From the NCBI RefSeq assembly GCF_001542815.1, contig NZ_CP006992.1:4159501-4223500 (forward strand): a DNA stretch of 64,000 bases, written 5' to 3'. The stretch is from Methylobacterium sp. AMS5 (GTDB taxonomy: Bacteria > Pseudomonadota > Alphaproteobacteria > Rhizobiales > Beijerinckiaceae). Under the pieces are notes generated by a model that saw nothing but the letters and a program-made list of their open reading frames with translations, had not been told where the DNA came from and ran no database searches. Shown one piece after another: positions 1 through 64,000 of the stretch (positions within the stretch are counted from its first letter, which is position 1; the number at the start of each line of letters is the position of its first letter). Position numbers and translations under genes: made by a program.

Positions 1-2
1 TG

Positions 3-269
3 CTCGACCTGCCGGCGGTCACCTTCCGCGACGCGCACGAGCGGCCCGAGGGCATGGATGCCGGCACGCTGATCGTGGCGCCGCTCGGCAAGGTCGATCT
101 GGTCGAGGCGGTGCGTGCGGTGCGCGACGGCTACGGTGAGGGCCGCCGCTTCGCCGGGGCCGTGCCGGATTACCAGGGCGGCGCGGTCTCGACCAAGGTC
201 GTGCGGATCGTCCTGTCCACCATCGATCAGGTCAACCACACGGTGTGGTCGAAGCCCGGCCCCTTCTGA
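3..269 (+). CDS. UDP-N-acetylglucosamine 2-epimerase-like protein, C-terminal part
   Basis: Only the last 88 codons are present; the gene enters from the left edge and reads in frame from base 3. The segment FRDAHERPEGMDAGT matches the C-terminal active-site region of non-hydrolysing UDP-GlcNAc 2-epimerases (WecB-like), where an R-x-x-TERPE-x-x-x-AG block contacts UDP. The end (KVVRIVLSTIDQVNHTVW) resembles the tail of that family. Family role: interconversion of UDP-GlcNAc and UDP-ManNAc for surface polysaccharide. The catalytic half lies outside the window, so activity cannot be judged. A perfect hairpin follows 13 bases after the stop. Confidence 0.65.
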   Translation, partial: LDLPAVTFRDAHERPEGMDAGTLIVAPLGKVDLVEAVRAVRDGYGEGRRFAGAVPDYQGGAVSTKVVRIVLSTIDQVNHTVWSKPGPF

Positions 270-282
270 AAGTCCCGGGTTT

Positions 283-331
283 CCAAAGGGCCTCACGGCC
301 CTTTGGCGCATCTTCAGGGCCACGCCCTGAA
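283..331. repeat. Two-hairpin intergenic repeat, terminator-like (copy 1)
   Basis: A perfect 10-bp stem with a 4-base loop (CCAAAGGGCC-TCAC-GGCCCTTTGG, 283-306) is followed by a second stem (TTCAGGGC-CAC-GCCCTGAA, 313-331). It lies between the epimerase stop and the convergent trmFO stop. The same two stems occur at 33811-33858 in the opposite order, so this is a dispersed element that may act as a bidirectional terminator. There is no run of T. Confidence 0.7.
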
Positions 332-348
332 CCCGGCGAAGCCGCTCT

Positions 349-1773
349 CTACTCCGCCGCGTGCGGAAGTCGCTCACCCGCGATCCAGGCAGCGAGGTCT
401 TCCCGCGCCCGGTCGGTCAGCGCGCGCTTCTTGAGCGCCGCCTTCTCGGGTCCGCGCAGGCGCTTGCCGGTCTCGTTGCGCGGCATCTGCGCCAGCGGCG
501 GGAACAGCCCGAAATTCACGTTCATCGGCTGGAACGAGCGCGGTGCGTTGCGCTCTGCTTCCTCGGTCGCCTCGACGTGTCCGCCGGTGATGTGGCCGAT
601 GAGTGCCCCGAGCGCGGTCGTCGGGGGCAGGGGGGCGAGCGTCTGCCCGTCCGCTTCGGCGAGCGCATAGCGGCCGGCCATCAGCCCGACCGCGGCGCTC
701 TCGACATAACCCTCGCAGCCGGTGATCTGGCCGGCGAAGCGAAGCTGGGGCCGTGCCTTCAGCCGCAGGGTCGCGTCGAGCAGGCGCGGGCTGTCGAGAT
801 AGGTGTTGCGGTGCAGGCCGCCGAGCCGGGCGAACTCGGCATTTTCCAGCCCCGGAATCGTGCGGAAGACGCGGACCTGCTCAGCGTGGCGCAGCTTGGT
901 CTGGAAGCCCACCATGTTGAACAGGGTGCCGAGCGCATTGTCCTGGCGCAATTGGACGATGGCGTAGGCCTTCACGGTCGGGTTGTGCGGGTTGGTGAGC
1001 CCGACCGGCTTCATCGGCCCGTGGCGCAGGGTCTCGGGCCCGCGCTCGGCCATCACCTCGATCGGCAGGCAGCCGTCGAAATAGGGGGTCGAGGCCTCCC
1101 ATTCCTTGAACGCCGTCTTCTCGCCCGCGATCAGCGCGGCGACGAAGGCCTCGTACTGCGCCCGGTCCATCGGGCAGTTGAGGTAGTCCGCCCCCGTGCC
1201 GCCGGGACCGGCCTTGTCGTAGCGGGACTGGAACCACGCCTTGCCCATGTCGATCGAGTCGCGGTGGACGATCGGGGCGATGGCGTCGAAGAAGGCAAGC
1301 GATTCCCGGCCCGTCAGCGTGCCGACGGCCTCGGCCAGCGCCGGGGAGGTGAGGGGGCCGGTGGCGAGAATGGTCGAACCCCAGTCCTCGGGGGGAAGGC
1401 CGGCGACCTCCTCACGGACGATGGTGATGTTGGGGTGTTCCTCCAGCGCCGCGGTGACGGCCCGCGAAAACCCCTCGCGATCGACGGCGAGCGCCCCGCC
1501 CGCGGGCACTTGGTGGGCGTCCGCCGTTCGCATGATCAGCGAGTCGAGGCTGCGCATCTCCTGATGCAGCAGGCCGACGGCGTTGCCGTTGGCGTCGTCC
1601 GAGCGGAAGGAATTGGAGCAGACCAGTTCGGCCAGCCCGTCGGTGTGGTGGGCATCGGTGGCGCGAACGGGCCGCATCTCGTGCAGCACGACCGTGCGGC
1701 CGCCCTGCGCGACCTGCCAGGCCGCTTCGGAACCGGCGAGGCCACCGCCGACGATATGGATCGGGTTCGTCAT
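349..1773 (-). CDS. trmFO: tRNA (uracil-54-C5)-methyltransferase TrmFO, folate-dependent
   Basis: About 474 residues, the usual TrmFO length. This FAD enzyme uses 5,10-methylenetetrahydrofolate to make m5U54 in the tRNA T-loop. The N-terminus [16 protein letters not shown] is the FAD-binding Rossmann GxGxxG, followed by the family block [16 protein letters not shown] with its conserved Cys, and later [20 protein letters not shown] near the C-terminal FAD site. The frame stays open upstream for 46 codons, but only the ATG at 1773 places the Rossmann motif at the N-terminus. The gene stands alone and converges on the epimerase. Confidence 0.95.
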
Positions 1774-2071
1774 CGCGACGGAATAGAACCACGCGGCCAC
1801 GCGATCAATGCGGGCGGGCACGCGAACCGGAGGCGAAGCGGGGCGCGGCCGGCGCGACGGACAGGATGCCGCTCCATCGCCGCGTCGGCGAAGCGCACCG
1901 GACGCCCTCAATGCCGCAGGCCCCTCTCGCGAACCGGCGCAACCGCTCCGGAAGACTTAAGCCGCAATTGCTCGCGGGTGCCACATCGCGGCCGAGACAG
2001 GCAAACCGCGCCGGCATTACCGTGGGCCCCTCGTCCCCGATATCCGGGCCGGTCAAGCGGAGCGGACGGCA

Positions 2072-3694
2072 ATGGCGATCTCTCCCGACGGGGCGCTGCC
2101 CTACTTCGTGTACGACGGCTACCTCGTCTCGCTCTATCCGTGGCAGGGCCAGCACGTCGCGCTCCTGACATCGGCCAACGATCTCGACGGCGATGTCATG
2201 CAGGACATCCTGAACAGGATCGACGCCGCCTACGAGGTCTACCTCGCCATCACCGGGCAGGCTCCGACCCCGTACCGGGCCTATAACGGCCTACTCACGA
2301 TCGCCGAGGTGCCCACGGCGCTCGGAGGCGCGGCGAACGCGATCGGCTTTCTGGGAGCCTCCGGCATCGAGCTCACGACCGGCGCGTTCGATCAGCTCTA
2401 CGCCGGCGCGGCCGAAGACGGCACATTCGATCAGACCGTCTTCTACGAACTCGGGCGGAACTTCTGGTTCTACGGTCCGCAACTCGGGACCGTGGATGCC
2501 TTCGTCACGGGGTTCGCGATCGCCAACCGGTTCGTGTCGATGCAGGAGGCCGGCATCCCCGGCAGCGCGTTCGGGGCCCTGCCCTTCGACGAATTCAAGC
2601 AGTCCATCCTCGAAGATCTTGCGCAGACCTTCTTCGGGGAGGCGGGCACCACGCTCGCCAACACCCTCGGCGCGGCGACCGGCGTTCCGAACGCCAACAA
2701 TTGGGGTGCTGCGGACCTCGCCGCCTCCCTGCTCAGCCAAGTCTACGAGGATCTCGGCCTCGACGCCTACGGGCGCTTCTATCAGGAACTCGCCGGCCGT
2801 CCCGCCGCGGGCACGCCGGAAGAGGCCTTCGCCAATCTGGTCGCCGCCGCGAGTCAGGCCACCGGGATCGACTACGGCTTCCTGAACAAGGCCGAGGGCG
2901 TCGCCTATGTCGTCGGCGGCCGGGGCGACGACCGGCTCGAGGCCGACGGAAGCGGCAACCCGGTCCTGGGCTTTGCCGGCGACGACACGCTCATCGGCAC
3001 GGCCGGCGCCGACCGGCTGTTCGGCGACGCGGGCGACGACGTCCTGCGCGGCGGAGGCGGCCGCGATCAGCTCGTGGGCGGGGCTGGCGACGACACCTAC
3101 TTCGTCGACACGCCCGGCGACCATGTGTTCGAGGGTCGGGGGCAGGGCACCGACAGGCTCGTGGCGACGAGCGCGTACACACTGGCTGCCGGCCAGGAGA
3201 TCGAGATCCTGCAACTCGCCGAGAGTACCGGATGCGCGCCGCTGTCCCTTACCGGAAACGCCTTCGGCCAGCGGCTGATCGGCAATGCCGGCGACAACAG
3301 GCTCGCTGGCGGCGGCGGTGACGACAGCCTTGCGGGCGGCCTCGGCGCCGACCGGCTCACGGGCGGAGCGGGCGCCGATGCCTTCGTGTTCGACACCCGG
3401 CTCGGTCGCGGCAACATCGATCACGTCAGGGACTTCGCGTCACAGGACGACGTGTTCCACCTCGACCACGCCGTCTTCTCAAGCCTCGACATCGGGGCGC
3501 TGACGCCCGGGCAGTTCAAGAACCTCGGTCCGGCCAAGGCGATCAAAGCGGATGCCGACGACCGCATCCTCTACCAGCAGAAGACGGGCGAGCTGTTCTA
3601 CGATGCCGACGGCAGCGGCCGGAAAGAGGCCGTCCTGATCGCGGTGCTGGACAACCACGCCGCCCTCGACCACACGGATTTCCTCATCGTGTGA
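2072..3694 (+). CDS. Secreted RTX calcium-binding protein with degenerate zincin-like N-terminal domain
   Basis: 540 residues. The C-terminal half (about 280-345 and 410-450) carries two blocks of glycine- and aspartate-rich nonapeptides of the GGxGxDxLx type (for example FAGDDTLIGTAGADRLFG), which form Ca2+-binding beta rolls in type I-secreted RTX proteins. There is no N-terminal signal peptide, and the tail is of the kind that carries the uncleaved type I signal. The N-terminal ~270 residues look like an extracellular enzyme domain; the segment FYELGRNFWFYG resembles the HELGHNF zinc helix of gluzincins, but the metal-binding His residues are missing. No type I transporter is encoded in this window. 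Confidence 0.85.
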   Translation: MAISPDGALPYFVYDGYLVSLYPWQGQHVALLTSANDLDGDVMQDILNRIDAAYEVYLAITGQAPTPYRAYNGLLTIAEVPTALGGAANAIGFLGASGIELTTGAFDQLYAGAAEDGTFDQTVFYELGRNFWFYGPQLGTVDAFVTGFAIANRFVSMQEAGIPGSAFGALPFDEFKQSILEDLAQTFFGEAGTTLANTLGAATGVPNANNWGAADLAASLLSQVYEDLGLDAYGRFYQELAGRPAAGTPEEAFANLVAAASQATGIDYGFLNKAEGVAYVVGGRGDDRLEADGSGNPVLGFAGDDTLIGTAGADRLFGDAGDDVLRGGGGRDQLVGGAGDDTYFVDTPGDHVFEGRGQGTDRLVATSAYTLAAGQEIEILQLAESTGCAPLSLTGNAFGQRLIGNAGDNRLAGGGGDDSLAGGLGADRLTGGAGADAFVFDTRLGRGNIDHVRDFASQDDVFHLDHAVFSSLDIGALTPGQFKNLGPAKAIKADADDRILYQQKTGELFYDADGSGRKEAVLIAVLDNHAALDHTDFLIV

Positions 3695-3725
3695 TCCCGC
3701 CTTCCGTATGGCGCAAGGCCGACTG

Positions 3726-4700
3726 TCAGTGCAGCTTCGGTCCGATCAGGAACCGGTCGCGATCGACCGAGGTCAGCGCGAGCCGGGTCAGGCGCCCGTC
3801 CCGGTTGACCGTGAGGGGGACGCGCACCCCCGCCTCGCCGAGTGCCCAGACCTGCCGGAAGAGGCCGGCGAGGTCGGCGACCGGCTCGCCCGCCACCTCG
3901 GTCAGCACGTCGCCCGCGCGCAGGTCGGCGGCCTCCGCCGGGCCCCTGTCGGCGGTCCCCATCACCACGACGCCGTCCTCGGTCTCGGTGGCGTAGAGGC
4001 CGAGCCAGGGGCGGGGCGGGCGGTCGGCCCGGCCGCGGCTCTCGAGATCGGCCAGGATCGGCGGCAGGAGTTCGATCGGTACGATCATGTTGATCGCCCG
4101 CCCCGCCCCTGTGCCGCCCTGCTGAAGCTGAAGCGAGCCGATGCCGACCAGCGCGCCGTCGGCCCCGATCAGGGCGGTGCCGCCCCAGTGCGGATGGGCG
4201 GGGGTGGTGAACAGGGCCTCGTCGAGGACGTACTCCCAGTAGCCGGCGAATTCCTGCCGGGCGACGAGTTCGACCGCGAGGCTGTGCGAGCGCCCGCCCG
4301 CCCCCGCGACCACGGCCCGCTCGCCGACCTTCAGCGTATCCGAACGCCCGAGCCTCAGGGCGGGTAGGCCGAGGCGACCCAGGGCCTGGACCAGGCCGAA
4401 GCCGGTCTCCCCGTCATAGCCGACGACGTAGGCCGGCACCGAGCGCCCGTCATGGGTGGTGAGCCAGACGCTCTCGGCCTCCAGCACGAGGTAGCCGATG
4501 GTGAGCACCAGCCCGTCCTCGCGGATCACCACGCCGTTGCCCGCCCGCTCGGTGCCGAGCGTCTCCGCCGTGAAGGCCTCCGCCGGCACCCGCGCGGAGA
4601 GGGAGACGACCGAGGTCAGCGCCCGCTCCAGATCGTAGGCGTAGTCGCCGGCCTTCGGCTGCAGGGCGGCCGGAATCCTGAATTCGCCGTGCGCGGACAT
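3726..4700 (-). CDS. DegP/HtrA-like PDZ protein lacking the catalytic triad (pseudoprotease)
   Basis: 324 residues from the ATG at 4700. The order is that of an S1C protease: chymotrypsin fold (about 30-225), then a PDZ domain (about 235-315, with GPAEAADLRAGDVLTEVAGEPV). The framework motifs are recognisable, but each catalytic residue is replaced: LTNNHVV is LTIGYLV, the DPxTDLA aspartate region is DGETGFGLV, and NPGNSGGP is HPHWGGTA. No signal peptide or membrane anchor is obvious. By inference it could be a peptide-binding scaffold, chaperone or sensor rather than a protease. It is divergent from the ECF sigma gene with 438 bp between them. The frame is open far upstream, but that part does not look like protein. 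Confidence 0.8.
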   Translation of the reverse strand: MSAHGEFRIPAALQPKAGDYAYDLERALTSVVSLSARVPAEAFTAETLGTERAGNGVVIREDGLVLTIGYLVLEAESVWLTTHDGRSVPAYVVGYDGETGFGLVQALGRLGLPALRLGRSDTLKVGERAVVAGAGGRSHSLAVELVARQEFAGYWEYVLDEALFTTPAHPHWGGTALIGADGALVGIGSLQLQQGGTGAGRAINMIVPIELLPPILADLESRGRADRPPRPWLGLYATETEDGVVVMGTADRGPAEAADLRAGDVLTEVAGEPVADLAGLFRQVWALGEAGVRVPLTVNRDGRLTRLALTSVDRDRFLIGPKLH

Positions 4701-5138
4701 GTTCTGCAATTTCCCTGCGCCCCGCTCCGCCGCCGCCCGTGGACCGACTTCCGCGGAAACGGCGGCCGCCGGGGCGGTCGCATCCGTCTCCCGTCCGTGA
4801 GGTTCGCCGGGCTGCGCTCCCGACACAGATAGGCGGCGCATCTCGCCCCGACACCCGCCCGCCGCCGCGTCGAAAGGCACCGGCGCCACGCCCCGACACC
4901 ACGCCCGCCGTTTCGCCCCGAACGAGCGCTCTTCGCGCCGCGAAACCGCCGAAACGGCTTCGCGATTGCCCTGTCGACATCGCGACGGCCTGTGGTGCGT
5001 CGGCAAAGCCTCCGATAGGGTGCCGCTCCCTGTCCCGCCGCGCTGAGCGCCCGGCGGACGCCTCTCATCCAGACGCACCGGAACCATGCCGCGTCCTCCG
5101 ACGACCTCCCTCCGCGCCGCGCCCGCCGGAAGCGGGCC
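4701..5138. other. Intergenic region between divergent genes
   Basis: This GC-rich spacer should hold the promoters of the pseudoprotease (leftward) and the ECF sigma gene (rightward). I could not pick a convincing ECF-type -35/-10 pair. No RNA gene, repeat or credible small gene was seen. Confidence 0.4.
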
Positions 5139-5693
5139 GTGACGCCGCACGACGGAGAACTGGCCGGGATGCTGGACCGCGTCGCCCGCCGGGACGTGGC
5201 GGCCCTGCGGGCGCTCTACGACCGGACCGCGCCGAAACTTTTCGGGATCATCCTGCGTATCCAGCGAGACCGGAGCCTCGCCGAGGACGTGCTTCAGGAT
5301 GTCTACCTGAAGGTCTGGCAGTCGGCGGGCTCCTACGCGCCCTCCGCCGGGGCCCCACTTCCGTGGCTGTGTACGATCGCGCGCAACCGGGCCATCGACG
5401 GGCTGCGCCGCCGGAGCGAGGTTCCGATGCCGTCTGGTGAAAGCGGGGAGGCCTGGATGGAGCGCCTCGTCGCCCCGACCGACGAGGAAGGCGCCTTCCT
5501 CGACCGCGACGCGCTCGTCGCCTGCCTGTCCCGGCTCGATCCGACGCAGCGCGACTGCGTCGTGCTGGCCTATTGCGAGGGCTGGTCGCGCGAGGAACTC
5601 GCCGAACGCTTCGAGCGGCCCGTCAACACCGTCAAGACCTGGCTGCACCGGACGCTGGCCGCCCTGAAATCCTGCCTGGAGCGTATCGCGTGA
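5139..5693 (+). CDS. ECF-family RNA polymerase sigma factor
   Basis: 184 residues, the usual ECF size. Region sigma-2 is seen around AEDVLQDVYLKVWQSAGSY and PWLCTIARNRAIDGLRRR, and region sigma-4 at LDPTQRDCVVLAYCEG through the helix-turn-helix SREELAERFERPVNTVKTWL. It should direct RNA polymerase to a small extracytoplasmic-stress regulon. The start is taken as GTG 5139; an in-frame ATG at 5169 would remove ten residues ahead of sigma-2. The stop overlaps the start of the anti-sigma gene (GTGA), which indicates translational coupling. It resembles the SigK-like group paired with RskA anti-sigmas. Confidence 0.92.
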   Translation: MTPHDGELAGMLDRVARRDVAALRALYDRTAPKLFGIILRIQRDRSLAEDVLQDVYLKVWQSAGSYAPSAGAPLPWLCTIARNRAIDGLRRRSEVPMPSGESGEAWMERLVAPTDEEGAFLDRDALVACLSRLDPTQRDCVVLAYCEGWSREELAERFERPVNTVKTWLHRTLAALKSCLERIA

Positions 5694-6469
5694 GCGGCGG
5701 CAGCGGCAGACCGGAACCGGCGGAACGCGACCTGCGGGCGGCCGAGTACGTGCTCGGCACCCTCGATGCGGGTGAGCGCGCCGCGTTCGAATCGGAGCGG
5801 GCGGTCGATCCGGCCACCGAGGCCGCCGTCCGCGCCTGGGAGCGGCGTCTCGCCCCGCTCGCGCGCGCCGTGCCCCCGGTCGAGCCGCCGGCCCATATCT
5901 GGCCGGAGATCGCCCAAAAGATTGCCGAAGGGATCGCGCGCGGCACCGCGGCGGACGATCCCGCCCCCCGGCCGGACCAAGCCGGCGCCGCCAACGACAA
6001 CCGCCTGCGCGACCTGCGGCGGCAACTCCGGCTCTGGCGCTTCACCGCGGCGGGGGCGGGGCTGGTCGCCGCCAGCCTCGCGCTGGTGGTGCTCACCGGT
6101 GCGCCGCGGCTCGGCGGGGAGCGGGCGGGCGGCGCGGGGGAGGGCCGCTACGTCGCCGTGGTCACGAGCGCGGGCGACCTGCCGGCCCTGATCGTCAGCG
6201 TCGACACCCAAGCGGGCACCGCCCGGGTGCGGCCGGTGGCGGCGCAGGCGCCGGCCGGCCACAGTCTGGAACTCTGGTATGTCGGGCCGGGCGCCGCCCC
6301 GAAGCCGATCGGTCTCGTCGAAGGCGAGGCCACCCGCATCCGCCTGCCGCCGGAGGCCGGACGCGGCGGGGACGGCGTCATCGCCGTATCGGTGGAGCCG
6401 CCGGGCGGCTCGCCCACCGGCAAGCCCACCGGGCAGGTGATCTACACCGGCAAGCTGATCCGGGAATAG
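5690..6469 (+). CDS. RskA-type anti-sigma factor, single-pass membrane protein
   Basis: About 259 residues from the GTG at 5690, which overlaps the sigma stop. The N-terminal cytoplasmic part (DLRAAEYVLGTLDAGERAAFE, about 14-34) matches the N-terminus of anti-sigma-K factors. A single membrane helix lies at about 118-137 (FTAAGAGLVAASLALVVLTG). The outer part contains LELWYVGPGAAPKPIGLV, the hallmark of the RskA C-terminal domain. It should hold the ECF factor at the membrane and release it on regulated proteolysis. No adjacent protease or obvious target gene identifies the signal. Confidence 0.9.
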   Translation: MSGGSGRPEPAERDLRAAEYVLGTLDAGERAAFESERAVDPATEAAVRAWERRLAPLARAVPPVEPPAHIWPEIAQKIAEGIARGTAADDPAPRPDQAGAANDNRLRDLRRQLRLWRFTAAGAGLVAASLALVVLTGAPRLGGERAGGAGEGRYVAVVTSAGDLPALIVSVDTQAGTARVRPVAAQAPAGHSLELWYVGPGAAPKPIGLVEGEATRIRLPPEAGRGGDGVIAVSVEPPGGSPTGKPTGQVIYTGKLIRE

Positions 6470-6540
6470 GACGCGCCCCACCGGGGCCGCCCCTTCCGGA
6501 ATCGAAGCGATTCTCACCCTCAAGCATCGTCTTGTCTTTG

Positions 6541-6589
6541 CATCGTCTTTTTTCGAAAGCCGGCAACCACCTTTCGGGACGATGCTCTC
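6541..6589. repeat. Dispersed imperfect palindrome (copy A)
   Basis: CATCGTC...CGAAAGCCGGCAACCACCTTTCGGGACGATG forms an imperfect stem with outer arms CATCGTC/GACGATG and inner arms CGAAAG/CTTTCG. Related copies lie at 21361-21408, 27262-27306 (diverged), 37551-37602 and 40980-41017 (degenerate). All are intergenic. Confidence 0.75.
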
Positions 6590-6692
6590 ACCGTCCCGAA
6601 ACGGACAAAGCCGCCCAGCCTTGCGGCGGGACGGCTTCGTGACCTTGAACAGACCGGGGACGCGATGGGCGCCCCCGATCGGATCGATCAGC

Positions 6693-7634
6693 TCAGTACT
6701 TGCGAACGAGCGGGGCCGGCATCGGGGCCGGGGCGGCCGCCGGGGTGTAGAGCGGGGCCACGATGCGGAACCAGCCGTCGGTGCTCTCGCGCAGGCCGGC
6801 CGTGGTCACGACGTCGCGGGCGACGTAGGCCTGAACCGAGAACGGTCCGAAGTCGTAGCCGATGAGACCGCCGAGAGCGAACCGGCCACCGCGACCGATG
6901 CGGCTGGTCGGGTCGTTCACGAAGGCGAGCAGGTTCGGGTCGAGGTTGACCGTGCCGTAGCCGATGGCGCCGATCTCGAACTTGCCGAACTTCTTGGTCG
7001 CGGTCAGGTCGAGGTTGAACGCGTCCGAGATCTGCACCGGGCCGAAGAAGCCGGGGATGCCGTTGCGGCCGTCGAAGCGGCTGGGCGAGTCGTAGAAGTT
7101 GTAGGTCAGGTTGGCGGTCAGGTTGTAGCCGTCGCCGGTGTAGCTGACGGCACCGCCGACACGGTAGGTGTTGGAGGCCAGGATGTTGAGGCCGCCGCCG
7201 CGACCGGCGTTCAGCTCGTTGAGGTAGGAACCGCCGAGCAGGCTGACGCCGATGTTGCCGCCGAGGTCGAACGCCCAGATCGCGCCGACGAAGGTGCCGA
7301 CGTTGATCGAGGTGTCACGGCCGCCGGCCGCGCGGCTGAAGGTGAACACGGTCGGGGGGGCCACGACGAACTCGAGCCGGCCGCCGAACGGCACGTAGGG
7401 GGTCGCCCACACGAGGATCGGGATGTTGACCGCGGTGTCGACCGAGGTCGCGTTCGGGCCATCCGGGCTGCGGTAGGTGAAGGTGTTGATCGCGTAGATG
7501 CCCTCGGGGAGCGGCGCGCCAACGGCCAGACCGACCTGCTCACCAGGAACCGTGGTCGACTGCGCCTGGGCAACGGTCGTCGTCATTCCGGCCGTGAGCG
7601 CAATGGCGCCAGCGGCGAGCCAGTTCTTCATCAT
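6693..7634 (-). CDS. Outer-membrane beta-barrel protein, MetA/phenol-transporter-like family
   Basis: 313 residues with a clear Sec signal peptide (KNWLAAGAIALTAGMTTTVAQA, cleavage near residue 24). The rest has the alternating, glycine- and aromatic-rich pattern of a barrel, with GLPEG-type N-terminal and FGPFSVQAYVARDVV strand segments like those of the transporter family first described in the meta-pathway of phenol degradation (PF13557-like). The tail ends in a short Pro/Ala linker and RKY. The start is one of two adjacent ATGs (7634/7631) behind an AAGGAACGAG ribosome-binding site. Substrate unknown. Confidence 0.8.
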   Translation of the reverse strand: MMKNWLAAGAIALTAGMTTTVAQAQSTTVPGEQVGLAVGAPLPEGIYAINTFTYRSPDGPNATSVDTAVNIPILVWATPYVPFGGRLEFVVAPPTVFTFSRAAGGRDTSINVGTFVGAIWAFDLGGNIGVSLLGGSYLNELNAGRGGGLNILASNTYRVGGAVSYTGDGYNLTANLTYNFYDSPSRFDGRNGIPGFFGPVQISDAFNLDLTATKKFGKFEIGAIGYGTVNLDPNLLAFVNDPTSRIGRGGRFALGGLIGYDFGPFSVQAYVARDVVTTAGLRESTDGWFRIVAPLYTPAAAPAPMPAPLVRKY

Positions 7635-8186
7635 TTTTCTCGTTCCTTCCCAAGGATTTCAGGCGTCCGCCCCGTAGCGCCTGCATCGCCTCTCGCCTCC
7701 CTCTCTCCCCGGAGTGGATGGCTGGTGTGATGCCGGTGCCCCCTACGGCCGCACCTCAAGTCTCGACGTCGGGAACTATTCTACAGACCGCCCGCGAAAG
7801 ACAGGGGATTGCCTCCAATCTCGGCAGTTCGAACCCTACCGTTGCTCAAAAGCCGCATTTTTGCTGCGGAGCAACCAAGGGCTTAACGACCTCTTAACGC
7901 AATCCATCTTGGACGAATGCCTTCCCGCGAGCGGGATTCAGGCGAAATAGTACATTGTCCTCAAGTCATTGGCCGCCGCATCCGACCGGGATTCTTCGGC
8001 AGAAGGGGCCGGGCAGTTGCGCAAATGCGAACGCGGGTTGTGGGCTCGGCCGGCACCGACGGCGCCGTCACCAGGGGCCGGACGGACCGGTCCAGCCGAC
8101 CGAATCGCCCCTCGGCCCGGCCCCCGGCCGCGCAGGAACCCATCACCATCAGGTTGCGCCGGCCCGCCCGCTTCGGCCAGCGCTCC
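7635..8186. other. 552-bp intergenic region with a bulged hairpin
   Basis: This is the upstream region of the leftward outer-membrane gene and the downstream region of uvrA. It is less GC-rich around 7780-7970. A bulged stem lies at 7841-7875: outer arms GTTGCT/AGCAAC, inner arms CCGCA/TGCGG. I see no tRNA or credible gene; the open frames lack coding character. Confidence 0.4.
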
Positions 8187-11276
<3,090 letters not shown>

Positions 11277-11452
11277 GGACGACAAAATCTCTGCGACGAT
11301 CCGGGCGACCCGATGCACGGCCCCCGATCTGTTCGGACAGGCAGCGGGCATGCCGCGCGCGCAAAACAGGTTCCGGGGACGGAAGATGGGTTCCGGGCGG
11401 CGTGAAACCACTAGAACGGAACAGGTACGACGGCAATGCCGGCCCGAAACGT

Positions 11453-11896
11453 TCAAGCAACGCTCAAGCTGACGAGCGTCCAGAACAGGATCAGCACCGC
11501 CATCCCACCGAGCGCAACGCGGCCCGCATGCAGGCGGCCCCAGCGCGCGACGAGGATGCGGACCTCCGGCCCCGCCGCCATCGGCGCGATGGCCTCGAGG
11601 CGCCGGTTGACCGGCATGATCACGATGAGCGTGTAGGGCCAGTTCGCCACGAGCACGAATCCGCCCGCGAGAAAGCCGAGCCGCCCGGTGAGCCACCATG
11701 CCGGCGCGGCGCAGAGGAAGCCGATGACGGCCAGGCTCCCCTGCATGGCGGTGCCGCCCCGATAGGCCCGGCGCCATTGCACCAGAAGGGCGGGCTCCGG
11801 GATCAGCAGCCGCGCCGGCTGCTCGGCGACGAGGATGTAGAGGGCCGCGCCCGTGAACAGGGCCGCGAGGATGAGAGCGAGGAGACCGGGGATCAT
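11453..11896 (-). CDS. DUF1772-like integral membrane protein
   Basis: 147 residues from the ATG at 11896. Four hydrophobic segments are visible (about 2-24, 50-70, 72-95 and 125-145), with the family-like block [18 protein letters not shown] between the third and fourth. This matches DUF1772 (anthrone oxygenase-like) proteins, whose role in bacteria is not established. The longer frame upstream overlaps the neighbouring 83-residue gene and is not favoured. No operon partner is evident. Confidence 0.7.
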
Positions 11897-11915
11897 GGTG
11901 TCCGCGGGCCGTGCC

Positions 11916-12167
11916 TCAAGGACCGAACGGTGCGATCTTCGGATTCGAGAAGGGACCCTGGACATCTTCGTCGTCTGACGACGCCTTCGGAATCTCGGAC
12001 GCACGCACTTGGACGGCGTAGAGGTGCCGGCCAGGATCGACCGGCACAACGCCGAATTCTCTATCGAGCGCATTCTTGTGCACGCCGATCGCCTTGGCGG
12101 CTTGCGTGATTCCCGGTCTTGCTCCGAGAAGCGCGACGGTCATGAGCACCGTATCGGTCTCAGCCAT
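11916..12167 (-). CDS. Small protein downstream of the S8 peptidase (possible inhibitor/partner)
   Basis: 83 residues. It starts 9 bases after the stop of the S8 peptidase and so belongs to the same transcript. No membrane segment or signal peptide. The central stretch DREFGVVPVDPGRHLYAVQV resembles, by eye, the peptidase's own N-terminal segment SDFGVFADPEIGTFIVCP (FGV-x-DP-x-x-x-x-Y/F-x-V). Subtilisin prodomains act as folding catalysts and inhibitors, so a role as a separate inhibitor or chaperone is a reasonable guess but unproven. The C-terminal third is acidic and probably flexible. Function otherwise unknown. Confidence 0.6.
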   Translation of the reverse strand: MAETDTVLMTVALLGARPGITQAAKAIGVHKNALDREFGVVPVDPGRHLYAVQVRASEIPKASSDDEDVQGPFSNPKIAPFGP

Positions 12168-12176
12168 GACGAGAAC

Positions 12177-13020
12177 CTACAAACCATAATGGGTCGCTAC
12201 CGGTAGCGGTCGGATGATACCCGTACCGTAGTCCGGGTTCCAGCCCGGTCCGGGCTTGCCCAGTGCCTGCGCCCGAATGGTGGCGAAGAGCGAAGCCGGC
12301 GGCACCTGGGCAGCCGCGAGGCGGGTGCGCAGCGCCGCCACGCACCCCGCAGCGACGGGACAGGCGGTCGAGGTTCCGCCGTCGGCCCGGCCCGGCCCGT
12401 AAGCTTCGGAGCCCAGGAAATGCGTGTAGGCCGTCACGTCGGGCTTGTCGGGACTCATCCCGGCAATGCCCGGCCCCTGAGACGAGTAACCGACGCGTCG
12501 GTCCTTGGTATCGCATCCAGCGAGCGTCAGAACATCGGGATGGGCGTTCGCGCCCGTGATCGTGTTCGTGACGAGGCCTTGGCAGCGGCCATCGGGACAG
12601 TTCGCGCCGCAATTTCCGGCGGCGAAGAGGATGTCGACCCCGGCGCGGGCCAGGGTCCCGACAATCAGGTTGAAAGGATGATTGGGATTGTCGGCGTAGC
12701 GCCCCGGATGCCCGGCCGGAAAGTCCCAACTCGGGTGGTACATACCCCAACTGTTGTTGACGACGAGGCTGGAGAACCGCCAGGCGGCAGTGCGAATCCG
12801 GCTCAGCAGATAGGAGTAGGCGAGCAGGGCGTCGCTGAGGAATCCCGACATGACGCTGCCCCCCGGCGTCGTCGAATGCAGAATCGGGAAGTCGAGCAGG
12901 GTGGCCCTCGGAGCGGCAATCGGGGCGTCGTACGCGCACATGGTGCCATGGCCGACGGCGTAGGCCCCTGGCGTCCACGGCAGACCCGGCGGTGCCCATC
13001 CGTACCTGCGACTCAGCTTA
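12177..13020 (-). pseudogene. S8 (subtilisin) peptidase, 3' part, separated by an insertion sequence
   Basis: This part encodes the catalytic His (YAVGHGTMCAYDA), the oxyanion region (VVNNSWG, LFAAGNCG) and the catalytic Ser (GTSTACPVAAG). The catalytic Asp lies in the 5' part beyond the insertion (13937-14418). Removing bases 13021-13936 plus one 3-bp target copy rejoins the two halves in frame without a stop (GLKP-x-LSRRYGW). In the present arrangement the insertion end supplies an in-frame ATG at 13040, overlapping the transposase stop as ATGA, so a His/Ser-containing fragment without Asp could be translated. Followed 9 bases later by the 83-residue gene. Confidence 0.9.
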
Positions 13021-13936
13021 GAGTCCGTCCGATAAGTCATGATGCTCGCCCGAGCCTTCGGACGAGGATCATGACGGCGGCGGCGTAGAGGAAGGCCTGG
13101 GCCGAGGCGAGGGTCGCTTCCGGGTCCTTCCAGAGGCGTCGGTTGCGGCTGATCCATCCGAAGAAGCGTTCCACCACCCATCGGCGTGGATGCACGGCGA
13201 AGCCGACCTGATCCTTCGGTTTGCGCACGATGTCGATGGTGATGACGGTGGCGGTCGCGGGTCTGTCGCCGGCATAGCCTGCATCGGCGAAAGCTCTGAC
13301 GATGAACGGGAAGGTCCGCCGCGACAGGCGCAGCACCGGTCCAGCCCCATCGCGATCCTGAATGTCGGCGGTCTGCGGATCGAGCACGAGGGCGCGCCCG
13401 TCCGTGTCGACCAGGGCCTGACGCTTGCGGCCCTTGACCTTCTTTCCAGCGTCGTAGCCGCGCGGGCCGCCGCTCTCGGTGGTCTTCACGCTCTGGCTGT
13501 CGAGCACGGCCGCCGTCGGCGAGGCCTCGCGACCGGCCCGCTCCCGGTCGGCCATGACCAGGGCGTGGTTGATCCGCCCGAACAATCCCTCGTCCCGCCA
13601 GCGGCTGAAGTAGCCGAACGTCGTGCTGCGCGGAGGGAGATCCTTTGGGATCAACCGCCATGCGATGCCGCCGCGCAGCACGTAGAAGATCGCGTTCAGG
13701 ACCTCCCGCATCGTCCAGACAGGCGGACGACCACGCGAGGCGGGCTCTGGCATCATGGGCGCGATCACCGCCCATTCCGTATCCGTCAGGTCGGTTTCGT
13801 ATCGAAGGCGCGCACGGTTATGCTGCCGGCGAGGGGTCGGGGTCCACATGGCACGTCCAGATGAGGCTTCAGCACCCTTCTGGAATCACCGCCATTCCGG
13901 CCACTCAACCCCTGCCGGACGTTATCGGACGGGCTC
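13021..13936 (-). mobile_element. IS5-family insertion sequence, complete, 916 bp
   Basis: Terminal inverted repeats of 15 bp match at 14 of 15 positions: GAGTCCGTCCGATAA at 13021-13035 and the reverse complement of GAGCCCGTCCGATAA at 13922-13936. Flanking trinucleotides are TTA (13018-13020) and TCA (13937-13939). These fit a TNA target of the IS1031-type subgroup with one base changed in one copy. One transposase gene fills the element. It splits an S8 peptidase gene. Confidence 0.9.
13037..13849 (-). CDS. IS5-family DDE transposase
   Basis: 270 residues, full length and without frameshift. The N-terminal DUF4096-like domain (DLTDTEWAVIAPMMP, RGRPPVWTMREVLNAIFYVL, FGYFSRWRDEGLF) is followed by the DDE core: Asp in AAVLDSQSVKTTES, Asp in FADAGYAGD, and Glu in RRWVVERFFGW. 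All three acidic residues are present, so the element may still be active. The stop codon overlaps an ATG reading into the interrupted peptidase (ATGA). Confidence 0.95.
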   Translation of the reverse strand: MWTPTPRRQHNRARLRYETDLTDTEWAVIAPMMPEPASRGRPPVWTMREVLNAIFYVLRGGIAWRLIPKDLPPRSTTFGYFSRWRDEGLFGRINHALVMADRERAGREASPTAAVLDSQSVKTTESGGPRGYDAGKKVKGRKRQALVDTDGRALVLDPQTADIQDRDGAGPVLRLSRRTFPFIVRAFADAGYAGDRPATATVITIDIVRKPKDQVGFAVHPRRWVVERFFGWISRNRRLWKDPEATLASAQAFLYAAAVMILVRRLGRAS

Positions 13937-14418
13937 TCAGGCTTCAGCCCGCGGCTCTTCAGGTGCGCGAGGTTGACCCCTGTATCCATGATCGCCAGGG
14001 CGGCGCCCTTCCCATCGAGCCCCTTCGCCAGCAACCCCGCCGTGTCGAGCTTCCGTTCGACATCGGCCGTTCCGCCGACTGGAGCATTGTTCGGGCAGAC
14101 GATGAAGGTTCCGATTTCGGGATCGGCGAAAACACCGAAGTCGGACTGTCTGTCGCCGAGTTCGTCCAAGCGATTGGTCTCGACGGTGCCACGGGCGACG
14201 AAGACCGGAGCCTGTCCCGGCGCCGCGGCCTCGAAGGCAACATCTCCGGCATGGGTGCCGGCAATGGGCAGGGCAGGGAACGTCCGATCCAGGACGAAGC
14301 CCGCCCTGTCCGTCACCGCATCGATCGCGAGACCCGATGGTTCCGCGGCAAAGGCCGCCGCAGCCGACGACCGCAATGTCTCACGCGCCGGCATCGTGAC
14401 GAGGCAGGAAACACGCAT
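13937..14418 (-). pseudogene. S8 (subtilisin) peptidase, 5' part with prodomain-like region
   Basis: The start ATG at 14418 follows a strong GGAGGGGG ribosome-binding site with 5-base spacing. The first ~130 residues look like a prodomain region, then KGAALAIMDTGVNLAHL carries the catalytic Asp of the subtilisin fold. No Sec signal is evident, so the intact enzyme may have been cytoplasmic. The frame runs about 50 codons into the insertion before a stop. Upstream bases 14420-14580 are strikingly AT-rich for this window, which suggests the module was acquired horizontally. Confidence 0.88.
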
Positions 14419-14618
14419 CGACACCCCCTCCATTCAATAAAAAATATTTCGAATATGAAATAAAATGGGGATTTTTCAAGCTTCCGCGCAATTAATGCAG
14501 TAAACGTCCAAACCCGCAATCACGAAATTGAGATCGCGCGAATTTTCGAATCAGTCCAAGGCATTTGTGTTCCAAGCCACTCTTTGAGGCCAACCCGCGC
14601 GCCATCGGATGCTTGTCG

Positions 14619-15092
14619 TCATGTCGATCGTTCCGATGAGCCGCAACACTCAGCGTTCCGTGCCATGAAGCTCGCCGCCGTCCCGTCCTCCGGGTTCACG
14701 AAGACGATGTCGGTGGGTTCGCGCCGCGGCGTGTCGACCGAGAGGAACACCAGGGGCTCCTCCAGGATCTGCGGCAGGGCGTGGACGGTGCGTCGATCGA
14801 ACAGCAGGAGTTGGCCGGGGCCGAACTCCGCCTCGGTCCCCGCCTCACCGATCCAGAAGGTGCCGCGGCCCGACAGGCAGACGAGCACCTCGTCGCAGGT
14901 CGCGTGGTAGTGCGGCGGGGTCGGGCGGTAGACCCGGAACACCCGCACGCTCGCCGTCTCCCGATCGGACAGGTAGGTATCGACGAGCAGGGTCGATGCG
15001 GAGGCGGGCAGCTCCCGCGCGATGGCGTGGAGGTCGAAGCGGCCCCCCTCGGACAGGACGGGGGAGGGCGCGGGGATGTCGGGCTTCGCCAT
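14619..15092 (-). CDS. Cupin-fold protein
   Basis: 157 residues. The first cupin motif is seen as PPHYHATCDEVLVCLSGRGTFWIG (His-x-His, then Glu) and the second as FGPGQLLLFDRRTVHAL with its His, so a metal site is likely intact. Small single-domain cupins of this type are often sugar- or amino-acid-modifying enzymes or binding proteins; nothing here narrows the substrate. It is monocistronic and faces away from the truncated GST gene. Confidence 0.8.
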   Translation of the reverse strand: MAKPDIPAPSPVLSEGGRFDLHAIARELPASASTLLVDTYLSDRETASVRVFRVYRPTPPHYHATCDEVLVCLSGRGTFWIGEAGTEAEFGPGQLLLFDRRTVHALPQILEEPLVFLSVDTPRREPTDIVFVNPEDGTAASFMARNAECCGSSERST

Positions 15093-15179
15093 GCGCGTCT
15101 CCGGACGGGCTTCCTTGCAGGATGTCCGACGGGTCTTTTGCAGGCCCCGTGCGACTCAACGGCTCAAGACGGCGGACCC

Positions 15180-15611
15180 ATGGGCGACAGCGCCCTGGAG
15201 CAGGGCCGGGACCAGATGTGGGACGACCGGATCTGGGTGCAGATCCTCTACCGGCTCACCACGGCCTTCCACGTGCTGCACGAGGGGTTGGGGCACAAGC
15301 TCGAACTGACCCGCAACCCGCAATGGGGCGAGCATTGCCGCAAGGAGGCGATCGCCCATGCCGGACTCGTCGACCGCCATCTCGCCGACGGGCGCGACTG
15401 GCTGCTCGGTGGGCCGGAGCCGACATTCGCCGACATCACGCTGTGCACGGCCGTCGCCTTCTCGAAGTTCGGGCCCGTGGCCACGCCGCTGGACGAGCGC
15501 TTCGAGAGCCTCGACCGGTTCTGGCAGCGCTGGAAGCAGCGCCCGGCTTTCCGCGCGGCCTACCGTGACGGCGGAGGCATCGAAGAACTCGCCGGCCTCG
15601 CAGCCAACTGA
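15180..15611 (+). pseudogene. Glutathione S-transferase remnant (C-terminal helical domain only)
   Basis: 143 residues from the ATG at 15180. They match the all-helical C-terminal domain of a bacterial GST (DSALEQGRDQMWDDRIWVQ, LVDRHLADGRDWLLGG, PTFADITLCTAVAF, FWQRWKQRPAFRAAY). The thioredoxin-like glutathione-binding domain of about 80 residues is missing: the in-frame sequence upstream is not GST-like and runs into the cupin promoter region. A 5' deletion is the simplest explanation. A free-standing C-terminal domain being expressed cannot be excluded. Confidence 0.7.
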
Positions 15612-15746
15612 GACGCCTCCACCATCGTCTCGGGCGGTGAAATGGTCACCGGTCTGCGTAAACTTTAAGCAATCACGCCCCGGTGAAATCTTTACTTTAC
15701 GTAGCGTGAGCACGGTCCGGGCACCTTCTCTCCGGATCTTGCTGCC

Positions 15747-17822
15747 ATGCGTTCGCGTGTTTCTTCGCCCTCTTCCCTCTCCGCCGTACTGCCTTCGTCC
15801 CTACGGGCCCGCATCGTCGCGGTGGCCCTGATCCCGTGCCTCGCCTTCGGCGCCGTCGCGGGGGTGGCGGTCGCGGAGCGGGCGGGGCAGGGGCGGGCGA
15901 TGGCGCGGATGGAGGAGCAGGTCGGCCTCTCGGTCCGGATCGGCGCCTTCGTCCACGAGGCGCAGAAGGAGCGGGGCGCCTCCAGCCTCTATCTCGCCTC
16001 GAAGGGCACCCAGTTCGCTCCCGAACTCGCGGCACAGCGCAAGCTGACGGATGCGGCCCGCGCCGCCCTGACCGCGGATCTCGAGGCCGGCGGCACGGAT
16101 GCGGCGTTCGCGCGCAAGGCGGCGGCCCTGCGCGAGAAGCTCGGCGGGATCGAGCGCCACCGTGGCGCGGTGGACCGGCTGGAGGCCAGCGTGCCGGCCA
16201 ATCTCGCGTTCTACAGCGGCGTCATCGCGGAGGCCCTCGGGGCCGTGCGCGGGGTGGCGCAGATTGCGGCGGACCCGGCCATCGGCGCCCGCGTTTCCGC
16301 CCTGTCCGCCTTTCTCTCGCTCAAGGAATTCGCCGGCCAGGAGCGGGCGGCCGCCTCCGCCGTGTTCGCCGCGGGCGCGATCGACCTCGCGGGTCTGCGC
16401 CGGCTCGCGGGGCTGGCCTCGGATCAGGCGACCTTCGAGGGGCAGTTCCGCGCCGCGGGCCCCACGGAGGAGATCGCCGCGCTCGATGCCGCGAATACCT
16501 CGGAGGCCGCCCGCGAGGTCGCCCGGCTCCGCGGCCTCGCCCTCGGCACGGCCCCCGGCCAGACGCTCGCCTTCACCGACGCCAAGGGCTGGTTCGGGCT
16601 CGCGACGCAGCGCATCGATGGGCTGAAGGGGATCGAGGACCGGCTGACGGCCGGTCTGGCGCGGGCGGCCGGGGCGGCCCGGTCGCAGGCCGAGCGCACG
16701 GTGCTGCTCTGGGCCGGGGCGGCACTGGCGACCCTGCTGCTCTCGGTGGCGCTCGCCTTCGGCCTCGGCTCGGCGATCGCGGGTCCGTTGAGCCGGATGG
16801 CACGGGCACTGACCGCGATCGGACGCGGCGAGACCGAGGTCGAGATCCCGGTCAAGGGTCCGGGCGAGCTGCGCGCCATCGCGGCCGCGGCTTTGGCCTT
16901 CCGCGACAGCGTGGCCGAGCGCGCGCGCATCCGCGCGGCGCAGGAGCGCGGCGCCGAGGAGGAGAGCGCCCGCCGCCACACCGCCATGATGGCGGTGGCC
17001 GACGGCTTCGAGGCCCGGGTCGGCGGCATCGTCGAAGCGGTCTCGGCGGCGGCCCATCAACTGGAGGGCGCCGCCCGGGCGATGAGCACGGCCGCGGGCC
17101 AAACCTCCGCCCTGAGCGCGTCGGCCGCGAAGGCCTCGGCCCAGGCGGCGCGCTCCTCCGACGGCATTGCCGCGGCGACGGAAGAACTCTCGGCCTCGAT
17201 CCGCGAGATCTCCGCCCAGGTCGGCTCGTCGGCGCTGGCGGCGAACGCAGCCGAGGAGGAGGCGGCCCGCACCGCCGGAGAGGTCGAGCGCCTCGCCGCC
17301 GCCGCCAACAATGTCGGCCGGATCGTCGGACTGATCTCGGAGATCGCCGGGCAGACCAACCTGCTGGCGCTGAACGCCACCATCGAGGCGGCCCGCGCGG
17401 GCGAGGCGGGCCGGGGCTTTGCCGTGGTCGCGGCGGAGGTGAAGGGCCTCGCCGCCCAGACCGCCCGCGCCACCGACGAGATCGCCGGGCGGATGGCAGA
17501 GATCGAGGCCGCGACCGGCGCCTCGGTCTTAGGCATCACCGGCATCGCCCGCACCATCCGCGACCTATCGCGGATCTCCAACGACATCGCCGCCGCGGTC
17601 GAGGAGCAGGGCGCGGCCACCGCCGAGATCGCCCGCACCACGGTCGAGACCTCGCAGGGCACGCGCCGCGCCTCGGAGGACGTGGCCGGCGTGGCCCACA
17701 CGGCCAACGACGCCAGCACCGGCTCGGGCCAAGTCCTCGATGCGGCAAGCGACCTCGCCCGTCAGGCTGCGGCGCTGCGCCTGGAGGTCGGCGGGTTCCT
17801 GGCGCAGGTGCGGGCGGCCTGA
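15747..17822 (+). CDS. Methyl-accepting chemotaxis protein with NIT sensor domain
   Basis: 691 residues. Membrane helix 1 is at about 22-44 and helix 2 at about 320-345 ([25 protein letters not shown]), enclosing a ~270-residue periplasmic domain that begins [19 protein letters not shown], the signature of the NIT (nitrate/nitrite-sensing) domain. A HAMP domain follows ([24 protein letters not shown]), then the coiled-coil signalling domain with the conserved hairpin [20 protein letters not shown] and [20 protein letters not shown]. It should relay a ligand signal to CheA/CheW. No che genes are nearby. The ligand class is inferred from the domain alone. Confidence 0.93.
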
Positions 17823-17883
17823 GTCAGGGGATCCCGAAGAGATCATCCCTTTGGCGGGGTGCCGGCCTATTCGAAGGCGACGG

Positions 17884-18288
17884 TCACATGCAGAGCTGCG
17901 CCAACGCCTCCCGGGCGAAGGCCGGCGTGAGGGGCTTTGCGGCGAAGCGAACGCCCGCGGGCAGCGTGCCGGGGGAAAGACCGGCCGAGAGAGCGATGAG
18001 GACGAGATCCGGCCTGCGCCGGGCGATCTCGCAGGTCAGGGCGAACCGGGCCCCGGGCAAGATCAAGGGCAGGTCGGCATCGACGACGACGAGGCGCAGC
18101 CCCGCGTGGCGCTCGATCTGGAGGAGCGCGCTCTGTGCACTCCAAGCCTCCAGCACCTCGAAGCCCGCCTCCGCCAGACGATCCGACGTTTCGATGCGCG
18201 CGGCGGTTTCGCTTTCCACGACGAGTGCCAGTGGCCGCCCGTCACCGTTCGGGGCAGGTGGAACGGGCAGATCCATGAAGCGTCGCAT
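17884..18288 (-). CDS. Stand-alone receiver (response regulator) protein
   Basis: 134 residues, made of one CheY-like domain: LALVVESETAARIETSDRL at the start (acidic pocket reduced to one Glu), the phospho-acceptor Asp in LRLVVVDADLPL and the conserved Lys in AAKPLTPAF. The Thr/Ser switch is at LIALSAG. No output domain. It lies about 90 bases downstream of the HWE kinase gene on the same strand and is the likely partner. Starts at 18288 or 18276 (both ATG). Confidence 0.85.
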   Translation of the reverse strand: MRRFMDLPVPPAPNGDGRPLALVVESETAARIETSDRLAEAGFEVLEAWSAQSALLQIERHAGLRLVVVDADLPLILPGARFALTCEIARRRPDLVLIALSAGLSPGTLPAGVRFAAKPLTPAFAREALAQLCM

Positions 18289-18379
18289 GTCCTTGGAGCG
18301 CGCCTGGGAGCATGCCTGGGCGGTCCTGCCGACAAGCGGCGAGCGGGCGGGTTCGTTGCCCCCCGGGTCGCTTTTGCTG

Positions 18380-21163
18380 CTATTCTTTTTCGAGAAGCCC
18401 CCTCAGGGGCGCCCTGATCCGGCAGGTCACCCCCTCTCGGGCGTAGATCATCTGCGTCTCGCCGCCGACCGCCCCCGAGAACCCGCGCTCGATCAGCCGC
18501 GAGCCGAAGCCCTTGCGGGTGGGCGCGGCGACGGGCGGCCCGCCGGTCTCGGCCCAGGTCATCGTCACGACCGGCTCGGCCTCCCCCGCATCCTCCGGCC
18601 AACGCGCCTGCGCGACGGTCCAGTCCACCCCGACGCACCCGCCCGGCACCGAGAAGGCACCGTACTTGGCGGCATTGGTGGCGAGCTCGTGGATCATCAG
18701 GGCCAGCGACAGGGCGGCTTTCGGCCCGACCTCCAGGGCCGGGCCGGACAGGTGGATGCGGCCGGGCTCGCCGTCGTCGTGGATGGTGAGCGCGCCGGCG
18801 ATCACCGCCTCCAGCGCCGCCCCCTCGCCCTCGCCCGAGAGCAGGATGTCGTGCGCCTTGCCGAGCGCGACCAGCCGGGCCACCAGCGCCTCCTTCACCG
18901 AGGCGATGTCGGTCGCGTTGCGCAGCGTCTGCGAGGCGATGGCCTGGGCCATGGTCAGGGTGTTCTTCAGCCGGTGGCTCAGTTCGCGGTTGAGGAAGCG
19001 CTGCTGCTCCTCGGCCTGGATCCGGGCGAGCGCCACGGAGATCCGTCCGGCCACCTCGCGGACGAAATCGACCTCGCCCGCGTCCCAGGCCCGGGGTTCG
19101 GCGGCGTGGACATAGACGAGGCCGACGAGGTCGCCCCGCCGCGTCAAGGGCACGCCGACCAGCGCACGGGCGCCGGCCGCCGCGTAGCCGCCCGCATCCG
19201 GCGCGAGGTCCGGCTCGGCGGTCAGATCGGGCACGGCCAGGATCTCGCCGCGGCGCAGCCGCGCGAGCATGCCCGGAAACGGCGCGGGGCTCATCGTCCC
19301 GTCCGGTCTCTCGTGCCCGATCGCGAAGCCGCCGACGGCGGCATCGATGGCCGCGTAGCCCGCATCCGAGAGGTCGAGGGTGCGCCTGAGGATCCGGGCC
19401 GCGATCCCACGGATCTCGGTGGGGCCGGCGGCGTCGCGCAATGTGTCGCCGAGTTCGATCAGCGCCTTCTGGCGTACCTCGATCGCCTTCTCCGCGGTGA
19501 TGTCCTCGATCATCGCCGTGGCCTGGATCGCCTCGCCGCGCACCTGCGAGACGAGGTTGACCCGGCCCCAGATCAGGCGCCCGTCCTTGCGGCGGTAGCG
19601 CTTCTCCAGGGTCTCGCGCACGATCTCGCCCGCGGCGAGCCGGCGGTGGAGCTGGTCGCGCGCCGCTGCCTCCGCCTCCGGCGTCCACTTGGCGACGGAA
19701 TGGCCGACGATGTCGGATTCGTCCGCTCCCCAGATCGCGCAGAGCTTCGGGTTGGCCTCCAGCGCGACCATGGTGCGCGGATCGATCTGCACGATGCCGA
19801 TATTCGCGCCCTCGACCACCGCCCGGAGCTGGGCGGCGACGCGGTTGCGCTCAGTCAGATCCAGCATGGCGCCGATCATGCGCAGCGGCGTGCCGTCGGC
19901 TCCGCGCACCATCGAACCGCGGTCGAGCACGTCGGCGTAGGCGCCGTCGGCGCGGCGGAAGCGGTATTCGTGGTGCCAATCGTGGCCGTCGCCGCCGATG
20001 ACGCGGCGGATACCCGCCTCGACGCGGGGGCGATCCTCGGCGTGGATGTGGTCGAGCCACCACCGGCCGGTCGGCTCGACCGTCTCCGGCGCCCAGCCAT
20101 AGGCGGCCTGAAGGGCCTCGTTCCACAGCACGTGGTCGGCGACGAGGTCCCAATCCCAGATCGCGTCGTTGGTGGCGCGGGTGACGAGGCGGTAGCGCTC
20201 CTTGGTGGCGGCGACGGCGACCTGGGCCATCTGCTCGGCGGTGACGTCGCGCACCGTGCCGACGAAGCGCCGCGCCCGTCTGATCCCCTCATCCCTTTCG
20301 ACGACGAGCGTGCCGCGGGCCGCGACCCAGGCGATCACCGTGCCGTCATCCGTCACCGTGCGGTAGGTGGCATCGAACAGGCCGGGCCCGGCGGGGTCGA
20401 GGGCCGCCTGCACGGCGGCATCGGTGCGCGCCCGGTCCTCGGGGTGGAGGCGGGCGAGGAACGTATCGGCATAGCTCACAGCCTCGTCCGGCCCGACCCC
20501 GAACAGGGCGCGGGTCCGCCCGTCCCAGGCGAGGGTGCCCGCCACGAGGTCGTGGTCGAAAATGCCGGCACCGGCCGCCTCGATTGCGAGCCGCAGACGG
20601 AACTCGCTGTCGGCCAGGGCCGCGGCCTCGGTCTTCCGGGCCGCGATGCCCCGGCGCAGTTCGAGCTGCGTCATCACCGTGCGGGCGAGCGCTTCGAGAC
20701 CTGCGCCCTGGGCAGCACTCAGACCCTCCGGCCGGGGCACGGTGTCGAGCACGCACAGGGTGCCGATTGCCATATCCTCCGACGTCACCAGGGGCGCGCC
20801 GGCATAGAAGCGTATGCCGGGCTCCCCCGTGACCAACGGGTTGGTGCGGGTGCGCGGGTCGGCCGCGAGATCGGGAATGACCAGCAGGCCACGCCCGGCC
20901 AGGGCGTGAACGCAGACCGAGCGGTCGAGCCCGGTCTCGCCGGGGGCGAAGCCGAGCCGCGCCTTGAACCATTGCCGGTCGCCGGTCACCAGGCTGACGA
21001 GGGCGGTCGGCGTGGCGCAGAGCTGGGCGGCCAAAGCCGCGGCATCGTCGAAGGCGGCCTCGGCGGGCGTGTCGAGGATGCCGTAGCGGGCCAGCGCGGC
21101 CAGCCGCCCGGCCTCTCCGTCGGCCTCACCGGATGCTGGAAAATCGTCGGGCGGTCGGCTCAT
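18380..21163 (-). CDS. HWE-family sensor histidine kinase with GAF and multiple PAS domains
   Basis: 927 residues from the ATG at 21163; a TTG start five codons earlier is possible. Order: N-terminal GAF (about 25-160, ILDTPAEAAFDD and DRSVCVHAL), then three PAS/PAC units (about 175-560, with ERYRLVTRATNDAIWDWD and VVEGANIGIVQIDP), a second GAF (about 580-700), and a kinase module starting near 725. The kinase has RELSHRLKNTLTMAQAIA with the phospho-His, the ATP-site block HELATNAAKYGAFS and the W-x-E motif TWAETGGPPV, which define the HWE class. No membrane helix, so it senses cytoplasmic signals, perhaps light or redox through PAS/GAF. Its partner is probably the receiver at 17884-18288. 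Confidence 0.92.
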   Translation of the reverse strand: MSRPPDDFPASGEADGEAGRLAALARYGILDTPAEAAFDDAAALAAQLCATPTALVSLVTGDRQWFKARLGFAPGETGLDRSVCVHALAGRGLLVIPDLAADPRTRTNPLVTGEPGIRFYAGAPLVTSEDMAIGTLCVLDTVPRPEGLSAAQGAGLEALARTVMTQLELRRGIAARKTEAAALADSEFRLRLAIEAAGAGIFDHDLVAGTLAWDGRTRALFGVGPDEAVSYADTFLARLHPEDRARTDAAVQAALDPAGPGLFDATYRTVTDDGTVIAWVAARGTLVVERDEGIRRARRFVGTVRDVTAEQMAQVAVAATKERYRLVTRATNDAIWDWDLVADHVLWNEALQAAYGWAPETVEPTGRWWLDHIHAEDRPRVEAGIRRVIGGDGHDWHHEYRFRRADGAYADVLDRGSMVRGADGTPLRMIGAMLDLTERNRVAAQLRAVVEGANIGIVQIDPRTMVALEANPKLCAIWGADESDIVGHSVAKWTPEAEAAARDQLHRRLAAGEIVRETLEKRYRRKDGRLIWGRVNLVSQVRGEAIQATAMIEDITAEKAIEVRQKALIELGDTLRDAAGPTEIRGIAARILRRTLDLSDAGYAAIDAAVGGFAIGHERPDGTMSPAPFPGMLARLRRGEILAVPDLTAEPDLAPDAGGYAAAGARALVGVPLTRRGDLVGLVYVHAAEPRAWDAGEVDFVREVAGRISVALARIQAEEQQRFLNRELSHRLKNTLTMAQAIASQTLRNATDIASVKEALVARLVALGKAHDILLSGEGEGAALEAVIAGALTIHDDGEPGRIHLSGPALEVGPKAALSLALMIHELATNAAKYGAFSVPGGCVGVDWTVAQARWPEDAGEAEPVVTMTWAETGGPPVAAPTRKGFGSRLIERGFSGAVGGETQMIYAREGVTCRIRAPLRGLLEKE

Positions 21164-21360
21164 GGACGGACCCGGCAAGGACGAACCCGGCGAGCCGGAT
21201 GATCACGGCGCCCTTCTTCCGGAGCCACCTGAAGCGGCCCGCCATCCGGACAGGCGCGATGGTGCCCCGGTGACGTGTCGGGCACAAGACGCATGCCGAA
21301 ATCGCCGTGCTCCCAGATGGATAATCCGAGATGTCCGTCTGGCTCGGGGGCGACCGAGAG

Positions 21361-21408
21361 CATCGTCATTGTCCGAAAGCCGGGATCCACCTTGCGGGAC
21401 GATGCTCT
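21361..21408. repeat. Dispersed imperfect palindrome (copy B)
   Basis: CATCGTCATTGTCCGAAAGC to CGGGACGATGCTC: same orientation and plan as copy A (6541-6589) with substitutions in the loop (GGGATCCACC). It abuts the 3' end of the Crp-family gene, whose stop codon lies inside the right arm. Confidence 0.7.
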
Positions 21409-22168
21409 ACTCGGGCGGCTTGATCGCGATGAGGCGACCGTTCGGGCTGTAGACCGCACCGAGCACGGTCTCGTAATGGCGCTTGACGCAGGCATGGCAC
21501 TCGCAAGCGACCTCCTCGATCGCCGCCCGGTTGACGACGGTGATGCGCCCGCGCCCGACCTCGATCAGTCCCTGCTGCTGCAGCATCCGCAGGATGCGGG
21601 TGAGATAGGTGCGCTGCACGCCGAGCATCGCGGCGAGCGATTCCTGGGTGATCGGCAGAACGTTGCTGTCGAGGCGGTCCTGAAGGGTCAGGAGCCAGCG
21701 CAGGCAGCGCTCCTCGATCGGATGGAGGGCGTTGCAGGCGACCGATTGCAGCACCTGCGCGAGCAGGCAGTCGGAGTAGCGGGTGAACAGGTTGCGCAGG
21801 GATTCAGAGCGCCGCTTGGCCTCCTGCAGCCGCACCGACTCCATCCGCAGGACCGGACCGGCGATCTGGATCAGGGCATGGGTCGAGGCCGGCAGGCCGC
21901 CATTGCTGACCACGCCGCCCACCGCGCCCTCGCGGCCGATCGTGGCGGTCTCGGCGCTGCGTCCGTCGATCATCGAGATCAGCAGGGTGACGACGGTCTG
22001 CTCGAGGGGGAAAGTGATGAAATCCACCTCCCGGCCGGCGGCGAACAGCGTCTCGCCGCGCTGGTATTCCAGCCGCTCCAGATCGGGCAGAAGCTGGCCG
22101 CGATCCTCAGGGCTCAGACAGTTCAGGAGCAGGTTGCCTTCAAAGCAGCGCTCTGTGGCTGAAGGCAT
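21407..22168 (-). CDS. Crp/Fnr-family transcriptional regulator
   Basis: About 253 residues. The N-terminal cyclic-nucleotide-binding-type barrel (about 15-125: GETLFAAGREVDFITFPLEQ, TIGREGAVGG) lacks the Arg-containing phosphate-binding cassette of true CRP and has no Fnr-type Cys cluster, so the signal is unknown. The C-terminal winged helix (about 150-225) has the HTH ITQESLAAMLGVQRTYLTRI. A Cys-x-Cys-x-x-Cys group (ECHACVK) follows the HTH near the C-terminus and might bind metal. The start is the ATG at 22168; a TTG two codons earlier is possible. The promoter region to the right is AT-rich. Confidence 0.88.
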   Translation of the reverse strand: MPSATERCFEGNLLLNCLSPEDRGQLLPDLERLEYQRGETLFAAGREVDFITFPLEQTVVTLLISMIDGRSAETATIGREGAVGGVVSNGGLPASTHALIQIAGPVLRMESVRLQEAKRRSESLRNLFTRYSDCLLAQVLQSVACNALHPIEERCLRWLLTLQDRLDSNVLPITQESLAAMLGVQRTYLTRILRMLQQQGLIEVGRGRITVVNRAAIEEVACECHACVKRHYETVLGAVYSPNGRLIAIKPPE

Positions 22169-22413
22169 GTACAACTCGAAGTCCGTCTGGTCGCCGAGCC
22201 GGCTCCTAGCGCAAGGGTTGCCGCGCAGTCTGTCTACAAGTATACATATAGAGCGTTTAACACAAAAAAATCCAGGCCCCGGGCAAGGTCAAGGCCAAGT
22301 TGTATCGCTCGCCTGTACGAAAGCATGCATAAAGGCAACACTACGTAGAATGTGGTTACCGGGGAGCGAGAGCGGCGACCGGCAGCTCTACCCGTTTCGC
22401 CCGGCTTGCCCGC
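22169..22413. promoter_or_regulatory. AT-rich upstream region of the Crp-family gene
   Basis: 245 bp, markedly less GC-rich than its neighbours, with ACAAGTATACATATAG at about 22235-22251 and an A-tract just after 22260. It should contain the Crp-family promoter and the terminator of the GH25 gene. I cannot assign a specific operator. Confidence 0.4.
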
Positions 22414-23265
22414 CTACTTGCCGGTGCAGAGTCCCTGGCTCGACAGGCGCCGATGCTCCCGCGGGTCGCAATCGGTGGCGAGGAACGAGGCCCACTCGGT
22501 CGGGCTGCCGTAGAAGGCGTTGCGATCGACGTCGCCGCGCACGCCGGGCACGCGCCCGGTCGAGGTGAACTGCCAGAGCATCCACTTGCGGTTGGCGTAG
22601 CGCTGCTCGGGCTCGGCCGCCGTGGAGCGGACCCAGTGGGGATAGTCGGGCAGTTCGTCTTCCAGCACATCCTTGTGGAAGGTGATGTCCGTGTAGATGA
22701 TCGGCCGCTTGCCGGTATAGGCCTCCATCTCGTCCAGCATGTAGCGGATCATCGACAGCGCCTGGGCCTTGGGCAGCTTCTTCGGGCACTTGGCCGAGTG
22801 GCCGTTCCACTCCACGTCGAGCACCGGGGGCAGGGCGGTCGGGTCGTTCGGCACGTTGCGCTTGAACCACGCCATCTGGTCCTCGGCCGAGCGGCACCAG
22901 AACACGAAGTGGTAGGCGCCCCGCGGCACGCCGGCGTGGCCCGCGCCGTCCCAGTTCTCGCGGAAGCGCTCGTCGACGTGGTCGCCGCCCTCCGTCGCCT
23001 TGATGTAGGCGAACTGCGTGCCCGCGCTCTTGACCGAGGCCCAGTTGATCGGCCCCTGCCATTTCGAGATGTCGATGCCCTGAATCGGGTGGCCCTTGGC
23101 CCGCGCGACGCCGGGATGGGGCTTGGCATCGCCCTTGGTGGGGTAGAAGTCGTTCTGCGCGGCGCAGGCCGCGAGCCCGGAGAGCAGCAGCGCGGCGAGC
23201 CCGCGCTTGAGCCATCCGCGCGGAGCCGGTGCGAGCCTCGAGGAAATTTCGGTGTCCAGCGACAT
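22414..23265 (-). CDS. GH25-family lysozyme-like lipoprotein
   Basis: 283 residues from the ATG at 23265; a TTG 11 codons earlier is less likely. After a basic N-terminus comes a hydrophobic helix ending in the lipobox LAAC, so the protein is probably a lipid-anchored envelope enzyme. The GH25 fold is clear: IQGIDISKWQGPINW with the first catalytic Asp, FAYIKATEGGDHVD, the LPPVLDVEWNG strand with the catalytic Asp-x-Glu pair, PIIYTDITF and WQFTSTGRVPGV...DRNAF. Family activity: cleavage of MurNAc-GlcNAc bonds in peptidoglycan. Monocistronic. Confidence 0.9.
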   Translation of the reverse strand: MSLDTEISSRLAPAPRGWLKRGLAALLLSGLAACAAQNDFYPTKGDAKPHPGVARAKGHPIQGIDISKWQGPINWASVKSAGTQFAYIKATEGGDHVDERFRENWDGAGHAGVPRGAYHFVFWCRSAEDQMAWFKRNVPNDPTALPPVLDVEWNGHSAKCPKKLPKAQALSMIRYMLDEMEAYTGKRPIIYTDITFHKDVLEDELPDYPHWVRSTAAEPEQRYANRKWMLWQFTSTGRVPGVRGDVDRNAFYGSPTEWASFLATDCDPREHRRLSSQGLCTGK

Positions 23266-23462
23266 CGACGGCCCGCCACTTCTTGCGTGCGACTTCAATG
23301 GGTATTCGATGCCCTTGATCCGGTTAACAGAACTTTGCTGGCATTGCGGCGGAATTCCGGAAGGCGTTGCGCCGCAGGCACATACGCGCCGCCGACGCTG
23401 TCCGGCGGGCGGGCGGCCTCCATCTAAAACGTTGTCGATCCTGAATTTTCCCTGAGCCGGCG

Positions 23463-23915
23463 ATGCGCAAGACTCTGTTCACCATCGGATACGAAGGGCT
23501 GACCCCGGAGCGCCTGCACGCGGCCCTGAAGGCGGCGGACGTGTCCCTGCTCGCCGACGTGCGGGCGGTGGCCAACTCGCGCAAGCGCGGTTTCTCGAAA
23601 GGCGCGCTGAAGGCGGGTTTGCTGGAAGCCGGACTCGGCTACGCGCATTTCCGCAGCCTCGGCACACCGAAATCCGGCCGCGAGGCGGCCCGCGCCGACG
23701 ATGCCGGGCTGATGCGCCGGATCTATTGCGAGGAAGTGCTCGACACCGCCGATGGCGGACTTGCCCTCGACACCCTGGCCGAACTCGCCGCGGAGCGACC
23801 GATTTGCCTGCTCTGCTTCGAGCGCGATCCGGCCGGCTGCCACCGCCGCGTTCTCGCCGAACGGCTGGCCCCGCGCGGCTTCGAGACGGTCGATCTCTAC
23901 GGCGATGTCTTGTGA
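23463..23915 (+). CDS. DUF488 family protein
   Basis: 150 residues. TLFTIGYEGLTPERLHAAL at the start, DVRAVANSRKRGFSK and CLLCFERDPAGCHRRVLAE near the end are the hallmarks of DUF488. The Cys-x-x-Cys-Phe-Glu and CHR motifs are conserved and suggest nucleic-acid or metal binding, but no function is established. It diverges from the GH25 gene and converges on the UbiH-type gene. Confidence 0.9.
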   Translation: MRKTLFTIGYEGLTPERLHAALKAADVSLLADVRAVANSRKRGFSKGALKAGLLEAGLGYAHFRSLGTPKSGREAARADDAGLMRRIYCEEVLDTADGGLALDTLAELAAERPICLLCFERDPAGCHRRVLAERLAPRGFETVDLYGDVL

Positions 23916-23969
23916 TTTTTTGGGGACTTGGGCGCGCATCCCGCGCCCACCCCGAAACTCCAAGAAGAA

Positions 23970-25202
23970 TCAGCGCATCAGGCTCGGCGCGCCGAGGCGC
24001 GGCTGCACCCCCTCGCGCATGACGATGCGCCGCAAGGGCGGGATCGCCCCGAGCACCACGAGGCCGAGGCCCCGCAGGGCATCGACGGGCAGGAAATCGG
24101 TCAGCAGCGAGCGGTTGAGCATGTCCACCGCCGCCCCGCGCAGGCGCGCATCGACGCCCCGGTTGCGTCCGAACCCCGCAAGCGAAGCGGGCGCGCCAGG
24201 ATCGCGGTTCGCCTCGCGGGCGGAGAACACCGCATCCCGCAGCGCCGCCGCATCGCGTAGGCCGAGATTGAGCCCCTGCGCCCCGATCGGCGGGAAGACG
24301 TGGGCGGCCTCGCCGATCAGGGCAAGGCGATCGGCCACCGGCCGCTCCACCGAGAGGCCGCGCATCGGCACGAGGCCGCGCGGGCCGTCGATCCGCATGG
24401 CGCCGAGCATCGAGCGGGCCTGATGCTCCACCGCCGCGGCGAGATCCCGGTCGTCGAGCCCCGAAAGCCGCTCGGCTGCCCGCTCCGCCGTGACCCAGAC
24501 GAGGCTGGAGCGGTGGCCGCCGGGGAGCGGCACCAGGGTGAAGGGTCCGTTGCGGGTGTGGAACTCGGTGGAGATGTCGCGGTGGGGCCGCTCGTGGGCG
24601 AGCAGGGTGGTGAGCGCCGCCTGCGGGTAGGACCATTCGCGGCTGCGCAAGGCAGACGCCGCCCGCAGCGGCGAGCGGCCCCCGTCGGCGCCGACGACGA
24701 GTTGCACCGCGAGGCTGCGCCCGTCCTCCAGATCCAGCACCGCGGCGCCTTGCTCGAGGCGCATGCCGGCCGAATCCGCCTCGAACAGGGTCAGGCCCGG
24801 CGTGGTGCGGGCCTGACGCCGCAGGATCTCGACGAGGCGGGCGCTCTCGACGTTCCAGCCGAAGGCGTCGAGGCCGATCTCCGCGGCGGAGAAGCGGGCG
24901 GGCGGCGGCCGGAACAGGCTGCCGGTGTCGTCGATGATCTGAAGTTCGGCAAGCGGACTGGCATGCGGGGCGATCTCGGCCCAGGCGCCGAGCGCCGTCA
25001 GGAAGCGCACCGAGCCGTCGAGCAAGGCCACGGTGCGCCCGTCTGCCACCGGCGTGTGACGCCCGACAAGCGCGGTCTCCACCCCGTCGCGAGCGAGCGC
25101 CAGAGCGGCGGCAAGGCCTGCCGCCCCAGCGCCCACGACCGCCACGGCGAAGCGCGGCGGCGCGGCGGAGGGGCGGGCGGGGGACGTCTGCACCGGGACC
25201 AT
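23970..25202 (-). CDS. UbiH/UbiF/COQ6-family FAD-dependent hydroxylase
   Basis: About 410 residues. The N-terminal Rossmann motif VAVVGAGAAGLAAALALA, the mid-sequence VVGADGGRSPLR (DG motif) and LALIGEAAHVFPPIGAQGLNLGLRDA (GD-like motif, second FAD contact) place it in the class A flavin monooxygenases that hydroxylate the ubiquinone ring. Which ring position it modifies cannot be told from sequence. AAGGAG lies 9 bases before a GTG at 25205 and 12 bases before the ATG at 25202, so either could start. ubiB and ubiE are elsewhere in the window (53-55 kb). Confidence 0.9.
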   Translation of the reverse strand: MVPVQTSPARPSAAPPRFAVAVVGAGAAGLAAALALARDGVETALVGRHTPVADGRTVALLDGSVRFLTALGAWAEIAPHASPLAELQIIDDTGSLFRPPPARFSAAEIGLDAFGWNVESARLVEILRRQARTTPGLTLFEADSAGMRLEQGAAVLDLEDGRSLAVQLVVGADGGRSPLRAASALRSREWSYPQAALTTLLAHERPHRDISTEFHTRNGPFTLVPLPGGHRSSLVWVTAERAAERLSGLDDRDLAAAVEHQARSMLGAMRIDGPRGLVPMRGLSVERPVADRLALIGEAAHVFPPIGAQGLNLGLRDAAALRDAVFSAREANRDPGAPASLAGFGRNRGVDARLRGAAVDMLNRSLLTDFLPVDALRGLGLVVLGAIPPLRRIVMREGVQPRLGAPSLMR

Positions 25203-25205
25203 CAC

Positions 25206-25646
25206 GACGGGAGACTCCTTGAAGGGCCCTCACAACGAGGATCGAAGGCCGGCTTCCTACAGAGGCGCGGCCGGCCTGGGGTCAAGTGCGGCCGAGGGTC
25301 CGAGCGGCCCCCTTGCCCGAAGCCGTAGGAGCGGCGTCGGGGCGCGAAGAGCGCCGCGCGGAGCGGGCTTTTCGGGGCGTGAGCCCCGGCAAGCGTCGAG
25401 CGGAGCGGAAGCATAGGCCCGCGGAGGCGGGTGCCGGCGAACGAGGCTCTCAGGAAACCAGGGGTATCGCCTTCAAGCGATGGCCTGGGGATCCGGGAGC
25501 GGTCGGACATTCAAGCGTGGCTCGATCGAATTGAAATGAAACCAATTCTTGCGCCCGGCATTGCCAACTTATGTTGAGAGAACTGCGCGCTCTCGCCGCA
25601 TGCTCTCCAAGACAGAACCATCATTGACGTCCGAGGGGGGCGTACC
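25206..25646. other. 441-bp intergenic region
   Basis: Between the leftward UbiH-type gene and the rightward small genes. The left part is GC-rich with GC-rich near-palindromes around 25330-25420; the right part (25520-25640) is less GC-rich and should hold the promoter of the 25647 gene. No convincing gene or RNA. Confidence 0.35.
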
Positions 25647-25850
25647 ATGAAGCCATTCATCACCTCGCAGCCGGAATCCGAGCGGACACGGCTCGACTCG
25701 TCCTTCGATCCCGTGCTGTCGGGCGTTGCGCGCGGGCTCGCGCGGCTGTTTCCGCCCATCGAGAATGTCCGGCCGCCGCGCAGCGGGAGCAACATCCCCT
25801 CCACCTCCGGGACAGACGGCACGGCCGGCGGGCGGCGCGGCCACGTATGA
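25647..25850 (+). CDS. Small protein of unknown function, overlapping the next gene
   Basis: 67 residues, no membrane helix, Arg/Pro/Ser-rich C-terminal half. A strong GAGGGGG ribosome-binding site precedes the ATG at 25647, and the stop overlaps the next start as ATGA. These are the two arguments that it is real. I do not recognise a family. Confidence 0.55.
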   Translation: MKPFITSQPESERTRLDSSFDPVLSGVARGLARLFPPIENVRPPRSGSNIPSTSGTDGTAGGRRGHV

Positions 25851-26074
25851 TGAGGCCCGACCTGGTCGTGCAGCACATCGCGGCGATGACCACGGCAAGC
25901 ACCAATCTGCTGCGCCAGATGGAGGATGAGGGCCTGCGCTATCGGGTCATCGTGCGCCCGGAGGATACCGCCACCCTGCACGTCCATGTGCGCGAACTGA
26001 CGCCCGACCTCACGGAGCGCATCGAGCGCTGCCTCGCGGGCATGGGCATGCAGGTCGCGGTCCGGGAGGAGTGA
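25847..26074 (+). CDS. Small protein of unknown function (second of a coupled pair)
   Basis: 75 residues, translationally coupled to the preceding gene by an ATGA overlap; a second ATG follows at once. The sequence is soluble, with a helical N-terminal part (QHIAAMTTASTNLLRQMEDE) and a strand-helix pattern after it (YRVIVRPEDTATLHVHVREL, LTERIERCLAGMGMQVAVRE), like a small ACT/ferredoxin-like fold. No family recognised. Confidence 0.6.
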   Translation: MMRPDLVVQHIAAMTTASTNLLRQMEDEGLRYRVIVRPEDTATLHVHVRELTPDLTERIERCLAGMGMQVAVREE

Positions 26075-26231
26075 CGGGCGAACCCGCCCGCTCGGCCGGT
26101 GCCCGCTTGGCTGTGCCCAATTGGCCGGTGTCCTTCGGGCATAAGCCGCCTGGAACCCCTTGGAGCACTTGTCTGGCTCCACCGGGCCGATATCTCGACC
26201 GTAGTTCGAGACGGGAACGCGGGAGAACGCG

Positions 26232-27203
26232 ATGAAAGCGATCCGGGTACACGCCTATGGTGGGCCGGAGGCGATGGTCTACGAGGACGTGCCTTCGCCC
26301 GAACCGGGGCCGGGCCAGATCCGCGTCCGCCAGACCGCCGTCGGCGTCAACTTCATCGACATCTACTTCCGCTCCGGCGCCTACAAGGCACCCTCGCTCC
26401 CCTTCACCCTCGGCAAGGAGGGGGCGGGCGTGGTCGATGCCCTCGGCGAGGGCGTCACCGATTTCCGCGTCGGCGAGCGCGTCGCTTATGCCGGCGCCAC
26501 CGGCACCTATGCCGAGGAAGTGACCGTGGACACGAAGGGCGTCGTCCACGTGCCGGATTCGATTTCCGACGAGACCGCCGCGGCGATGATGCTCAAAGGC
26601 CTCACCGCGCAATACCTGCTGCGCCGGACCTACCGGGTGCAGCCCGGTGACACGATCCTGTTCCACGCCGCCGCCGGCGGCGTCGGGCTCATCGCCACGC
26701 AATGGGCCAAGCATCTCGGCGCCACCGTGATCGGCACCGTCGGCTCGACCGAGAAGGCGGAGCTGGCGCGCGAGCACGGCTGCGACCACGTCATCCTCTA
26801 TCGCGACGAGGATTTCGCGGCTCGGGTAAAGGAGATCACCGGGGGCAAGGGCGTACCGGTGGTCTATGACGGCGTCGGCAAGGCGACCTTCCCCGCCTCG
26901 CTCGACTGCCTCTCCCCCTTCGGCATCTTCGCGAGCTTCGGGTCGTCCTCGGGGGCGATCGAGGCCTTCGATATCGGCATCCTCGCCGCCAAGGGCTCGC
27001 TCTACGCCACCCGCCCGACGCTCTTCACCCACATCGCCACCCGCGAAAGCCTCGACGCCAACGCGGCCGAGCTGTTCGAGGTGGTCGCGAGCGGCGCGGT
27101 GAAGATCCCGATCCACGCCCGCGCCAAGCTCGCCGACGCGGCGCAGGTCCACCGCGACCTCGCCGGGCGGCAGACGACCGGGACGACGGTGATGACGCCG
27201 TGA
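26232..27203 (+). CDS. qor: NADPH:quinone oxidoreductase (QOR, zinc-free MDR family)
   Basis: 323 residues, typical QOR length. It begins MKAIRVHAYGGPEAMVYEDV. The substrate-domain block VGVNFIDIYFRSGAYK and the Rossmann motif HAAAGGVGLIATQWAK followed by VIGTVGSTEKAELAREHG are diagnostic; the zinc-binding Cys cluster of alcohol dehydrogenases is absent. It reduces quinones with NADPH in the cytoplasm. A hairpin 25 bases after the stop probably terminates it. Confidence 0.93.
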   Translation: MKAIRVHAYGGPEAMVYEDVPSPEPGPGQIRVRQTAVGVNFIDIYFRSGAYKAPSLPFTLGKEGAGVVDALGEGVTDFRVGERVAYAGATGTYAEEVTVDTKGVVHVPDSISDETAAAMMLKGLTAQYLLRRTYRVQPGDTILFHAAAGGVGLIATQWAKHLGATVIGTVGSTEKAELAREHGCDHVILYRDEDFAARVKEITGGKGVPVVYDGVGKATFPASLDCLSPFGIFASFGSSSGAIEAFDIGILAAKGSLYATRPTLFTHIATRESLDANAAELFEVVASGAVKIPIHARAKLADAAQVHRDLAGRQTTGTTVMTP

Positions 27204-27227
27204 TCCCCGTATCCTAGGACCAAAGGA

Positions 27228-27246
27228 GTCCGGGCTCTGCCCGGAC
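27228..27246. terminator. Hairpin terminator after the quinone oxidoreductase gene
   Basis: GTCCGGGC-TCT-GCCCGGAC: a perfect 8-bp stem with a 3-base loop, 25 bases past the stop. The GGGCTCTGCCC core recurs at 57660-57674, so this is also a repeated element. No clear T-run. Confidence 0.55.
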
Positions 27247-27261
27247 CCGCCGAGGGATCGT

Positions 27262-27306
27262 GAGCATTTTCGAGCGAAGTGGTTGCCGGTTCGCGTGAAG
27301 AAAATG
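27262..27306. repeat. Dispersed imperfect palindrome (copy D, diverged)
   Basis: GAGCATTTTCGAGCGAAGTGGTTGCCGG... ending GAAGAAAATGC. It shares the GTGGTTGCCGG core with copy C (37551-37602) in the same orientation, but the arms are changed (GCATTTTC/GAAAATGC), with compensating changes on both sides. Confidence 0.6.
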
Positions 27307-27324
27307 CGATCAACCTGGAGAAGG

Positions 27325-27363
27325 CGATCTTCGCCCGTGATCTCCGGTCACGGGCGAAGATCG
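27325..27363. promoter_or_regulatory. Perfect 16-bp inverted repeat ahead of the nicotinamidase gene
   Basis: Arms CGATCTTCGCCCGTGA (27325-27340) and TCACGGGCGAAGATCG (27348-27363) with a 7-base loop. It ends 26 bases before the pncA-like start, so in a transcript it would form a very stable 5' leader hairpin. It could be an operator, a leader structure or a terminator of upstream transcription. Confidence 0.6.
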
Positions 27364-27389
27364 TCCCTCGGAACCCCCGGACTATCCCC

Positions 27390-28016
27390 ATGATGCTCAC
27401 AAGCACCGACGTTCTGCTCGTCATCGACGTGCAGAACGATTTTCTGCCCGGCGGGGCGCTCGCGGTACCCGACGGCGACGCCGTCATCGCCCCGATCAAC
27501 CGGCTGGCCGCGTGCATTCCCCACGTCATCCTCACCCAGGACTGGCACCCGCCCGCCCACGCCTCCTTCCACGGGAGCCATCCGGGCAAGGCCCCCTTCG
27601 ACACCGCGGCCCTGCACTACGGTGAACAGGTGCTCTGGCCCGAGCACTGCGTGCAGGGCACGCACGGCGCCGAGCTGGCCGCGGGCCTGAGGGCAGGGCG
27701 GGCCGAGCTGGTGATCCGCAAGGGCACTCACCCCGGCATCGACAGCTACTCGGCCTTCATGGAAGCCGACCGGCGGACCCGCACCGGGCTTGCCGGCTAC
27801 CTCGCCGAGCGCGGCCTGACCCGCCTGTTCCTCGCCGGCCTCGCCACCGATTTCTGCGTGCTCTGGAGCGCGCTGGATGCCCGCGCCGCCGGGTTCGAGG
27901 CCTTCGTGATCGAGGATGCCGTGCGCGGCATCGACCTCGACGGCTCGCTGGCGCGCGCCTGGACGGCGATGGAAGGGGCAGGAGTCGGGCGCATCGTGAG
28001 CACGGCGCTCGGCTGA
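27390..28016 (+). CDS. pncA: Nicotinamidase (isochorismatase-like cysteine hydrolase)
   Basis: 208 residues from the ATG at 27390; the open frame upstream crosses the inverted repeat and is not coding. Catalytic triad: Asp in LVIDVQNDFLPGG, Lys in VIRKGTHPGIDSYSAF, Cys in GLATDFCVLWSALDA. The metal-binding DWHPPAHASF motif is present, which separates nicotinamidases from other isochorismatase-like enzymes. It deamidates nicotinamide to nicotinate for NAD salvage. Confidence 0.92.
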   Translation: MMLTSTDVLLVIDVQNDFLPGGALAVPDGDAVIAPINRLAACIPHVILTQDWHPPAHASFHGSHPGKAPFDTAALHYGEQVLWPEHCVQGTHGAELAAGLRAGRAELVIRKGTHPGIDSYSAFMEADRRTRTGLAGYLAERGLTRLFLAGLATDFCVLWSALDARAAGFEAFVIEDAVRGIDLDGSLARAWTAMEGAGVGRIVSTALG

Positions 28017-28037
28017 CAGCTTTTATTCCACCCGCGT

Positions 28038-28081
28038 CCTCATCCTGAGGTGCCCGCGCCAGGGGGCCTCGAAGGGTGAGG
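28038..28081. repeat. Dispersed intergenic repeat, CCTCATCCTGAGG type
   Basis: CCTCATCCTGAGGTGC ... GGGGCCTCGAAGGGTGAGG. The left end is itself palindromic and the whole can fold (CCTCATCCT/AGGGTGAGG). I recognise this sequence type as a common intergenic repeat of Hyphomicrobiales genomes. It lies between the convergent nicotinamidase and pabC ends and may serve as a terminator. Confidence 0.55.
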
Positions 28082-28118
28082 GGCGCGCCTGGACGACCGT
28101 GGCTTCAGGGACGAGGAC

Positions 28119-28976
28119 TCACGGATCGAGCGCGTCCGCCTCGACGCCGCACTCCGCCGCCACGGTTTCCCGCAAAGCCGCGCAGAGTCTGCGAACCGTC
28201 CCGTGCCCGGCGCTGTCATAGGCCCGCGCGCCGAGGACCGTCACGGGCGCGAGCAGGCGCAGCGAGTTGGTGACGAACAGCGCCTCCGCCGCCGCCAGCT
28301 CGGAGGGCAGGAGCGGGCGCTCCTCGACCGTGATGCCGACACTCGGCGCGAGGTTCGAAAGAAGCTCGGCCCGAACGATGCCCGGCAGGACGCCATCCTC
28401 CAGCGGCGGCGTGACGAGCGTTCCTCCGAAAACCGCAAAGACATTGCCGGTGCCGGCGCAGGCGACGCGGCCCCGCGTGTTCAGGAACAGAGCCTCGTCG
28501 AAGCCTTGCGCCTGCGCCGCGCGGGCGGCGAGGACCGCATCGAGATAGCCGAGGGTCTTGAGGCGCGCGGCCGGCGAGGTCTCGTTGCGGGCGATCTCCG
28601 TGAGCGCGAGCCGCAAGGGCGCGAAGAACAGGGCGGCACGGGCCGGGGCGGCGCTGCCGAACAGGAACGGGTTCGGCTCGGGCGGGGGCGCCAGCCCGCG
28701 CGGACCGGGGCCGCGGGTCAACGTGGTGCGGATCGCGGCGAGCGGCGCGGTGCCGGCCAGCGCGCGCATCGCTTCGACGATCTGCGCCCGCGCGATCGCG
28801 AAGCCGAGCGTCTCCGCGGCGGCGGCGAGGCGATCAACATGGGCGGCCTCGAAGGCGACCTGCCCCTGAATCGCGAGGGCGGTGTCGAACACGCCGTCGC
28901 CGAGCAGCAGGCCACGGTCCCCCATGGCGAAGGGGAGGGTGCCGCCCTCGACCAGCCGCCCGTTAGACCACAGCAT
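28119..28976 (-). CDS. pabC: 4-amino-4-deoxychorismate lyase-like PLP enzyme
   Basis: 285 residues, class IV aminotransferase fold. GDRGLLLGDGVFDT is the family start, LKTLGYLDAVLAARAAQ carries the PLP lysine, and FLNTRGRVACAGTGNVFAV the cofactor-binding loop. Branched-chain and D-amino-acid aminotransferases share this fold, but the position as last gene of a pabB-pabA-pabC operon supports release of p-aminobenzoate and pyruvate from aminodeoxychorismate. The start overlaps the end of pabA by 14 bases. Confidence 0.87.
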   Translation of the reverse strand: MLWSNGRLVEGGTLPFAMGDRGLLLGDGVFDTALAIQGQVAFEAAHVDRLAAAAETLGFAIARAQIVEAMRALAGTAPLAAIRTTLTRGPGPRGLAPPPEPNPFLFGSAAPARAALFFAPLRLALTEIARNETSPAARLKTLGYLDAVLAARAAQAQGFDEALFLNTRGRVACAGTGNVFAVFGGTLVTPPLEDGVLPGIVRAELLSNLAPSVGITVEERPLLPSELAAAEALFVTNSLRLLAPVTVLGARAYDSAGHGTVRRLCAALRETVAAECGVEADALDP

Positions 28977-29592
28977 CGGCGAGCCTGTCCGTCCGCTCCG
29001 ACGCGTCCGCCTCCCGCCACGCGCGGGCCCCCTTCAGGAAGTTGGAAAACAGCGCGTGGCCGTTCTCGGTCAGCACCGATTCCGGGTGAAACTGGATGCC
29101 CCAGGTCGGGTGGCTGCGGTGCGACAGCGCCATCACCTCGCCCTCCTCGGAGGCGGCATCGACCGTGAGGTGGCGCTGCATCTCAGGCGTCGGCGCCACG
29201 ATCAGCGAGTGGTAACGCCCGACCTGCATCGGCTGCGGCAGCCCTTCGAACAACCGCTCACCCCCGTGCCGGATCGGCGTGGCGTGGCCGTGGAGCGGGC
29301 GGCCTGCCCGCTCGACCCGGCCGCCGAAGGCCGCGCCGATCGCCTGATGCCCGAGACAGACGCCGAGGATCGGTACCTCGCCGGACAGTTCGCGGATGGC
29401 CGGCAGGCTCACGCCGGCCTCCGCCGGGGTGCAGGGGCCGGGCGAGATTACCACCGCCTCCGGGTTCCGCGCGCGGATGCCGGCGACATCGAGCGCGTCG
29501 TTGCGCACGACCTCGACGGTCTCGCCCAACTCCTCGAAGTAGCGCACCACGTTGAAGACGAAGGAATCGTAGTTGTCGACGACGAGGATCAT
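28963..29592 (-). CDS. pabA: Aminodeoxychorismate/anthranilate synthase glutamine amidotransferase subunit
   Basis: 209 residues from the ATG at 29592. Class I glutamine amidotransferase: MILVVDNYDSFVFNVVRYF, the oxyanion strand SPGPCTPAEAG, the nucleophile in ILGVCLGHQAIGAAFGG, and the His-Glu pair in WGIQFHPESVLT. It supplies ammonia from glutamine to the adjacent PabB. Such subunits can serve both folate and tryptophan synthesis. The start overlaps the pabB stop as ATGA. Confidence 0.92.
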   Translation of the reverse strand: MILVVDNYDSFVFNVVRYFEELGETVEVVRNDALDVAGIRARNPEAVVISPGPCTPAEAGVSLPAIRELSGEVPILGVCLGHQAIGAAFGGRVERAGRPLHGHATPIRHGGERLFEGLPQPMQVGRYHSLIVAPTPEMQRHLTVDAASEEGEVMALSHRSHPTWGIQFHPESVLTENGHALFSNFLKGARAWREADASERTDRLADAVV

Positions 29593-30992
29593 GGCGCCTC
29601 CTCCTCGAAGGCCGCGAAGACGCGGGCCGCCTTGGTCAGCGTCTCCTCGTATTCGGGACCGGGCTCGGAGAGCAGCGTCACGCCCCCGCCTGCCTGGAGC
29701 ACGGCCTGTCCCTCCGCCATGAACACGGTGCGGATCGCGATCGAGGTATCGAGCGATCCGTCGAAGCCGAGCGCGCCGATCGCCCCGCAATAGAGCTCGC
29801 GCGCATCCGTCTCGATCTCGGTGATGATGTCCATGGCCCTGAGCTTCGGCGCGCCGGTGATCGAGCCCCCGGGAAAGGTTTTCTGGATGAGGTCGAGGGC
29901 ATCCGAACCCTCGCGGAGCGTGCCCGTCACCACCGAGACGAGATGGTGGATGCCGGCATAGGATTCCAGCCCGCACAGGGTCGGCACCCGCACGCTGCCC
30001 GGCTCGCACACCCGCGACAGGTCGTTGCGCAGCAGGTCCACGATCATGATGTTCTCGGCCCGCTCCTTCGGATTGGCCTGGAGGGCGGCGGCGATCGCGG
30101 CATCGCGGGCGGGATCGGGATCACGGGCCACGGTGCCCTTGATCGGCCGCGTCTCGACCGCCCGCCCCTCCAACTTGAGGAAGCGCTCGGGCGAAGAGGA
30201 GGCGACGGTGAGCCCGTCGAAATCGAGATAGGCGCCGAAGGTGGCCGGGTTGGTCTCGCGAAGCCGCCGGTAGAAGGCGAACGGGTCGAAGCCGGGCGGC
30301 AGGTCGGCGGCGAAACGCTGGGCGATGTTGGCCTGATAGATATCGCCGGCGCGGATGTAGTCGCGAACCTTTTCGACAGCACGCTCATAGCTTTGCCGTG
30401 AGAAATTTGAGCGCCATGTGAGCCGGGCGCCGGTCCATTCCGGCAGCGGCTCGGACGGCGCGGCGAGCCAATCGGCGAAGGCGTCGAGCCGCGCCTGGGC
30501 CCGGGCCTCGCGGGCCGGTCCGTCGGCCTCGGGAAAGCCGGTGGCGATCAGCAGGCAGGTGCCGCGGCCGTGATCGACGGCGAGCAGGGTGTCGTAGAGG
30601 TTGAAGGCACTATCGTCGGTGAGCCCCGCCCGGCGGGCCGGGGCCGCGACCCGCTCCAGGCTCGCGCCGAGATCGTAGGCGAAGTAGCCGATCGCCGCCC
30701 CGGGAAAGGCGGGCAGGTCGGGGCGCGGCGCGAGGCGGTAGGGCGCGAGGCAGGCGCGCAAGGCCGCGATGGGCGAGCCGGGCACCGCGCGCCCGTCCAG
30801 GGTCGCACGGCCGTCGCGATAGCGGAACCGCGCGAACGGGTCGGCGGCCAGCACCGAGACGCGGCCGAGCGTATCGTGCCGCATGGCGCTGTCGAGGAAG
30901 GCGAGGCCGGGCAGCCGGGCGAGCCGCGCCGCGGCCGCGACCGGGTCGATGAAGGGAATCTCGCGGGTCCAGACCATGGGTTCGGCCGTCAT
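29589..30992 (-). CDS. pabB: Aminodeoxychorismate synthase component I
   Basis: About 467 residues from the ATG at 30992 (GTG at 31010 and ATG at 30977 are alternatives). The chorismate-binding domain occupies about 200-465: SYERAVEKVRDYIRAGDIYQ, SSSPERFLKLEG, RPIKGTVARD, ENIMIVDLLRNDLSRV, FPGGSITGAPKLRAM and LQAGGGVTLLSEPGPEYEET. The PIKGT lysine is characteristic of PabB rather than TrpE. It converts chorismate plus ammonia to aminodeoxychorismate. First gene of a tightly overlapping pabB-pabA-pabC operon. Confidence 0.92.
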   Translation of the reverse strand: MTAEPMVWTREIPFIDPVAAAARLARLPGLAFLDSAMRHDTLGRVSVLAADPFARFRYRDGRATLDGRAVPGSPIAALRACLAPYRLAPRPDLPAFPGAAIGYFAYDLGASLERVAAPARRAGLTDDSAFNLYDTLLAVDHGRGTCLLIATGFPEADGPAREARAQARLDAFADWLAAPSEPLPEWTGARLTWRSNFSRQSYERAVEKVRDYIRAGDIYQANIAQRFAADLPPGFDPFAFYRRLRETNPATFGAYLDFDGLTVASSSPERFLKLEGRAVETRPIKGTVARDPDPARDAAIAAALQANPKERAENIMIVDLLRNDLSRVCEPGSVRVPTLCGLESYAGIHHLVSVVTGTLREGSDALDLIQKTFPGGSITGAPKLRAMDIITEIETDARELYCGAIGALGFDGSLDTSIAIRTVFMAEGQAVLQAGGGVTLLSEPGPEYEETLTKAARVFAAFEEEAP

Positions 30993-31444
30993 GCCTCGTG
31001 CGGCGCTCACTGGGATTTACCCAAGGGCGCGCGGCGCCCTCCCGTCAATCGCTCCCGCGTTCCGGCCTCGCGGGCGGGGTATGCGCCAGCGCCGCGCGCA
31101 GAGCTGATTCAGTTTCTCAGCAGGACATTCCAACGCACTGCTTCAAAATGATTATCCTTGAAAAGGCGAGATGACAGCGCTTCGACCATTCCCGTGCAGG
31201 CCGTGACGCTGGATCGCTCCGGCTGACGCGGCGCAACGATGGTTCGGGCCACCAACGTCGTGATCGTGAGCGCCAGCGAAGCGATCCGGGCCCCGCGACG
31301 ATGGCCAGCCTCGCGGTGCGGCAAAACGGGAAGCGACCGGCCACGCTCGCAACAGCGCCCCAATGCCGTTATATCGGCGCATCCACCGCTCTCGATGCAG
31401 GACGCGCGGGCCTCCGTTCCGGAGGGCCGCCCCAACGGGCCGTC
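30993..31444. other. Intergenic region between pabB and rimO
   Basis: About 450 bp between divergent genes; a less GC-rich stretch at 31105-31165 is the best place for promoters. The rimO frame is open upstream to 31301, but that part does not resemble RimO. No RNA gene or repeat seen. Confidence 0.35.
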
Positions 31445-32791
31445 ATGACCGCAACCGCCTCTCCCTCGGACACCAAGGGCGCCGCCGCGCCGCGGATCTC
31501 CTTCGTGTCGCTGGGCTGCCCCAAGGCGCTCGTCGATTCCGAGCGCATCCTCACCCATCTGCGCGCCGAGGGCTACGAGCTGTCGCGCCGCCATGACGGG
31601 GCGGATGTCGTCATCGTCAACACCTGCGGCTTCCTCGATTCGGCCAAGGCCGAGTCGCTCGCCGCGATCGGCGAGGCCATGGCCGAGAACGGCCGGGTGA
31701 TCGTGACCGGCTGCATGGGCGCGCAGCCCGAGGAGATCCGCGAGAAGTACCCGAACCTGCTCGCCGTCACCGGCCCCCAGGCCTACGAGTCGGTCGTCGC
31801 CGCGGTGCACGAGGCAGTGCCGCCCGCCCACGATCCGTTCCTCGACCTGATCCCGCCGCAGGGGGTCAAGCTCACCCCGCGCCACTACGCCTATCTGAAG
31901 ATTTCCGAGGGCTGCAACAACCGCTGCACCTTCTGCATCATCCCGAGCCTGCGCGGCGACCTCGTCAGCCGCCCGGCGGGCGACGTGCTGCGCGAGGCGG
32001 AAAAGCTCGTCAAAGCCGGCGTGAAGGAACTGCTGGTCGTCTCACAGGACACCTCGGCCTACGGCATCGACACGCGCTACGCGTCGAGCCCGTGGCGGGA
32101 CCGGGAGGTACGCGCCCGGTTCTACGATCTCGCCAAGGAACTCGGCGAGCTCGGGGCCTGGGTGCGGCTGCACTACGTCTACCCCTACCCGCATGTCGAC
32201 GAGGTCATCCCGCTGATGGCCGAGGGCAAGATCCTTCCCTATCTCGACATGCCGCTCCAGCACGCCAGCCCCTCGGTGCTCAAGCGCATGCGCCGGCCGG
32301 GCAACCAGGAGAAGCAGCTGGAGCGCATCCGGCGCTGGCGCGAGACCTGCCCGGATCTCGCCATCCGCTCGACCTTCATCGTCGGCTTCCCCGGCGAGAC
32401 CGATGCCGAGTTCGAGGAATTGCTCGACTGGATTCGCGAGGCGCGGCTCGAGCGCGTCGGCTGCTTCGAGTACGAGCCGGTCCGCGGCGCCACCGCCAAC
32501 GATCTCGGCCTGCTGGTGCCGCCGGAGGTGAAGGCCGAGCGCAAGCGCCGCTTCATGGAGGCGCAGAGCCACGTCTCGCTGCGCTTGCAGCGGGCGAAGG
32601 TGGGCAAGCGCTTGTCGGTCATCATCGACGAGGCGGGCCCGACCGGCGCGCGAGGCCGCTCCAAGGCCGACGCGCCGGAGATCGACGGCAGCGTCCACGT
32701 CAGCTCGCGCCGTCCGGTGCGGCCCGGCGACATCGTCACCGTGAAGATCGAGCGGGCCGACGCCTACGATCTGCACGGCATCGCGGTGTAG
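31445..32791 (+). CDS. rimO: Ribosomal protein S12 methylthiotransferase
   Basis: 448 residues from the ATG at 31445. UPF0004 domain: [30 protein letters not shown] and [17 protein letters not shown] supply three Cys for one [4Fe-4S] cluster. The radical-SAM domain has [20 protein letters not shown] (CxxxCxxC), followed by VSQDTSAYG and a C-terminal TRAM domain. [12 protein letters not shown] and the S12-type C-terminus separate it from MiaB. It adds a methylthio group to an Asp of ribosomal protein S12. Confidence 0.96.
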
Positions 32792-32887
32792 GGCCGGGCA
32801 GCGGAGGATCGGCGAGGTCGAGACGCGAACCGCCCCGCGCGCCGCACGTTGCCCCGTCACGATTCCACGGGGATGACGAGGCTCAGC

Positions 32888-33073
32888 ATGGCGGACGAAC
32901 AGCGCGACCAGAGCAACGAGGCCGCGGTCTCGCCCAAGGACCCGGCGACGGGCAAGCTGAAGTCGCAGGCCGGCCCGATGGAGCGGGCCGGCACCGAGGC
33001 CGAGGAGGCCGCGCGCGGCAACGCTCCCGCCGGGGCGGACAAGCCGGACTCCGAGGGCGCCAAGTCCACCTGA
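32888..33073 (+). CDS. Small hydrophilic protein of unknown function
   Basis: 61 residues, rich in Ala, Glu, Lys and Gly, no hydrophobic segment, probably disordered. The start is ATG 32888; a longer frame begins at 32849. Its stop lies 10 bases before the DoxX-like gene, so the two may be co-transcribed. No family recognised. Confidence 0.5.
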   Translation: MADEQRDQSNEAAVSPKDPATGKLKSQAGPMERAGTEAEEAARGNAPAGADKPDSEGAKST

Positions 33074-33083
33074 CAGACCTGAG

Positions 33084-33506
33084 ATGCGCGACGACCGCCG
33101 CTGGCTGCGCCTCAGTCTGAGCGGCCTCTACGGCTTCATCGGCGTCGTCCACCTCACCGCCACCGAGCGCTTCCTGCCGATCATGCCGGACTGGGTGCCC
33201 GCGCCCCGCCTCGTGGTGATCGGCACCGGCCTGTGCGAGATCGCGGGTGCGCTGGCGCTGTTCGTGCCGCGGCTGCGGCGGATCGCCGGCATCATGCTGG
33301 CGCTCTACGCGGTCTGCGTGTTCCCGGCCAACATCAAGCAGGCGGTCGAGGGCATCGCCGTGCCGCCGATCCCCGACACGTGGTGGTATCACGGCCCCCG
33401 CCTCGCATTTCAGCCGGTGATGGTGTGGTGGGCCCTCTACGCCGTCCGCGCCGTCGATTGGCCGTTCGCGGCACGAAGAACGGGCGATACCGGAGCACCT
33501 CGTTAA
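33084..33506 (+). CDS. DoxX-like small integral membrane protein
   Basis: 140 residues with four predicted membrane helices (about 10-28, 44-64, 66-86 and 110-128). The pattern GFIGVVHLTATERFLPIMPDWVP ... GTGLCEIAGALALFVP ... IMLALYAVCVFPANIKQA is typical of DoxX/DUF417-like four-helix proteins. The molecular role is unclear in most bacteria. Confidence 0.8.
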   Translation: MRDDRRWLRLSLSGLYGFIGVVHLTATERFLPIMPDWVPAPRLVVIGTGLCEIAGALALFVPRLRRIAGIMLALYAVCVFPANIKQAVEGIAVPPIPDTWWYHGPRLAFQPVMVWWALYAVRAVDWPFAARRTGDTGAPR

Positions 33507-33618
33507 GATTAATCCGGGCGAGCAAAAGGCTTTTCGCTGAGGAAAACGGCGCCGAAAGCGTATCCGAGCGGGCTCAACCGGTGGTCTTCGGCTCGTGACC
33601 CTGTCTAGGCTCGCTGTC

Positions 33619-33786
33619 ATGCCGAAGAGCCGCGATTCGAACCGAACGAACCGCCCGCAAGACGGCGCCGCACCGCCGGAGCAGGCGGCGGTCGAACGCG
33701 CCCTGGAGCAGATCGTGGAGCGCCTGAAGCCGAAGGCGCCGGACCCGAAGCCCGCGAAGAAGGGCGGCCCGCGCAGGAAGGGCTGA
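33619..33786 (+). CDS. Small basic protein of unknown function
   Basis: 55 residues (63 if the GTG at 33595 is used), rich in Lys, Arg and Pro, with one possible helix (AAVERALEQIVERLKPK). Nothing identifies a role. The two-hairpin repeat begins 24 bases after the stop. Confidence 0.4.
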   Translation: MPKSRDSNRTNRPQDGAAPPEQAAVERALEQIVERLKPKAPDPKPAKKGGPRRKG

Positions 33787-33810
33787 GCCCTGCGAAACGG
33801 CTTCGCCGTC

Positions 33811-33858
33811 TTCAGGGCACCGCCCTGAAAACCCGCCAAAGGGCCTCAGGCCCTTTGG
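33811..33858. repeat. Two-hairpin intergenic repeat, terminator-like (copy 2)
   Basis: TTCAGGGC-ACC-GCCCTGAA (33811-33829) and CCAAAGGGCC-TCA-GGCCCTTTGG (33836-33858). Same two stems as at 283-331 but in reverse orientation. It sits between the convergent small basic gene and mazG, the right place for a bidirectional terminator. Confidence 0.7.
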
Positions 33859-33870
33859 AATCCCCGAACC

Positions 33871-34701
33871 TCATGTCTTCTCGTCGCGCTTCACGGCTTG
33901 CCAGGCCGCTTCCATGGCGGGGAGGGCGGTGCCCTCCAGGGCCTGGCCCTCGGCGGCGAGCCGCGCGGCCATGGCGGTGAAGCGGCGCTCGAACTTGAGC
34001 GTGCCGCGCCGCAGCGCTTCCTCCGGATCGACGCCCGCGTGACGGGCGAGGTTGGCGACCGAGAACAACAGGTCGCCGATCTCCTCGAACACCGCCGCCG
34101 GATCGCCCGCCCCCAGGCTCTCCTCGACCTCGTCGGTCTCCTCGCGCACCTTGGCCAGCACCTGGGCCGCGTCCGGCCAGTCGAAGCCGACACCGGCCGC
34201 GCGCTTCGAGATCCGGTCGGCCCGGGCGAGGGCGGGGAGGGCGCGGGAGACCCCGGCCAACGGTCCCGCCGCCTCTGTTTTGCCCGCCGCCGCCTTCTGC
34301 GCGCGCTCCCGCGCCTTGATCGTCTCCCAGGCCGCCTTGATCGCGGCCGGGTCGGTCGGGCGCCGCTCGGGCGGCAGGAAGTCTCCGGACGCATCGAAGA
34401 CGTGTGGGTGACGCCGGATCAGCTTGGCGCAGATCGCCTCGGCGACGTCGTCGAAGCGGAAGGCGCCCTCCTCCTCGGCGATCCGCGCCTGGAACACGAC
34501 CTGGAGCAGGAGGTCGCCGAGTTCGTCGCGCAGGTCGGCTCGGTCGCCGCGCTCGACCGCGTCGGCGACCTCGTAGGCCTCCTCGATCGTGTAGGGGACG
34601 ATGCTGGCATAGCTCTGCTGCACGTCCCAGGCGCAGCCCCGTTCCGGATCGCGCAACCGCGCCATCAGCGCCAGCAGCCTGTCGATCGGCGCCTCGTCCA
34701 T
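33871..34701 (-). CDS. mazG: Nucleoside triphosphate pyrophosphohydrolase MazG
   Basis: 276 residues. Two tandem MazG domains: the first with CAWDVQQSYASIVPYTIEEAYEV and LRDELGDLLLQVVFQARIAEE, the second with KVREETDEVEESLGAGDPA and FEEIGDLLFSVANLARHAG. The EExxE...ExxD metal-binding helices are intact in both. The enzyme hydrolyses NTPs and dNTPs to monophosphates, as housekeeping or in alarmone control. Confidence 0.95.
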   Translation of the reverse strand: MDEAPIDRLLALMARLRDPERGCAWDVQQSYASIVPYTIEEAYEVADAVERGDRADLRDELGDLLLQVVFQARIAEEEGAFRFDDVAEAICAKLIRRHPHVFDASGDFLPPERRPTDPAAIKAAWETIKARERAQKAAAGKTEAAGPLAGVSRALPALARADRISKRAAGVGFDWPDAAQVLAKVREETDEVEESLGAGDPAAVFEEIGDLLFSVANLARHAGVDPEEALRRGTLKFERRFTAMAARLAAEGQALEGTALPAMEAAWQAVKRDEKT

Positions 34702-35003
34702 CGGTCTTCCGCCTCATCCCGCAGTGGTCGCCCGGCCTCAGCCAAGCCACCGCTCATAGACCGTCCGGCGCTGCCGCGCAGCGCCGCTTCGCGCGCCTTC
34801 GATCGGGGAGAGAGGGGGCACAGCCTGTGCAGAATTCCGTGTATTCCTTTTGAAAAGAAGAGAAAAAGCCCTCGTTCGGTTTGGCGAACGCAGCGCAACC
34901 CTCCCTAGGAAAGCTATCTGTTAAGGATTCTCAGGGAGTCAGTTCAGCAAGTTATAGGGGAGGCGGAAAAGCCGTGATCCTCCCGTGGCTTGAGCTCTCT
35001 TCG
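34702..35003. promoter_or_regulatory. Upstream part of the RepA replicon: AT-richer segment with a near-DnaA box
   Basis: 34840-34970 is clearly less GC-rich than the flanks and could be the unwinding element of an iteron origin. TGTGCAGAA at 34826-34834 matches the reverse DnaA-box consensus TGTGNAWAA at all but one position. The mazG promoter must also lie here. The assignment follows from the adjacent iterons and repA gene. Confidence 0.45.
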
Positions 35004-35240
35004 CGCATCGAACTCTGCGCAAGACCGCATCGAACTCTGCGCGCCCTCGCATCGGATTCTGCGCGAGGCACGGGGCCTGTCGCATCGGATTCTGCGTGGG
35101 CCCGTACCGGATTCAGCGTGCAAAACCGGTTTGGCCGGGGAAGAGCGGGGACAAGTCCGGGGCCGGGGGGCAGGCGGGGGGCGTATTGAACTCTGCGCGG
35201 GCAGATTCAGGCCGGCGGCCGGGCGTATGGAACTCTGCGT
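35004..35240. repeat. Iteron array: seven 17-bp direct repeats upstream of repA
   Basis: Consensus CGYAYYGRAYTCTGCGY, all in the same orientation. Starts: 35004, 35026, 35048, 35081, 35103, 35182, 35224. The first three read CGCATCGAACTCTGCGC or close to it; the fifth (35103) is the most diverged (TTCAGCG). Spacings are 22, 22, 33, 22, 79 and 42 bp. The first four are multiples of 11, so these repeats present one DNA face to a bound protein. This is the layout of initiator-binding iterons in theta-replicating plasmids. Confidence 0.88.
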
Positions 35241-35469
35241 GCCCGGAATCGGCCCCTCTCCCGACCGCGGACGACGCACCTGTGCAGGACTCGGCCGTCC
35301 AAGCGTGGATTCCCGGGAAAACTCCGAAAGGCCACGGGACTCCGCGGAGCCGAATCGTGACAGATCGGTTGCGGCCCTGAGGGTGCTTCCGACGATTCCG
35401 TGCGGAGCCTGGGGCTCGGATGAAGGCGAACACGACGTGACACGCAGCGGGAGGCCTTGAGGGCAGGCG

Positions 35470-36567
35470 ATGTCGGGGCTTGAGGCCAAGATCGCCGCGA
35501 TCCGCGACCCGGATCTGCAGGCGGAGCTGGAGGCGGCGCGGGGCGGGTTCCTGTTCGCGCCGATCGTCGAGCACCTGCTGTTCCGCCAGCGCGAGCGCGA
35601 CGCTGCCCGGGCCCAGGAGGGGGCGCAGGCCGAGGCCCGCGAGGCCATGGGCCGCGACCGCCGCCGCCGCGATGCCGTGCGCGAGGTGATCGAGAGCGAG
35701 CCCACCGGCCCGGAAAACCTCCAGCATCTCCACTCGGTGCTGGCGCTCTGCGGCCTGCCCTACCGCGATCCCGGCGACGCCCGCGACTTCGTGCGGGAAT
35801 ACGGCCGCAACTCGCTCAGCCTCTCGGCGGGGCGCCTCAAGAACCCGATCACCGGCGAGATGGAGCTGCAGGGCCTGCCCTACGGCCCCAAGGCCCGCCT
35901 CGTGCTGCTGCACCTATGCACCGAGGCGGTGCGCCAGAGGAGCCCGACCATCGAGGTCGCCGACAGCCTCTCGGGCTTCATGAAGGCCATGGGGTTCGCC
36001 GTCACCGGGGGCGAGCGCGGCACCATCGGTGCCTTCAAGGAACAGCTCAACCGGCTCGCCGCCTGCTCGATGCAGCTCGGCCTGTGGGACGGGGAGGGGC
36101 AGGCCTCGACCCTGAACGTGCCCCCCTTCCGCCAGCTCGAACTCTGGCGGCGCGGCGATGACGGCCTCGTCTGGCAGCGCACCGTCTCGTTCCATCAGGA
36201 TTTCTACGACAGCCTGATCCGGCACGCCCTGCCGGTCGATATCCGCGCGGCGCGGGCCTTCTCCGGCTCGGCGCGCAAGCTCGACCTCCTGTTCTGGACC
36301 GGCTACCGCCTGCGCGCCCTGCAGCGCCCCCTGCGGCTGACCTGGGACAACCTGCACCGCCAGTTCGGCGCCGAGAACGCCAGCCTGCGCAGCTTCCGCC
36401 AAGCCTTCAAGGCTGATCTCGCCGGCCTGCTCGAGGTGTTTCCGCGGCTGCGGATCGACCTCGACGAGGGCGGCATGCTGCTCCACCCGGCCGATCCCGG
36501 CAGCCTGCTGGTGCCGCCCAAAGCCGCCCGCACCGCGCGCGCGGCGGCCTCTGCGGCCCGCGCCTGA
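35470..36567 (+). CDS. repA: RepA-family plasmid replication initiator
   Basis: 365 residues. It matches the plasmid-encoded RepA family (PF04796-like): REYGRNSLSLSAGRL, the core LPYGPKARLVLLHLCTEAVR, DSLSGFMKAMGFAVTGGERG, LNRLAACSMQLGLWDG, VSFHQDFYDSLIRHALPVD, ARKLDLLFWTGYRLRAL and FRQAFKADLAGLLEVFP. The conserved winged-helix regions are unbroken, so the gene looks intact. It would bind the upstream iterons and recruit the replisome. No partition (parAB), mobilisation or toxin-antitoxin gene accompanies it. Neighbours on both sides are chromosomal housekeeping genes. Confidence 0.88.
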   Translation: MSGLEAKIAAIRDPDLQAELEAARGGFLFAPIVEHLLFRQRERDAARAQEGAQAEAREAMGRDRRRRDAVREVIESEPTGPENLQHLHSVLALCGLPYRDPGDARDFVREYGRNSLSLSAGRLKNPITGEMELQGLPYGPKARLVLLHLCTEAVRQRSPTIEVADSLSGFMKAMGFAVTGGERGTIGAFKEQLNRLAACSMQLGLWDGEGQASTLNVPPFRQLELWRRGDDGLVWQRTVSFHQDFYDSLIRHALPVDIRAARAFSGSARKLDLLFWTGYRLRALQRPLRLTWDNLHRQFGAENASLRSFRQAFKADLAGLLEVFPRLRIDLDEGGMLLHPADPGSLLVPPKAARTARAAASAARA

Positions 36568-36991
36568 CGGAAATCTTTTCGGGGTTTCGGCCTTCAGAAT
36601 ATTCCATGAGCCTGCCCTGGTGGTTTCGGTTAGTAAGGAATATTCCAATCTTCCAATAAAGGAAGTCTTCGGCCCCAGCGGAGGGAACGGTTCATTCCCT
36701 CTTCGGGGCCGTATGATCCGCCTGTTCCGACACGCTGAAGGCCCCTCTGGCCGAGGTGCTGCGATCGCCGCCTCGAAAGCACGCCGCGACGCGTCTTTCC
36801 GTAGAGGGCTGTTCCGGCCGGCTTTGAGGTCGCGCGTTCGCTCGGCGCTTCGGCACGCGCCTTTCATTCCATCTTCCGATCAGGGAACAGAGCTGAATGG
36901 AATAGAAAGAACTCGCCTTCCCTTCCATTCCATGACATCTTCCATTCCGAAAAATTCCCCCCATTGGGAATGAGCGGTGAGGAAGGCCAGC
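36568..36991. other. AT-richer region with a repeated YATTCC-N-TCTTC motif
   Basis: Four same-direction copies of a motif close to YATTCC(N1-6)TCTTCS occur at 36641 (TATTCCAATCTTCC), 36693 (CATTCCCTCTTCGG), 36865 (CATTCCATCTTCC) and 36926 (CATTCCATGACATCTTCC). The palindrome GGAATATTCC is at 36638-36647. The motif does not resemble the iterons upstream of repA. It lies between repA and a small winged-helix gene and may be an operator or a second part of the replication/segregation locus. No credible gene in between. Confidence 0.5.
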
Positions 36992-37552
36992 ATGGTCCTG
37001 TCGGAAGCCGAGGCTCTGGCGCGGCTGGAGGCGCTGCGTCGGCAGCGCGACGCGATCGAGCGCCAGATCGCCGATCTCCTGCTCTACCTCGATCTCGGCC
37101 GACGCCTCGGCGGCCCGGCTGCGCCCGCTCAGCCCTCGCCGGACGCGGATGGACGAGCGGACGCCCCCATCCCCGTTCCGGAACCCACGCCGCAACCGGC
37201 TCGGGCGCCGGCCGCCGCCCCGCCGGCTCCGCCCTCCGCAGCGCCCGACAGACCTCCGGCGCCAGCCTTCGCCGTGCCGGTCGAGGGGGAGGTCGGCCTG
37301 TCGGAGACGGTGCTCGCCCGCCGCTACGGCCGGGCGGTGATCGAGGCGGTGCTCGCCGTCCTGGAGGAGGCGGGCCGCCCGATGCATGCGAGCGAGATTC
37401 TGGCGCGGATCAACGAGCAGGGTTTTTCCCTGCCGGGTCAGGACCCGGTGGCGGCGCTCAACACCCGGCTCTGGAAGCGTTCAGGCCCCGGCGGTTCGCT
37501 GAAGCGCCTGGGCGAGGCCGTCTACGCCCCGGCCGATGCGGAAGAGGGATAG
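36992..37552 (+). CDS. Small protein with coiled coil and C-terminal winged-helix (HARE-HTH-like) domain
   Basis: 186 residues from the ATG at 36992, chosen because GGAAGG lies 5 bases upstream; a GTG at 36977 is possible. The N-terminal ~35 residues are a likely coiled coil (EALARLEALRRQRDAIERQI), then a ~60-residue Pro/Ala linker. The C-terminal ~75 residues (RPMHASEILARINEQGFSL, AALNTRLWKRSGPGGSLKRL) resemble the HARE-HTH winged helix found in chromatin and restriction proteins. It follows repA and the repeated-motif region and could bind that DNA. Function unknown. Confidence 0.65.
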   Translation: MVLSEAEALARLEALRRQRDAIERQIADLLLYLDLGRRLGGPAAPAQPSPDADGRADAPIPVPEPTPQPARAPAAAPPAPPSAAPDRPPAPAFAVPVEGEVGLSETVLARRYGRAVIEAVLAVLEEAGRPMHASEILARINEQGFSLPGQDPVAALNTRLWKRSGPGGSLKRLGEAVYAPADAEEG

Positions 37553-37602
37553 AGCATCATCCCGAAAGGTGGTTGCCGGCTTTCGGAAAAGGACGATGCG
37601 CT
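37551..37602. repeat. Dispersed imperfect palindrome (copy C)
   Basis: AGAGCATCATCCCGAAAGGTGG... to ...CGGAAAAGGACGATGCGCT, inverted relative to copies A and B. It overlaps the last base of the stop of the winged-helix gene and can form a long stem, so it may also terminate that transcript. Confidence 0.75.
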
Positions 37603-37720
37603 AGCCGCACGCCCTGGAAACACGAGGAGGGGCCCCGCGCGAAAGCCGCCTCTGAACCGTGTCCGATGTCGTCTGCGAGAGCGACCGCCCCATCGAAGAG
37701 CGCCGCCGATCCGCGCCGTC

Positions 37721-39043
37721 TCAGCGCGAGACCACGACGGAGCCGGTCGATTCCGTCACCGCGCGCTGGTTCAGGTCCAGATCCGGCCCAAGGTCCGGCC
37801 GAAGATCCAGCCCCTTGGCCGTGGCGGGCGGATGGGCCTGAGCGAAGGCGCTGCCATCGCGGGCCAGGGCCTCGCCATGGGCGAACAGCGCCTTCATGTA
37901 GGGCTGGTCGAACGGCTTCTCCGAGGTCTTGGCGAAGCGCCCGTCGATGAGAGCGATCCGGAGATCCAGGCCGGTGCGCGCGGCATAGCCCTTGGTGAGC
38001 GCGAGCGCCGCGCGGGTCTGCGCCTTGATCGCCGCCGACATGGTGCGGCCGAGCACCGAGAGCGTGGTGCGCGACGCCATCTGGAATTCCGGTTCGAGCC
38101 GGTTGTTGACGACGAGGTAGACCCGGTTCGTCGGCAGGCGCAGCCGCGTCTCCCCCTCCAGGGCGGCGGCCGGCGCGAGATAGAACGGGGCCATCGCCCC
38201 GCCGTCGTCGTGCAGCTCCGCGAAGGGCTTGGCTTTGGCTCCGTCTTTGGCCTCGACGGGGATCGCCACCGGCGGGAAGACGCCGGGCACCGCCGTCGAG
38301 GCGAGCACGATCGAGCGGAACAGGGCCAGCGCCCGCGGATCACCGGTCTCGGCGTTGCGCTGGGCGATCGCGCCCATGTCCCACAGCACCGGCCGCTCGC
38401 TGTCCACCTGGGTCGTGGCGATCAGCAGACGGCGGCCCTTGGCGTGCTCGGCCGCCACCGCCTTGAGCAGGGCCGGCGTCACCGCGCGCCCGATCCGCTC
38501 CTTGAGCGGCCAGGTGTCGGTCAGCGAATCCGGCGTGCCGCCGAACTCGAACACGTCGGCGGCCGAGATCTCGGTATAGTTCTCGCGAAGGGCCGCATCG
38601 GCCCGGTCGCCGAGCGTCGGCGCCGCGAAGGCGAAGGGGGCGATCAGCGCGCCGGTCGAGACGCCGGTGACGACGCCGAAATCGGGGCGGTCGCCGCGTT
38701 CCGACCAGCCCGCCAGCAGGCCGGCGGCGAAGGCGCCGTTCTCGCCGCCGCCGGAGAGCACCAGCCAGGGATCGGAGGCGCGGGGCGCCCCGTCGATCAG
38801 GGCCTGGAACGCGCGCGTGTCGTCGCCCGCGATCCGCACCGAGGCCGGCAGGCCCTCGGGCTGCGCGGTCGCGGCCTGGGCGGCGGTGTAGTCCGGCCGC
38901 GCGTCGGCGGACTTCTTCGCCGCCGGCCCGGCCATTGCCCCCTGCGACAGCGCGAGCGCGAGCAGCACGCCGGCCAAGGCCCCGCCCCTGCGCGGGCCGG
39001 ACGGAAAAGTCTGCATGATCGGTTCGTTGAACAGTTTTGGCAT
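37721..39043 (-). CDS. Patatin-like phospholipase, exported
   Basis: 440 residues from the ATG at 39043, with GGGAG 8 bases upstream. An N-terminal basic stretch and hydrophobic helix ending in SQGAMAG indicate export. The patatin domain has the oxyanion loop LVLSGGGENGAFAAGLL, the nucleophile elbow GVSTGAL and the catalytic Asp in LHDDGGAM. It should hydrolyse acyl esters of lipids through a Ser-Asp dyad at or beyond the inner membrane. The C-terminal ~150 residues keep the fold. Monocistronic. Confidence 0.9.
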   Translation of the reverse strand: MPKLFNEPIMQTFPSGPRRGGALAGVLLALALSQGAMAGPAAKKSADARPDYTAAQAATAQPEGLPASVRIAGDDTRAFQALIDGAPRASDPWLVLSGGGENGAFAAGLLAGWSERGDRPDFGVVTGVSTGALIAPFAFAAPTLGDRADAALRENYTEISAADVFEFGGTPDSLTDTWPLKERIGRAVTPALLKAVAAEHAKGRRLLIATTQVDSERPVLWDMGAIAQRNAETGDPRALALFRSIVLASTAVPGVFPPVAIPVEAKDGAKAKPFAELHDDGGAMAPFYLAPAAALEGETRLRLPTNRVYLVVNNRLEPEFQMASRTTLSVLGRTMSAAIKAQTRAALALTKGYAARTGLDLRIALIDGRFAKTSEKPFDQPYMKALFAHGEALARDGSAFAQAHPPATAKGLDLRPDLGPDLDLNQRAVTESTGSVVVSR

Positions 39044-39527
39044 CGACGTACGTCTCCCGACGATGTTCGACAGCCCGCCTCGGCCGGAAAACACGGGGCG
39101 CGGCGGTCCGTTCCGTCCCGACTGCGCGGCGCCGAATGCTTCGCCGGGCAAGCTTTGCCGTTTCGCTTGTCCCGCGCTCACCCTTGCCGCCTGTCCTGGC
39201 ATCCGGGCGCAAGAGGCGAAAACGAGAAAGACCTTGATGAAGACTTATAAGATCCTGGGAAGTGTCGGACGATTTGGTTCGCCGCGCAATCTTCGTTCTC
39301 GGATACTCCACTGACGGATAGGCCATGGGCCGGTGCGGGAGCGGGGCCGTGCCGTGCGCGGGCGCACGATCCGCCGGATCGGGGATCGCGCGTCCTCCAA
39401 GGACGATCACAGGGCCGAGGGGAGGACCACGGTCGGCTTTACGCCGGGGGGCGCCGTGCTCTAACGCCAAGGGCATAAGCGGAGGGCCGACGCCACGGCC
39501 CTTCACGAAGCCGGAGACCGAGAGCCG
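39044..39527. other. 484-bp intergenic region
   Basis: Between the leftward patatin gene and the rightward CitE-like gene. A less GC-rich patch at 39230-39310 is the likely promoter region. No RNA gene or repeat recognised. Confidence 0.35.
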
Positions 39528-40577
39528 ATGAAACTGCCGCGCCGCTTCTTCCAGCCGCTCGCCGCGGGTGCGCCCGAGCCGTTCCGCGAACTGCCGATCA
39601 AGCTCGAGCGGATGATCCACTTCGTGCCGCCGCACAACGAGAAGGTCCGCGCCCGCGTGCCCGAACTCGCCAAGACGGTGGACGTGGTGCTCGGCAACCT
39701 GGAGGATGCGGTCCCCGCCGACCAGAAGGAGGCGGCGCGCAAGGGCTTCGTCGAGATGGCCAAGGCCACCGACTTCGCCGCCAGCGGCACCGGCCTGTGG
39801 ACCCGCATCAATGCCCTGAACTCCCCCTGGATCCTCGACGACCTGTTCACCCTCGTCGCCGAGGTCGGCGCGAAGCTCGACGTGGTGATGGTGCCCAAGG
39901 TCGAGGGTCCCTGGGACATCCACTACATCGACCAGCTGCTGGCCCAGCTCGAGGCGCGCCACGGGGTGACGAAGCCGATCCTCGTCCACGCCATCCTCGA
40001 GACGGCGGAGGGCGTGGCCAACGTCGACGCCATCGCCTGCGCCTCGCCGCGCATGCACGGCATGAGCCTCGGGCCCGCCGACCTCGCGGCGTCCCGCGGC
40101 ATGAAGACCACCCGCGTCGGCGGCGGCCACCCGGATTACCGCGTCCTGTCCGATCCCAAGGGCGAAGAAGTCCGCGCCTCGGCCCAGCAGGATCTCTGGC
40201 ACTACACCATCGCGCGGATGGTCGATGCCTGCATGGCCAACGGCATCAAGGCGTTCTACGGCCCGTTCGGCGACTTCTCCGATTCGGCCGCCTGCGAGGT
40301 GCAGTTCCGCAACGCCTTCCTGATGGGCTGCGCCGGCGCCTGGACCCTGCATCCGAGCCAGGTGGCCCTGGCCAAGACCGTGTTCGCCCCCGATCCGGCC
40401 GAGGTGAACTTCGCCTCCCGCATCGTCGCGGCGATGCCCGACGGCACCGGCGCGGTGATGATCGACGGCAAGATGCAGGACGACGCCACCTGGAAGCAGG
40501 CCAAGGTCATCGTCGATCTCGCCCGGCTCGTGGCCGAGAAGGACCCGGACCTCGCCAAGGTCTACAATCTGCCCTGA
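39528..40577 (+). CDS. HpcH/HpaI aldolase/citrate lyase family protein (CitE/malyl-CoA lyase-like)
   Basis: 349 residues. TIM-barrel lyase family: [72 protein letters not shown] (metal-binding Glu) and [16 protein letters not shown] (metal-binding Asp), then [17 protein letters not shown] and [14 protein letters not shown]. These motifs are shared by malyl-CoA lyases, malyl-CoA thioesterases and CitE. Methylobacterium uses malyl-CoA lyase in the serine cycle, but this is not obviously that enzyme, which is shorter and begins differently. Substrate left open. hspQ follows. Confidence 0.88.
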
Positions 40578-40636
40578 TCGTCGCGGATGGTGGCCTTGCG
40601 TTGGAACGGAAGGGCCGCGAGGCCTATCTATCGGTC

Positions 40637-40975
40637 ATGACCCAGACCAGCATGAGAACCGCCAAATTCGGCCTCGGGGCGGTGGTCCGGCACCGGATCT
40701 ACCCGTTCCGGGGCGTGGTCTTCGACGTGGACCCGGAATTCGCCAACACCGAGGAATGGTGGCTCGCCATTCCCGAGGACGTCCGGCCGCGCAAGGACCA
40801 GCCCTTCTACCATCTGCTCGCCGAGAACGCGGACAGCGAGTACGTCGCCTACGTCTCGGAGCAGAACCTCGTGCCCGACACGTCCGGCGAGGCCCTGCGC
40901 CATGCCGGCATCAGTGAAGTGTTCGAGCGCAGCGCCGACGGCGTCTACCGCATGCGGATCGGCCAGGCGAACTGA
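40637..40975 (+). CDS. hspQ: Heat shock protein HspQ
   Basis: 112 residues. The block FGLGAVVRHRIYPFRGVVFDVDPEF, then EEWWLAIP, PFYHLLAEN and YVAYVSEQNLVPD is the whole HspQ/hemimethylated-DNA-binding (YccV-like) fold. In enterobacteria HspQ modulates Lon protease specificity. It lies 59 bases after the CitE-like gene on the same strand. Confidence 0.93.
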   Translation: MTQTSMRTAKFGLGAVVRHRIYPFRGVVFDVDPEFANTEEWWLAIPEDVRPRKDQPFYHLLAENADSEYVAYVSEQNLVPDTSGEALRHAGISEVFERSADGVYRMRIGQAN

Positions 40976-40979
40976 TCGG

Positions 40980-41017
40980 CCCCGAAAGGTGACATTCGGC
41001 TCTCGGCAAAAGACGGC
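40980..41017. repeat. Dispersed imperfect palindrome (copy E, degenerate)
   Basis: CCCGAAAGGTGACATTCGGCTCTCGGCAAAAGACGG retains CCCGAAAGGTG and the TTTCGG-like right arm in altered form. It starts a few bases after the hspQ stop, the same placement as copy C. Confidence 0.45.
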
Positions 41018-41147
41018 GTAAAAACAACAGCCTAGCATCGTCCGGAACGGTGTGGCGGGCCGAAACGGCAAGCCGCGGAACGCTTTGTTCAACGGCTGCT
41101 GCTATCGAGGCGCGTCACGTCAATCGTTGCGCGGGTTCGAAATAGCC

Positions 41148-42377
41148 ATGGATGTGGTCACCATGCTGGTCATGAGCCTCGCCGCGGCGGCCGCCGCTGC
41201 GGGCTTCCTGGCCGTCGAGTGGCGGATCCTGCGCAACCCCGCACTGCTGCTGTGGAGTGCGGGCTTCGCCACCATCGTCCTCGGCTGCTCGCTCTCGCCC
41301 GTCCGCGCCGCCTCCTTCCTCGTCGGGGTCTGGTTCGCCAACGGCCTGCTCGTCGTCGCCCACCTCCTGTTCCTCTTCGGCACGGCCCGCTTCACCGGGC
41401 GCCGGATCGCACGGCTCTGGTGGGGCCTGCTGCTGGCCTGGGCCGGGCTCCTGCTCCTGCCGGCGGGGATCGACCCGACGCCGGCCTTCGCGATGACCAA
41501 TTCCGGCCTCGTCGCCCTCGCCGCCCTGCGGGCTGCCCATCTCCTGCTGTCGCGGGCCGGCACGCCCTTCCCGGAGCGCACCGCCGCCTCCGACGCGCTC
41601 GGCGCCGTTTTCCTCGCCCACGGCACCTTCTACGCCGCCAAGGCGCTGCTCGTGCCCGTGCCGGGCGCCTTCGTCAGCCTCGTCGGCTTCAAGGGCGTGC
41701 TGATCCAAGTCTCGCTGTTCGAGGGCATTCTCGTCGAGATGCTGCTCGCGCTGCTGATGGCCGCCGCGGTGCGCCGCCGCCGGGAGGAGGCGATGACGGC
41801 GCTCGCCGAGCGCGATCCCCTCACGGGCGCTTTCAACCGCCGCGCCTTCGAGAGCCGCGCCGCGGAAGCATTGCGGGGCATGGCCGCCGGGCGCCGATCC
41901 GGCGCCATGCTGCTGCTCGACGTGGACCGGTTCAAGACCGTCAACGACAGCTTCGGCCACGCCGTCGGCGACCGCATCCTCGTGGCGCTCACCGGCGTGC
42001 TGGAGGCCTGCCTGCCGCGCCACGCGATCCTGGCACGGCTCGGCGGGGACGAGTTCGTGATCCTGGTGCCGGGTCTCGACGAGGCGGCGGTTTCCACTCT
42101 CGGCGCGGCGATCCGTGCCCGCATGGCCCGCGAGAGCGGCCGGGGCCTGCCCACCGGCGCCACGGTCAGCCTCGGCGCCGCCCTTTTCACCGGCGGCCCG
42201 GCCGGACTCGATACCCTGATGGCGCTCGCCGACACGGCGCTCTACGAGGCCAAGGCCCATGGCCGCGACCGGCTGCAGGCCCGACGCGTGGAGCCGCCTG
42301 CGGAGCGGGTCCCGGATCGATCCGGACCGGGGGCGGCGAAGGCGCAGGTGTCCGCGCAAGGCGGCTGCTGCGCCTGA
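41148..42377 (+). CDS. GGDEF-domain diguanylate cyclase, membrane-bound
   Basis: 409 residues from the ATG at 41148. Six or seven hydrophobic helices fill the first ~210 residues; the GGDEF domain covers about 225-390: ERDPLTGAFNRRAFESR, LLLDVDRFKTVNDSFGHAVGD, RLGGDEFVILVPG and TVSLGAALF. The GGDEF signature is perfect, so c-di-GMP synthesis is likely. The RxxD inhibitory site normally found just before GGDEF is absent (PRHAILARL), so product feedback may be missing. The membrane sensor domain is unassigned. Confidence 0.92.
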   Translation: MDVVTMLVMSLAAAAAAAGFLAVEWRILRNPALLLWSAGFATIVLGCSLSPVRAASFLVGVWFANGLLVVAHLLFLFGTARFTGRRIARLWWGLLLAWAGLLLLPAGIDPTPAFAMTNSGLVALAALRAAHLLLSRAGTPFPERTAASDALGAVFLAHGTFYAAKALLVPVPGAFVSLVGFKGVLIQVSLFEGILVEMLLALLMAAAVRRRREEAMTALAERDPLTGAFNRRAFESRAAEALRGMAAGRRSGAMLLLDVDRFKTVNDSFGHAVGDRILVALTGVLEACLPRHAILARLGGDEFVILVPGLDEAAVSTLGAAIRARMARESGRGLPTGATVSLGAALFTGGPAGLDTLMALADTALYEAKAHGRDRLQARRVEPPAERVPDRSGPGAAKAQVSAQGGCCA

Positions 42378-42458
42378 GACGGGTTCCACCTGTGCGACGT
42401 CCGCACAGCCCGAAGCGATCAACCGGAGCCCGTGGAGCGGTGTGACGTCCGAATCGAA

Positions 42459-42485
42459 AGGGGCGCCCGCATGGCGGACGCCCCT
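42459..42485 (-). terminator. Hairpin terminator of the small minus-strand gene
   Basis: AGGGGCGCCCGC-ATG-GCGGACGCCCCT: 12-bp arms with one mismatch. Read on the minus strand it is followed by TTTCGATT, and it lies 25 bases after the stop of the 60-residue gene. Confidence 0.65.
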
Positions 42486-42510
42486 GGTGGAGGATGATGC
42501 CGGACGGATC

Positions 42511-42693
42511 TCAGGAGATCAGGTCGAGCCTGGCGGTCTCGAAGCCCGCCGCCCGCACGCTGTCGGGGAGAGCGGAGGAATCGGAATAGCCGGCCTCGCG
42601 GGCCATGGCGTCGAGGGCGGTACGTTCGTCCTCGGCACTCCCGGTCCAGAGAATCGCGCCGCTCGTCTTCTGCCGGATCTGGAAGATGCTCAT
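42511..42693 (-). CDS. Small conserved-looking protein of unknown function
   Basis: 60 residues from the ATG at 42693. Sequence: MSIFQIRQKTSGAILWTGSA, then DERTALDAMAREAGYSDSS; soluble, with a strand-strand-helix pattern. It is followed by a good terminator hairpin, which supports expression. Small proteins of this type are common in Methylobacterium, but I know no function. Confidence 0.6.
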   Translation of the reverse strand: MSIFQIRQKTSGAILWTGSAEDERTALDAMAREAGYSDSSALPDSVRAAGFETARLDLIS

Positions 42694-42961
42694 CGTGAAA
42701 CCGCCCGTCGTCAGGAATCTCTTGACGGGATAACCCGGCGCGGCCGACCCTGGTTGCACACGAATGGTCCGACGAAACCTTGAGCGAAGCGAGGAGGCGT
42801 CCGCCGCGTCTCGGGAACGACTGATCTCGGGGACAGACCGCCGCTCTCATCCGCCTGCGGCATCTCGCACAGGCTTCGACCGGGGAGGAGTTTGCCACCC
42901 CATCCGCCACGAAATCGCCGGTTGCGGCGGACAAGCAGGCTGCGGCGCATCGGCGCGCCCC

Positions 42962-44185
42962 ATGAGACGATTCGCGATGCCGGCCCCTTTGCCCTTCCGT
43001 CCCGCTGCGGCGTGCCTCGCCGCCTTCCTCGTCGCGGCCCCGCCGGCCCGCGCCGCCGAGGCGCCGCCCGCGGCCGGGGTGCCCGATCCCGCCACGCTCC
43101 TGCCTGCGGTGAGCGTGGTCCCGGCCGAGCGCCGGGAGATCGTCGAGCGGGCGGTGGTGACCGGGACGCTGGTGCCCCGCGACGAGATCCTCGTCGCCCC
43201 CGAGGTCGAGGGCCTGCGCATCGTCGCGCTGCTCGTCGAGGAGGGCGACCGGGTCGAGCGCGGTGCGGTGCTGGCACGGCTCTCATTGGAGATGATCGAG
43301 ACGCAGGAGGCCGCCAACCTCGCGGCCACCGCGAAGGCGGAGGCCGCCATCCTCCAGGCGAAGAGCCAGATCGTCCAGGTGCAGGCCGCCCAGACCGAGG
43401 CGCGCCAAGCCCTGGAACGGGCGCAGGCGCTGGTGCGGACCGGCAACGCCACCGCCGTCACCCTGGAGCAGCGGGTCTCGGCGGCGCAGGGCGCCGACGG
43501 CCGACTCGAGGCGGCGCGGGCCGGGCTGGCTCTCGCCGAGGCGGATCTGGCCGCGGCGCGGGCGCAGGGACGCGAGATCGGCCTGCGCCGGGCCCGCACC
43601 GAGATCCGCGCGCCGGAGGCGGGCCTCGTCAGCCGCCGCACCGCGCGGGTCGGCGCCACCGCGAGCGCGGCCGGCGAGCCGCTGTTCCGCCTGATCGCCC
43701 GCGGCGAGATCGAACTGGAGGGCGAGGTGCCGGAATCCGCCCTGCCGCGGCTCCGGGCCGGCGCCCCGGCGCGGCTCGAATGGGAGGACGGGCGCGTGAC
43801 GCCCGGCGCCGTGCGGCGGGTCTATCCCGAGGTCGACCGGGCGACGCGCCTCGGCCGGGTCCGCATCCGCCTGGACGCCGACCCGGCGTTGCATATCGGC
43901 GCCTTCGCCCGCGGCCGGGTCGAGGTCGCCCGGCGCGAGGGCGTGGCGGTGCCGCTCGCCGCCGTGCTCTACGCCGCCGACGGCTCGGCGAGCGTTCTCG
44001 CGGTCGCGGACGGCCGCGTCTCCGCCCGCCGGGTCGAGACCGGCCTCTCGGCCGAAGGCTTCACGGAACTGCGCTCCGGCATCGCCGCCGGGGAGGCGGT
44101 GGTCGCCCGCGCCGGCTCGTTCCTGCGCGACGGCGACCGGGTCCGGCCCGTCCCGCCGACGGCCCGGGCGGCCGCGGCCCGCTGA
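42962..44185 (+). CDS. RND efflux periplasmic adaptor (membrane fusion protein)
   Basis: 407 residues from the ATG at 42962, with a signal peptide (AAACLAAFLVAAPPARAAEA). HlyD/AcrA-type order: beta-barrel strand, lipoyl half (GTLVPRDEILVAPEVEGLRI, LVEEGDRVERGAVLARL), an alpha-helical hairpin of about 100 residues (AKAEAAILQAKSQIVQVQAA), second lipoyl half (TEIRAPEAGLVSRRTARVGA), then the barrel and membrane-proximal domains. It links the pump at 44196 to an outer-membrane channel, which is not encoded here. Confidence 0.93.
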   Translation: MRRFAMPAPLPFRPAAACLAAFLVAAPPARAAEAPPAAGVPDPATLLPAVSVVPAERREIVERAVVTGTLVPRDEILVAPEVEGLRIVALLVEEGDRVERGAVLARLSLEMIETQEAANLAATAKAEAAILQAKSQIVQVQAAQTEARQALERAQALVRTGNATAVTLEQRVSAAQGADGRLEAARAGLALAEADLAAARAQGREIGLRRARTEIRAPEAGLVSRRTARVGATASAAGEPLFRLIARGEIELEGEVPESALPRLRAGAPARLEWEDGRVTPGAVRRVYPEVDRATRLGRVRIRLDADPALHIGAFARGRVEVARREGVAVPLAAVLYAADGSASVLAVADGRVSARRVETGLSAEGFTELRSGIAAGEAVVARAGSFLRDGDRVRPVPPTARAAAAR

Positions 44186-44195
44186 GGATCACACG

Positions 44196-47100
44196 ATGCG
44201 CCTCAACGTCTCGGCCTGGGCGATCCGCAAGCCGATCCCCTCGCTCGTCCTGTTCCTCGTGCTGATGGTGCTCGGCCTCGTCAGCTTCCGGTCCCTGCCG
44301 ATCACCCGGTTTCCCAACATCGACATCCCGATCGTCTCGGTGACGGTCACGCAGAGCGGGGCCGCCCCCTCCGAGCTGCAGACCCAGGTCACGAAATGGG
44401 TCGAGGATTCGGTGGCCGGGGTGAAGGGGGTCAAGCACATCCTCTCGACCATCTCGGAGGGCGCCTCGATCACCACGATCGAGTTCCGCCTGGAGGTGAA
44501 CCAGGACCGCGCCGTCAACGACGTGAAGGACGCGATCTCGAAGATCCGCATCAACCTGCCGCGCACCATCGACGAGCCGATCATCAGCCGCGTCGAGATC
44601 GCCGGCCTGCCGATCATGATCTACGGCGCGTCCGCCCCGGCGATGACGCCCGAAGACCTGTCGTGGTTCGTCGACGACGTGGTGGCGCGCCAGCTCCAGG
44701 GGGTGAAGGGGGTGGGCGGCGTCGAGCGCCTCGGCGGCGTCGCCCGCGAGATCCGCGTGACCCTCAAGCCCGACCGCCTGCTCGCGCTCGGCATCACCGC
44801 GGCCGACGTCAACCGGCAATTGCGCCTCACCTCCGCCGACATGGCGGGCGGGCGCGGGGAGTTGGCGGGCGGCGAGCAGTCGATCCGCACGCTCGGCGCC
44901 TCGGCGAGCCTGGAGACGCTGGGGGCGACCTCCATCGTCGTGCCCGGCGGGCGCAAGGTGCGCCTCGACGAACTGGCGAGCCTGATGGACGCGGCCGAGG
45001 AGCCGCGCACCTTCGCCCGGTTCAACGGCGAGCCGGTGGTGGGCTTTGCCATCTCCCGGGCGATGGGGGCGAGCGACGCCGAGGTCGCGGTCGCCGTGGC
45101 GGCCCGCATCGAGGCGCTGCACGCCGAGAATCCGGGGGTCCGCTTCGACCTGATCGACACCAGCGTCGTCAACACCATCGGCAACTACCACTCGGCGATG
45201 ATGGGCCTGCTGGAAGGCGCCGCCCTCGCCGTGATCGTGGTGTTCCTGTTCCTGAGGGATTGGCGCGCCACCCTGATCGCGGCGGTGGCGCTGCCGCTCT
45301 CGGTGCTGCCCACCTTCTGGGTGATGAGCGCGCTCGGCTTCTCGCTGAATGCCGTGAGCCTGCTCGCCATCACCCTGGTGACCGGCATCCTCGTCGACGA
45401 CGCCATCGTCGAGATCGAGAACATCGTCCGCCACATGCGGATGGGTAAAACCGCCTACCGCGCGGCGCTCGAGGCCGCCGACGAGATCGGGCTCGCGGTC
45501 ATCGCGATCACCGCGACCATCATCGCGATCTTCGCCCCCGTCTCCTTCATGCCCGGCATCGCCGGCCAGTACTTCAAGCAGTTCGGGCTCACCATCGCGG
45601 CGGCCGTGTTCGTGTCGCTGCTCGTCGCCCGCCTGATCACGCCGCTGCTCGCCGCCTACTTCCTGCGCGACCACGGCCCGGACCACGAGCGCGAGGGTTT
45701 GGTGATGCGCGCCTATACCCGCCTCGTGGCGTGGTCGGTGCGGCACAAATACCTGACGCTGGTGCTCGGTCTCGCCTGCTTTGCCGGCTCGATCGCCTCG
45801 ACCCGGCTGCTGCCCGCGGGCTTCATCCCGGCGGAGGACGCGGCGCGCACGATGTTCGTGGTCGAACTGCCCCCCGGGGCGCGCCTCGACGACACCCAGC
45901 GCCTCTCCGACGGCCTCGTCGAGACCCTCCGCCAGATGCCCGAAATCCGCTCCGTCTTCGTCGATGGCGGGCGCCAGTTGCCCGGCAAGAAGGAGGTGCG
46001 GCTGGCGAGCCTCACCGTGAACCTCACCCCGAAGAGCGACCGCGCCCTGACCCAGAAGCAGGTCGATCTCAAGATCTCAAGCGTCCTGCGGCAGGTGCCC
46101 GACATCCGTTTCTGGTCGCTGCAGGAGGGCGGCCAGCGGGAATTCGCGCTGATCGTCTCGGGGCCCGACAAGACCGTGGTCGCCGATGTCGCCGCCCGCC
46201 TCCAGCGCGAGGCCATGGGCGTGCCCCACCTCGTCAACCTGATCTCGACCGCCCCTCTCGACCGCACCGAGATCCGCATCACCCCGAAAGCGGGGGTCGC
46301 CGCCGATCTCGGCGTCTCGACCGACGTCATCGCCGAGACGGTGCGGGTGGGCACCATCGGCGACATCGCGGCCAACCTCGCCAAGTTCAACGCCCAGGAC
46401 CGGCAGATCCCGATCCGGGTGATGCTGCCCGAGCGCCTGCGCGGGCAATTGCCCGAGATCGCCAGCCTGAAGGTGCCGGTGAAGGCCGGCGCGGCGGTGC
46501 CGCTCGCCACCGTGGCCGACCTGACGCTGGGGCGCGGCCCGACCGCCATCGACCGCTACGACCGCACCGTGCGCGTCGCCGTCGAGGGCGATCTCCAGGG
46601 CTCGGACGCGCTCGGCTCGATCATCGAACAGGTGATGGCCCTGCCCGCCGCCACGAACCTCCCCGAGGGCGTCACCATCCGCCAGACCGGCGACGCCGAG
46701 GTGATGGGCGAGGTGTTCGAGGGCTTCGCGCTGGCCATGGGCGCCGGGCTGATGATGGTGTTCGGCGTCCTCGTGCTGCTGTTCGGCAACTTCCTCCAGC
46801 CGCTCACCATCCTGTTCTCGCTGCCGCTCTCCATCGGCGGGGCGATCCTCGGCCTCCTCGTCTTCCACATGCCGATCTCGATGCCGGTGGTGATCGGCAT
46901 CCTGATGCTGATGGGCGTGGTGACGAAGAACGCGATCATGCTGGTCGATTTCGCCATCGAGGAGATGGCCCGCGGCGTCGATCGCGTCACCGCCATCGTC
47001 GATGCCGGCCGCAAGCGGGCGCGCCCCATCGTGATGACCACCATCGCCATGGCCGCCGGCATGGTGCCGTCGGCACTCGCGCTCGGGATCGGCGGCGAGT

Positions 47101-47336
47101 TTCGCGCGCCGATGGCGGTGGCGGTGATCGGCGGGCTGATCGTCTCGACCGGCTTGTCGCTCGTCTTCGTGCCGGCGATCTTCCTGCTCGTCGACGACCT
47201 GTCGCGGTTGTTCGTGCGCCTGTTCGGCCGCTTCGTCGGCGGGGCGGACGAGCCTGATGAAGAAGACGATGCGTATCGTCCGGGTCCGCCCGCCAACGCC
47301 GCCGGTCTCGGCCGCCGAGGGGTGGCCGCCGAGTGA
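44196..47336 (+). CDS. RND-family efflux transporter permease
   Basis: 1,046 residues, standard for AcrB/MdtB-type pumps. It starts with a membrane helix (IPSLVLFLVLMVLGLVSF) followed by the porter motif FPNIDIPIVSVTV. Membrane helix 4 has GILVDDAIVEIENI with the proton-relay Asp pair, helix 10 has GVVTKNAIMLVDFA with the partner Lys, and the second periplasmic half starts near 560. The heavy-metal (CzcA) signature is not seen, so organic substrates (HAE1-like) are more likely. It begins 10 bases after the adaptor stop: one operon. Confidence 0.95.
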   Translation: MRLNVSAWAIRKPIPSLVLFLVLMVLGLVSFRSLPITRFPNIDIPIVSVTVTQSGAAPSELQTQVTKWVEDSVAGVKGVKHILSTISEGASITTIEFRLEVNQDRAVNDVKDAISKIRINLPRTIDEPIISRVEIAGLPIMIYGASAPAMTPEDLSWFVDDVVARQLQGVKGVGGVERLGGVAREIRVTLKPDRLLALGITAADVNRQLRLTSADMAGGRGELAGGEQSIRTLGASASLETLGATSIVVPGGRKVRLDELASLMDAAEEPRTFARFNGEPVVGFAISRAMGASDAEVAVAVAARIEALHAENPGVRFDLIDTSVVNTIGNYHSAMMGLLEGAALAVIVVFLFLRDWRATLIAAVALPLSVLPTFWVMSALGFSLNAVSLLAITLVTGILVDDAIVEIENIVRHMRMGKTAYRAALEAADEIGLAVIAITATIIAIFAPVSFMPGIAGQYFKQFGLTIAAAVFVSLLVARLITPLLAAYFLRDHGPDHEREGLVMRAYTRLVAWSVRHKYLTLVLGLACFAGSIASTRLLPAGFIPAEDAARTMFVVELPPGARLDDTQRLSDGLVETLRQMPEIRSVFVDGGRQLPGKKEVRLASLTVNLTPKSDRALTQKQVDLKISSVLRQVPDIRFWSLQEGGQREFALIVSGPDKTVVADVAARLQREAMGVPHLVNLISTAPLDRTEIRITPKAGVAADLGVSTDVIAETVRVGTIGDIAANLAKFNAQDRQIPIRVMLPERLRGQLPEIASLKVPVKAGAAVPLATVADLTLGRGPTAIDRYDRTVRVAVEGDLQGSDALGSIIEQVMALPAATNLPEGVTIRQTGDAEVMGEVFEGFALAMGAGLMMVFGVLVLLFGNFLQPLTILFSLPLSIGGAILGLLVFHMPISMPVVIGILMLMGVVTKNAIMLVDFAIEEMARGVDRVTAIVDAGRKRARPIVMTTIAMAAGMVPSALALGIGGEFRAPMAVAVIGGLIVSTGLSLVFVPAIFLLVDDLSRLFVRLFGRFVGGADEPDEEDDAYRPGPPANAAGLGRRGVAAE

Positions 47337-47810
47337 TCCGGTATCCGCACGACGGACGTGATCATCGAGGATGCCGAATTCGCGCGGCCGAGGCGTCTCT
47401 CACGAAACCTCCGCCACGCGCCGCCTCCGGAAGGACAGCGGGCCCGAGACCGGGGAGCACGCCGAGAACCTGCGAAACCTTAACTGTCTCTCACAGAACT
47501 CCCGCCGCGCTGTCATCGCCAGAACGAGAACGGTCAGAGACCGGGAGTTTTGTGAGGCACTTTAAGCAGCGCGGGCCTTGCGACCCTTGTGCTCGGGCTC
47601 GCCCCGCAAGCGTGATTTCCTGAACCGCCACCGAAGCTGTCGTGGAGTGAACAGGGGCTCGGCGGCATCGCTCCGGTGGCGAAGCACGGCCCCGTGCGAA
47701 TACGTCAGGGTTGTACCACAAGATGTTGCGAAGCATTTCTCAACGCTTTTGATCTATGCGGCCAAGATACGCTTCGAGTCCGCCACTGGCCTCGCGGCCA
47801 CGGATGACCG
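47337..47810. other. 474-bp intergenic region with a long imperfect inverted repeat
   Basis: Arms CTCACAGAACTCCCG (47490-47504) and CGGGAGTTTTGTGAG (47542-47556) match at 14 of 15 positions around a 37-base loop; weaker pairing reaches CTTAA/TTAAG further out. It could be a terminator for the RND operon, a small structured RNA or a decayed mobile repeat. The rest should hold the HD-GYP promoter (a less GC-rich stretch lies at 47715-47770). No gene seen. Confidence 0.45.
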
Positions 47811-48968
47811 ATGCAGGAACCTCGGAACCGACACGAGCGTCAGGGAGCGCACCGCGAGGACGTCGTCGTCCTCGTCTCGGACCGCCGCGAGCGGGCGGAG
47901 CGCCTCGCCCGCGGCATCGCCCTGGTTCTGCCCTGCCGAGTCGTCGAGCCCGGCGCGGCCCTGCCCGCCGACCGGCCGATCGCCTTCGTCGTCGATCTCG
48001 CCACCGATCTCGCGGCCGATCGGGGAAGTGCCTGGATCATGTGGCTCGCCGAGCGCATTCGCGAGAGCGGGCTGCCCTGTCTTTATCTCGCCCGCGGCAA
48101 TGCCGTCCAAGACACGGCGGCCGTGCGTCTGCTCGGCACGCCGACCGTGATCGATCCGCGCCAATCCGCCGGCATCGTCCCGGCGCTCATGCGCCTCGTC
48201 GCGGACGGAAAGGCGAGGGGGGGCTCATCGGCCAAGGCGCGGAAACCGGGCGGCGTGACCCCCGAATTGCGGGTGGAGCGGGCCACCACCCTCGTCACCC
48301 GCCTGTTCGACAAGGCCGCCGCCGGCCGGCCCCCGAGCCCGGAGGAGGCCGAGGAGGGCACGCGGATCGTGCTCGACACGGTCTCCGAGGTCGGCATCCG
48401 TGCCTGGCTCGACCTCGTCTGGCGCCACGACATCCAGGTCTACCAGCACTCCTTGAGCGTCGCGGGCTTCGCCGCCGCCTTCGCTGCCGAACTCGGCTTC
48501 TCCCGGGGCGACCGGCAGCGGCTCGCCAAGGCCGCGCTGCTGCACGATGTCGGCAAGGCGCTGATCCCCCATGCCATCCTCAACAAGCCGGGACGCCTCA
48601 CGCCCGACGAGATGGGGGTGATGCGCACGCATGCCGCGCTCGGCGCCGACCTGCTGGCGAAGGAGGGCGCCTTCGAGCCCGAGATCCTCGATGTGGTGCG
48701 CTACCACCACGAGCGCCTCGACGGGTCCGGCTACCCCGAAGGCCTGAGGGGCGCGCGGATCGGCGATCTCGTGCGGCTCGTGGCGATCTGCGACGTCCAC
48801 TCGGCCCTGACCGAGCGCCGGGTCTACCGGCCGCCGCTATCCGCCGCCGAGGCCGCCGCGATCATGCAGGCCCAGGCCGGCCAGCTCGATTCCGACCTGC
48901 TCAGGGTCTACCGCCCGATCATCTTCCGCGCCGGTGAGGCCGCGGGCGGACCGTCCGTGCTGAGCTGA
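47811..48968 (+). CDS. HD-GYP domain c-di-GMP phosphodiesterase
   Basis: 385 residues. The N-terminal ~140 residues form a receiver-like or unassigned domain (DVVVLVSDRRERAERLARGI, FVVDLATDLAAD). The HD-GYP domain (about 200-370) has YQHSLSVAGFAAAFAAELG, LLHDVGKALIP, HAALGADLL, VRYHHERLDGSGYPEGLRG and ICDVHSALTERRVYRP. The HD pair, HHE and GYP signatures are intact. It should hydrolyse c-di-GMP and could oppose the cyclase at 41148. The start is ATG 47811. Confidence 0.92.
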   Translation: MQEPRNRHERQGAHREDVVVLVSDRRERAERLARGIALVLPCRVVEPGAALPADRPIAFVVDLATDLAADRGSAWIMWLAERIRESGLPCLYLARGNAVQDTAAVRLLGTPTVIDPRQSAGIVPALMRLVADGKARGGSSAKARKPGGVTPELRVERATTLVTRLFDKAAAGRPPSPEEAEEGTRIVLDTVSEVGIRAWLDLVWRHDIQVYQHSLSVAGFAAAFAAELGFSRGDRQRLAKAALLHDVGKALIPHAILNKPGRLTPDEMGVMRTHAALGADLLAKEGAFEPEILDVVRYHHERLDGSGYPEGLRGARIGDLVRLVAICDVHSALTERRVYRPPLSAAEAAAIMQAQAGQLDSDLLRVYRPIIFRAGEAAGGPSVLS

Positions 48969-48988
48969 TCTCCCGTCTTTCGGGCCGG

Positions 48989-50041
48989 TCAGTGCCGTGC
49001 GGCGACCCGCTCGGCCAGCAGGCACAGGATCTCGAAGGCGATGCCGGCGCCCGCCAGCGCCGTGATGCCGGCGGAATCGAGCGGGGGCGCGACCTCCACC
49101 ACATCCGCCCCGACGAGATCGAGGCCGCGCAGCGCCCGCAGCAGGTGCAGCGCCTCGCGGGTGGTGAAGCCGCCGATCTCCGGCGTGCCGGTGCCGGGGG
49201 CGAAGGCGGGATCGAGGGCGTCGATGTCGAAGCTGAGATAGGTCGGGCCGTCGCCGGTCACGGCGCGGGCTTTCGCGGCCACCTCCGGCAGGCCGCGGGC
49301 GCAGACCTCCTCCATCGTGAGGATGCGCATGCCCTGCGCCAGGGCCCAGTCGCGCTCGTCGGCCGCATCCATGCTGCCGCGGATGCCGATCTGGATGCAG
49401 CGCCGCGGGTCGAGCAATCCGGCCTCGACCGCGCGCCGGAACGGCGTGCCGTGGGTGAGCCGCGACCCATCGGACTGCGCGTCGCCATACTGCGCGTCGT
49501 CGGTGTCGCTGTGGGCGTCGATATGGATCAGGCCGAGCGGCCGGGCGGCCCCGAGCGCCCGCAGCACCGGATAGGTGATGAAATGGTCGCCCCCCACCGT
49601 GAGCGGCACGATCCCGGCCTCGGCGAGCGGCCGGTAGAACGCCTCGATCCGCCGTGCGGTCTCGGCGGCGTCCACCGGGTTGACCGGCACGTCGCCGAGA
49701 TCGGCGCAGGCCGCCAGGGCGTAGGGCGCCACCCCCGTGGCGTGGTTGAGCGCCCGCGTGCCGGTGGAGGCCTCGCGCACGGCCCGCGGTCCGAGCCGGG
49801 CACCGGGCCGGTTGGTGGTGGTGCCGTCAAAGGGGATGCCGATCAGGCCGATCTCGACCAGCGCAGCCCCTTCGCCAGCCCCTTGGCCAGCCCCTTCGCC
49901 CACCGCCTCGGCGGGATCGAGCACCGGCAGCCGCATGAAGCTCGCAAGGCCGGAGAAGCGTGGTGTCGCCATCCCCGAGGCCGGCTGGAACCGCGCCAGC
50001 CGTTCCGCCCGCGCGCCCGCCGGTTCGCTCTCATCCGGCAT
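48989..50041 (-). CDS. speB: Agmatinase/ureohydrolase family protein
   Basis: 350 residues. The dinuclear Mn2+ site is complete: GGDHFITYP, IHIDAHSDTDD and SFDIDALDPAFAPGTGTPE. GIPFDGTTTNRPGARLGPRA is the agmatinase-type N-terminal motif. Family activity is hydrolysis of agmatine to putrescine and urea; guanidinobutyrase and related activities look the same at this level, so the symbol is provisional. Near the N-terminus a repeated 12-base unit encodes GAGQGAGEGA. Monocistronic. Confidence 0.85.
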   Translation of the reverse strand: MPDESEPAGARAERLARFQPASGMATPRFSGLASFMRLPVLDPAEAVGEGAGQGAGEGAALVEIGLIGIPFDGTTTNRPGARLGPRAVREASTGTRALNHATGVAPYALAACADLGDVPVNPVDAAETARRIEAFYRPLAEAGIVPLTVGGDHFITYPVLRALGAARPLGLIHIDAHSDTDDAQYGDAQSDGSRLTHGTPFRRAVEAGLLDPRRCIQIGIRGSMDAADERDWALAQGMRILTMEEVCARGLPEVAAKARAVTGDGPTYLSFDIDALDPAFAPGTGTPEIGGFTTREALHLLRALRGLDLVGADVVEVAPPLDSAGITALAGAGIAFEILCLLAERVAARH

Positions 50042-50391
50042 GACGATCCTCCCCCCGGCGCGGTGTCTTCACAGCCACTTGCAGCGATGCGCGATCTCAC
50101 CCGCGCTCCGCATCAAGCCGCCCGTCTCCTCCGGCCGCAAGCCGTTTCATGAACCCGTTTCATAAACCCGTTTCCTGCCCGCCATGTCATGCGCCCGTCG
50201 CGGCCGGCGCAAACTACGCAGGGGGCCTCGGCGAGCGGATACATTCGCTTGCGATGGTGTTGCGCATCGGAGCACGATACCGCCAAGCCTGATCGAGCAA
50301 GCCTGATCGAGCAAGCCTGATCGAGGCGCCGGGCAGCCGCTCGAGAGACGTCGTCCGGCTGGCGGAGAGAGCGGACAGAAAAGGGCGGTTC
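50042..50391. other. 350-bp intergenic region
   Basis: Divergent promoter region between the agmatinase-like gene and the FemAB-like gene. It contains a perfect tandem triplication (separate entry). Nothing else recognisable. Confidence 0.4.
50284..50325. repeat. Three perfect 14-bp tandem repeats
   Basis: Unit CAAGCCTGATCGAG repeated three times without a mismatch, 67 bp upstream of the FemAB-like start. It could be a slippage product or a set of regulator sites. Copy number may vary between strains. Confidence 0.9.
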
Positions 50392-51390
50392 ATGACAGCT
50401 CAGGTCGCGGTCATCGACCGTTCGGAGGCCGAGGATTGGGATGAGATCCTCTGGCAGCAGCCGGCCGCCAACCTCTACGCGTCCCGCAGTTGGGGCCGCT
50501 ACAAGAGCCGGCTCGGCTGGACCGTCCGGCAGGTCGCCCTGAACGACAACGGCGCGGATCTCGCCTACATCCAGTACCAGGAGCGCCGCACCGGCCCCGT
50601 GCGCCGGATCCTCGTGCAGGGAGGGGCGGTCCTCACCGCCCGCGGGCAGTTCCGGGCGGAAGCGGTGCTCGCCGCCTTCATCGACCATCTCGCCCTGCGC
50701 CCGGCGGATCTGCTCGCGGTGAAGAGCTACCGGCCTCAGGATCCGGAGGGGATCACCGCCCTGCTGTCGCACGGCTTCGTGCCCGTCGTGACGGCCAAGG
50801 ATCACACGATCGAACTCGACCTGACACCGGAAACGGACGCGATCCTGGCCGCGGCCGACCGGCGCTGGCGGCGCGAGGTCAACAAGGCGACGGGACAGCC
50901 CGATCTCACCGCCGTCTTCCTGACGGACCCGGACGAGCGGTTGCGGGCCTTCGACACCTTCGTGCGGATGTATGCCGCCCTCCAGCAGCGCAAGGGTTTC
51001 TCGAGCGGCCTCGACACGGCCGCCTATCGCGATCTCGCGGCGTCCGATCCGCACCTGCTCTTCCTCGAAATCCGCCAGGGCGGAGAGCCGATCCTGGTGC
51101 GCATCGTCCACACCGCGCGCGCGGTGTGGACCGACTTCTTCACGGCTTCGGACGAGCGGGCACGATCGACCGGTGCGGCCACCCTCGCCGTCTGGCGGAT
51201 CATCGAACGCGCCCGGCAGGAGGGCGCCAGCCGCTTCGATTTCGGCGGCGTCGATCCGTCCGGGAATCGCGGCGTCTTCGATTTCAAGCGCGCCTTGAGC
51301 CGTAACGTGATCCAGGGCGGTCCGACCTGGATCTACGCACGCAACGCCTTCATCCGTCGCGCTGCCGCGACCGCCCTGTTCCTGCGCTAG
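50392..51390 (+). CDS. FemAB-like peptidyltransferase (GNAT fold)
   Basis: 332 residues. It resembles lipid II:glycine glycyltransferase/FemX proteins: NLYASRSWGRYKSRLGW at the N-terminus, VQGGAVLTARG, a second GNAT domain with FVRMYAALQQRKGFSS and the C-terminal SRFDFGGVDPSGNRGVFDFKR. In FemABX this last motif closes the aminoacyl-tRNA-dependent transferase fold. Alphaproteobacteria mostly lack interpeptide bridges, so the acceptor may be another envelope or exopolysaccharide component. No partner gene nearby. Confidence 0.8.
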   Translation: MTAQVAVIDRSEAEDWDEILWQQPAANLYASRSWGRYKSRLGWTVRQVALNDNGADLAYIQYQERRTGPVRRILVQGGAVLTARGQFRAEAVLAAFIDHLALRPADLLAVKSYRPQDPEGITALLSHGFVPVVTAKDHTIELDLTPETDAILAAADRRWRREVNKATGQPDLTAVFLTDPDERLRAFDTFVRMYAALQQRKGFSSGLDTAAYRDLAASDPHLLFLEIRQGGEPILVRIVHTARAVWTDFFTASDERARSTGAATLAVWRIIERARQEGASRFDFGGVDPSGNRGVFDFKRALSRNVIQGGPTWIYARNAFIRRAAATALFLR

Positions 51391-51508
51391 ATCTAGGCCG
51401 CTGGCCGGGGCCGGGCGCGCGCTGCCCCGCCCTTCCCCTCGACGCAGAGGCTCAGCCCGGCGGGGCCGTCACGGGGCGGCGCCTGCGCCAACGAAGTGGG
51501 CGATGCTC

Positions 51509-52810
51509 TCACGGCTTTGCTGCGAGCAACGCCGAAAACCGCGCCACCAGCCGCCGCCCGACCTCCTCCTTGCTGAGCTTCGGCCAAGTCTCGACACGGC
51601 TCTCGACACGGCTCTCGACGCCGCCGGTGCGGGCGACGAGGTGGACGGTGTTCTCGGTGCCGCCCATGACCCCGCCCTCCGCCGAGACGTCGTTGGCCAC
51701 GATCCAGTCGCAGCCCTTCCGCGCGATCTTCTTCTGCGCGTTCACGATCACGTCGTCGGTCTCGGCGGCGAAGCCCACGACGAGGGGCGGGCGCCCCTCG
51801 GCGCGGCCGGCGATGGTGGCGAGAATGTCCGGATTCTCGACGAGCTGCAGCGGTGGTGGCAGGTGGCCGTCCTTCTTGATCTTGCCGACCCGCATCTCGG
51901 CGGGCCGCCAGTCGCCGACCGCGGCGGCGAAGATCGCGAGATCGGCGGGCAGGGCGGCCTCGACCGCGGCGAGCATCTCGCGGGCGCTCTCGACCCGCAC
52001 CACGGCGACGCCCGCCGGATCGGGGATCGCCACCGGCCCCGAGACCAGGGTGACGCGGGCGCCGGCCTCGGCCGCGGCGGCGGCGACCGCGTGGCCCTGC
52101 CGCCCCGAGGAGCGGTTGGCGAGGTAGCGCACCGGATCGATCGGCTCGTGGGTCGGCCCCGAGGTGACGAGCACGTGCCGCCCCGCCAGCGGTTTTTTGG
52201 GCGTTTCGCGGCCCGCCAGGAAGCCCAGGCCTTGGCCCTCGGACCGCTGCGCCAGCAGGGCTTCGAGCGCGTCGGCGATCTCGTGCGGCTCGGCCAGCCG
52301 CCCGGGGCCGAACTCGGCCTCGGCCATGGCGCCCTCATTGGGGCCGATTACCGCGACGCCGTCGGCCTTCAAGGTCGCGAGGTTCCGCTGTGTCGCCGGA
52401 TGCTGCCACATCCGCACGTTCATGGCCGGGGCGATCAGGATCGGCAGGGTGGTGGCGAGCAGCACCGTCGAGGCGAGATCCGGCGCGTGGCCGGTCGCCA
52501 TCCGCGCCATCAGGTTGGCGGTGGCCGGCGCCACCACGATGGCGTCGGCGTCGCGAGCGAGCTTGATATGGCCGATATCGGCCTCGCTCTCCCGGTCGAA
52601 CAGGTCGGTATGGGTCCGTTCCCCGGCCAGCGCGGCGGCGGCCAGGGGCGTGACGAACTCCTGGGCCGCGTCGGTCAGCAGCGGACGCACCTGCGCCCCG
52701 CGCTCGCGCAGGCGCCGGATCAGGTCGAGCGCCTTGTAGGCGGCGATGCCGCCGCCGACGATCAGGAGGATGCGGCGGCCGGCGAGGGGCTTTGGAGACG
52801 GAGAAGACAT
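51509..52810 (-). CDS. coaBC: Bifunctional phosphopantothenoylcysteine decarboxylase/phosphopantothenate-cysteine ligase
   Basis: 433 residues. CoaC domain (about 1-185): ILLIVGGGIAAYKALDLIRR, the catalytic His in ADIGHIKLARDADA, ATANLMARMATGHAPDL and PAMNVRMWQHPATQRNL. CoaB domain (about 200-433): HVLVTSGPTHEPIDPVRYLANRSSG, VGFAAETDDV, NAQKKIARKGCDWIVAND. It makes 4'-phosphopantetheine for CoA. The lid segment reads EGAMAEAEFGPGRLAEP, where E. coli has a catalytic Cys (ACGDIGPGR); Glu occupies that place here. Same strand as ubiB and ubiE upstream. Confidence 0.95.
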   Translation of the reverse strand: MSSPSPKPLAGRRILLIVGGGIAAYKALDLIRRLRERGAQVRPLLTDAAQEFVTPLAAAALAGERTHTDLFDRESEADIGHIKLARDADAIVVAPATANLMARMATGHAPDLASTVLLATTLPILIAPAMNVRMWQHPATQRNLATLKADGVAVIGPNEGAMAEAEFGPGRLAEPHEIADALEALLAQRSEGQGLGFLAGRETPKKPLAGRHVLVTSGPTHEPIDPVRYLANRSSGRQGHAVAAAAAEAGARVTLVSGPVAIPDPAGVAVVRVESAREMLAAVEAALPADLAIFAAAVGDWRPAEMRVGKIKKDGHLPPPLQLVENPDILATIAGRAEGRPPLVVGFAAETDDVIVNAQKKIARKGCDWIVANDVSAEGGVMGGTENTVHLVARTGGVESRVESRVETWPKLSKEEVGRRLVARFSALLAAKP

Positions 52811-52861
52811 GAAGCCAGAACGGGGAATCGTAGGGCGCGCGTCAAGGTGCGAGAGGATCGC

Positions 52862-54427
52862 TCACCGGAACGCCAGCACCAGCGCCCCCACCGCGATCCC
52901 CCACAGGGCCAGGGTCGACCAGATGGCGCGTCGCCGTTCCAGGCGGGCGATCCGCTCCATCGCCTGGATGTCGCGCGAGCCCTCCTCGTCGAGGCGGATC
53001 ATGATGCGGCGGATGCGCTGGGCGATGTCGGGGATGTCGGAGACGACCTCGGCGAGCGTCAGCGCCGCGCGGGCGCCGCCCTCGATCCGGCCGACGGGGC
53101 CGAGATGGCGGGTGATCCATGAGCGCACGACCGGTTCGGCGCCGGTCCACATGTCGAGCTGCGGATCGAGCGAGCGGGCGACGCCCTCCACCACCACCAT
53201 GGTCTTCTGCAGCATCACCAGCTCGGTGCGGGTGCTCATGTCGAACAGGGCGGTCACGTCGAACAGGAGCGTGAGCACCTTGGCCATCGAGATCTCGTCG
53301 GCCCGGCGCTGGTGGATCGGCTCGCCGATCGCCCGGATGGCCTGCGCGAAATCGTCCACCGAATGGTGGCGCGGCACGTAGCCCGCCTCGAAATGCACCT
53401 GGGCGACGCGGCGATAGTCGCGGGTGATGAAGCCGAGCAGGATTTCGGCGAGGAAGCGCCGCTCGGCGTGGCCGAGCCGGCCCATGATGCCGAAATCCAC
53501 CGCGACGAGCCGCCCCTGCGGATCGACGAACAGGTTGCCGGGATGCATGTCCGCGTGAAAAAACCCGTCGCGGATCGCTTGGCGCAGGAAGGACTGGATC
53601 ACCGTGCGGCCGAGCGCCTTCGGGTCGTGGCCCGCCGCGACGATGCCGGGCCGGTCGTTGAGGCGCACGCCGTCGATCCACTCGCTCGTCAGCACGTCCC
53701 GCGAGGTCAGGGCCCATTCGGGGCGCGGCGTGCGGAAATCCGCGTCGCCCGCGGTGTTCTGCGCGAGTTCCGACATCGCCGCCGCTTCGAGGCGAAGGTC
53801 CATCTCCATGGTGACGGAGCGGGCCAGGATCTCGACCACCTCCCGCGGACGCAGGCGCTCGGCATCGGGCAGGAGCGCGTTGACGATGCGGGCCATGAAC
53901 CGCATCGCCTGGATGTCGCGCGCGAACCGCTCGCGCACGCCGGGCCGCATCACCTTGACCGCGAGGTTACGCTGCGTGCCGTCGGCGTCGAGCACCGTCG
54001 CCTTGTGGACCTGGGCGATGGACGCCGCGGCCACCGGCTCGCTGAAGGCGGTGAACAGCACCGGGACCGGCTTGCCGAGCTCCCCCTCGACCACGCGCAG
54101 CGCCACCCCCTGCGGGAAGGGCGGAACCCGGTCCTGAAGCCGCTCTAGATCGCGCGCGGCGGCCATGCCGACGATGTCGGGGCGGGTCGCCAGGAACTGG
54201 CCGAACTTGACGTAGGAGGGGCCGAGCCGGGTCAGCGCCCGCTCCAGCGGGCTCGCGCCGGGGGCCTCCGCGATGCCGCGCCGCTCCAGCGACCGGCCGA
54301 GCTTCAGCGCGAGCCGCAGATGCGGCGGCAATTGCGCCGCGTCGATCAGCGCCAGACCGCCCTCACGGGCGAGCACGAAGCCGACACGGGCGCCGCGGGC
54401 AAGGTGGAAGACGGCGCCGAGCATCAT
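52862..54427 (-). CDS. ubiB: UbiB-family protein, ubiquinone biosynthesis ATPase/kinase-like
   Basis: 521 residues. KxGQ motif SYVKFGQFLATRPD, Ala-rich nucleotide loop VAAASIAQVHKA, Lys in VKVMRPGVR, FFHADMHPGNLFVD and VDFGIMGRL: all atypical-kinase hallmarks of UbiB/ADCK. The C-terminal ~50 residues end in a hydrophobic helix (IWSTLALWGIAVGALVLAF) that anchors it to the membrane. It supports coenzyme Q synthesis, probably by helping to extract lipid intermediates. Order ubiE-ubiB-coaBC on one strand is typical of alphaproteobacteria. Confidence 0.95.
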   Translation of the reverse strand: MMLGAVFHLARGARVGFVLAREGGLALIDAAQLPPHLRLALKLGRSLERRGIAEAPGASPLERALTRLGPSYVKFGQFLATRPDIVGMAAARDLERLQDRVPPFPQGVALRVVEGELGKPVPVLFTAFSEPVAAASIAQVHKATVLDADGTQRNLAVKVMRPGVRERFARDIQAMRFMARIVNALLPDAERLRPREVVEILARSVTMEMDLRLEAAAMSELAQNTAGDADFRTPRPEWALTSRDVLTSEWIDGVRLNDRPGIVAAGHDPKALGRTVIQSFLRQAIRDGFFHADMHPGNLFVDPQGRLVAVDFGIMGRLGHAERRFLAEILLGFITRDYRRVAQVHFEAGYVPRHHSVDDFAQAIRAIGEPIHQRRADEISMAKVLTLLFDVTALFDMSTRTELVMLQKTMVVVEGVARSLDPQLDMWTGAEPVVRSWITRHLGPVGRIEGGARAALTLAEVVSDIPDIAQRIRRIMIRLDEEGSRDIQAMERIARLERRRAIWSTLALWGIAVGALVLAFR

Positions 54428-54548
54428 CGAACCCTGAAAGGCATTTGCTCGAAGAGGGATCGCCCCGGATCACCGACGCAAGGCGTCCCCTGCGCCGCGG
54501 AGCCCGGCCCTGCCGAGGCGCCCGTCAGCGCCCGAGATCGGAAAGAAA

Positions 54549-55328
54549 TCAAGAAATCTTCCAGCCGGAATGGATCGCGACGATGCCGCCCGAGAGCCGG
54601 CGATGGCTGACATGGCTGAATCCCGCCGTCTCGATCATCCGGGCGAAGCTGTCGGGGGAGGGGAACTTGCGGATCGACTCGACGAGGTACTGGTAGGATT
54701 CGCGGTCGCCCGCCACCCGCTCGCCGATGCGCGGGATCACGTGGAAGGAGTAGGCGTCGTAGATCTTCTCCAGCACCGGAAGGTCGACCCGCGAGAATTC
54801 CAGGCACAGGAAGCGTCCGCCGGGCTTGAGCACCCGGTGCGCCTCGCGCAGGGCCACGTCGATGCGCGGCACGTTCCTGATGCCGAAGGCGATGGTGTAG
54901 CTGTCGAAATGGTTCGACGGCAGGGGCAGCGTCTCGGCGTTGCCGGTGACGAAATCGATGCGGCCGTCGTACTTGTGGCCGGCGCGCTCGGCGCCGACCC
55001 GCAGCATCGCCTCGTTGATGTCGAGCACGGTGACGCGGGTCTCGGGGCCGCCCGCTTCGAGGGTGCGGAAGGCGATGTCGCCGGTGCCGCCGGCGACATC
55101 GAGATGGTGGTAGGGCCGGGTGCGCGACGGGCGCAGCATCGAGATCAGGTGCGACTTCCAGACCCGGTGCAGCCCGCCCGACATCAGGTCGTTCATCAGG
55201 TCGTAGCGGCGCGCGACGGAGCGGAACACGTCGTCCACCTTGGCCTGCTTCTCGGAAAGCCGCACGCGCTCGTAGCCGAAATCGGCGGTGGCTTCGCTGT
55301 CGCCGGCTCTCGGGTCCGTTCCGCTCAT
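54549..55328 (-). CDS. ubiE: Ubiquinone/menaquinone biosynthesis C-methyltransferase
   Basis: 259 residues. [25 protein letters not shown] is the UbiE signature 1; the SAM-binding loop is [15 protein letters not shown], then [23 protein letters not shown] and [15 protein letters not shown] (signature 2 region). It methylates the quinone ring in coenzyme Q synthesis. It lies about 120 bases upstream of ubiB, on the same strand. Confidence 0.96.
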
Positions 55329-55485
55329 CCGATCCTACCCTGCGCTCGCCCGTCGCCGCTCACGGCCTCGGCCGAGCCTCCTTAGCGAATGCCGGCTTGA
55401 ACCGCCATGCGGCAGCGGGGCGACCGGCGAGCGGGTCAGTCCTTCTCCTCGGTGACCCGTGCCGACGGGTGACAGAAAAAGGGCG

Positions 55486-56871
55486 TCAGCCTCGCGGCCG
55501 GCCGCTGCTGAGAGCGATGATCTGGTCGGCGAGTCGGTTTGCGTTCCGGACCGCATAATTCATCGTGAAGAGGCCCGTATCGGTTCGCGATACCTCATCC
55601 TTCAAAGTATAGTATTCCGCGTTTCCGCCGCTGACGCGATCGATCAGCAAGAAGTTCGAGTTCAGGAATCCTTCGAAGGTAAAAATCACGCGTTTGGCCT
55701 GCGTTTGAGGCGCCAGGGTAAGGGTATGGAAGGCCGATCCGGCCAATCCGACGATCAGCTCTGCCGTCCTGAAAATGGCGACCTGTTCCGCCACCGTCAG
55801 CATCTCGGGATAGACAATCTCGAATCCGGCCTGCTTCATCTTGAGATCGATAAAAGCTTCCCCCTCAAGGCCGTTCACGCCCGCCCCGAGCCGTGACTTG
55901 GAAAAGTAGACCTTCTGCCAGCGCCTGTCTGAGCCAGACCCGATGCCGCGAGCGATCGCCGACATCGCGACCGCATGATCCCGCCAGATGCTGTGCTGTT
56001 CGTACAGCGAGGGCCCTGGCACGATCACCCTTCTGATGCGGGTCGGGCGTTCGAAGGAGAAGCTCCGTCCTGCCAACCCCGTCAAGCCGAGCATCTCGAC
56101 AATGAAGCGCGCACGATGTGCCTGAACCGGCGGCGTCGAGTGGAAAAGTACTGGATGGGAGCCGTCGATGGCCCAGCACCTGCTGAGCGTGGAGAGCAAG
56201 AAGTGGCCGTAATGCGACAGGAGTGGGCCGCCATAGACCATGGTCTCGAACGGGGCCTCGTCGAGATCGTAGCGCCCGAGATCGAGGACCTCGCTCTGTC
56301 CAACGAGGTCGAGGTTCGCTCCTCGCCGATAGGCTGCTCCGTTGATGAGACTTCCGTCGCTCTTGTAGAGCCCCCAGTAAGGATCGTGATCGAGCAGGAT
56401 CCCACTATTAAAGGGAAGGTAGACTGCATCCTCGTAGGTTTTGGCTGAAATCCTTTCTCGCTCCAGATCGCTTCCCCAAATGGTCGTGCACCGTTCGACC
56501 GCACGCCCCTCGGGGGCTTGCGCGTAGAAGTCCAGAATCTGCTCTTCGATGGCGTCTGTCAGGATCGTCTGCGTTTCACCCCTGCATTCGGCCGTCACGG
56601 CCAAGTCGCCGCGATCGATCGAGGGGAGCGGCGGGAGCAGGATCCGATAACCGTGGGGCCCGGCAATGCCCGCCGCGTTGACGTCGGGCCGCTCTTGGTT
56701 GGCGGGTTCGCGCCTTAGCCTTTCGCCGCGCAGGTGGACCTCGACATGCACGCACTCATCTTGGTGCAGTACGCTGCACACCCAGCCCTGCAAGGTTCCG
56801 TTCGAAAATTGGTCCAGGCTGCCAGCGAAGACGGGTGGGACGTCCGGTGCCTTGCGCCTGCGGAAGAACAT
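55486..56871 (-). CDS. Family-61 glycosyltransferase (DUF563-like)
   Basis: 461 residues from the ATG at 56871, which has AGGAGAAGCG immediately upstream; an upstream in-frame extension is rejected. The first ~110 residues form a module seen in alphaproteobacterial polysaccharide enzymes (LQGWVCSVLHQDECVHVEVH, RPDVNAAGIAGPHGYRILLP). The catalytic part has GGPLLSHYGHFLLSTLSRCWA, ARFIVEMLGLTG, KVYFSKSRLG and LTVAEQVAIFRTAELIVGLAGSAFHTL, as in GT61. It probably adds a sugar to a surface glycan. It is less GC-rich than its neighbours and has no operon partner, so it may be acquired. Confidence 0.82.
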   Translation of the reverse strand: MFFRRRKAPDVPPVFAGSLDQFSNGTLQGWVCSVLHQDECVHVEVHLRGERLRREPANQERPDVNAAGIAGPHGYRILLPPLPSIDRGDLAVTAECRGETQTILTDAIEEQILDFYAQAPEGRAVERCTTIWGSDLERERISAKTYEDAVYLPFNSGILLDHDPYWGLYKSDGSLINGAAYRRGANLDLVGQSEVLDLGRYDLDEAPFETMVYGGPLLSHYGHFLLSTLSRCWAIDGSHPVLFHSTPPVQAHRARFIVEMLGLTGLAGRSFSFERPTRIRRVIVPGPSLYEQHSIWRDHAVAMSAIARGIGSGSDRRWQKVYFSKSRLGAGVNGLEGEAFIDLKMKQAGFEIVYPEMLTVAEQVAIFRTAELIVGLAGSAFHTLTLAPQTQAKRVIFTFEGFLNSNFLLIDRVSGGNAEYYTLKDEVSRTDTGLFTMNYAVRNANRLADQIIALSSGRPRG

Positions 56872-57223
56872 CGCTTCTCCTGGCTGAACGGAGATGTATG
56901 AGACAAGTGATGTTTGAGCGATGACGGGGGTGGCGCAAGCGATAAAAATGAAAAAACACGATGGTGCTCGCAAGATATTCGCTGAGATAGGCCGCCTGCG
57001 TGGAAAAATGGATCGCCGATGCGGCCGTAATGGCTCTTCAAAACGCTATGGATAGCCTTCCTATCGGCAGCCTGGCTTCAATCCTTGATTCGTTGTGCGA
57101 GATGCTCTCGGCGCGGTTGCAGGTCGTGAGAGGCGCATCGCGTCGATGACCGGACGCGCAGTTCGGTCTTGCGGGATCGATTTGATGGGAGGTTGTTCGG
57201 GACGCGTCCCTTTGAGGAGGTCG
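56872..57223. other. 352-bp intergenic region, less GC-rich
   Basis: Upstream of the GT61 gene and downstream of the dmrA-like gene. An A/T-richer segment with AAAAATGAAAAAAC lies at about 56943-56956. No gene, repeat or RNA recognised. Confidence 0.4.
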
Positions 57224-57634
57224 TCAGCCGACCCGCAGCGGCCCGCCGACGAGCCAGGCCGGATCGAACCAGCGGTCGGCCTCGCCGTCGTAGGGGAGGC
57301 GGGTGACGTCCCAGTGCTGGATGTATTGCGCGTAGACGTTCCAGACCGCGATGCCGCCGCCGACGAAGATGCGCCGGCCGGGATAGCGGGCCAGCACCTG
57401 TTCCGGATCCTCGTGCGAACGGATCACGTCGATGGTGCGGTCCTTGAACGCGAATTCGGGCACCGAGGCCACGGTTTTGGGGCCGGCGATCAGCACGTGG
57501 CCCATGGTGAGCGCGAAGAAGCGCGTCACGTCCTCGACGAAGAGCGGATCGGTGTTGCCCTCCCAGGGGAGCTGCCCGTTGAGGCCGAGCTGGCCCCGCT
57601 GGCCGATGGCGCAGATGCAGCGGACGTCGATCAT
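57224..57634 (-). CDS. dmrA: DHFR-family reductase, probable dihydromethanopterin reductase DmrA
   Basis: 136 residues (about 15 kDa). The DHFR-like pattern is present but reduced: CICAIGQRGQLGLNGQLPWE at the start, HVLIAGPKTVASVPEF in place of the G-R-x-T-x-x-S NADPH motif, and RRIFVGGGIAVWNVYA for the second GG loop. The size and sequence agree with DmrA of Methylobacterium extorquens, which reduces dihydromethanopterin to tetrahydromethanopterin, the C1 carrier of formaldehyde oxidation. Last gene of a cvpA-purF-SDR-dmrA run. I name it from memory of the family; an ordinary short DHFR is the alternative. Confidence 0.72.
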   Translation of the reverse strand: MIDVRCICAIGQRGQLGLNGQLPWEGNTDPLFVEDVTRFFALTMGHVLIAGPKTVASVPEFAFKDRTIDVIRSHEDPEQVLARYPGRRIFVGGGIAVWNVYAQYIQHWDVTRLPYDGEADRWFDPAWLVGGPLRVG

Positions 57635-57659
57635 GGCTGAAACCTGAAAAACAAAGAAT

Positions 57660-57699
57660 GCGGGCTCTGCCCGCAAGCCCGCCGGGGCCTTGGCCCCGG
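57660..57699. repeat. Double hairpin between the SDR and dmrA genes
   Basis: GCGGGC-TCT-GCCCGC (57660-57674) and CCGGGGCC-TT-GGCCCCGG (57682-57699). The first shares its GGGCTCTGCCC core with the hairpin at 27228-27246. Placed 26 bases upstream of dmrA, it could attenuate or process the operon transcript. Confidence 0.6.
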
Positions 57700-57705
57700 A
57701 CCCCG

Positions 57706-58449
57706 TTACTGGGGTGCGGAGAAGGTGAGAACCCGGTCGCTGGGGAAATCGTAGAGTTTGCCCGTCTCGTTCCAATCGGGGGAGGCCAGCCGCACGAAAT
57801 GCGGGGCCAGTTCCTCCGGGGTCTTGAGCGTCTCCGGATCCTCGCCCGGCATCGCCGCGGCGCGCATGCTCGTGCGCAGCGGGCCCGGATTGAGCAGCAT
57901 GGCGCGCACCCGCGTGCGCTCGTTCTCGGCGGCATAGGTGCGCACCATCGCCTCCAGCGCCGCCTTCGAGACGGAGTAGGGCCCCCAATAGGCCCGGCAT
58001 TTCGCGGCCGCGCCCGAGGAGACGAAGACCGCCCTCCCCGCGTCCGAGCGCTGGAGCAGCGGGTCGAACGAGCGGATCAGGCGCCAGTTGGCAGTGACGT
58101 TGATCGCCATCACCCCATCCCACACCTTGGGCGTGACGTGGCTCACCGGCATCAGGTTGCCGAGGATGCCGGCATTGCCGACCACGATGTCGAGCCGGCC
58201 CCAGCGCTCGTTGAGCGCAGCACCCAGGCGGTCGATGGCGTCGTAATCGGTGAGGTCGAGCGGCACGAGCGTCGCGTGGCCGCCGGCGGTGCGGATCGCG
58301 TCGTCGAGTTCCTCCAGGCCGCCCTGCGTGCGGGCGACGGCGACGACGTGGGCGCCGGCGCCCGCCAGAGCCAGGGCGGCGGCGCGGCCGATGCCGCGCG
58401 AGGCGCCGGTGACGACGGCGACGCGGCCGTCGAGGATCGGGTCGGCCAT
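57706..58449 (-). CDS. Short-chain dehydrogenase/reductase
   Basis: 247 residues from the ATG at 58449. Classical SDR: VAVVTGASRGIGRAAALALA (cofactor loop), PLDLTDYDAIDRL, VGNAGILGNL, the catalytic Ser in VFVSSGAAAK and the YSVSK motif in AYWGPYSVSKAALEAM, then LLNPGPLRTSMRA. An Arg after the first glycines suggests NADPH. It starts 5 bases after the purF stop, so it is co-transcribed. Substrate unknown; the neighbouring dmrA raises the possibility of a pterin-related role, but nothing in the sequence proves it. Confidence 0.9.
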   Translation of the reverse strand: MADPILDGRVAVVTGASRGIGRAAALALAGAGAHVVAVARTQGGLEELDDAIRTAGGHATLVPLDLTDYDAIDRLGAALNERWGRLDIVVGNAGILGNLMPVSHVTPKVWDGVMAINVTANWRLIRSFDPLLQRSDAGRAVFVSSGAAAKCRAYWGPYSVSKAALEAMVRTYAAENERTRVRAMLLNPGPLRTSMRAAAMPGEDPETLKTPEELAPHFVRLASPDWNETGKLYDFPSDRVLTFSAPQ

Positions 58450-58454
58450 CTCGC

Positions 58455-59930
58455 TCAATCCGCCTCGGCCAGCATGGCGAAGCGCTTGGGCCCGGCGATC
58501 GCCAAGTCGGTCAGGCCGGTCGGGTAGTCGCCGGTGAAGCAATGGTCGGTGTATTGCGGGCAGTCGGCATTGCGCGCCTCCTCGCCCATCGCCCGGTAGA
58601 GGCCGGGGATCGACAGGAAGGCGAGCGAATCGGCGCCGATATACTTTCGCATCCCCTCGAGATCGTGGGTCGCGGCCAAGAGCTTCTCGCGCTCGGGCGT
58701 GTCGATCCCGTAGAAGTCGGGATAGGTGATCGGCGGCGAGGCGATGCGGAAATGCACCTCGCGGGCGCCGGCCTCGCGCATCATCCGCACGATCTTCACC
58801 GAGGTGGTGCCGCGCACGAGGCTGTCGTCGACGAGCACGATGCGCTTGCCCTCGACCGCGGCGCGGTTGGCCGAGTGCTTCATCCGCACCCCGAGTTCGC
58901 GCACGGTCTGGGTCGGCTGGATGAAGGTGCGCCCGACATAGTGGTTGCGGATGATGCCCATCTCGAAGGGCAGGCCGGCCTCCTGCGCGAAGCCCAGAGC
59001 CGCCGGCACGCCGGAATCCGGCACCGGGATCACCACGTCGGCCTCGGGGGCTGCCTCGCGGGCGAGTTCCTGGCCGATGGCCTTGCGCACGCCGTAGACG
59101 CTCTTGCCGTTCACCACCGAGTCCGGACGGGCGAAGTAGATGTACTCGAAGATGCAGGGGCGCATCGGCTGCTTCTCGGCAAAGCGGATCGACTCGACGC
59201 CGTCTTCCGAGATCACCACCACCTCGCCGTTCTCGACATCGCGGATGAAGCGGGCGCCGATGATGTCGAGCGCGCAGGATTCGGAGGCGAGGATGTAGCG
59301 GCCGTCGAGTTCGCCGAGCACCAGCGGGCGGATGCCGAGCGGGTCGCGGGCGCCGATGAGTTTCTTGTTGGTGAGCGCGACGATGGCGTAGGCGCCCTGG
59401 ATCTGCTGCAGCGCGTCGATGAAGCGCTCGACGATGCGCGGTTTGCGCGAGCGGGCGGCCAGATGGAGAATCACCTCGGTGTCCGAGGTCGATTGCGTGA
59501 TGGCGCCGTCGCGCACGAGGTCGCGGCGGATCGACAGCGCGTTGGTGAGGTTGCCGTTATGCGCCACGGCCAGCCCGCCGCCGGCGAGTTCGGCGAAGAG
59601 CGGTTGGACGTTGCGCAAGATCGTGCCGCCGGTGGTCGAGTAGCGCACGTGGCCGATGGCCGAGCGGCCGGCCAGCCGCTCGATCGTGGCGCGGTCGGAG
59701 AAGGAATCCCCGACGAGGCCCTGGCGGCGCTCGGAGTGGAACACGCCGTCGTCGTAGGAGACGATGCCGGCCGCCTCCTGGCCGCGATGCTGCAAGGCGT
59801 GCAGGCCGAGCGCCGTGATGGCCGAGGCGTCATCGTGCCCGTAGATGCCGAAGACGCCGCATTCCTCGCGAAGCGTATCCCCGTCGATGTCCAGGTTACG
59901 GACATCGGCGCTCGCGCTGACAACAGACAT
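58455..59930 (-). CDS. purF: Amidophosphoribosyltransferase
   Basis: 491 residues. The N-terminal Ntn glutaminase begins at the conserved Cys after a 23-residue propeptide (EECGVFGIYGHDDAS), with HALQHRGQEAAGI, GHVRYSTTG and AHNGNLTN. The phosphoribosyltransferase part has DVVIPVPDSG, KHSANRAAVEGKRIVLVDDS and LVRGTTS, the PRPP loop. It makes phosphoribosylamine, the first step of purine synthesis. The usual cvpA-purF neighbourhood is preserved. Confidence 0.97.
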   Translation of the reverse strand: MSVVSASADVRNLDIDGDTLREECGVFGIYGHDDASAITALGLHALQHRGQEAAGIVSYDDGVFHSERRQGLVGDSFSDRATIERLAGRSAIGHVRYSTTGGTILRNVQPLFAELAGGGLAVAHNGNLTNALSIRRDLVRDGAITQSTSDTEVILHLAARSRKPRIVERFIDALQQIQGAYAIVALTNKKLIGARDPLGIRPLVLGELDGRYILASESCALDIIGARFIRDVENGEVVVISEDGVESIRFAEKQPMRPCIFEYIYFARPDSVVNGKSVYGVRKAIGQELAREAAPEADVVIPVPDSGVPAALGFAQEAGLPFEMGIIRNHYVGRTFIQPTQTVRELGVRMKHSANRAAVEGKRIVLVDDSLVRGTTSVKIVRMMREAGAREVHFRIASPPITYPDFYGIDTPEREKLLAATHDLEGMRKYIGADSLAFLSIPGLYRAMGEEARNADCPQYTDHCFTGDYPTGLTDLAIAGPKRFAMLAEAD

Positions 59931-60180
59931 GTCGATCTCGAATCCTGGAGGCGCGCGGGTCGCGCGGGCCTCGCATCCGGCACGGCGGGAAACGGCCGGA
60001 GACGCGTGCCGCCCGCGACCTCGGCCGCGAGGGGTTACGCCAGGACCGTCGTGAAACCGTTACCTAGGCGCGGATCGCGTCGCAACCAAGACCGATTCCA
60101 GCATATCGCGCGCAATGCGGCTGCATTGCTCCGCACCGCGGCGTCTTGGGAGATCGGCGAGGCTGGCCGTTGGGCCGGCC

Positions 60181-60774
60181 TCAGCGCTTCGGCTCGGGTC
60201 CGGCCTCGCTGCGGCGCTGGGCCGGGAGATCGGTCTCCGGCGGCGGCTCCTCCGGCCCGTCGCCCTTCGGCTTGCGGAACTGCTTGAGGAAGCCCTCCGG
60301 ATTGTCGGGCAACTGCGCCACCAGCGCCTCGCCCGAGCTTTCGAGCAGCGACCGGCTCTTGGCCTGCGCCGCCCAGTCCGGAACCTTGCCCTGGACGAGC
60401 CAAGCCAGGAACACCCAGCCGATCACGCAGATCAGGAAGCCGCGACCCGCCCCGAACAGGAAGCCGAGCGAGCGGTCGACGGCACCGATGCGCGAATCGA
60501 GCACGAGGTCGGAGATCTTCACCGTCACCAGCGAGACCACGATCAGGGTGGCGAGGAAGATCGCGGCGATGGAGGCGACGAGCGCCACCGTATCGCTGGA
60601 GATGTGCTGCTTGACGGTGGGCAGGAGCAGCGGATGGAGCGACCACGCCACCGCGGCGGCGGCCACCCAGGCAATGATCGCGAGCACCTCGCGGGTCACG
60701 CCGCGCACGGCGGCGAGCAGCGCCGAGACGAGCACGATGCCGAGCACCACGAGGTCGAGGACGGAAAACGGCAT
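60181..60774 (-). CDS. cvpA: CvpA family membrane protein
   Basis: 197 residues from the ATG at 60774. Four membrane helices (about 5-22, 28-48, 62-85 and 105-125) with FSVLDLVVLGIVLVSALLAAVRG and RSLGFLFGAGRGFLICVIGW, the two conserved CvpA blocks. The C-terminal ~45 residues are a charged, Pro-rich cytoplasmic tail. It is linked to colicin V export in E. coli and more generally to envelope homeostasis. purF follows 250 bases downstream on the same strand. Confidence 0.9.
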   Translation of the reverse strand: MPFSVLDLVVLGIVLVSALLAAVRGVTREVLAIIAWVAAAAVAWSLHPLLLPTVKQHISSDTVALVASIAAIFLATLIVVSLVTVKISDLVLDSRIGAVDRSLGFLFGAGRGFLICVIGWVFLAWLVQGKVPDWAAQAKSRSLLESSGEALVAQLPDNPEGFLKQFRKPKGDGPEEPPPETDLPAQRRSEAGPEPKR

Positions 60775-61163
60775 CGCAGGATATGGTTCGCTGGGGCGGA
60801 ACGAGGCAGCCTTGCCCGGACGACGACGGCTCCCCCGGGCCGCGCATCCGCTGTGGTCCTTAACCATATACCCCGGCGAACCTCGGCCGTCACCTTCGGG
60901 CCGGCGCTCCGTGCGGGCGCCGCCGAGCCGCCCGCGCCGCCTTCCCCATTCCCGCATCGGCAGGGGTGCCGGGCTTCCTCCCGGGATCGGCCGTCCCGGC
61001 CGCAGATCCGATCCATCAAAGAAAATCGGCCGGTGAGAGCGAAATCCCTCGTCGTCACGATGGCGTGCGCATAATGTTTTCTGATCGCTTCGAAAGAGGA
61101 AATCATCTTCCAAGCAACCTCGGCTATAACCGAAGTATTCAATATCCGGACGGGGTGAGGGTT
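60775..61163. other. 389-bp divergent promoter region
   Basis: Between cvpA (leftward) and the metallo-beta-lactamase-fold gene (rightward). The right-hand 130 bp are less GC-rich (TAATGTTTTCTGATCGC near 61072), the likely promoter area of the rightward gene. The open frame running through here is not coding. No repeat found. Confidence 0.4.
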
Positions 61164-62282
61164 ATGGCCGGTACGATCGACAGGCGTGGCTTCCTGCGGG
61201 GCTCCGCACTCTTCGCGGCCGGTGCCGCCGCCGGGTTCTCCTGTATCGAGATCGCGAATGCCGCCCCGATCACGGTGCCGACGGTCGATAAGCTGTCCCT
61301 GCGCGTCCTGATCGATTCGGCCCACGACCAGTTCCTGAAGCCCGCGACCGTGCAGGGCGTGCTGCATCAGCCGCCGGGCAACGGGCGCGGCAGCGATTAC
61401 CGCAAGGTGCTGCACAATCAGTGGGGCCTGTCGCTCTTCGCCGAATCCTGGCGGGCGGAGGAGGCCCGTACGATCCTGCTCGATTTCGGCTACAGCCCCG
61501 AGGCCCTGCTCAACAATATCGAGATCCTCAAGGTCGATCCCACCAAGATCGATGCGCTGATCGTCAGCCACGGCCACCACGACCATTACGGCGGCCTGAC
61601 CGGGTTCCTCGACACGTACAGGAGCGCGCTCGCGCCCGACCTGAAGCTCTATGCCGGCGGCGAGGACAATTTCTGCCACCGCCACAGCCCGAGCGGCGTC
61701 CCCGGCCAGTTCACCGATTTCGGCCAGCTCGACCGGCGCGAACTGACGGCGCAGAAAATCTCGACCGTGCTCTGCGAGACGCCCACCGTGGTCGCCGGCC
61801 ACGCCTTCACCACGGGGCAGATCAAGCGCGCCTCCATCGAGCGCATCCTGCCCAACACCTTCGTCGAGCGCGGCATCACCGACGGGCTGGGCTGCGATGC
61901 CAGCCACTATTCGCCCGCCGAACTCCAGGGAAAGATCATCCCCGACGAGCACGTCCACGAGCACGCCACCTGCTTCAACGTGAAGGGCAAGGGCCTCGTG
62001 GTGATCTCGTCCTGCGGCCATGTCGGCATCGTCAACTCCGTGCGCCAGGCGCAGGAGGTCTCCGGCATCGAACGCGTCCACGCCATCGTCGGCGGGTTCC
62101 ATCTCGGACCCGCGCCGAAGGACTACCTGACCCAGGTCGTGGCCGAGATCAAAAAGCTCCAGCCCGATGTCGTCGTGCCGATGCATTGCAGCGGCCTGAA
62201 CTTCGCCCTCGAGGCGCAGGCGCAGATGCCGGAGAACGTGATCGTTCCGACCACCGGCAGCCGGCTCGTCTTCAGTGCGTAG
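61164..62282 (+). CDS. Tat-exported metallo-beta-lactamase-fold hydrolase, dihydropterin synthase-like subgroup
   Basis: 372 residues from the ATG at 61164. A twin-arginine signal (DRRGFLRGSALFAAGAAAGF) predicts folded export. Metal-site motif SHGHHDHYGGL is canonical, with later His residues in VISSCGHVGIVNSV and VPMHCSG. RILLDFG-like and HSPSGVPGQF segments recall the MBL subgroup named after 7,8-dihydropterin-6-methyl-4-(beta-ribofuranosyl)-aminobenzene-phosphate synthase, but an exported protein is unlikely to do that cytoplasmic step. Substrate unknown. It overlaps the SCO1 gene by 8 bases. Confidence 0.85.
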   Translation: MAGTIDRRGFLRGSALFAAGAAAGFSCIEIANAAPITVPTVDKLSLRVLIDSAHDQFLKPATVQGVLHQPPGNGRGSDYRKVLHNQWGLSLFAESWRAEEARTILLDFGYSPEALLNNIEILKVDPTKIDALIVSHGHHDHYGGLTGFLDTYRSALAPDLKLYAGGEDNFCHRHSPSGVPGQFTDFGQLDRRELTAQKISTVLCETPTVVAGHAFTTGQIKRASIERILPNTFVERGITDGLGCDASHYSPAELQGKIIPDEHVHEHATCFNVKGKGLVVISSCGHVGIVNSVRQAQEVSGIERVHAIVGGFHLGPAPKDYLTQVVAEIKKLQPDVVVPMHCSGLNFALEAQAQMPENVIVPTTGSRLVFSA

Positions 62283-62883
62283 CCGGACATTCGCGGCCGC
62301 TCTGCTCTGCGCGCTCGCCGCCGTCGTCCCCGCCTGCGGCGAGACCCCGCCCCGCCGCTCGGCCGCCGAGCTGATGGACGTGCTGATGTGGAACCGCGAG
62401 CCGGTCGGCGGCCCGTTCGCGCTGATCGATCAGAAGGGCCGGCCCCGGACGGAGGCCGATTTTCGCGGCCGTCTCCTTCTGGTCTATTTCGGCTACACCG
62501 CCTGCCCGGATGTCTGCCCCACGGACCTCATGGAGATCGGGCGGGCCCTCACGCTGCTGGGCGAGGCCGGCGACGCCGTCCAGCCGGTCTTCATCACGCT
62601 CGACCCCGAGCACGACACGGCCGCGCTTCTGGCGGAGTACCTGCCGAACTTCCATCCGCGTCTGGTCGGCTTGACGGGCAGCGAGGCGGCGGTCCGCCGC
62701 GCCGCCGACGCCTACAAGGTCTATTACGAGACGAGCCTGCGCCCCGGGGGCGGCCGCGCCGTCGAGCATTCCGCCTTCGTCTACTTGATGGATCGCTCGG
62801 GCGCCTATCTCGGCTTCTTTCCGCCCGGCACCTCGGCCGAGCGGATGCTGACGATCCTGCAGCCGCATCTCGCGCCGGAATAG
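62275..62883 (+). CDS. SCO1/SenC family copper chaperone/thiol protein
   Basis: 202 residues from the GTG at 62275. The signal sequence ends in a lipobox-like VVPAC, so it is probably a membrane-anchored periplasmic protein. Thioredoxin-fold copper site: Cys-x-x-x-Cys in FGYTACPDVCPTDL and the distant His in VEHSAFVYLMD. SCO proteins deliver copper to the CuA site of cytochrome oxidase or act as thiol reductases. Translationally coupled to the exported MBL-fold protein. Confidence 0.92.
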   Translation: MRSRTFAAALLCALAAVVPACGETPPRRSAAELMDVLMWNREPVGGPFALIDQKGRPRTEADFRGRLLLVYFGYTACPDVCPTDLMEIGRALTLLGEAGDAVQPVFITLDPEHDTAALLAEYLPNFHPRLVGLTGSEAAVRRAADAYKVYYETSLRPGGGRAVEHSAFVYLMDRSGAYLGFFPPGTSAERMLTILQPHLAPE

Positions 62884-62889
62884 GCCGCG

Positions 62890-64000
62890 CTACATCTCCT
62901 CCTCGAAGCGCACGGCCCGCGGGCGGCCCCCGCCCTTCCGCGGCGCGCCCGAGGCGATGCCGGCGACGAGGTCGGCGATGTGGCGCAGCGCATCCGTCGG
63001 CAGCGCCCGGTCCCCGGCCTCGCCGCGCCCTTGCGGGGTGATCGCTTTGCCAAAGCCGAGCTTCAACGCCTCCTTCAGCCGGGCCGGCGCCTGCGAGACC
63101 GGCCGCACCGCCCCCGACAGGCCGAGTTCGCCGAAATAGACCGAGTCGGAGGGCAGAGCCGCGCCCGAGAGCGACGAGACGAGCGCGGCGGCGACCGCGA
63201 GATCCGCGGCGGGCTCGGTGATGCGCAGGCCGCCGGCGACGTTGAGGTAGACGTCGTGGCCGCCGAGCCGGATGCCGCCATGGGCCTCCAGCACGGCCAG
63301 CACCATCGACAGGCGGTTGGGGTCCCAGCCGACCACGGCCCGGCGCGGCATGCCGAGCGAGGAGGGGGCGACGAGCGCCTGGATCTCGACCAGCAGCGGG
63401 CGCGTGCCCTCCATCCCGGCAAAGACGGCGGTGCCCGGCGCGGCGTGGTCGCGGCCCGCTAGGAACAGGGCGGAGGGATTGGGCACCTCGGCGAGCCCGG
63501 CATCGGTCATCTCGAACACGCCGATCTCGTCGGTCGGTCCGAAGCGGTTTTTGACCGCCCGCAGGATGCGGAAATGGTGGCCCTGGTCGCCCTCGAACGA
63601 GGCGACGGCATCGACCATGTGCTCGACCACGCGGGGGCCCGCGATCTGCCCGTCCTTGGTGACGTGGCCGACGAGGATGACGGCCGTGCCCGTGGTCTTG
63701 GCGAAGCGGATCAGGGCCTGGGCGGAGCTGCGCACCTGCGTCACGGTGCCGGGCGCCGATTCCACGGTCTCGGTCCACATGGTCTGGATCGAGTCGATGA
63801 TGACGAGCGCGGGCGGGTGGCCCTGCGACAGCGTCTCGACGATGTCCTCGACATTGGTCTGCGCCGCCAGCTCCACCGGATACTTGGTCAGCCCGAGGCG
63901 TTCGGCGCGCAGGCGCACCTGCCCCACCGCCTCCTCGCCGGAGATGTAGGCGACGCGCTCCCCGCTCCTGGCCATCGCGGCGGAGGCCTGCATCAGCAGG
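62890..64000 (-). CDS. radA: DNA repair protein RadA, C-terminal part (5' end beyond the window)
   Basis: About 370 codons are present, open at the right edge; the final bases encode LLMQ, which follows the Walker A of RadA, so the zinc finger and Walker A lie outside. Seen: YISGEEAVGQVRLRAERLG, Walker B LVIIDSIQTMW, the KNRFG motif in RAVKNRFGPTDEIGVFEM, and the Lon-like C-terminal domain (HDVYLNVAGGLRITEPAADL, FGELGLSGAVRPV). It helps branch migration and recombination repair. Confidence 0.96.
   Translation of the reverse strand, partial: LLMQASAAMARSGERVAYISGEEAVGQVRLRAERLGLTKYPVELAAQTNVEDIVETLSQGHPPALVIIDSIQTMWTETVESAPGTVTQVRSSAQALIRFAKTTGTAVILVGHVTKDGQIAGPRVVEHMVDAVASFEGDQGHHFRILRAVKNRFGPTDEIGVFEMTDAGLAEVPNPSALFLAGRDHAAPGTAVFAGMEGTRPLLVEIQALVAPSSLGMPRRAVVGWDPNRLSMVLAVLEAHGGIRLGGHDVYLNVAGGLRITEPAADLAVAAALVSSLSGAALPSDSVYFGELGLSGAVRPVSQAPARLKEALKLGFGKAITPQGRGEAGDRALPTDALRHIADLVAGIASGAPRKGGGRPRAVRFEEEM

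Follow-up and report, generated by a model that had tools for sequence, protein, structure and literature searches.

A single origin of replication is the design described for bacterial chromosomes (PMC7174701, PMC9210752). The island SGI1 is described as carrying a RepA_C initiator with an iteron-containing oriV that is required for its replication, and it combines 17-bp iterons, a DnaA box and AT-rich repeats with integration into the chromosome (PMC7433901); it also excises, and helper plasmids mobilise it. In naturally fused Vibrio cholerae chromosomes, a plasmid-type origin, ori2, lies within a chromosome that retains its normal origin, ori1, and is reported to be active in strain NSCV1 and silent in NSCV2 (PMC6284228). 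Among archaea, the chromosomes of Haloferax and Haloarcula are described with several origins, some of them inactive (PMC4595724, PMC3936714), a likeness that implies no homology.

Here, we describe a comparable arrangement in a Methylobacterium chromosome, where positions 34826-37552 of the window (the whole 64,000-nucleotide stretch analysed) hold a RepA_C initiator gene, iterons, an AT-rich block and a DnaA-box-like site amid housekeeping genes (Table 1). While the Vibrio case, as described, involves fusion of whole replicons in unusual strains, the present cassette is smaller than 3 kb and is kept genus-wide; unlike SGI1, it comes without a mobility gene as far as proteins were scanned. 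No description of it was recognised among the best matches of a search of open-licence papers. On balance, and by a modest measure, we favour the view that it is a captured and domesticated iteron-type plasmid origin, vertically inherited and kept, that would act as a conditional auxiliary origin.

A plasmid-type origin among housekeeping genes

Pfam and sequence scans bear out the anatomy proposed in the initial annotation, namely an initiator gene, seven 17-bp iterons in the same direction, an AT-richer segment and a near-perfect DnaA box, together with the neighbours mazG, rimO, hspQ/YccV, coaBC and purF. The repA product matches RepA_C (PF04796) at 8.9e-18 and 65.6 bits, against a curated cutoff of 26 bits. 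Its sequence found no solved structure convincingly (best E 0.15, one chain; no match in a profile search), and the secondary structure of an AlphaFold2 model (mean pLDDT 79.9, pTM 0.64) looks, by inspection, compatible with a tandem winged-helix initiator fold.

Table 1. Features of the cassette and its flanks (window positions; iteron consensus GYATNGRAYTCTGCGYG)
Feature	Start	End	Strand	Remarks
mazG	33871	34701	-	Divergent neighbour of repA; Pfam
DnaA-box-like site TTCTGCACA	34826	34834	-	1 mismatch to TTWTNCACA
Two ATTCC pentamers	34834	34847	.	mazG side of origin; sequence
Dyad CGTTCG-N6-CGAACG	34873	34890	.	GTTC-N8-GAAC in 14/19 loci by eye
AT-rich block, presumed DNA unwinding element	34905	34960	+	1.05 bits per position, 60% AT, 39 loci
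Iteron 1	35005	35021	+	1 mismatch to consensus
Iteron 2	35027	35043	+	17-mer direct repeat
Iteron 3	35049	35065	+	17-mer direct repeat
Iteron 4	35082	35098	+	17-mer direct repeat
Iteron 5	35104	35120	+	2 mismatches to consensus
Iteron 6	35183	35199	+	17-mer direct repeat
Iteron 7	35225	35241	+	17-mer direct repeat
repA, RepA_C-family replication initiator, 365 aa	35470	36567	+	Pfam PF04796; in 111/111 genus genomes
Intergenic stretch with 10 GGAAT/ATTCC pentamers	36568	36991	.	Includes GGAATATTCC at 36637-36646
HARE-HTH protein gene, 186 aa	36992	37552	+	PF05066 1.5e-6; linked to repA

The iterons are grouped 3+2+1+1. Ahead of them, the conserved 56-bp block from 100 to 45 bp upstream of iteron 1 averages 60% AT across 39 non-redundant loci (two of them from Microvirga), versus 32% at -300 to -200. 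In the same loci, the best DnaA-box site 240-140 bp ahead of the first iteron has no mismatch in 12 and one mismatch in 10 (shuffle means 0.055 and 2.19, which are expected numbers and not probabilities, since the loci are related and the shuffles preserve base composition only); 20 of these 22 sites fall 174-189 bp before the first iteron, and 17 of the 39 loci have no box with one mismatch or fewer. Between positions 34700 and 37700, six terminator-like sites were found versus a shuffle mean of 2.1 (sd 1.5), and a sigma-70 scan gave no promoter; Rfam had no match in 33500-38500. The idea that the dyad marks a conserved terminator was dropped: a terminator-like tail is present here, but by eye none is seen in loci L014 and L018.

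The same origin layout is found in living plasmids. Relatives of RepA occur in 893 plasmid records, all below 60% identity, and in each of five plasmids chosen from these for examination (Xanthobacter NZ_CP063366, Mesorhizobium NZ_CP033509, Aureimonas NZ_CP006371, Bradyrhizobium NZ_CP088286 and Shinella NZ_CP093532) the iteron layout of the cassette stands beside repA. In these Rhizobiales plasmids, RepA is 43-50% identical to the Methylobacterium protein over the matched part, and three iterons (22-23 bp) are followed at 32/33 by two (22-23 bp) and at 65 to 67 by one, L134 and L136 having additional iterons. By eye, TTCTG-like repeats occur within an AT-rich stretch at the three-iteron end of all five, and their unwinding regions seem richer in such repeats than the chromosomal block. 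The plasmids differ in being extrachromosomal, in having the origin 3' of repA and inverted, in the ParA annotated nearby in four (an AAA-family ATPase in the fifth), and in lacking an annotated HARE gene in the portion shown.

The genomic setting of the cassette departs from that of plasmids, chromids and mobile islands. A plasmid replicon would be extrachromosomal, but the cassette is part of a 5.44-Mb contig with housekeeping genes around it; a chromid or secondary chromosome would be a separate replicon with core genes, but the cassette shares its contig with dnaA, parS and a dif-like site. An integrative mobile island of the SGI1 kind would carry an integrase and be distributed sporadically, but no integrase was found by Pfam among the 23 window proteins scanned (22 of the 40 predicted ORFs, plus hspQ) and RepA is present throughout the genus. 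The absence of partition, transfer and toxin-antitoxin genes, as first annotated, holds for these same proteins.

An initiator and iterons retained with no partition or transfer gene in the set of scanned proteins might also serve as an incompatibility module, in which RepA and its iterons block incoming plasmids of the same specificity by handcuffing and titration, the locus itself being normally non-initiating. Plasmid incompatibility is treated as a competition between elements in PMC8987985, and the plasmid records with RepA relatives, together with the array layout common to the five examined, speak for this role. However, such a module needs iterons and RepA, but neither a conserved AT-rich block nor a DnaA box. 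The specificity of RepA would have to keep pace with plasmids as they change, whereas the array geometry has stayed fixed, and a search for the cassette DNA gave no close plasmid match (13 records, all at 60-80% identity, 0 covering 80% of the query). We regard this role as credible but unlikely.

Conservation and inheritance within the genus

RepA is present in 111 of 111 Methylobacterium genomes, and its presence in other genera is only sporadic: outside the genus fall 6 of 22 matches among 248 genomes of the family and 14 of 23 among 397 of the order. Of 47 Methylobacterium loci, 46 have precisely the iteron spacing 22-22-33-22 and one, L025, has 22-22-32-22; neither a decayed array nor a broken repA was seen among the 47. 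At 11 of 17 primary loci, mazG lies divergently next to repA. Genome G105 carries a second repA, from which replication might conceivably proceed.

The gene has descended together with its surroundings: repA distances correlate with those of rimO (r 0.88, 8 taxa), and likewise with those of mazG (r 0.86, 12 taxa). In one close pair, against G014, dN/dS is 0.046 for repA versus 0.157 for rimO and 0.146 for mazG. Distant pairs gave NG86 values of 0.31-0.51 for repA, like mazG (0.29-0.49) and above rimO (0.18-0.24); these values appeared inflated by saturation, and reliance is placed on the close pair.

These observations bear directly on whether the cassette is a passive remnant of an integrated plasmid, as might be suggested by a plasmid-type gene and repeats with no stability genes among the proteins scanned. 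Presence in all 111 genomes and an array intact in all but one of 47 loci mean that a passive or recent remnant fails the comparison across Methylobacterium genomes that the initial annotation had itself put forward; together with the low close-pair dN/dS and the inheritance with neighbouring genes, they make this explanation very improbable. The alternative raised there, a domesticated plasmid origin, is strongly supported by the genus-wide presence, the inheritance with neighbours and the layout common to living plasmids.

The iterons are also concentrated at this site. A five-iteron signature has 3 mismatches at the cassette, the sole position scoring 22 or less among 2,525,430 (both strands of ~1.26 Mb sampled from its own genome). 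In eight genomes, the array holds 41 of the 48 iteron matches, and the seven strays equal the seven matches of a reversed control pattern; a RepA regulon is therefore unlikely.

The normal origin and the terminus half

Neither GC skew nor third-position skew nor gene-strand bias was strong enough to place an origin or terminus, and the polarity of the octamer GGGNAGGG, the E. coli FtsK-orienting motif, was used instead. An origin-type polarity switch lies with parS and mnmE/lptE at ~1.55 Mb of the contig (C1), 2.64 Mb from the cassette, and the opposite, terminus-type switch lies with a dif-like site at 4.507 Mb; octamer totals on the two arms are 182:52 and 39:126. A dif pattern allowing 2 mismatches had given no match, and the site was found by a looser scan of sampled DNA.

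It is evident from this arrangement that the cassette, for all its complete origin anatomy, is exceedingly improbable as the main chromosomal origin, a role that had been entertained at first. The polarity switch and nearby parS expected of oriC are at ~1.55 Mb, and the genome has a dnaA gene. At repA itself the octamers show no turn (12+/3- before; 8+/5- then 23+/2- after), and forks running from repA back towards oriC must therefore be too infrequent to leave a mark.

Matches to dif were found in 20 of 24 genomes searched (none in G005, G030, G051 and G063), and in 16 of them repA lies 19-312 kb from dif. In G011 and G105 a dif-like site with 3 mismatches is megabases from repA, and in G071 and G040 it is on a contig other than that of repA. 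Strictly conserved nearness of repA and dif was rejected, as it fails in G011 and G105, and in 7 of 23 genomes (G005, G011, G030, G051, G063, G071 and G105) repA is not opposite the mnmE origin marker.

The frequent closeness to dif could reflect a repurposing of RepA and iterons in which no initiation occurs, either for chromosome structure (handcuffing of sisters near dif) or for local regulation of repA-HARE expression. The linked HARE-HTH gene with its GGAAT sites (below) and the lack of excess iterons elsewhere would suit such a role. However, the inconstant position relative to the origin marker argues against it, and the plasmid-identical geometry and AT-rich block exceed the needs of an operator; repurposing thus seems rather improbable.

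A linked HARE-HTH gene and a proposed conditional auxiliary origin

Two features are newly observed: the linkage of a HARE-HTH gene to repA across the genus and the GGAAT/ATTCC sites flanking the cassette. By tblastn, the HARE-HTH gene adjoins repA in 16 of 17 primary loci, and the seventeenth (L076) shows a partial match and its start; it is found at none of three second-type repA loci and in none of four Microvirga stretches read. Pentamers were surveyed in 35 Methylobacterium and 2 Microvirga loci, 37 chosen in all (300 nt were taken where the HARE start was unrecognised), and on the upstream side 72 were counted versus 8.3 expected, again not a probability, given related loci and composition-only shuffles. 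The sites are enriched in the genus and not in the two Microvirga stretches tested. The link between the HARE gene and GGAAT is one of co-occurrence.

What can be read from the DNA, then, is a genus-wide locus of conserved origin geometry and low close-pair dN/dS, inherited with its neighbours, with no excess of iterons elsewhere in eight genomes, at a distance from the normal origin and, in 16 genomes, close to dif. Such a locus probably arose when an ancestor of Methylobacterium took a complete iteron-type plasmid origin into its chromosome, where it has since been vertically inherited and maintained. RepA would bind the iterons, melt the AT-rich block with the help of DnaA and be able to load a helicase, so that the locus would work as a conditional auxiliary origin; it probably is able to initiate in this capacity, and a second origin of the chromosome, as first annotated, is possible, although strand polarity in this genome gives no hint of its firing. 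It could perhaps rescue or complete replication of the terminus half upon failure of forks from oriC. More speculatively, the HARE-HTH protein might bind the GGAAT/ATTCC sites that flank the cassette on either side, so as to hold or release the origin, which would account for the tolerance of a second one. The fullest form of this idea, in which Methylobacterium would have naturally two-origin chromosomes, oriC starting replication and the captured RepA-iteron origin, which mostly lies in the terminus half, firing when HARE-HTH gates it through the flanking sites, is tentative and somewhat doubtful.

An intact plasmid origin kept across a whole genus offers nature's own test of the usefulness of a second origin on a chromosome and of the way in which it is tamed, and the two-origin possibility is directly testable in these genetically tractable methylotrophs. 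Moreover, the cassette may bear on plasmid compatibility in Methylobacterium and on the engineering of its strains.

Gene neighbourhood and inheritance of the RepA cassette

The genome of Methylobacterium sp. AMS5 comprises 5.6 Mb in four contigs, and the cassette lies on the main one, C1 (5,435,450 bases), with the elements listed in the table. The window covers C1:4159501-4223500. The housekeeping surroundings described in the initial annotation are borne out: rimO, a DoxX-like gene and mazG form one flank, and patatin, HpcH/HpaI-type lyase, hspQ, efflux-type, coaBC and purF genes the other, all of them ordinary genes.

Elements of the cassette (positions in the window)
Element	Position	Remark
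DnaA-box-like site	starts 34826	first element of the cassette
Dyad	34873-34890	between DnaA box and AT block
AT-rich block	34905-34960	
Seven direct iterons	35005-35241	
repA	35470-36567	
HARE-HTH gene	36992-37552	last element of the cassette

The conservation across Methylobacterium that had been named as a check is evident. RepA is present in 111/111 genus genomes, and the iteron spacing, 22-22-33-22, is exact in 46 of 47 primary-type loci, that is, those with the RepA kind of this cassette (from 46 genomes, L002 and L095 sharing one); L025 has 22-22-32-22. Genomes G004, G072 and G110 show the primary type in part, and the sole copy in G102 is of a second type, 67% identical. Second-type copies (64-67% identity) occur in 16 genus genomes, that in G104 being partial, and a further copy at 30-35% identity in five. 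Members are named 'replication protein RepA [Methylobacterium ...]' in databases, and the gene is thus already annotated; several UniRef names read 'Pirin', apparently a misannotation that has spread between records.

A family-level sample matched RepA in 22 of 248 genomes, 16 of these within the genus; the other six belong to genera g32 (two, 69-70%, one of which, in G320, is a Microvirga guangxiensis locus, judging from its coordinates), g40 (one, 39%) and g42 (three, about 30%, E near 6e-4). At order level, 23 of 397 genomes matched at 1e-10, nine in the genus and 14 outside it at 29-50%, and genus g73 has RepA in 3/5. Two Microvirga repA loci adjoin other chromosomal-type genes; the four Microvirga stretches read (L103, L104, L194 and L196, with L104 and L194 one and the same place) yielded no mazG and no HARE. 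The 22-22-33-22 array is present in L103 and partial in L104, the two g32 loci.

In the close pair with G014, dN/dS is 0.046 for repA, 0.157 for rimO, 0.146 for mazG and 0.267 for HARE, and in distant pairs repA (0.31-0.51) resembles mazG and lies above rimO (0.18-0.24). Pairwise repA distances correlate with those of rimO (r 0.88, 8 taxa), mazG (r 0.86, 12) and HARE (r 0.84, 13). Adjacency of mazG and repA is seen in 11/17 primary loci; for L080, L081, L088, L089, L090 and L093, the stretch read showed no mazG.

Origin elements and plasmid relatives

The five-iteron signature (spacings 22, 22, 33, 22) fits the cassette with 3 mismatches, and no other place scoring 22 or better was found in a sample of about 1.26 Mb of this genome, both strands. 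Six of the seven iterons with at most one mismatch in the whole genome lie inside the array. Across eight genomes the array holds 41 of 48 matches; as the seven strays are no commoner than matches to a reversed control pattern (also seven), a scattered regulon is improbable, and RepA probably works without one.

Among 39 non-redundant loci, conservation in the block from 100 to 45 bp ahead of the first iteron stands at 1.05 bits per position, with 60% AT; it is 0.31 bits immediately upstream and 0.68 immediately downstream. In the interval from 240 to 140 bp ahead of that iteron, the best DnaA box matches exactly in 12 loci and has one mismatch in 10, with shuffle means of 0.055 and 2.19, respectively, and 20 of these 22 boxes fall 174-189 bp before the first iteron; the best box has at least two mismatches in 17/39. 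A GTTC-N8-GAAC dyad between DnaA box and AT block was seen by eye in 14/19 loci, with paired changes in L077 (GTCC/GGAC) and L103 (CTTC/GAAG) and one pair disrupted in L078 and L092; it is possibly a dimer binding site or a hairpin.

Five plasmid relatives (RepA identity 43-50%), chosen from 893 matching records, were read. All five have GCGACCAAGTCTGCG-kind iterons, to which the cassette iteron GCATCGAACTCTGCG is similar, in a 3-2-1 layout with spacings of 22-23, 32-33 and 65-67 bp, and an AT-rich stretch with TTCTG-like repeats stands at the three-iteron end. While the plasmid origin is downstream of repA and inverted, that of the cassette is in front of the gene. Since the layout is common to both, the cassette, as read from its sequence, keeps origin features of these plasmids, with the module relocated ahead of repA. 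Second-type loci L083 and L086 have iterons of different sequence downstream of the gene, in a 22-22-33-22 array in L083 and irregular in L086; primary-type iterons were absent upstream of repA in L083, L084, L086 and L105 (downstream read for the first and third; L084 and L105 read upstream).

The densest 1 kb of GGAAT/ATTCC pentamers in the 1.26-Mb sample covers the end of repA and the gap between it and HARE (10 per kb, against a sample mean of 1.05 and 6 at the next separate place). In that sample GGAATATTCC was found once, in this region. Over 37 loci the pentamer counts are 209 downstream of repA (13.9 expected) and 72 upstream of the AT block (8.3 expected), and the GGAAT/ATTCC palindrome with at most one mismatch occurs 43 times vs 0.23 expected, in 24 loci. 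Two Microvirga loci have one pentamer each downstream of repA, and L094 has none there. HARE relatives number 329 proteins, and those named by organism in the best 120 are from Methylobacterium, Methylorubrum or Methylobacteriaceae. The pattern suggests that a genus HARE protein may act on sites bracketing a captured origin.

Chromosomal position

C1 has perfect parS sites at 1.559 and 1.750 Mb, and mnmE with an lptE-like gene at 1.555-1.564 Mb. The strand-polarity octamer GGGNAGGG, counted in 60 sampled stretches and the window, stands at 182:52 over 1.555-4.507 Mb and at 39:126 over the rest of the circle, and a dif-like 28-mer at 4,507,425 falls within the sampled bin of the polarity turn. 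On the path from the origin marker, repA comes at 89%, with dif 312 kb further on. dnaA is at the start of C1 (stretch 1-7000 read), whereas parS, mnmE and the polarity switch of origin type are some 1.55 Mb away; two perfect TTATCCACA boxes are at 6978 and 6989; a passage of the M. oryzae genome paper places a putative origin upstream of dnaA (PMC4161386).

The dif pattern was matched in 20 of 24 genomes searched, with no match in G005, G030, G051 and G063. In 16 genomes repA is 19-312 kb from dif on the same contig and reads towards it in 16/16 (listed strands). The sites in G011 and G105 (3 mismatches) are Mb away from repA and may not be true dif; those in G071 and G040 are on a different contig. 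The repA-to-mnmE distance is 0.44-0.50 of the chromosome in 14 genomes of known length and 0.13-0.35 in G071, G063, G105, G030 and G051; it is 2.9 Mb in G094 and 1.1-1.3 Mb in G011 and G005. In G029 repA lies at 0.11 from mnmE with dif there too (21 kb from repA); either the two arms of this chromosome are strongly unequal or its assembly is wrong. From these distances, a terminus-half location of repA is common, not universal.

In G105 (one 6.16-Mb contig) octamer polarity is reversed between its two repA copies (C1:5.51-0.70 Mb), with switches at 5.51-5.64 and 0.64-0.70 Mb and repAs at 5.628 and 0.689; another reversed stretch, about 2.24-3.32 Mb (one bin against), is without repA. The reversed segment would be expected either from an inversion or from replication at the second of these repAs.

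A proposed working of the locus

The sequence work establishes the gene, the array, the AT-rich block, their conservation and their location. In iteron replicons, RepA bound to the iterons opens the AT-rich block together with DnaA and brings in the helicase, and surplus RepA switches the origin off. By these steps, RepA on the cassette iterons would melt the AT-rich block with DnaA and allow helicase recruitment, and excess RepA would turn the origin off. For SGI1, replication is described as requiring a rep gene of the RepA_C family and, equally, the iteron-bearing oriV (PMC7433901).

The strand-polarity turn anticipated at repA for a working origin was looked for with octamers in this genome and is absent (12+/3- before; 8+/5- and next 23+/2- after), so the data do not support bidirectional firing as a routine event of most cell cycles. 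In V. cholerae NSCV strains a chromosome-borne plasmid-type origin may be active or silent (PMC6284228). No description of the conserved origin, its genus-wide presence or the flanking HARE/GGAAT system was found among the top-ranked open-licence literature matches. We infer that the locus serves Methylobacterium as an auxiliary origin under control, whose firing, if any, is possibly conditional, unidirectional or late.
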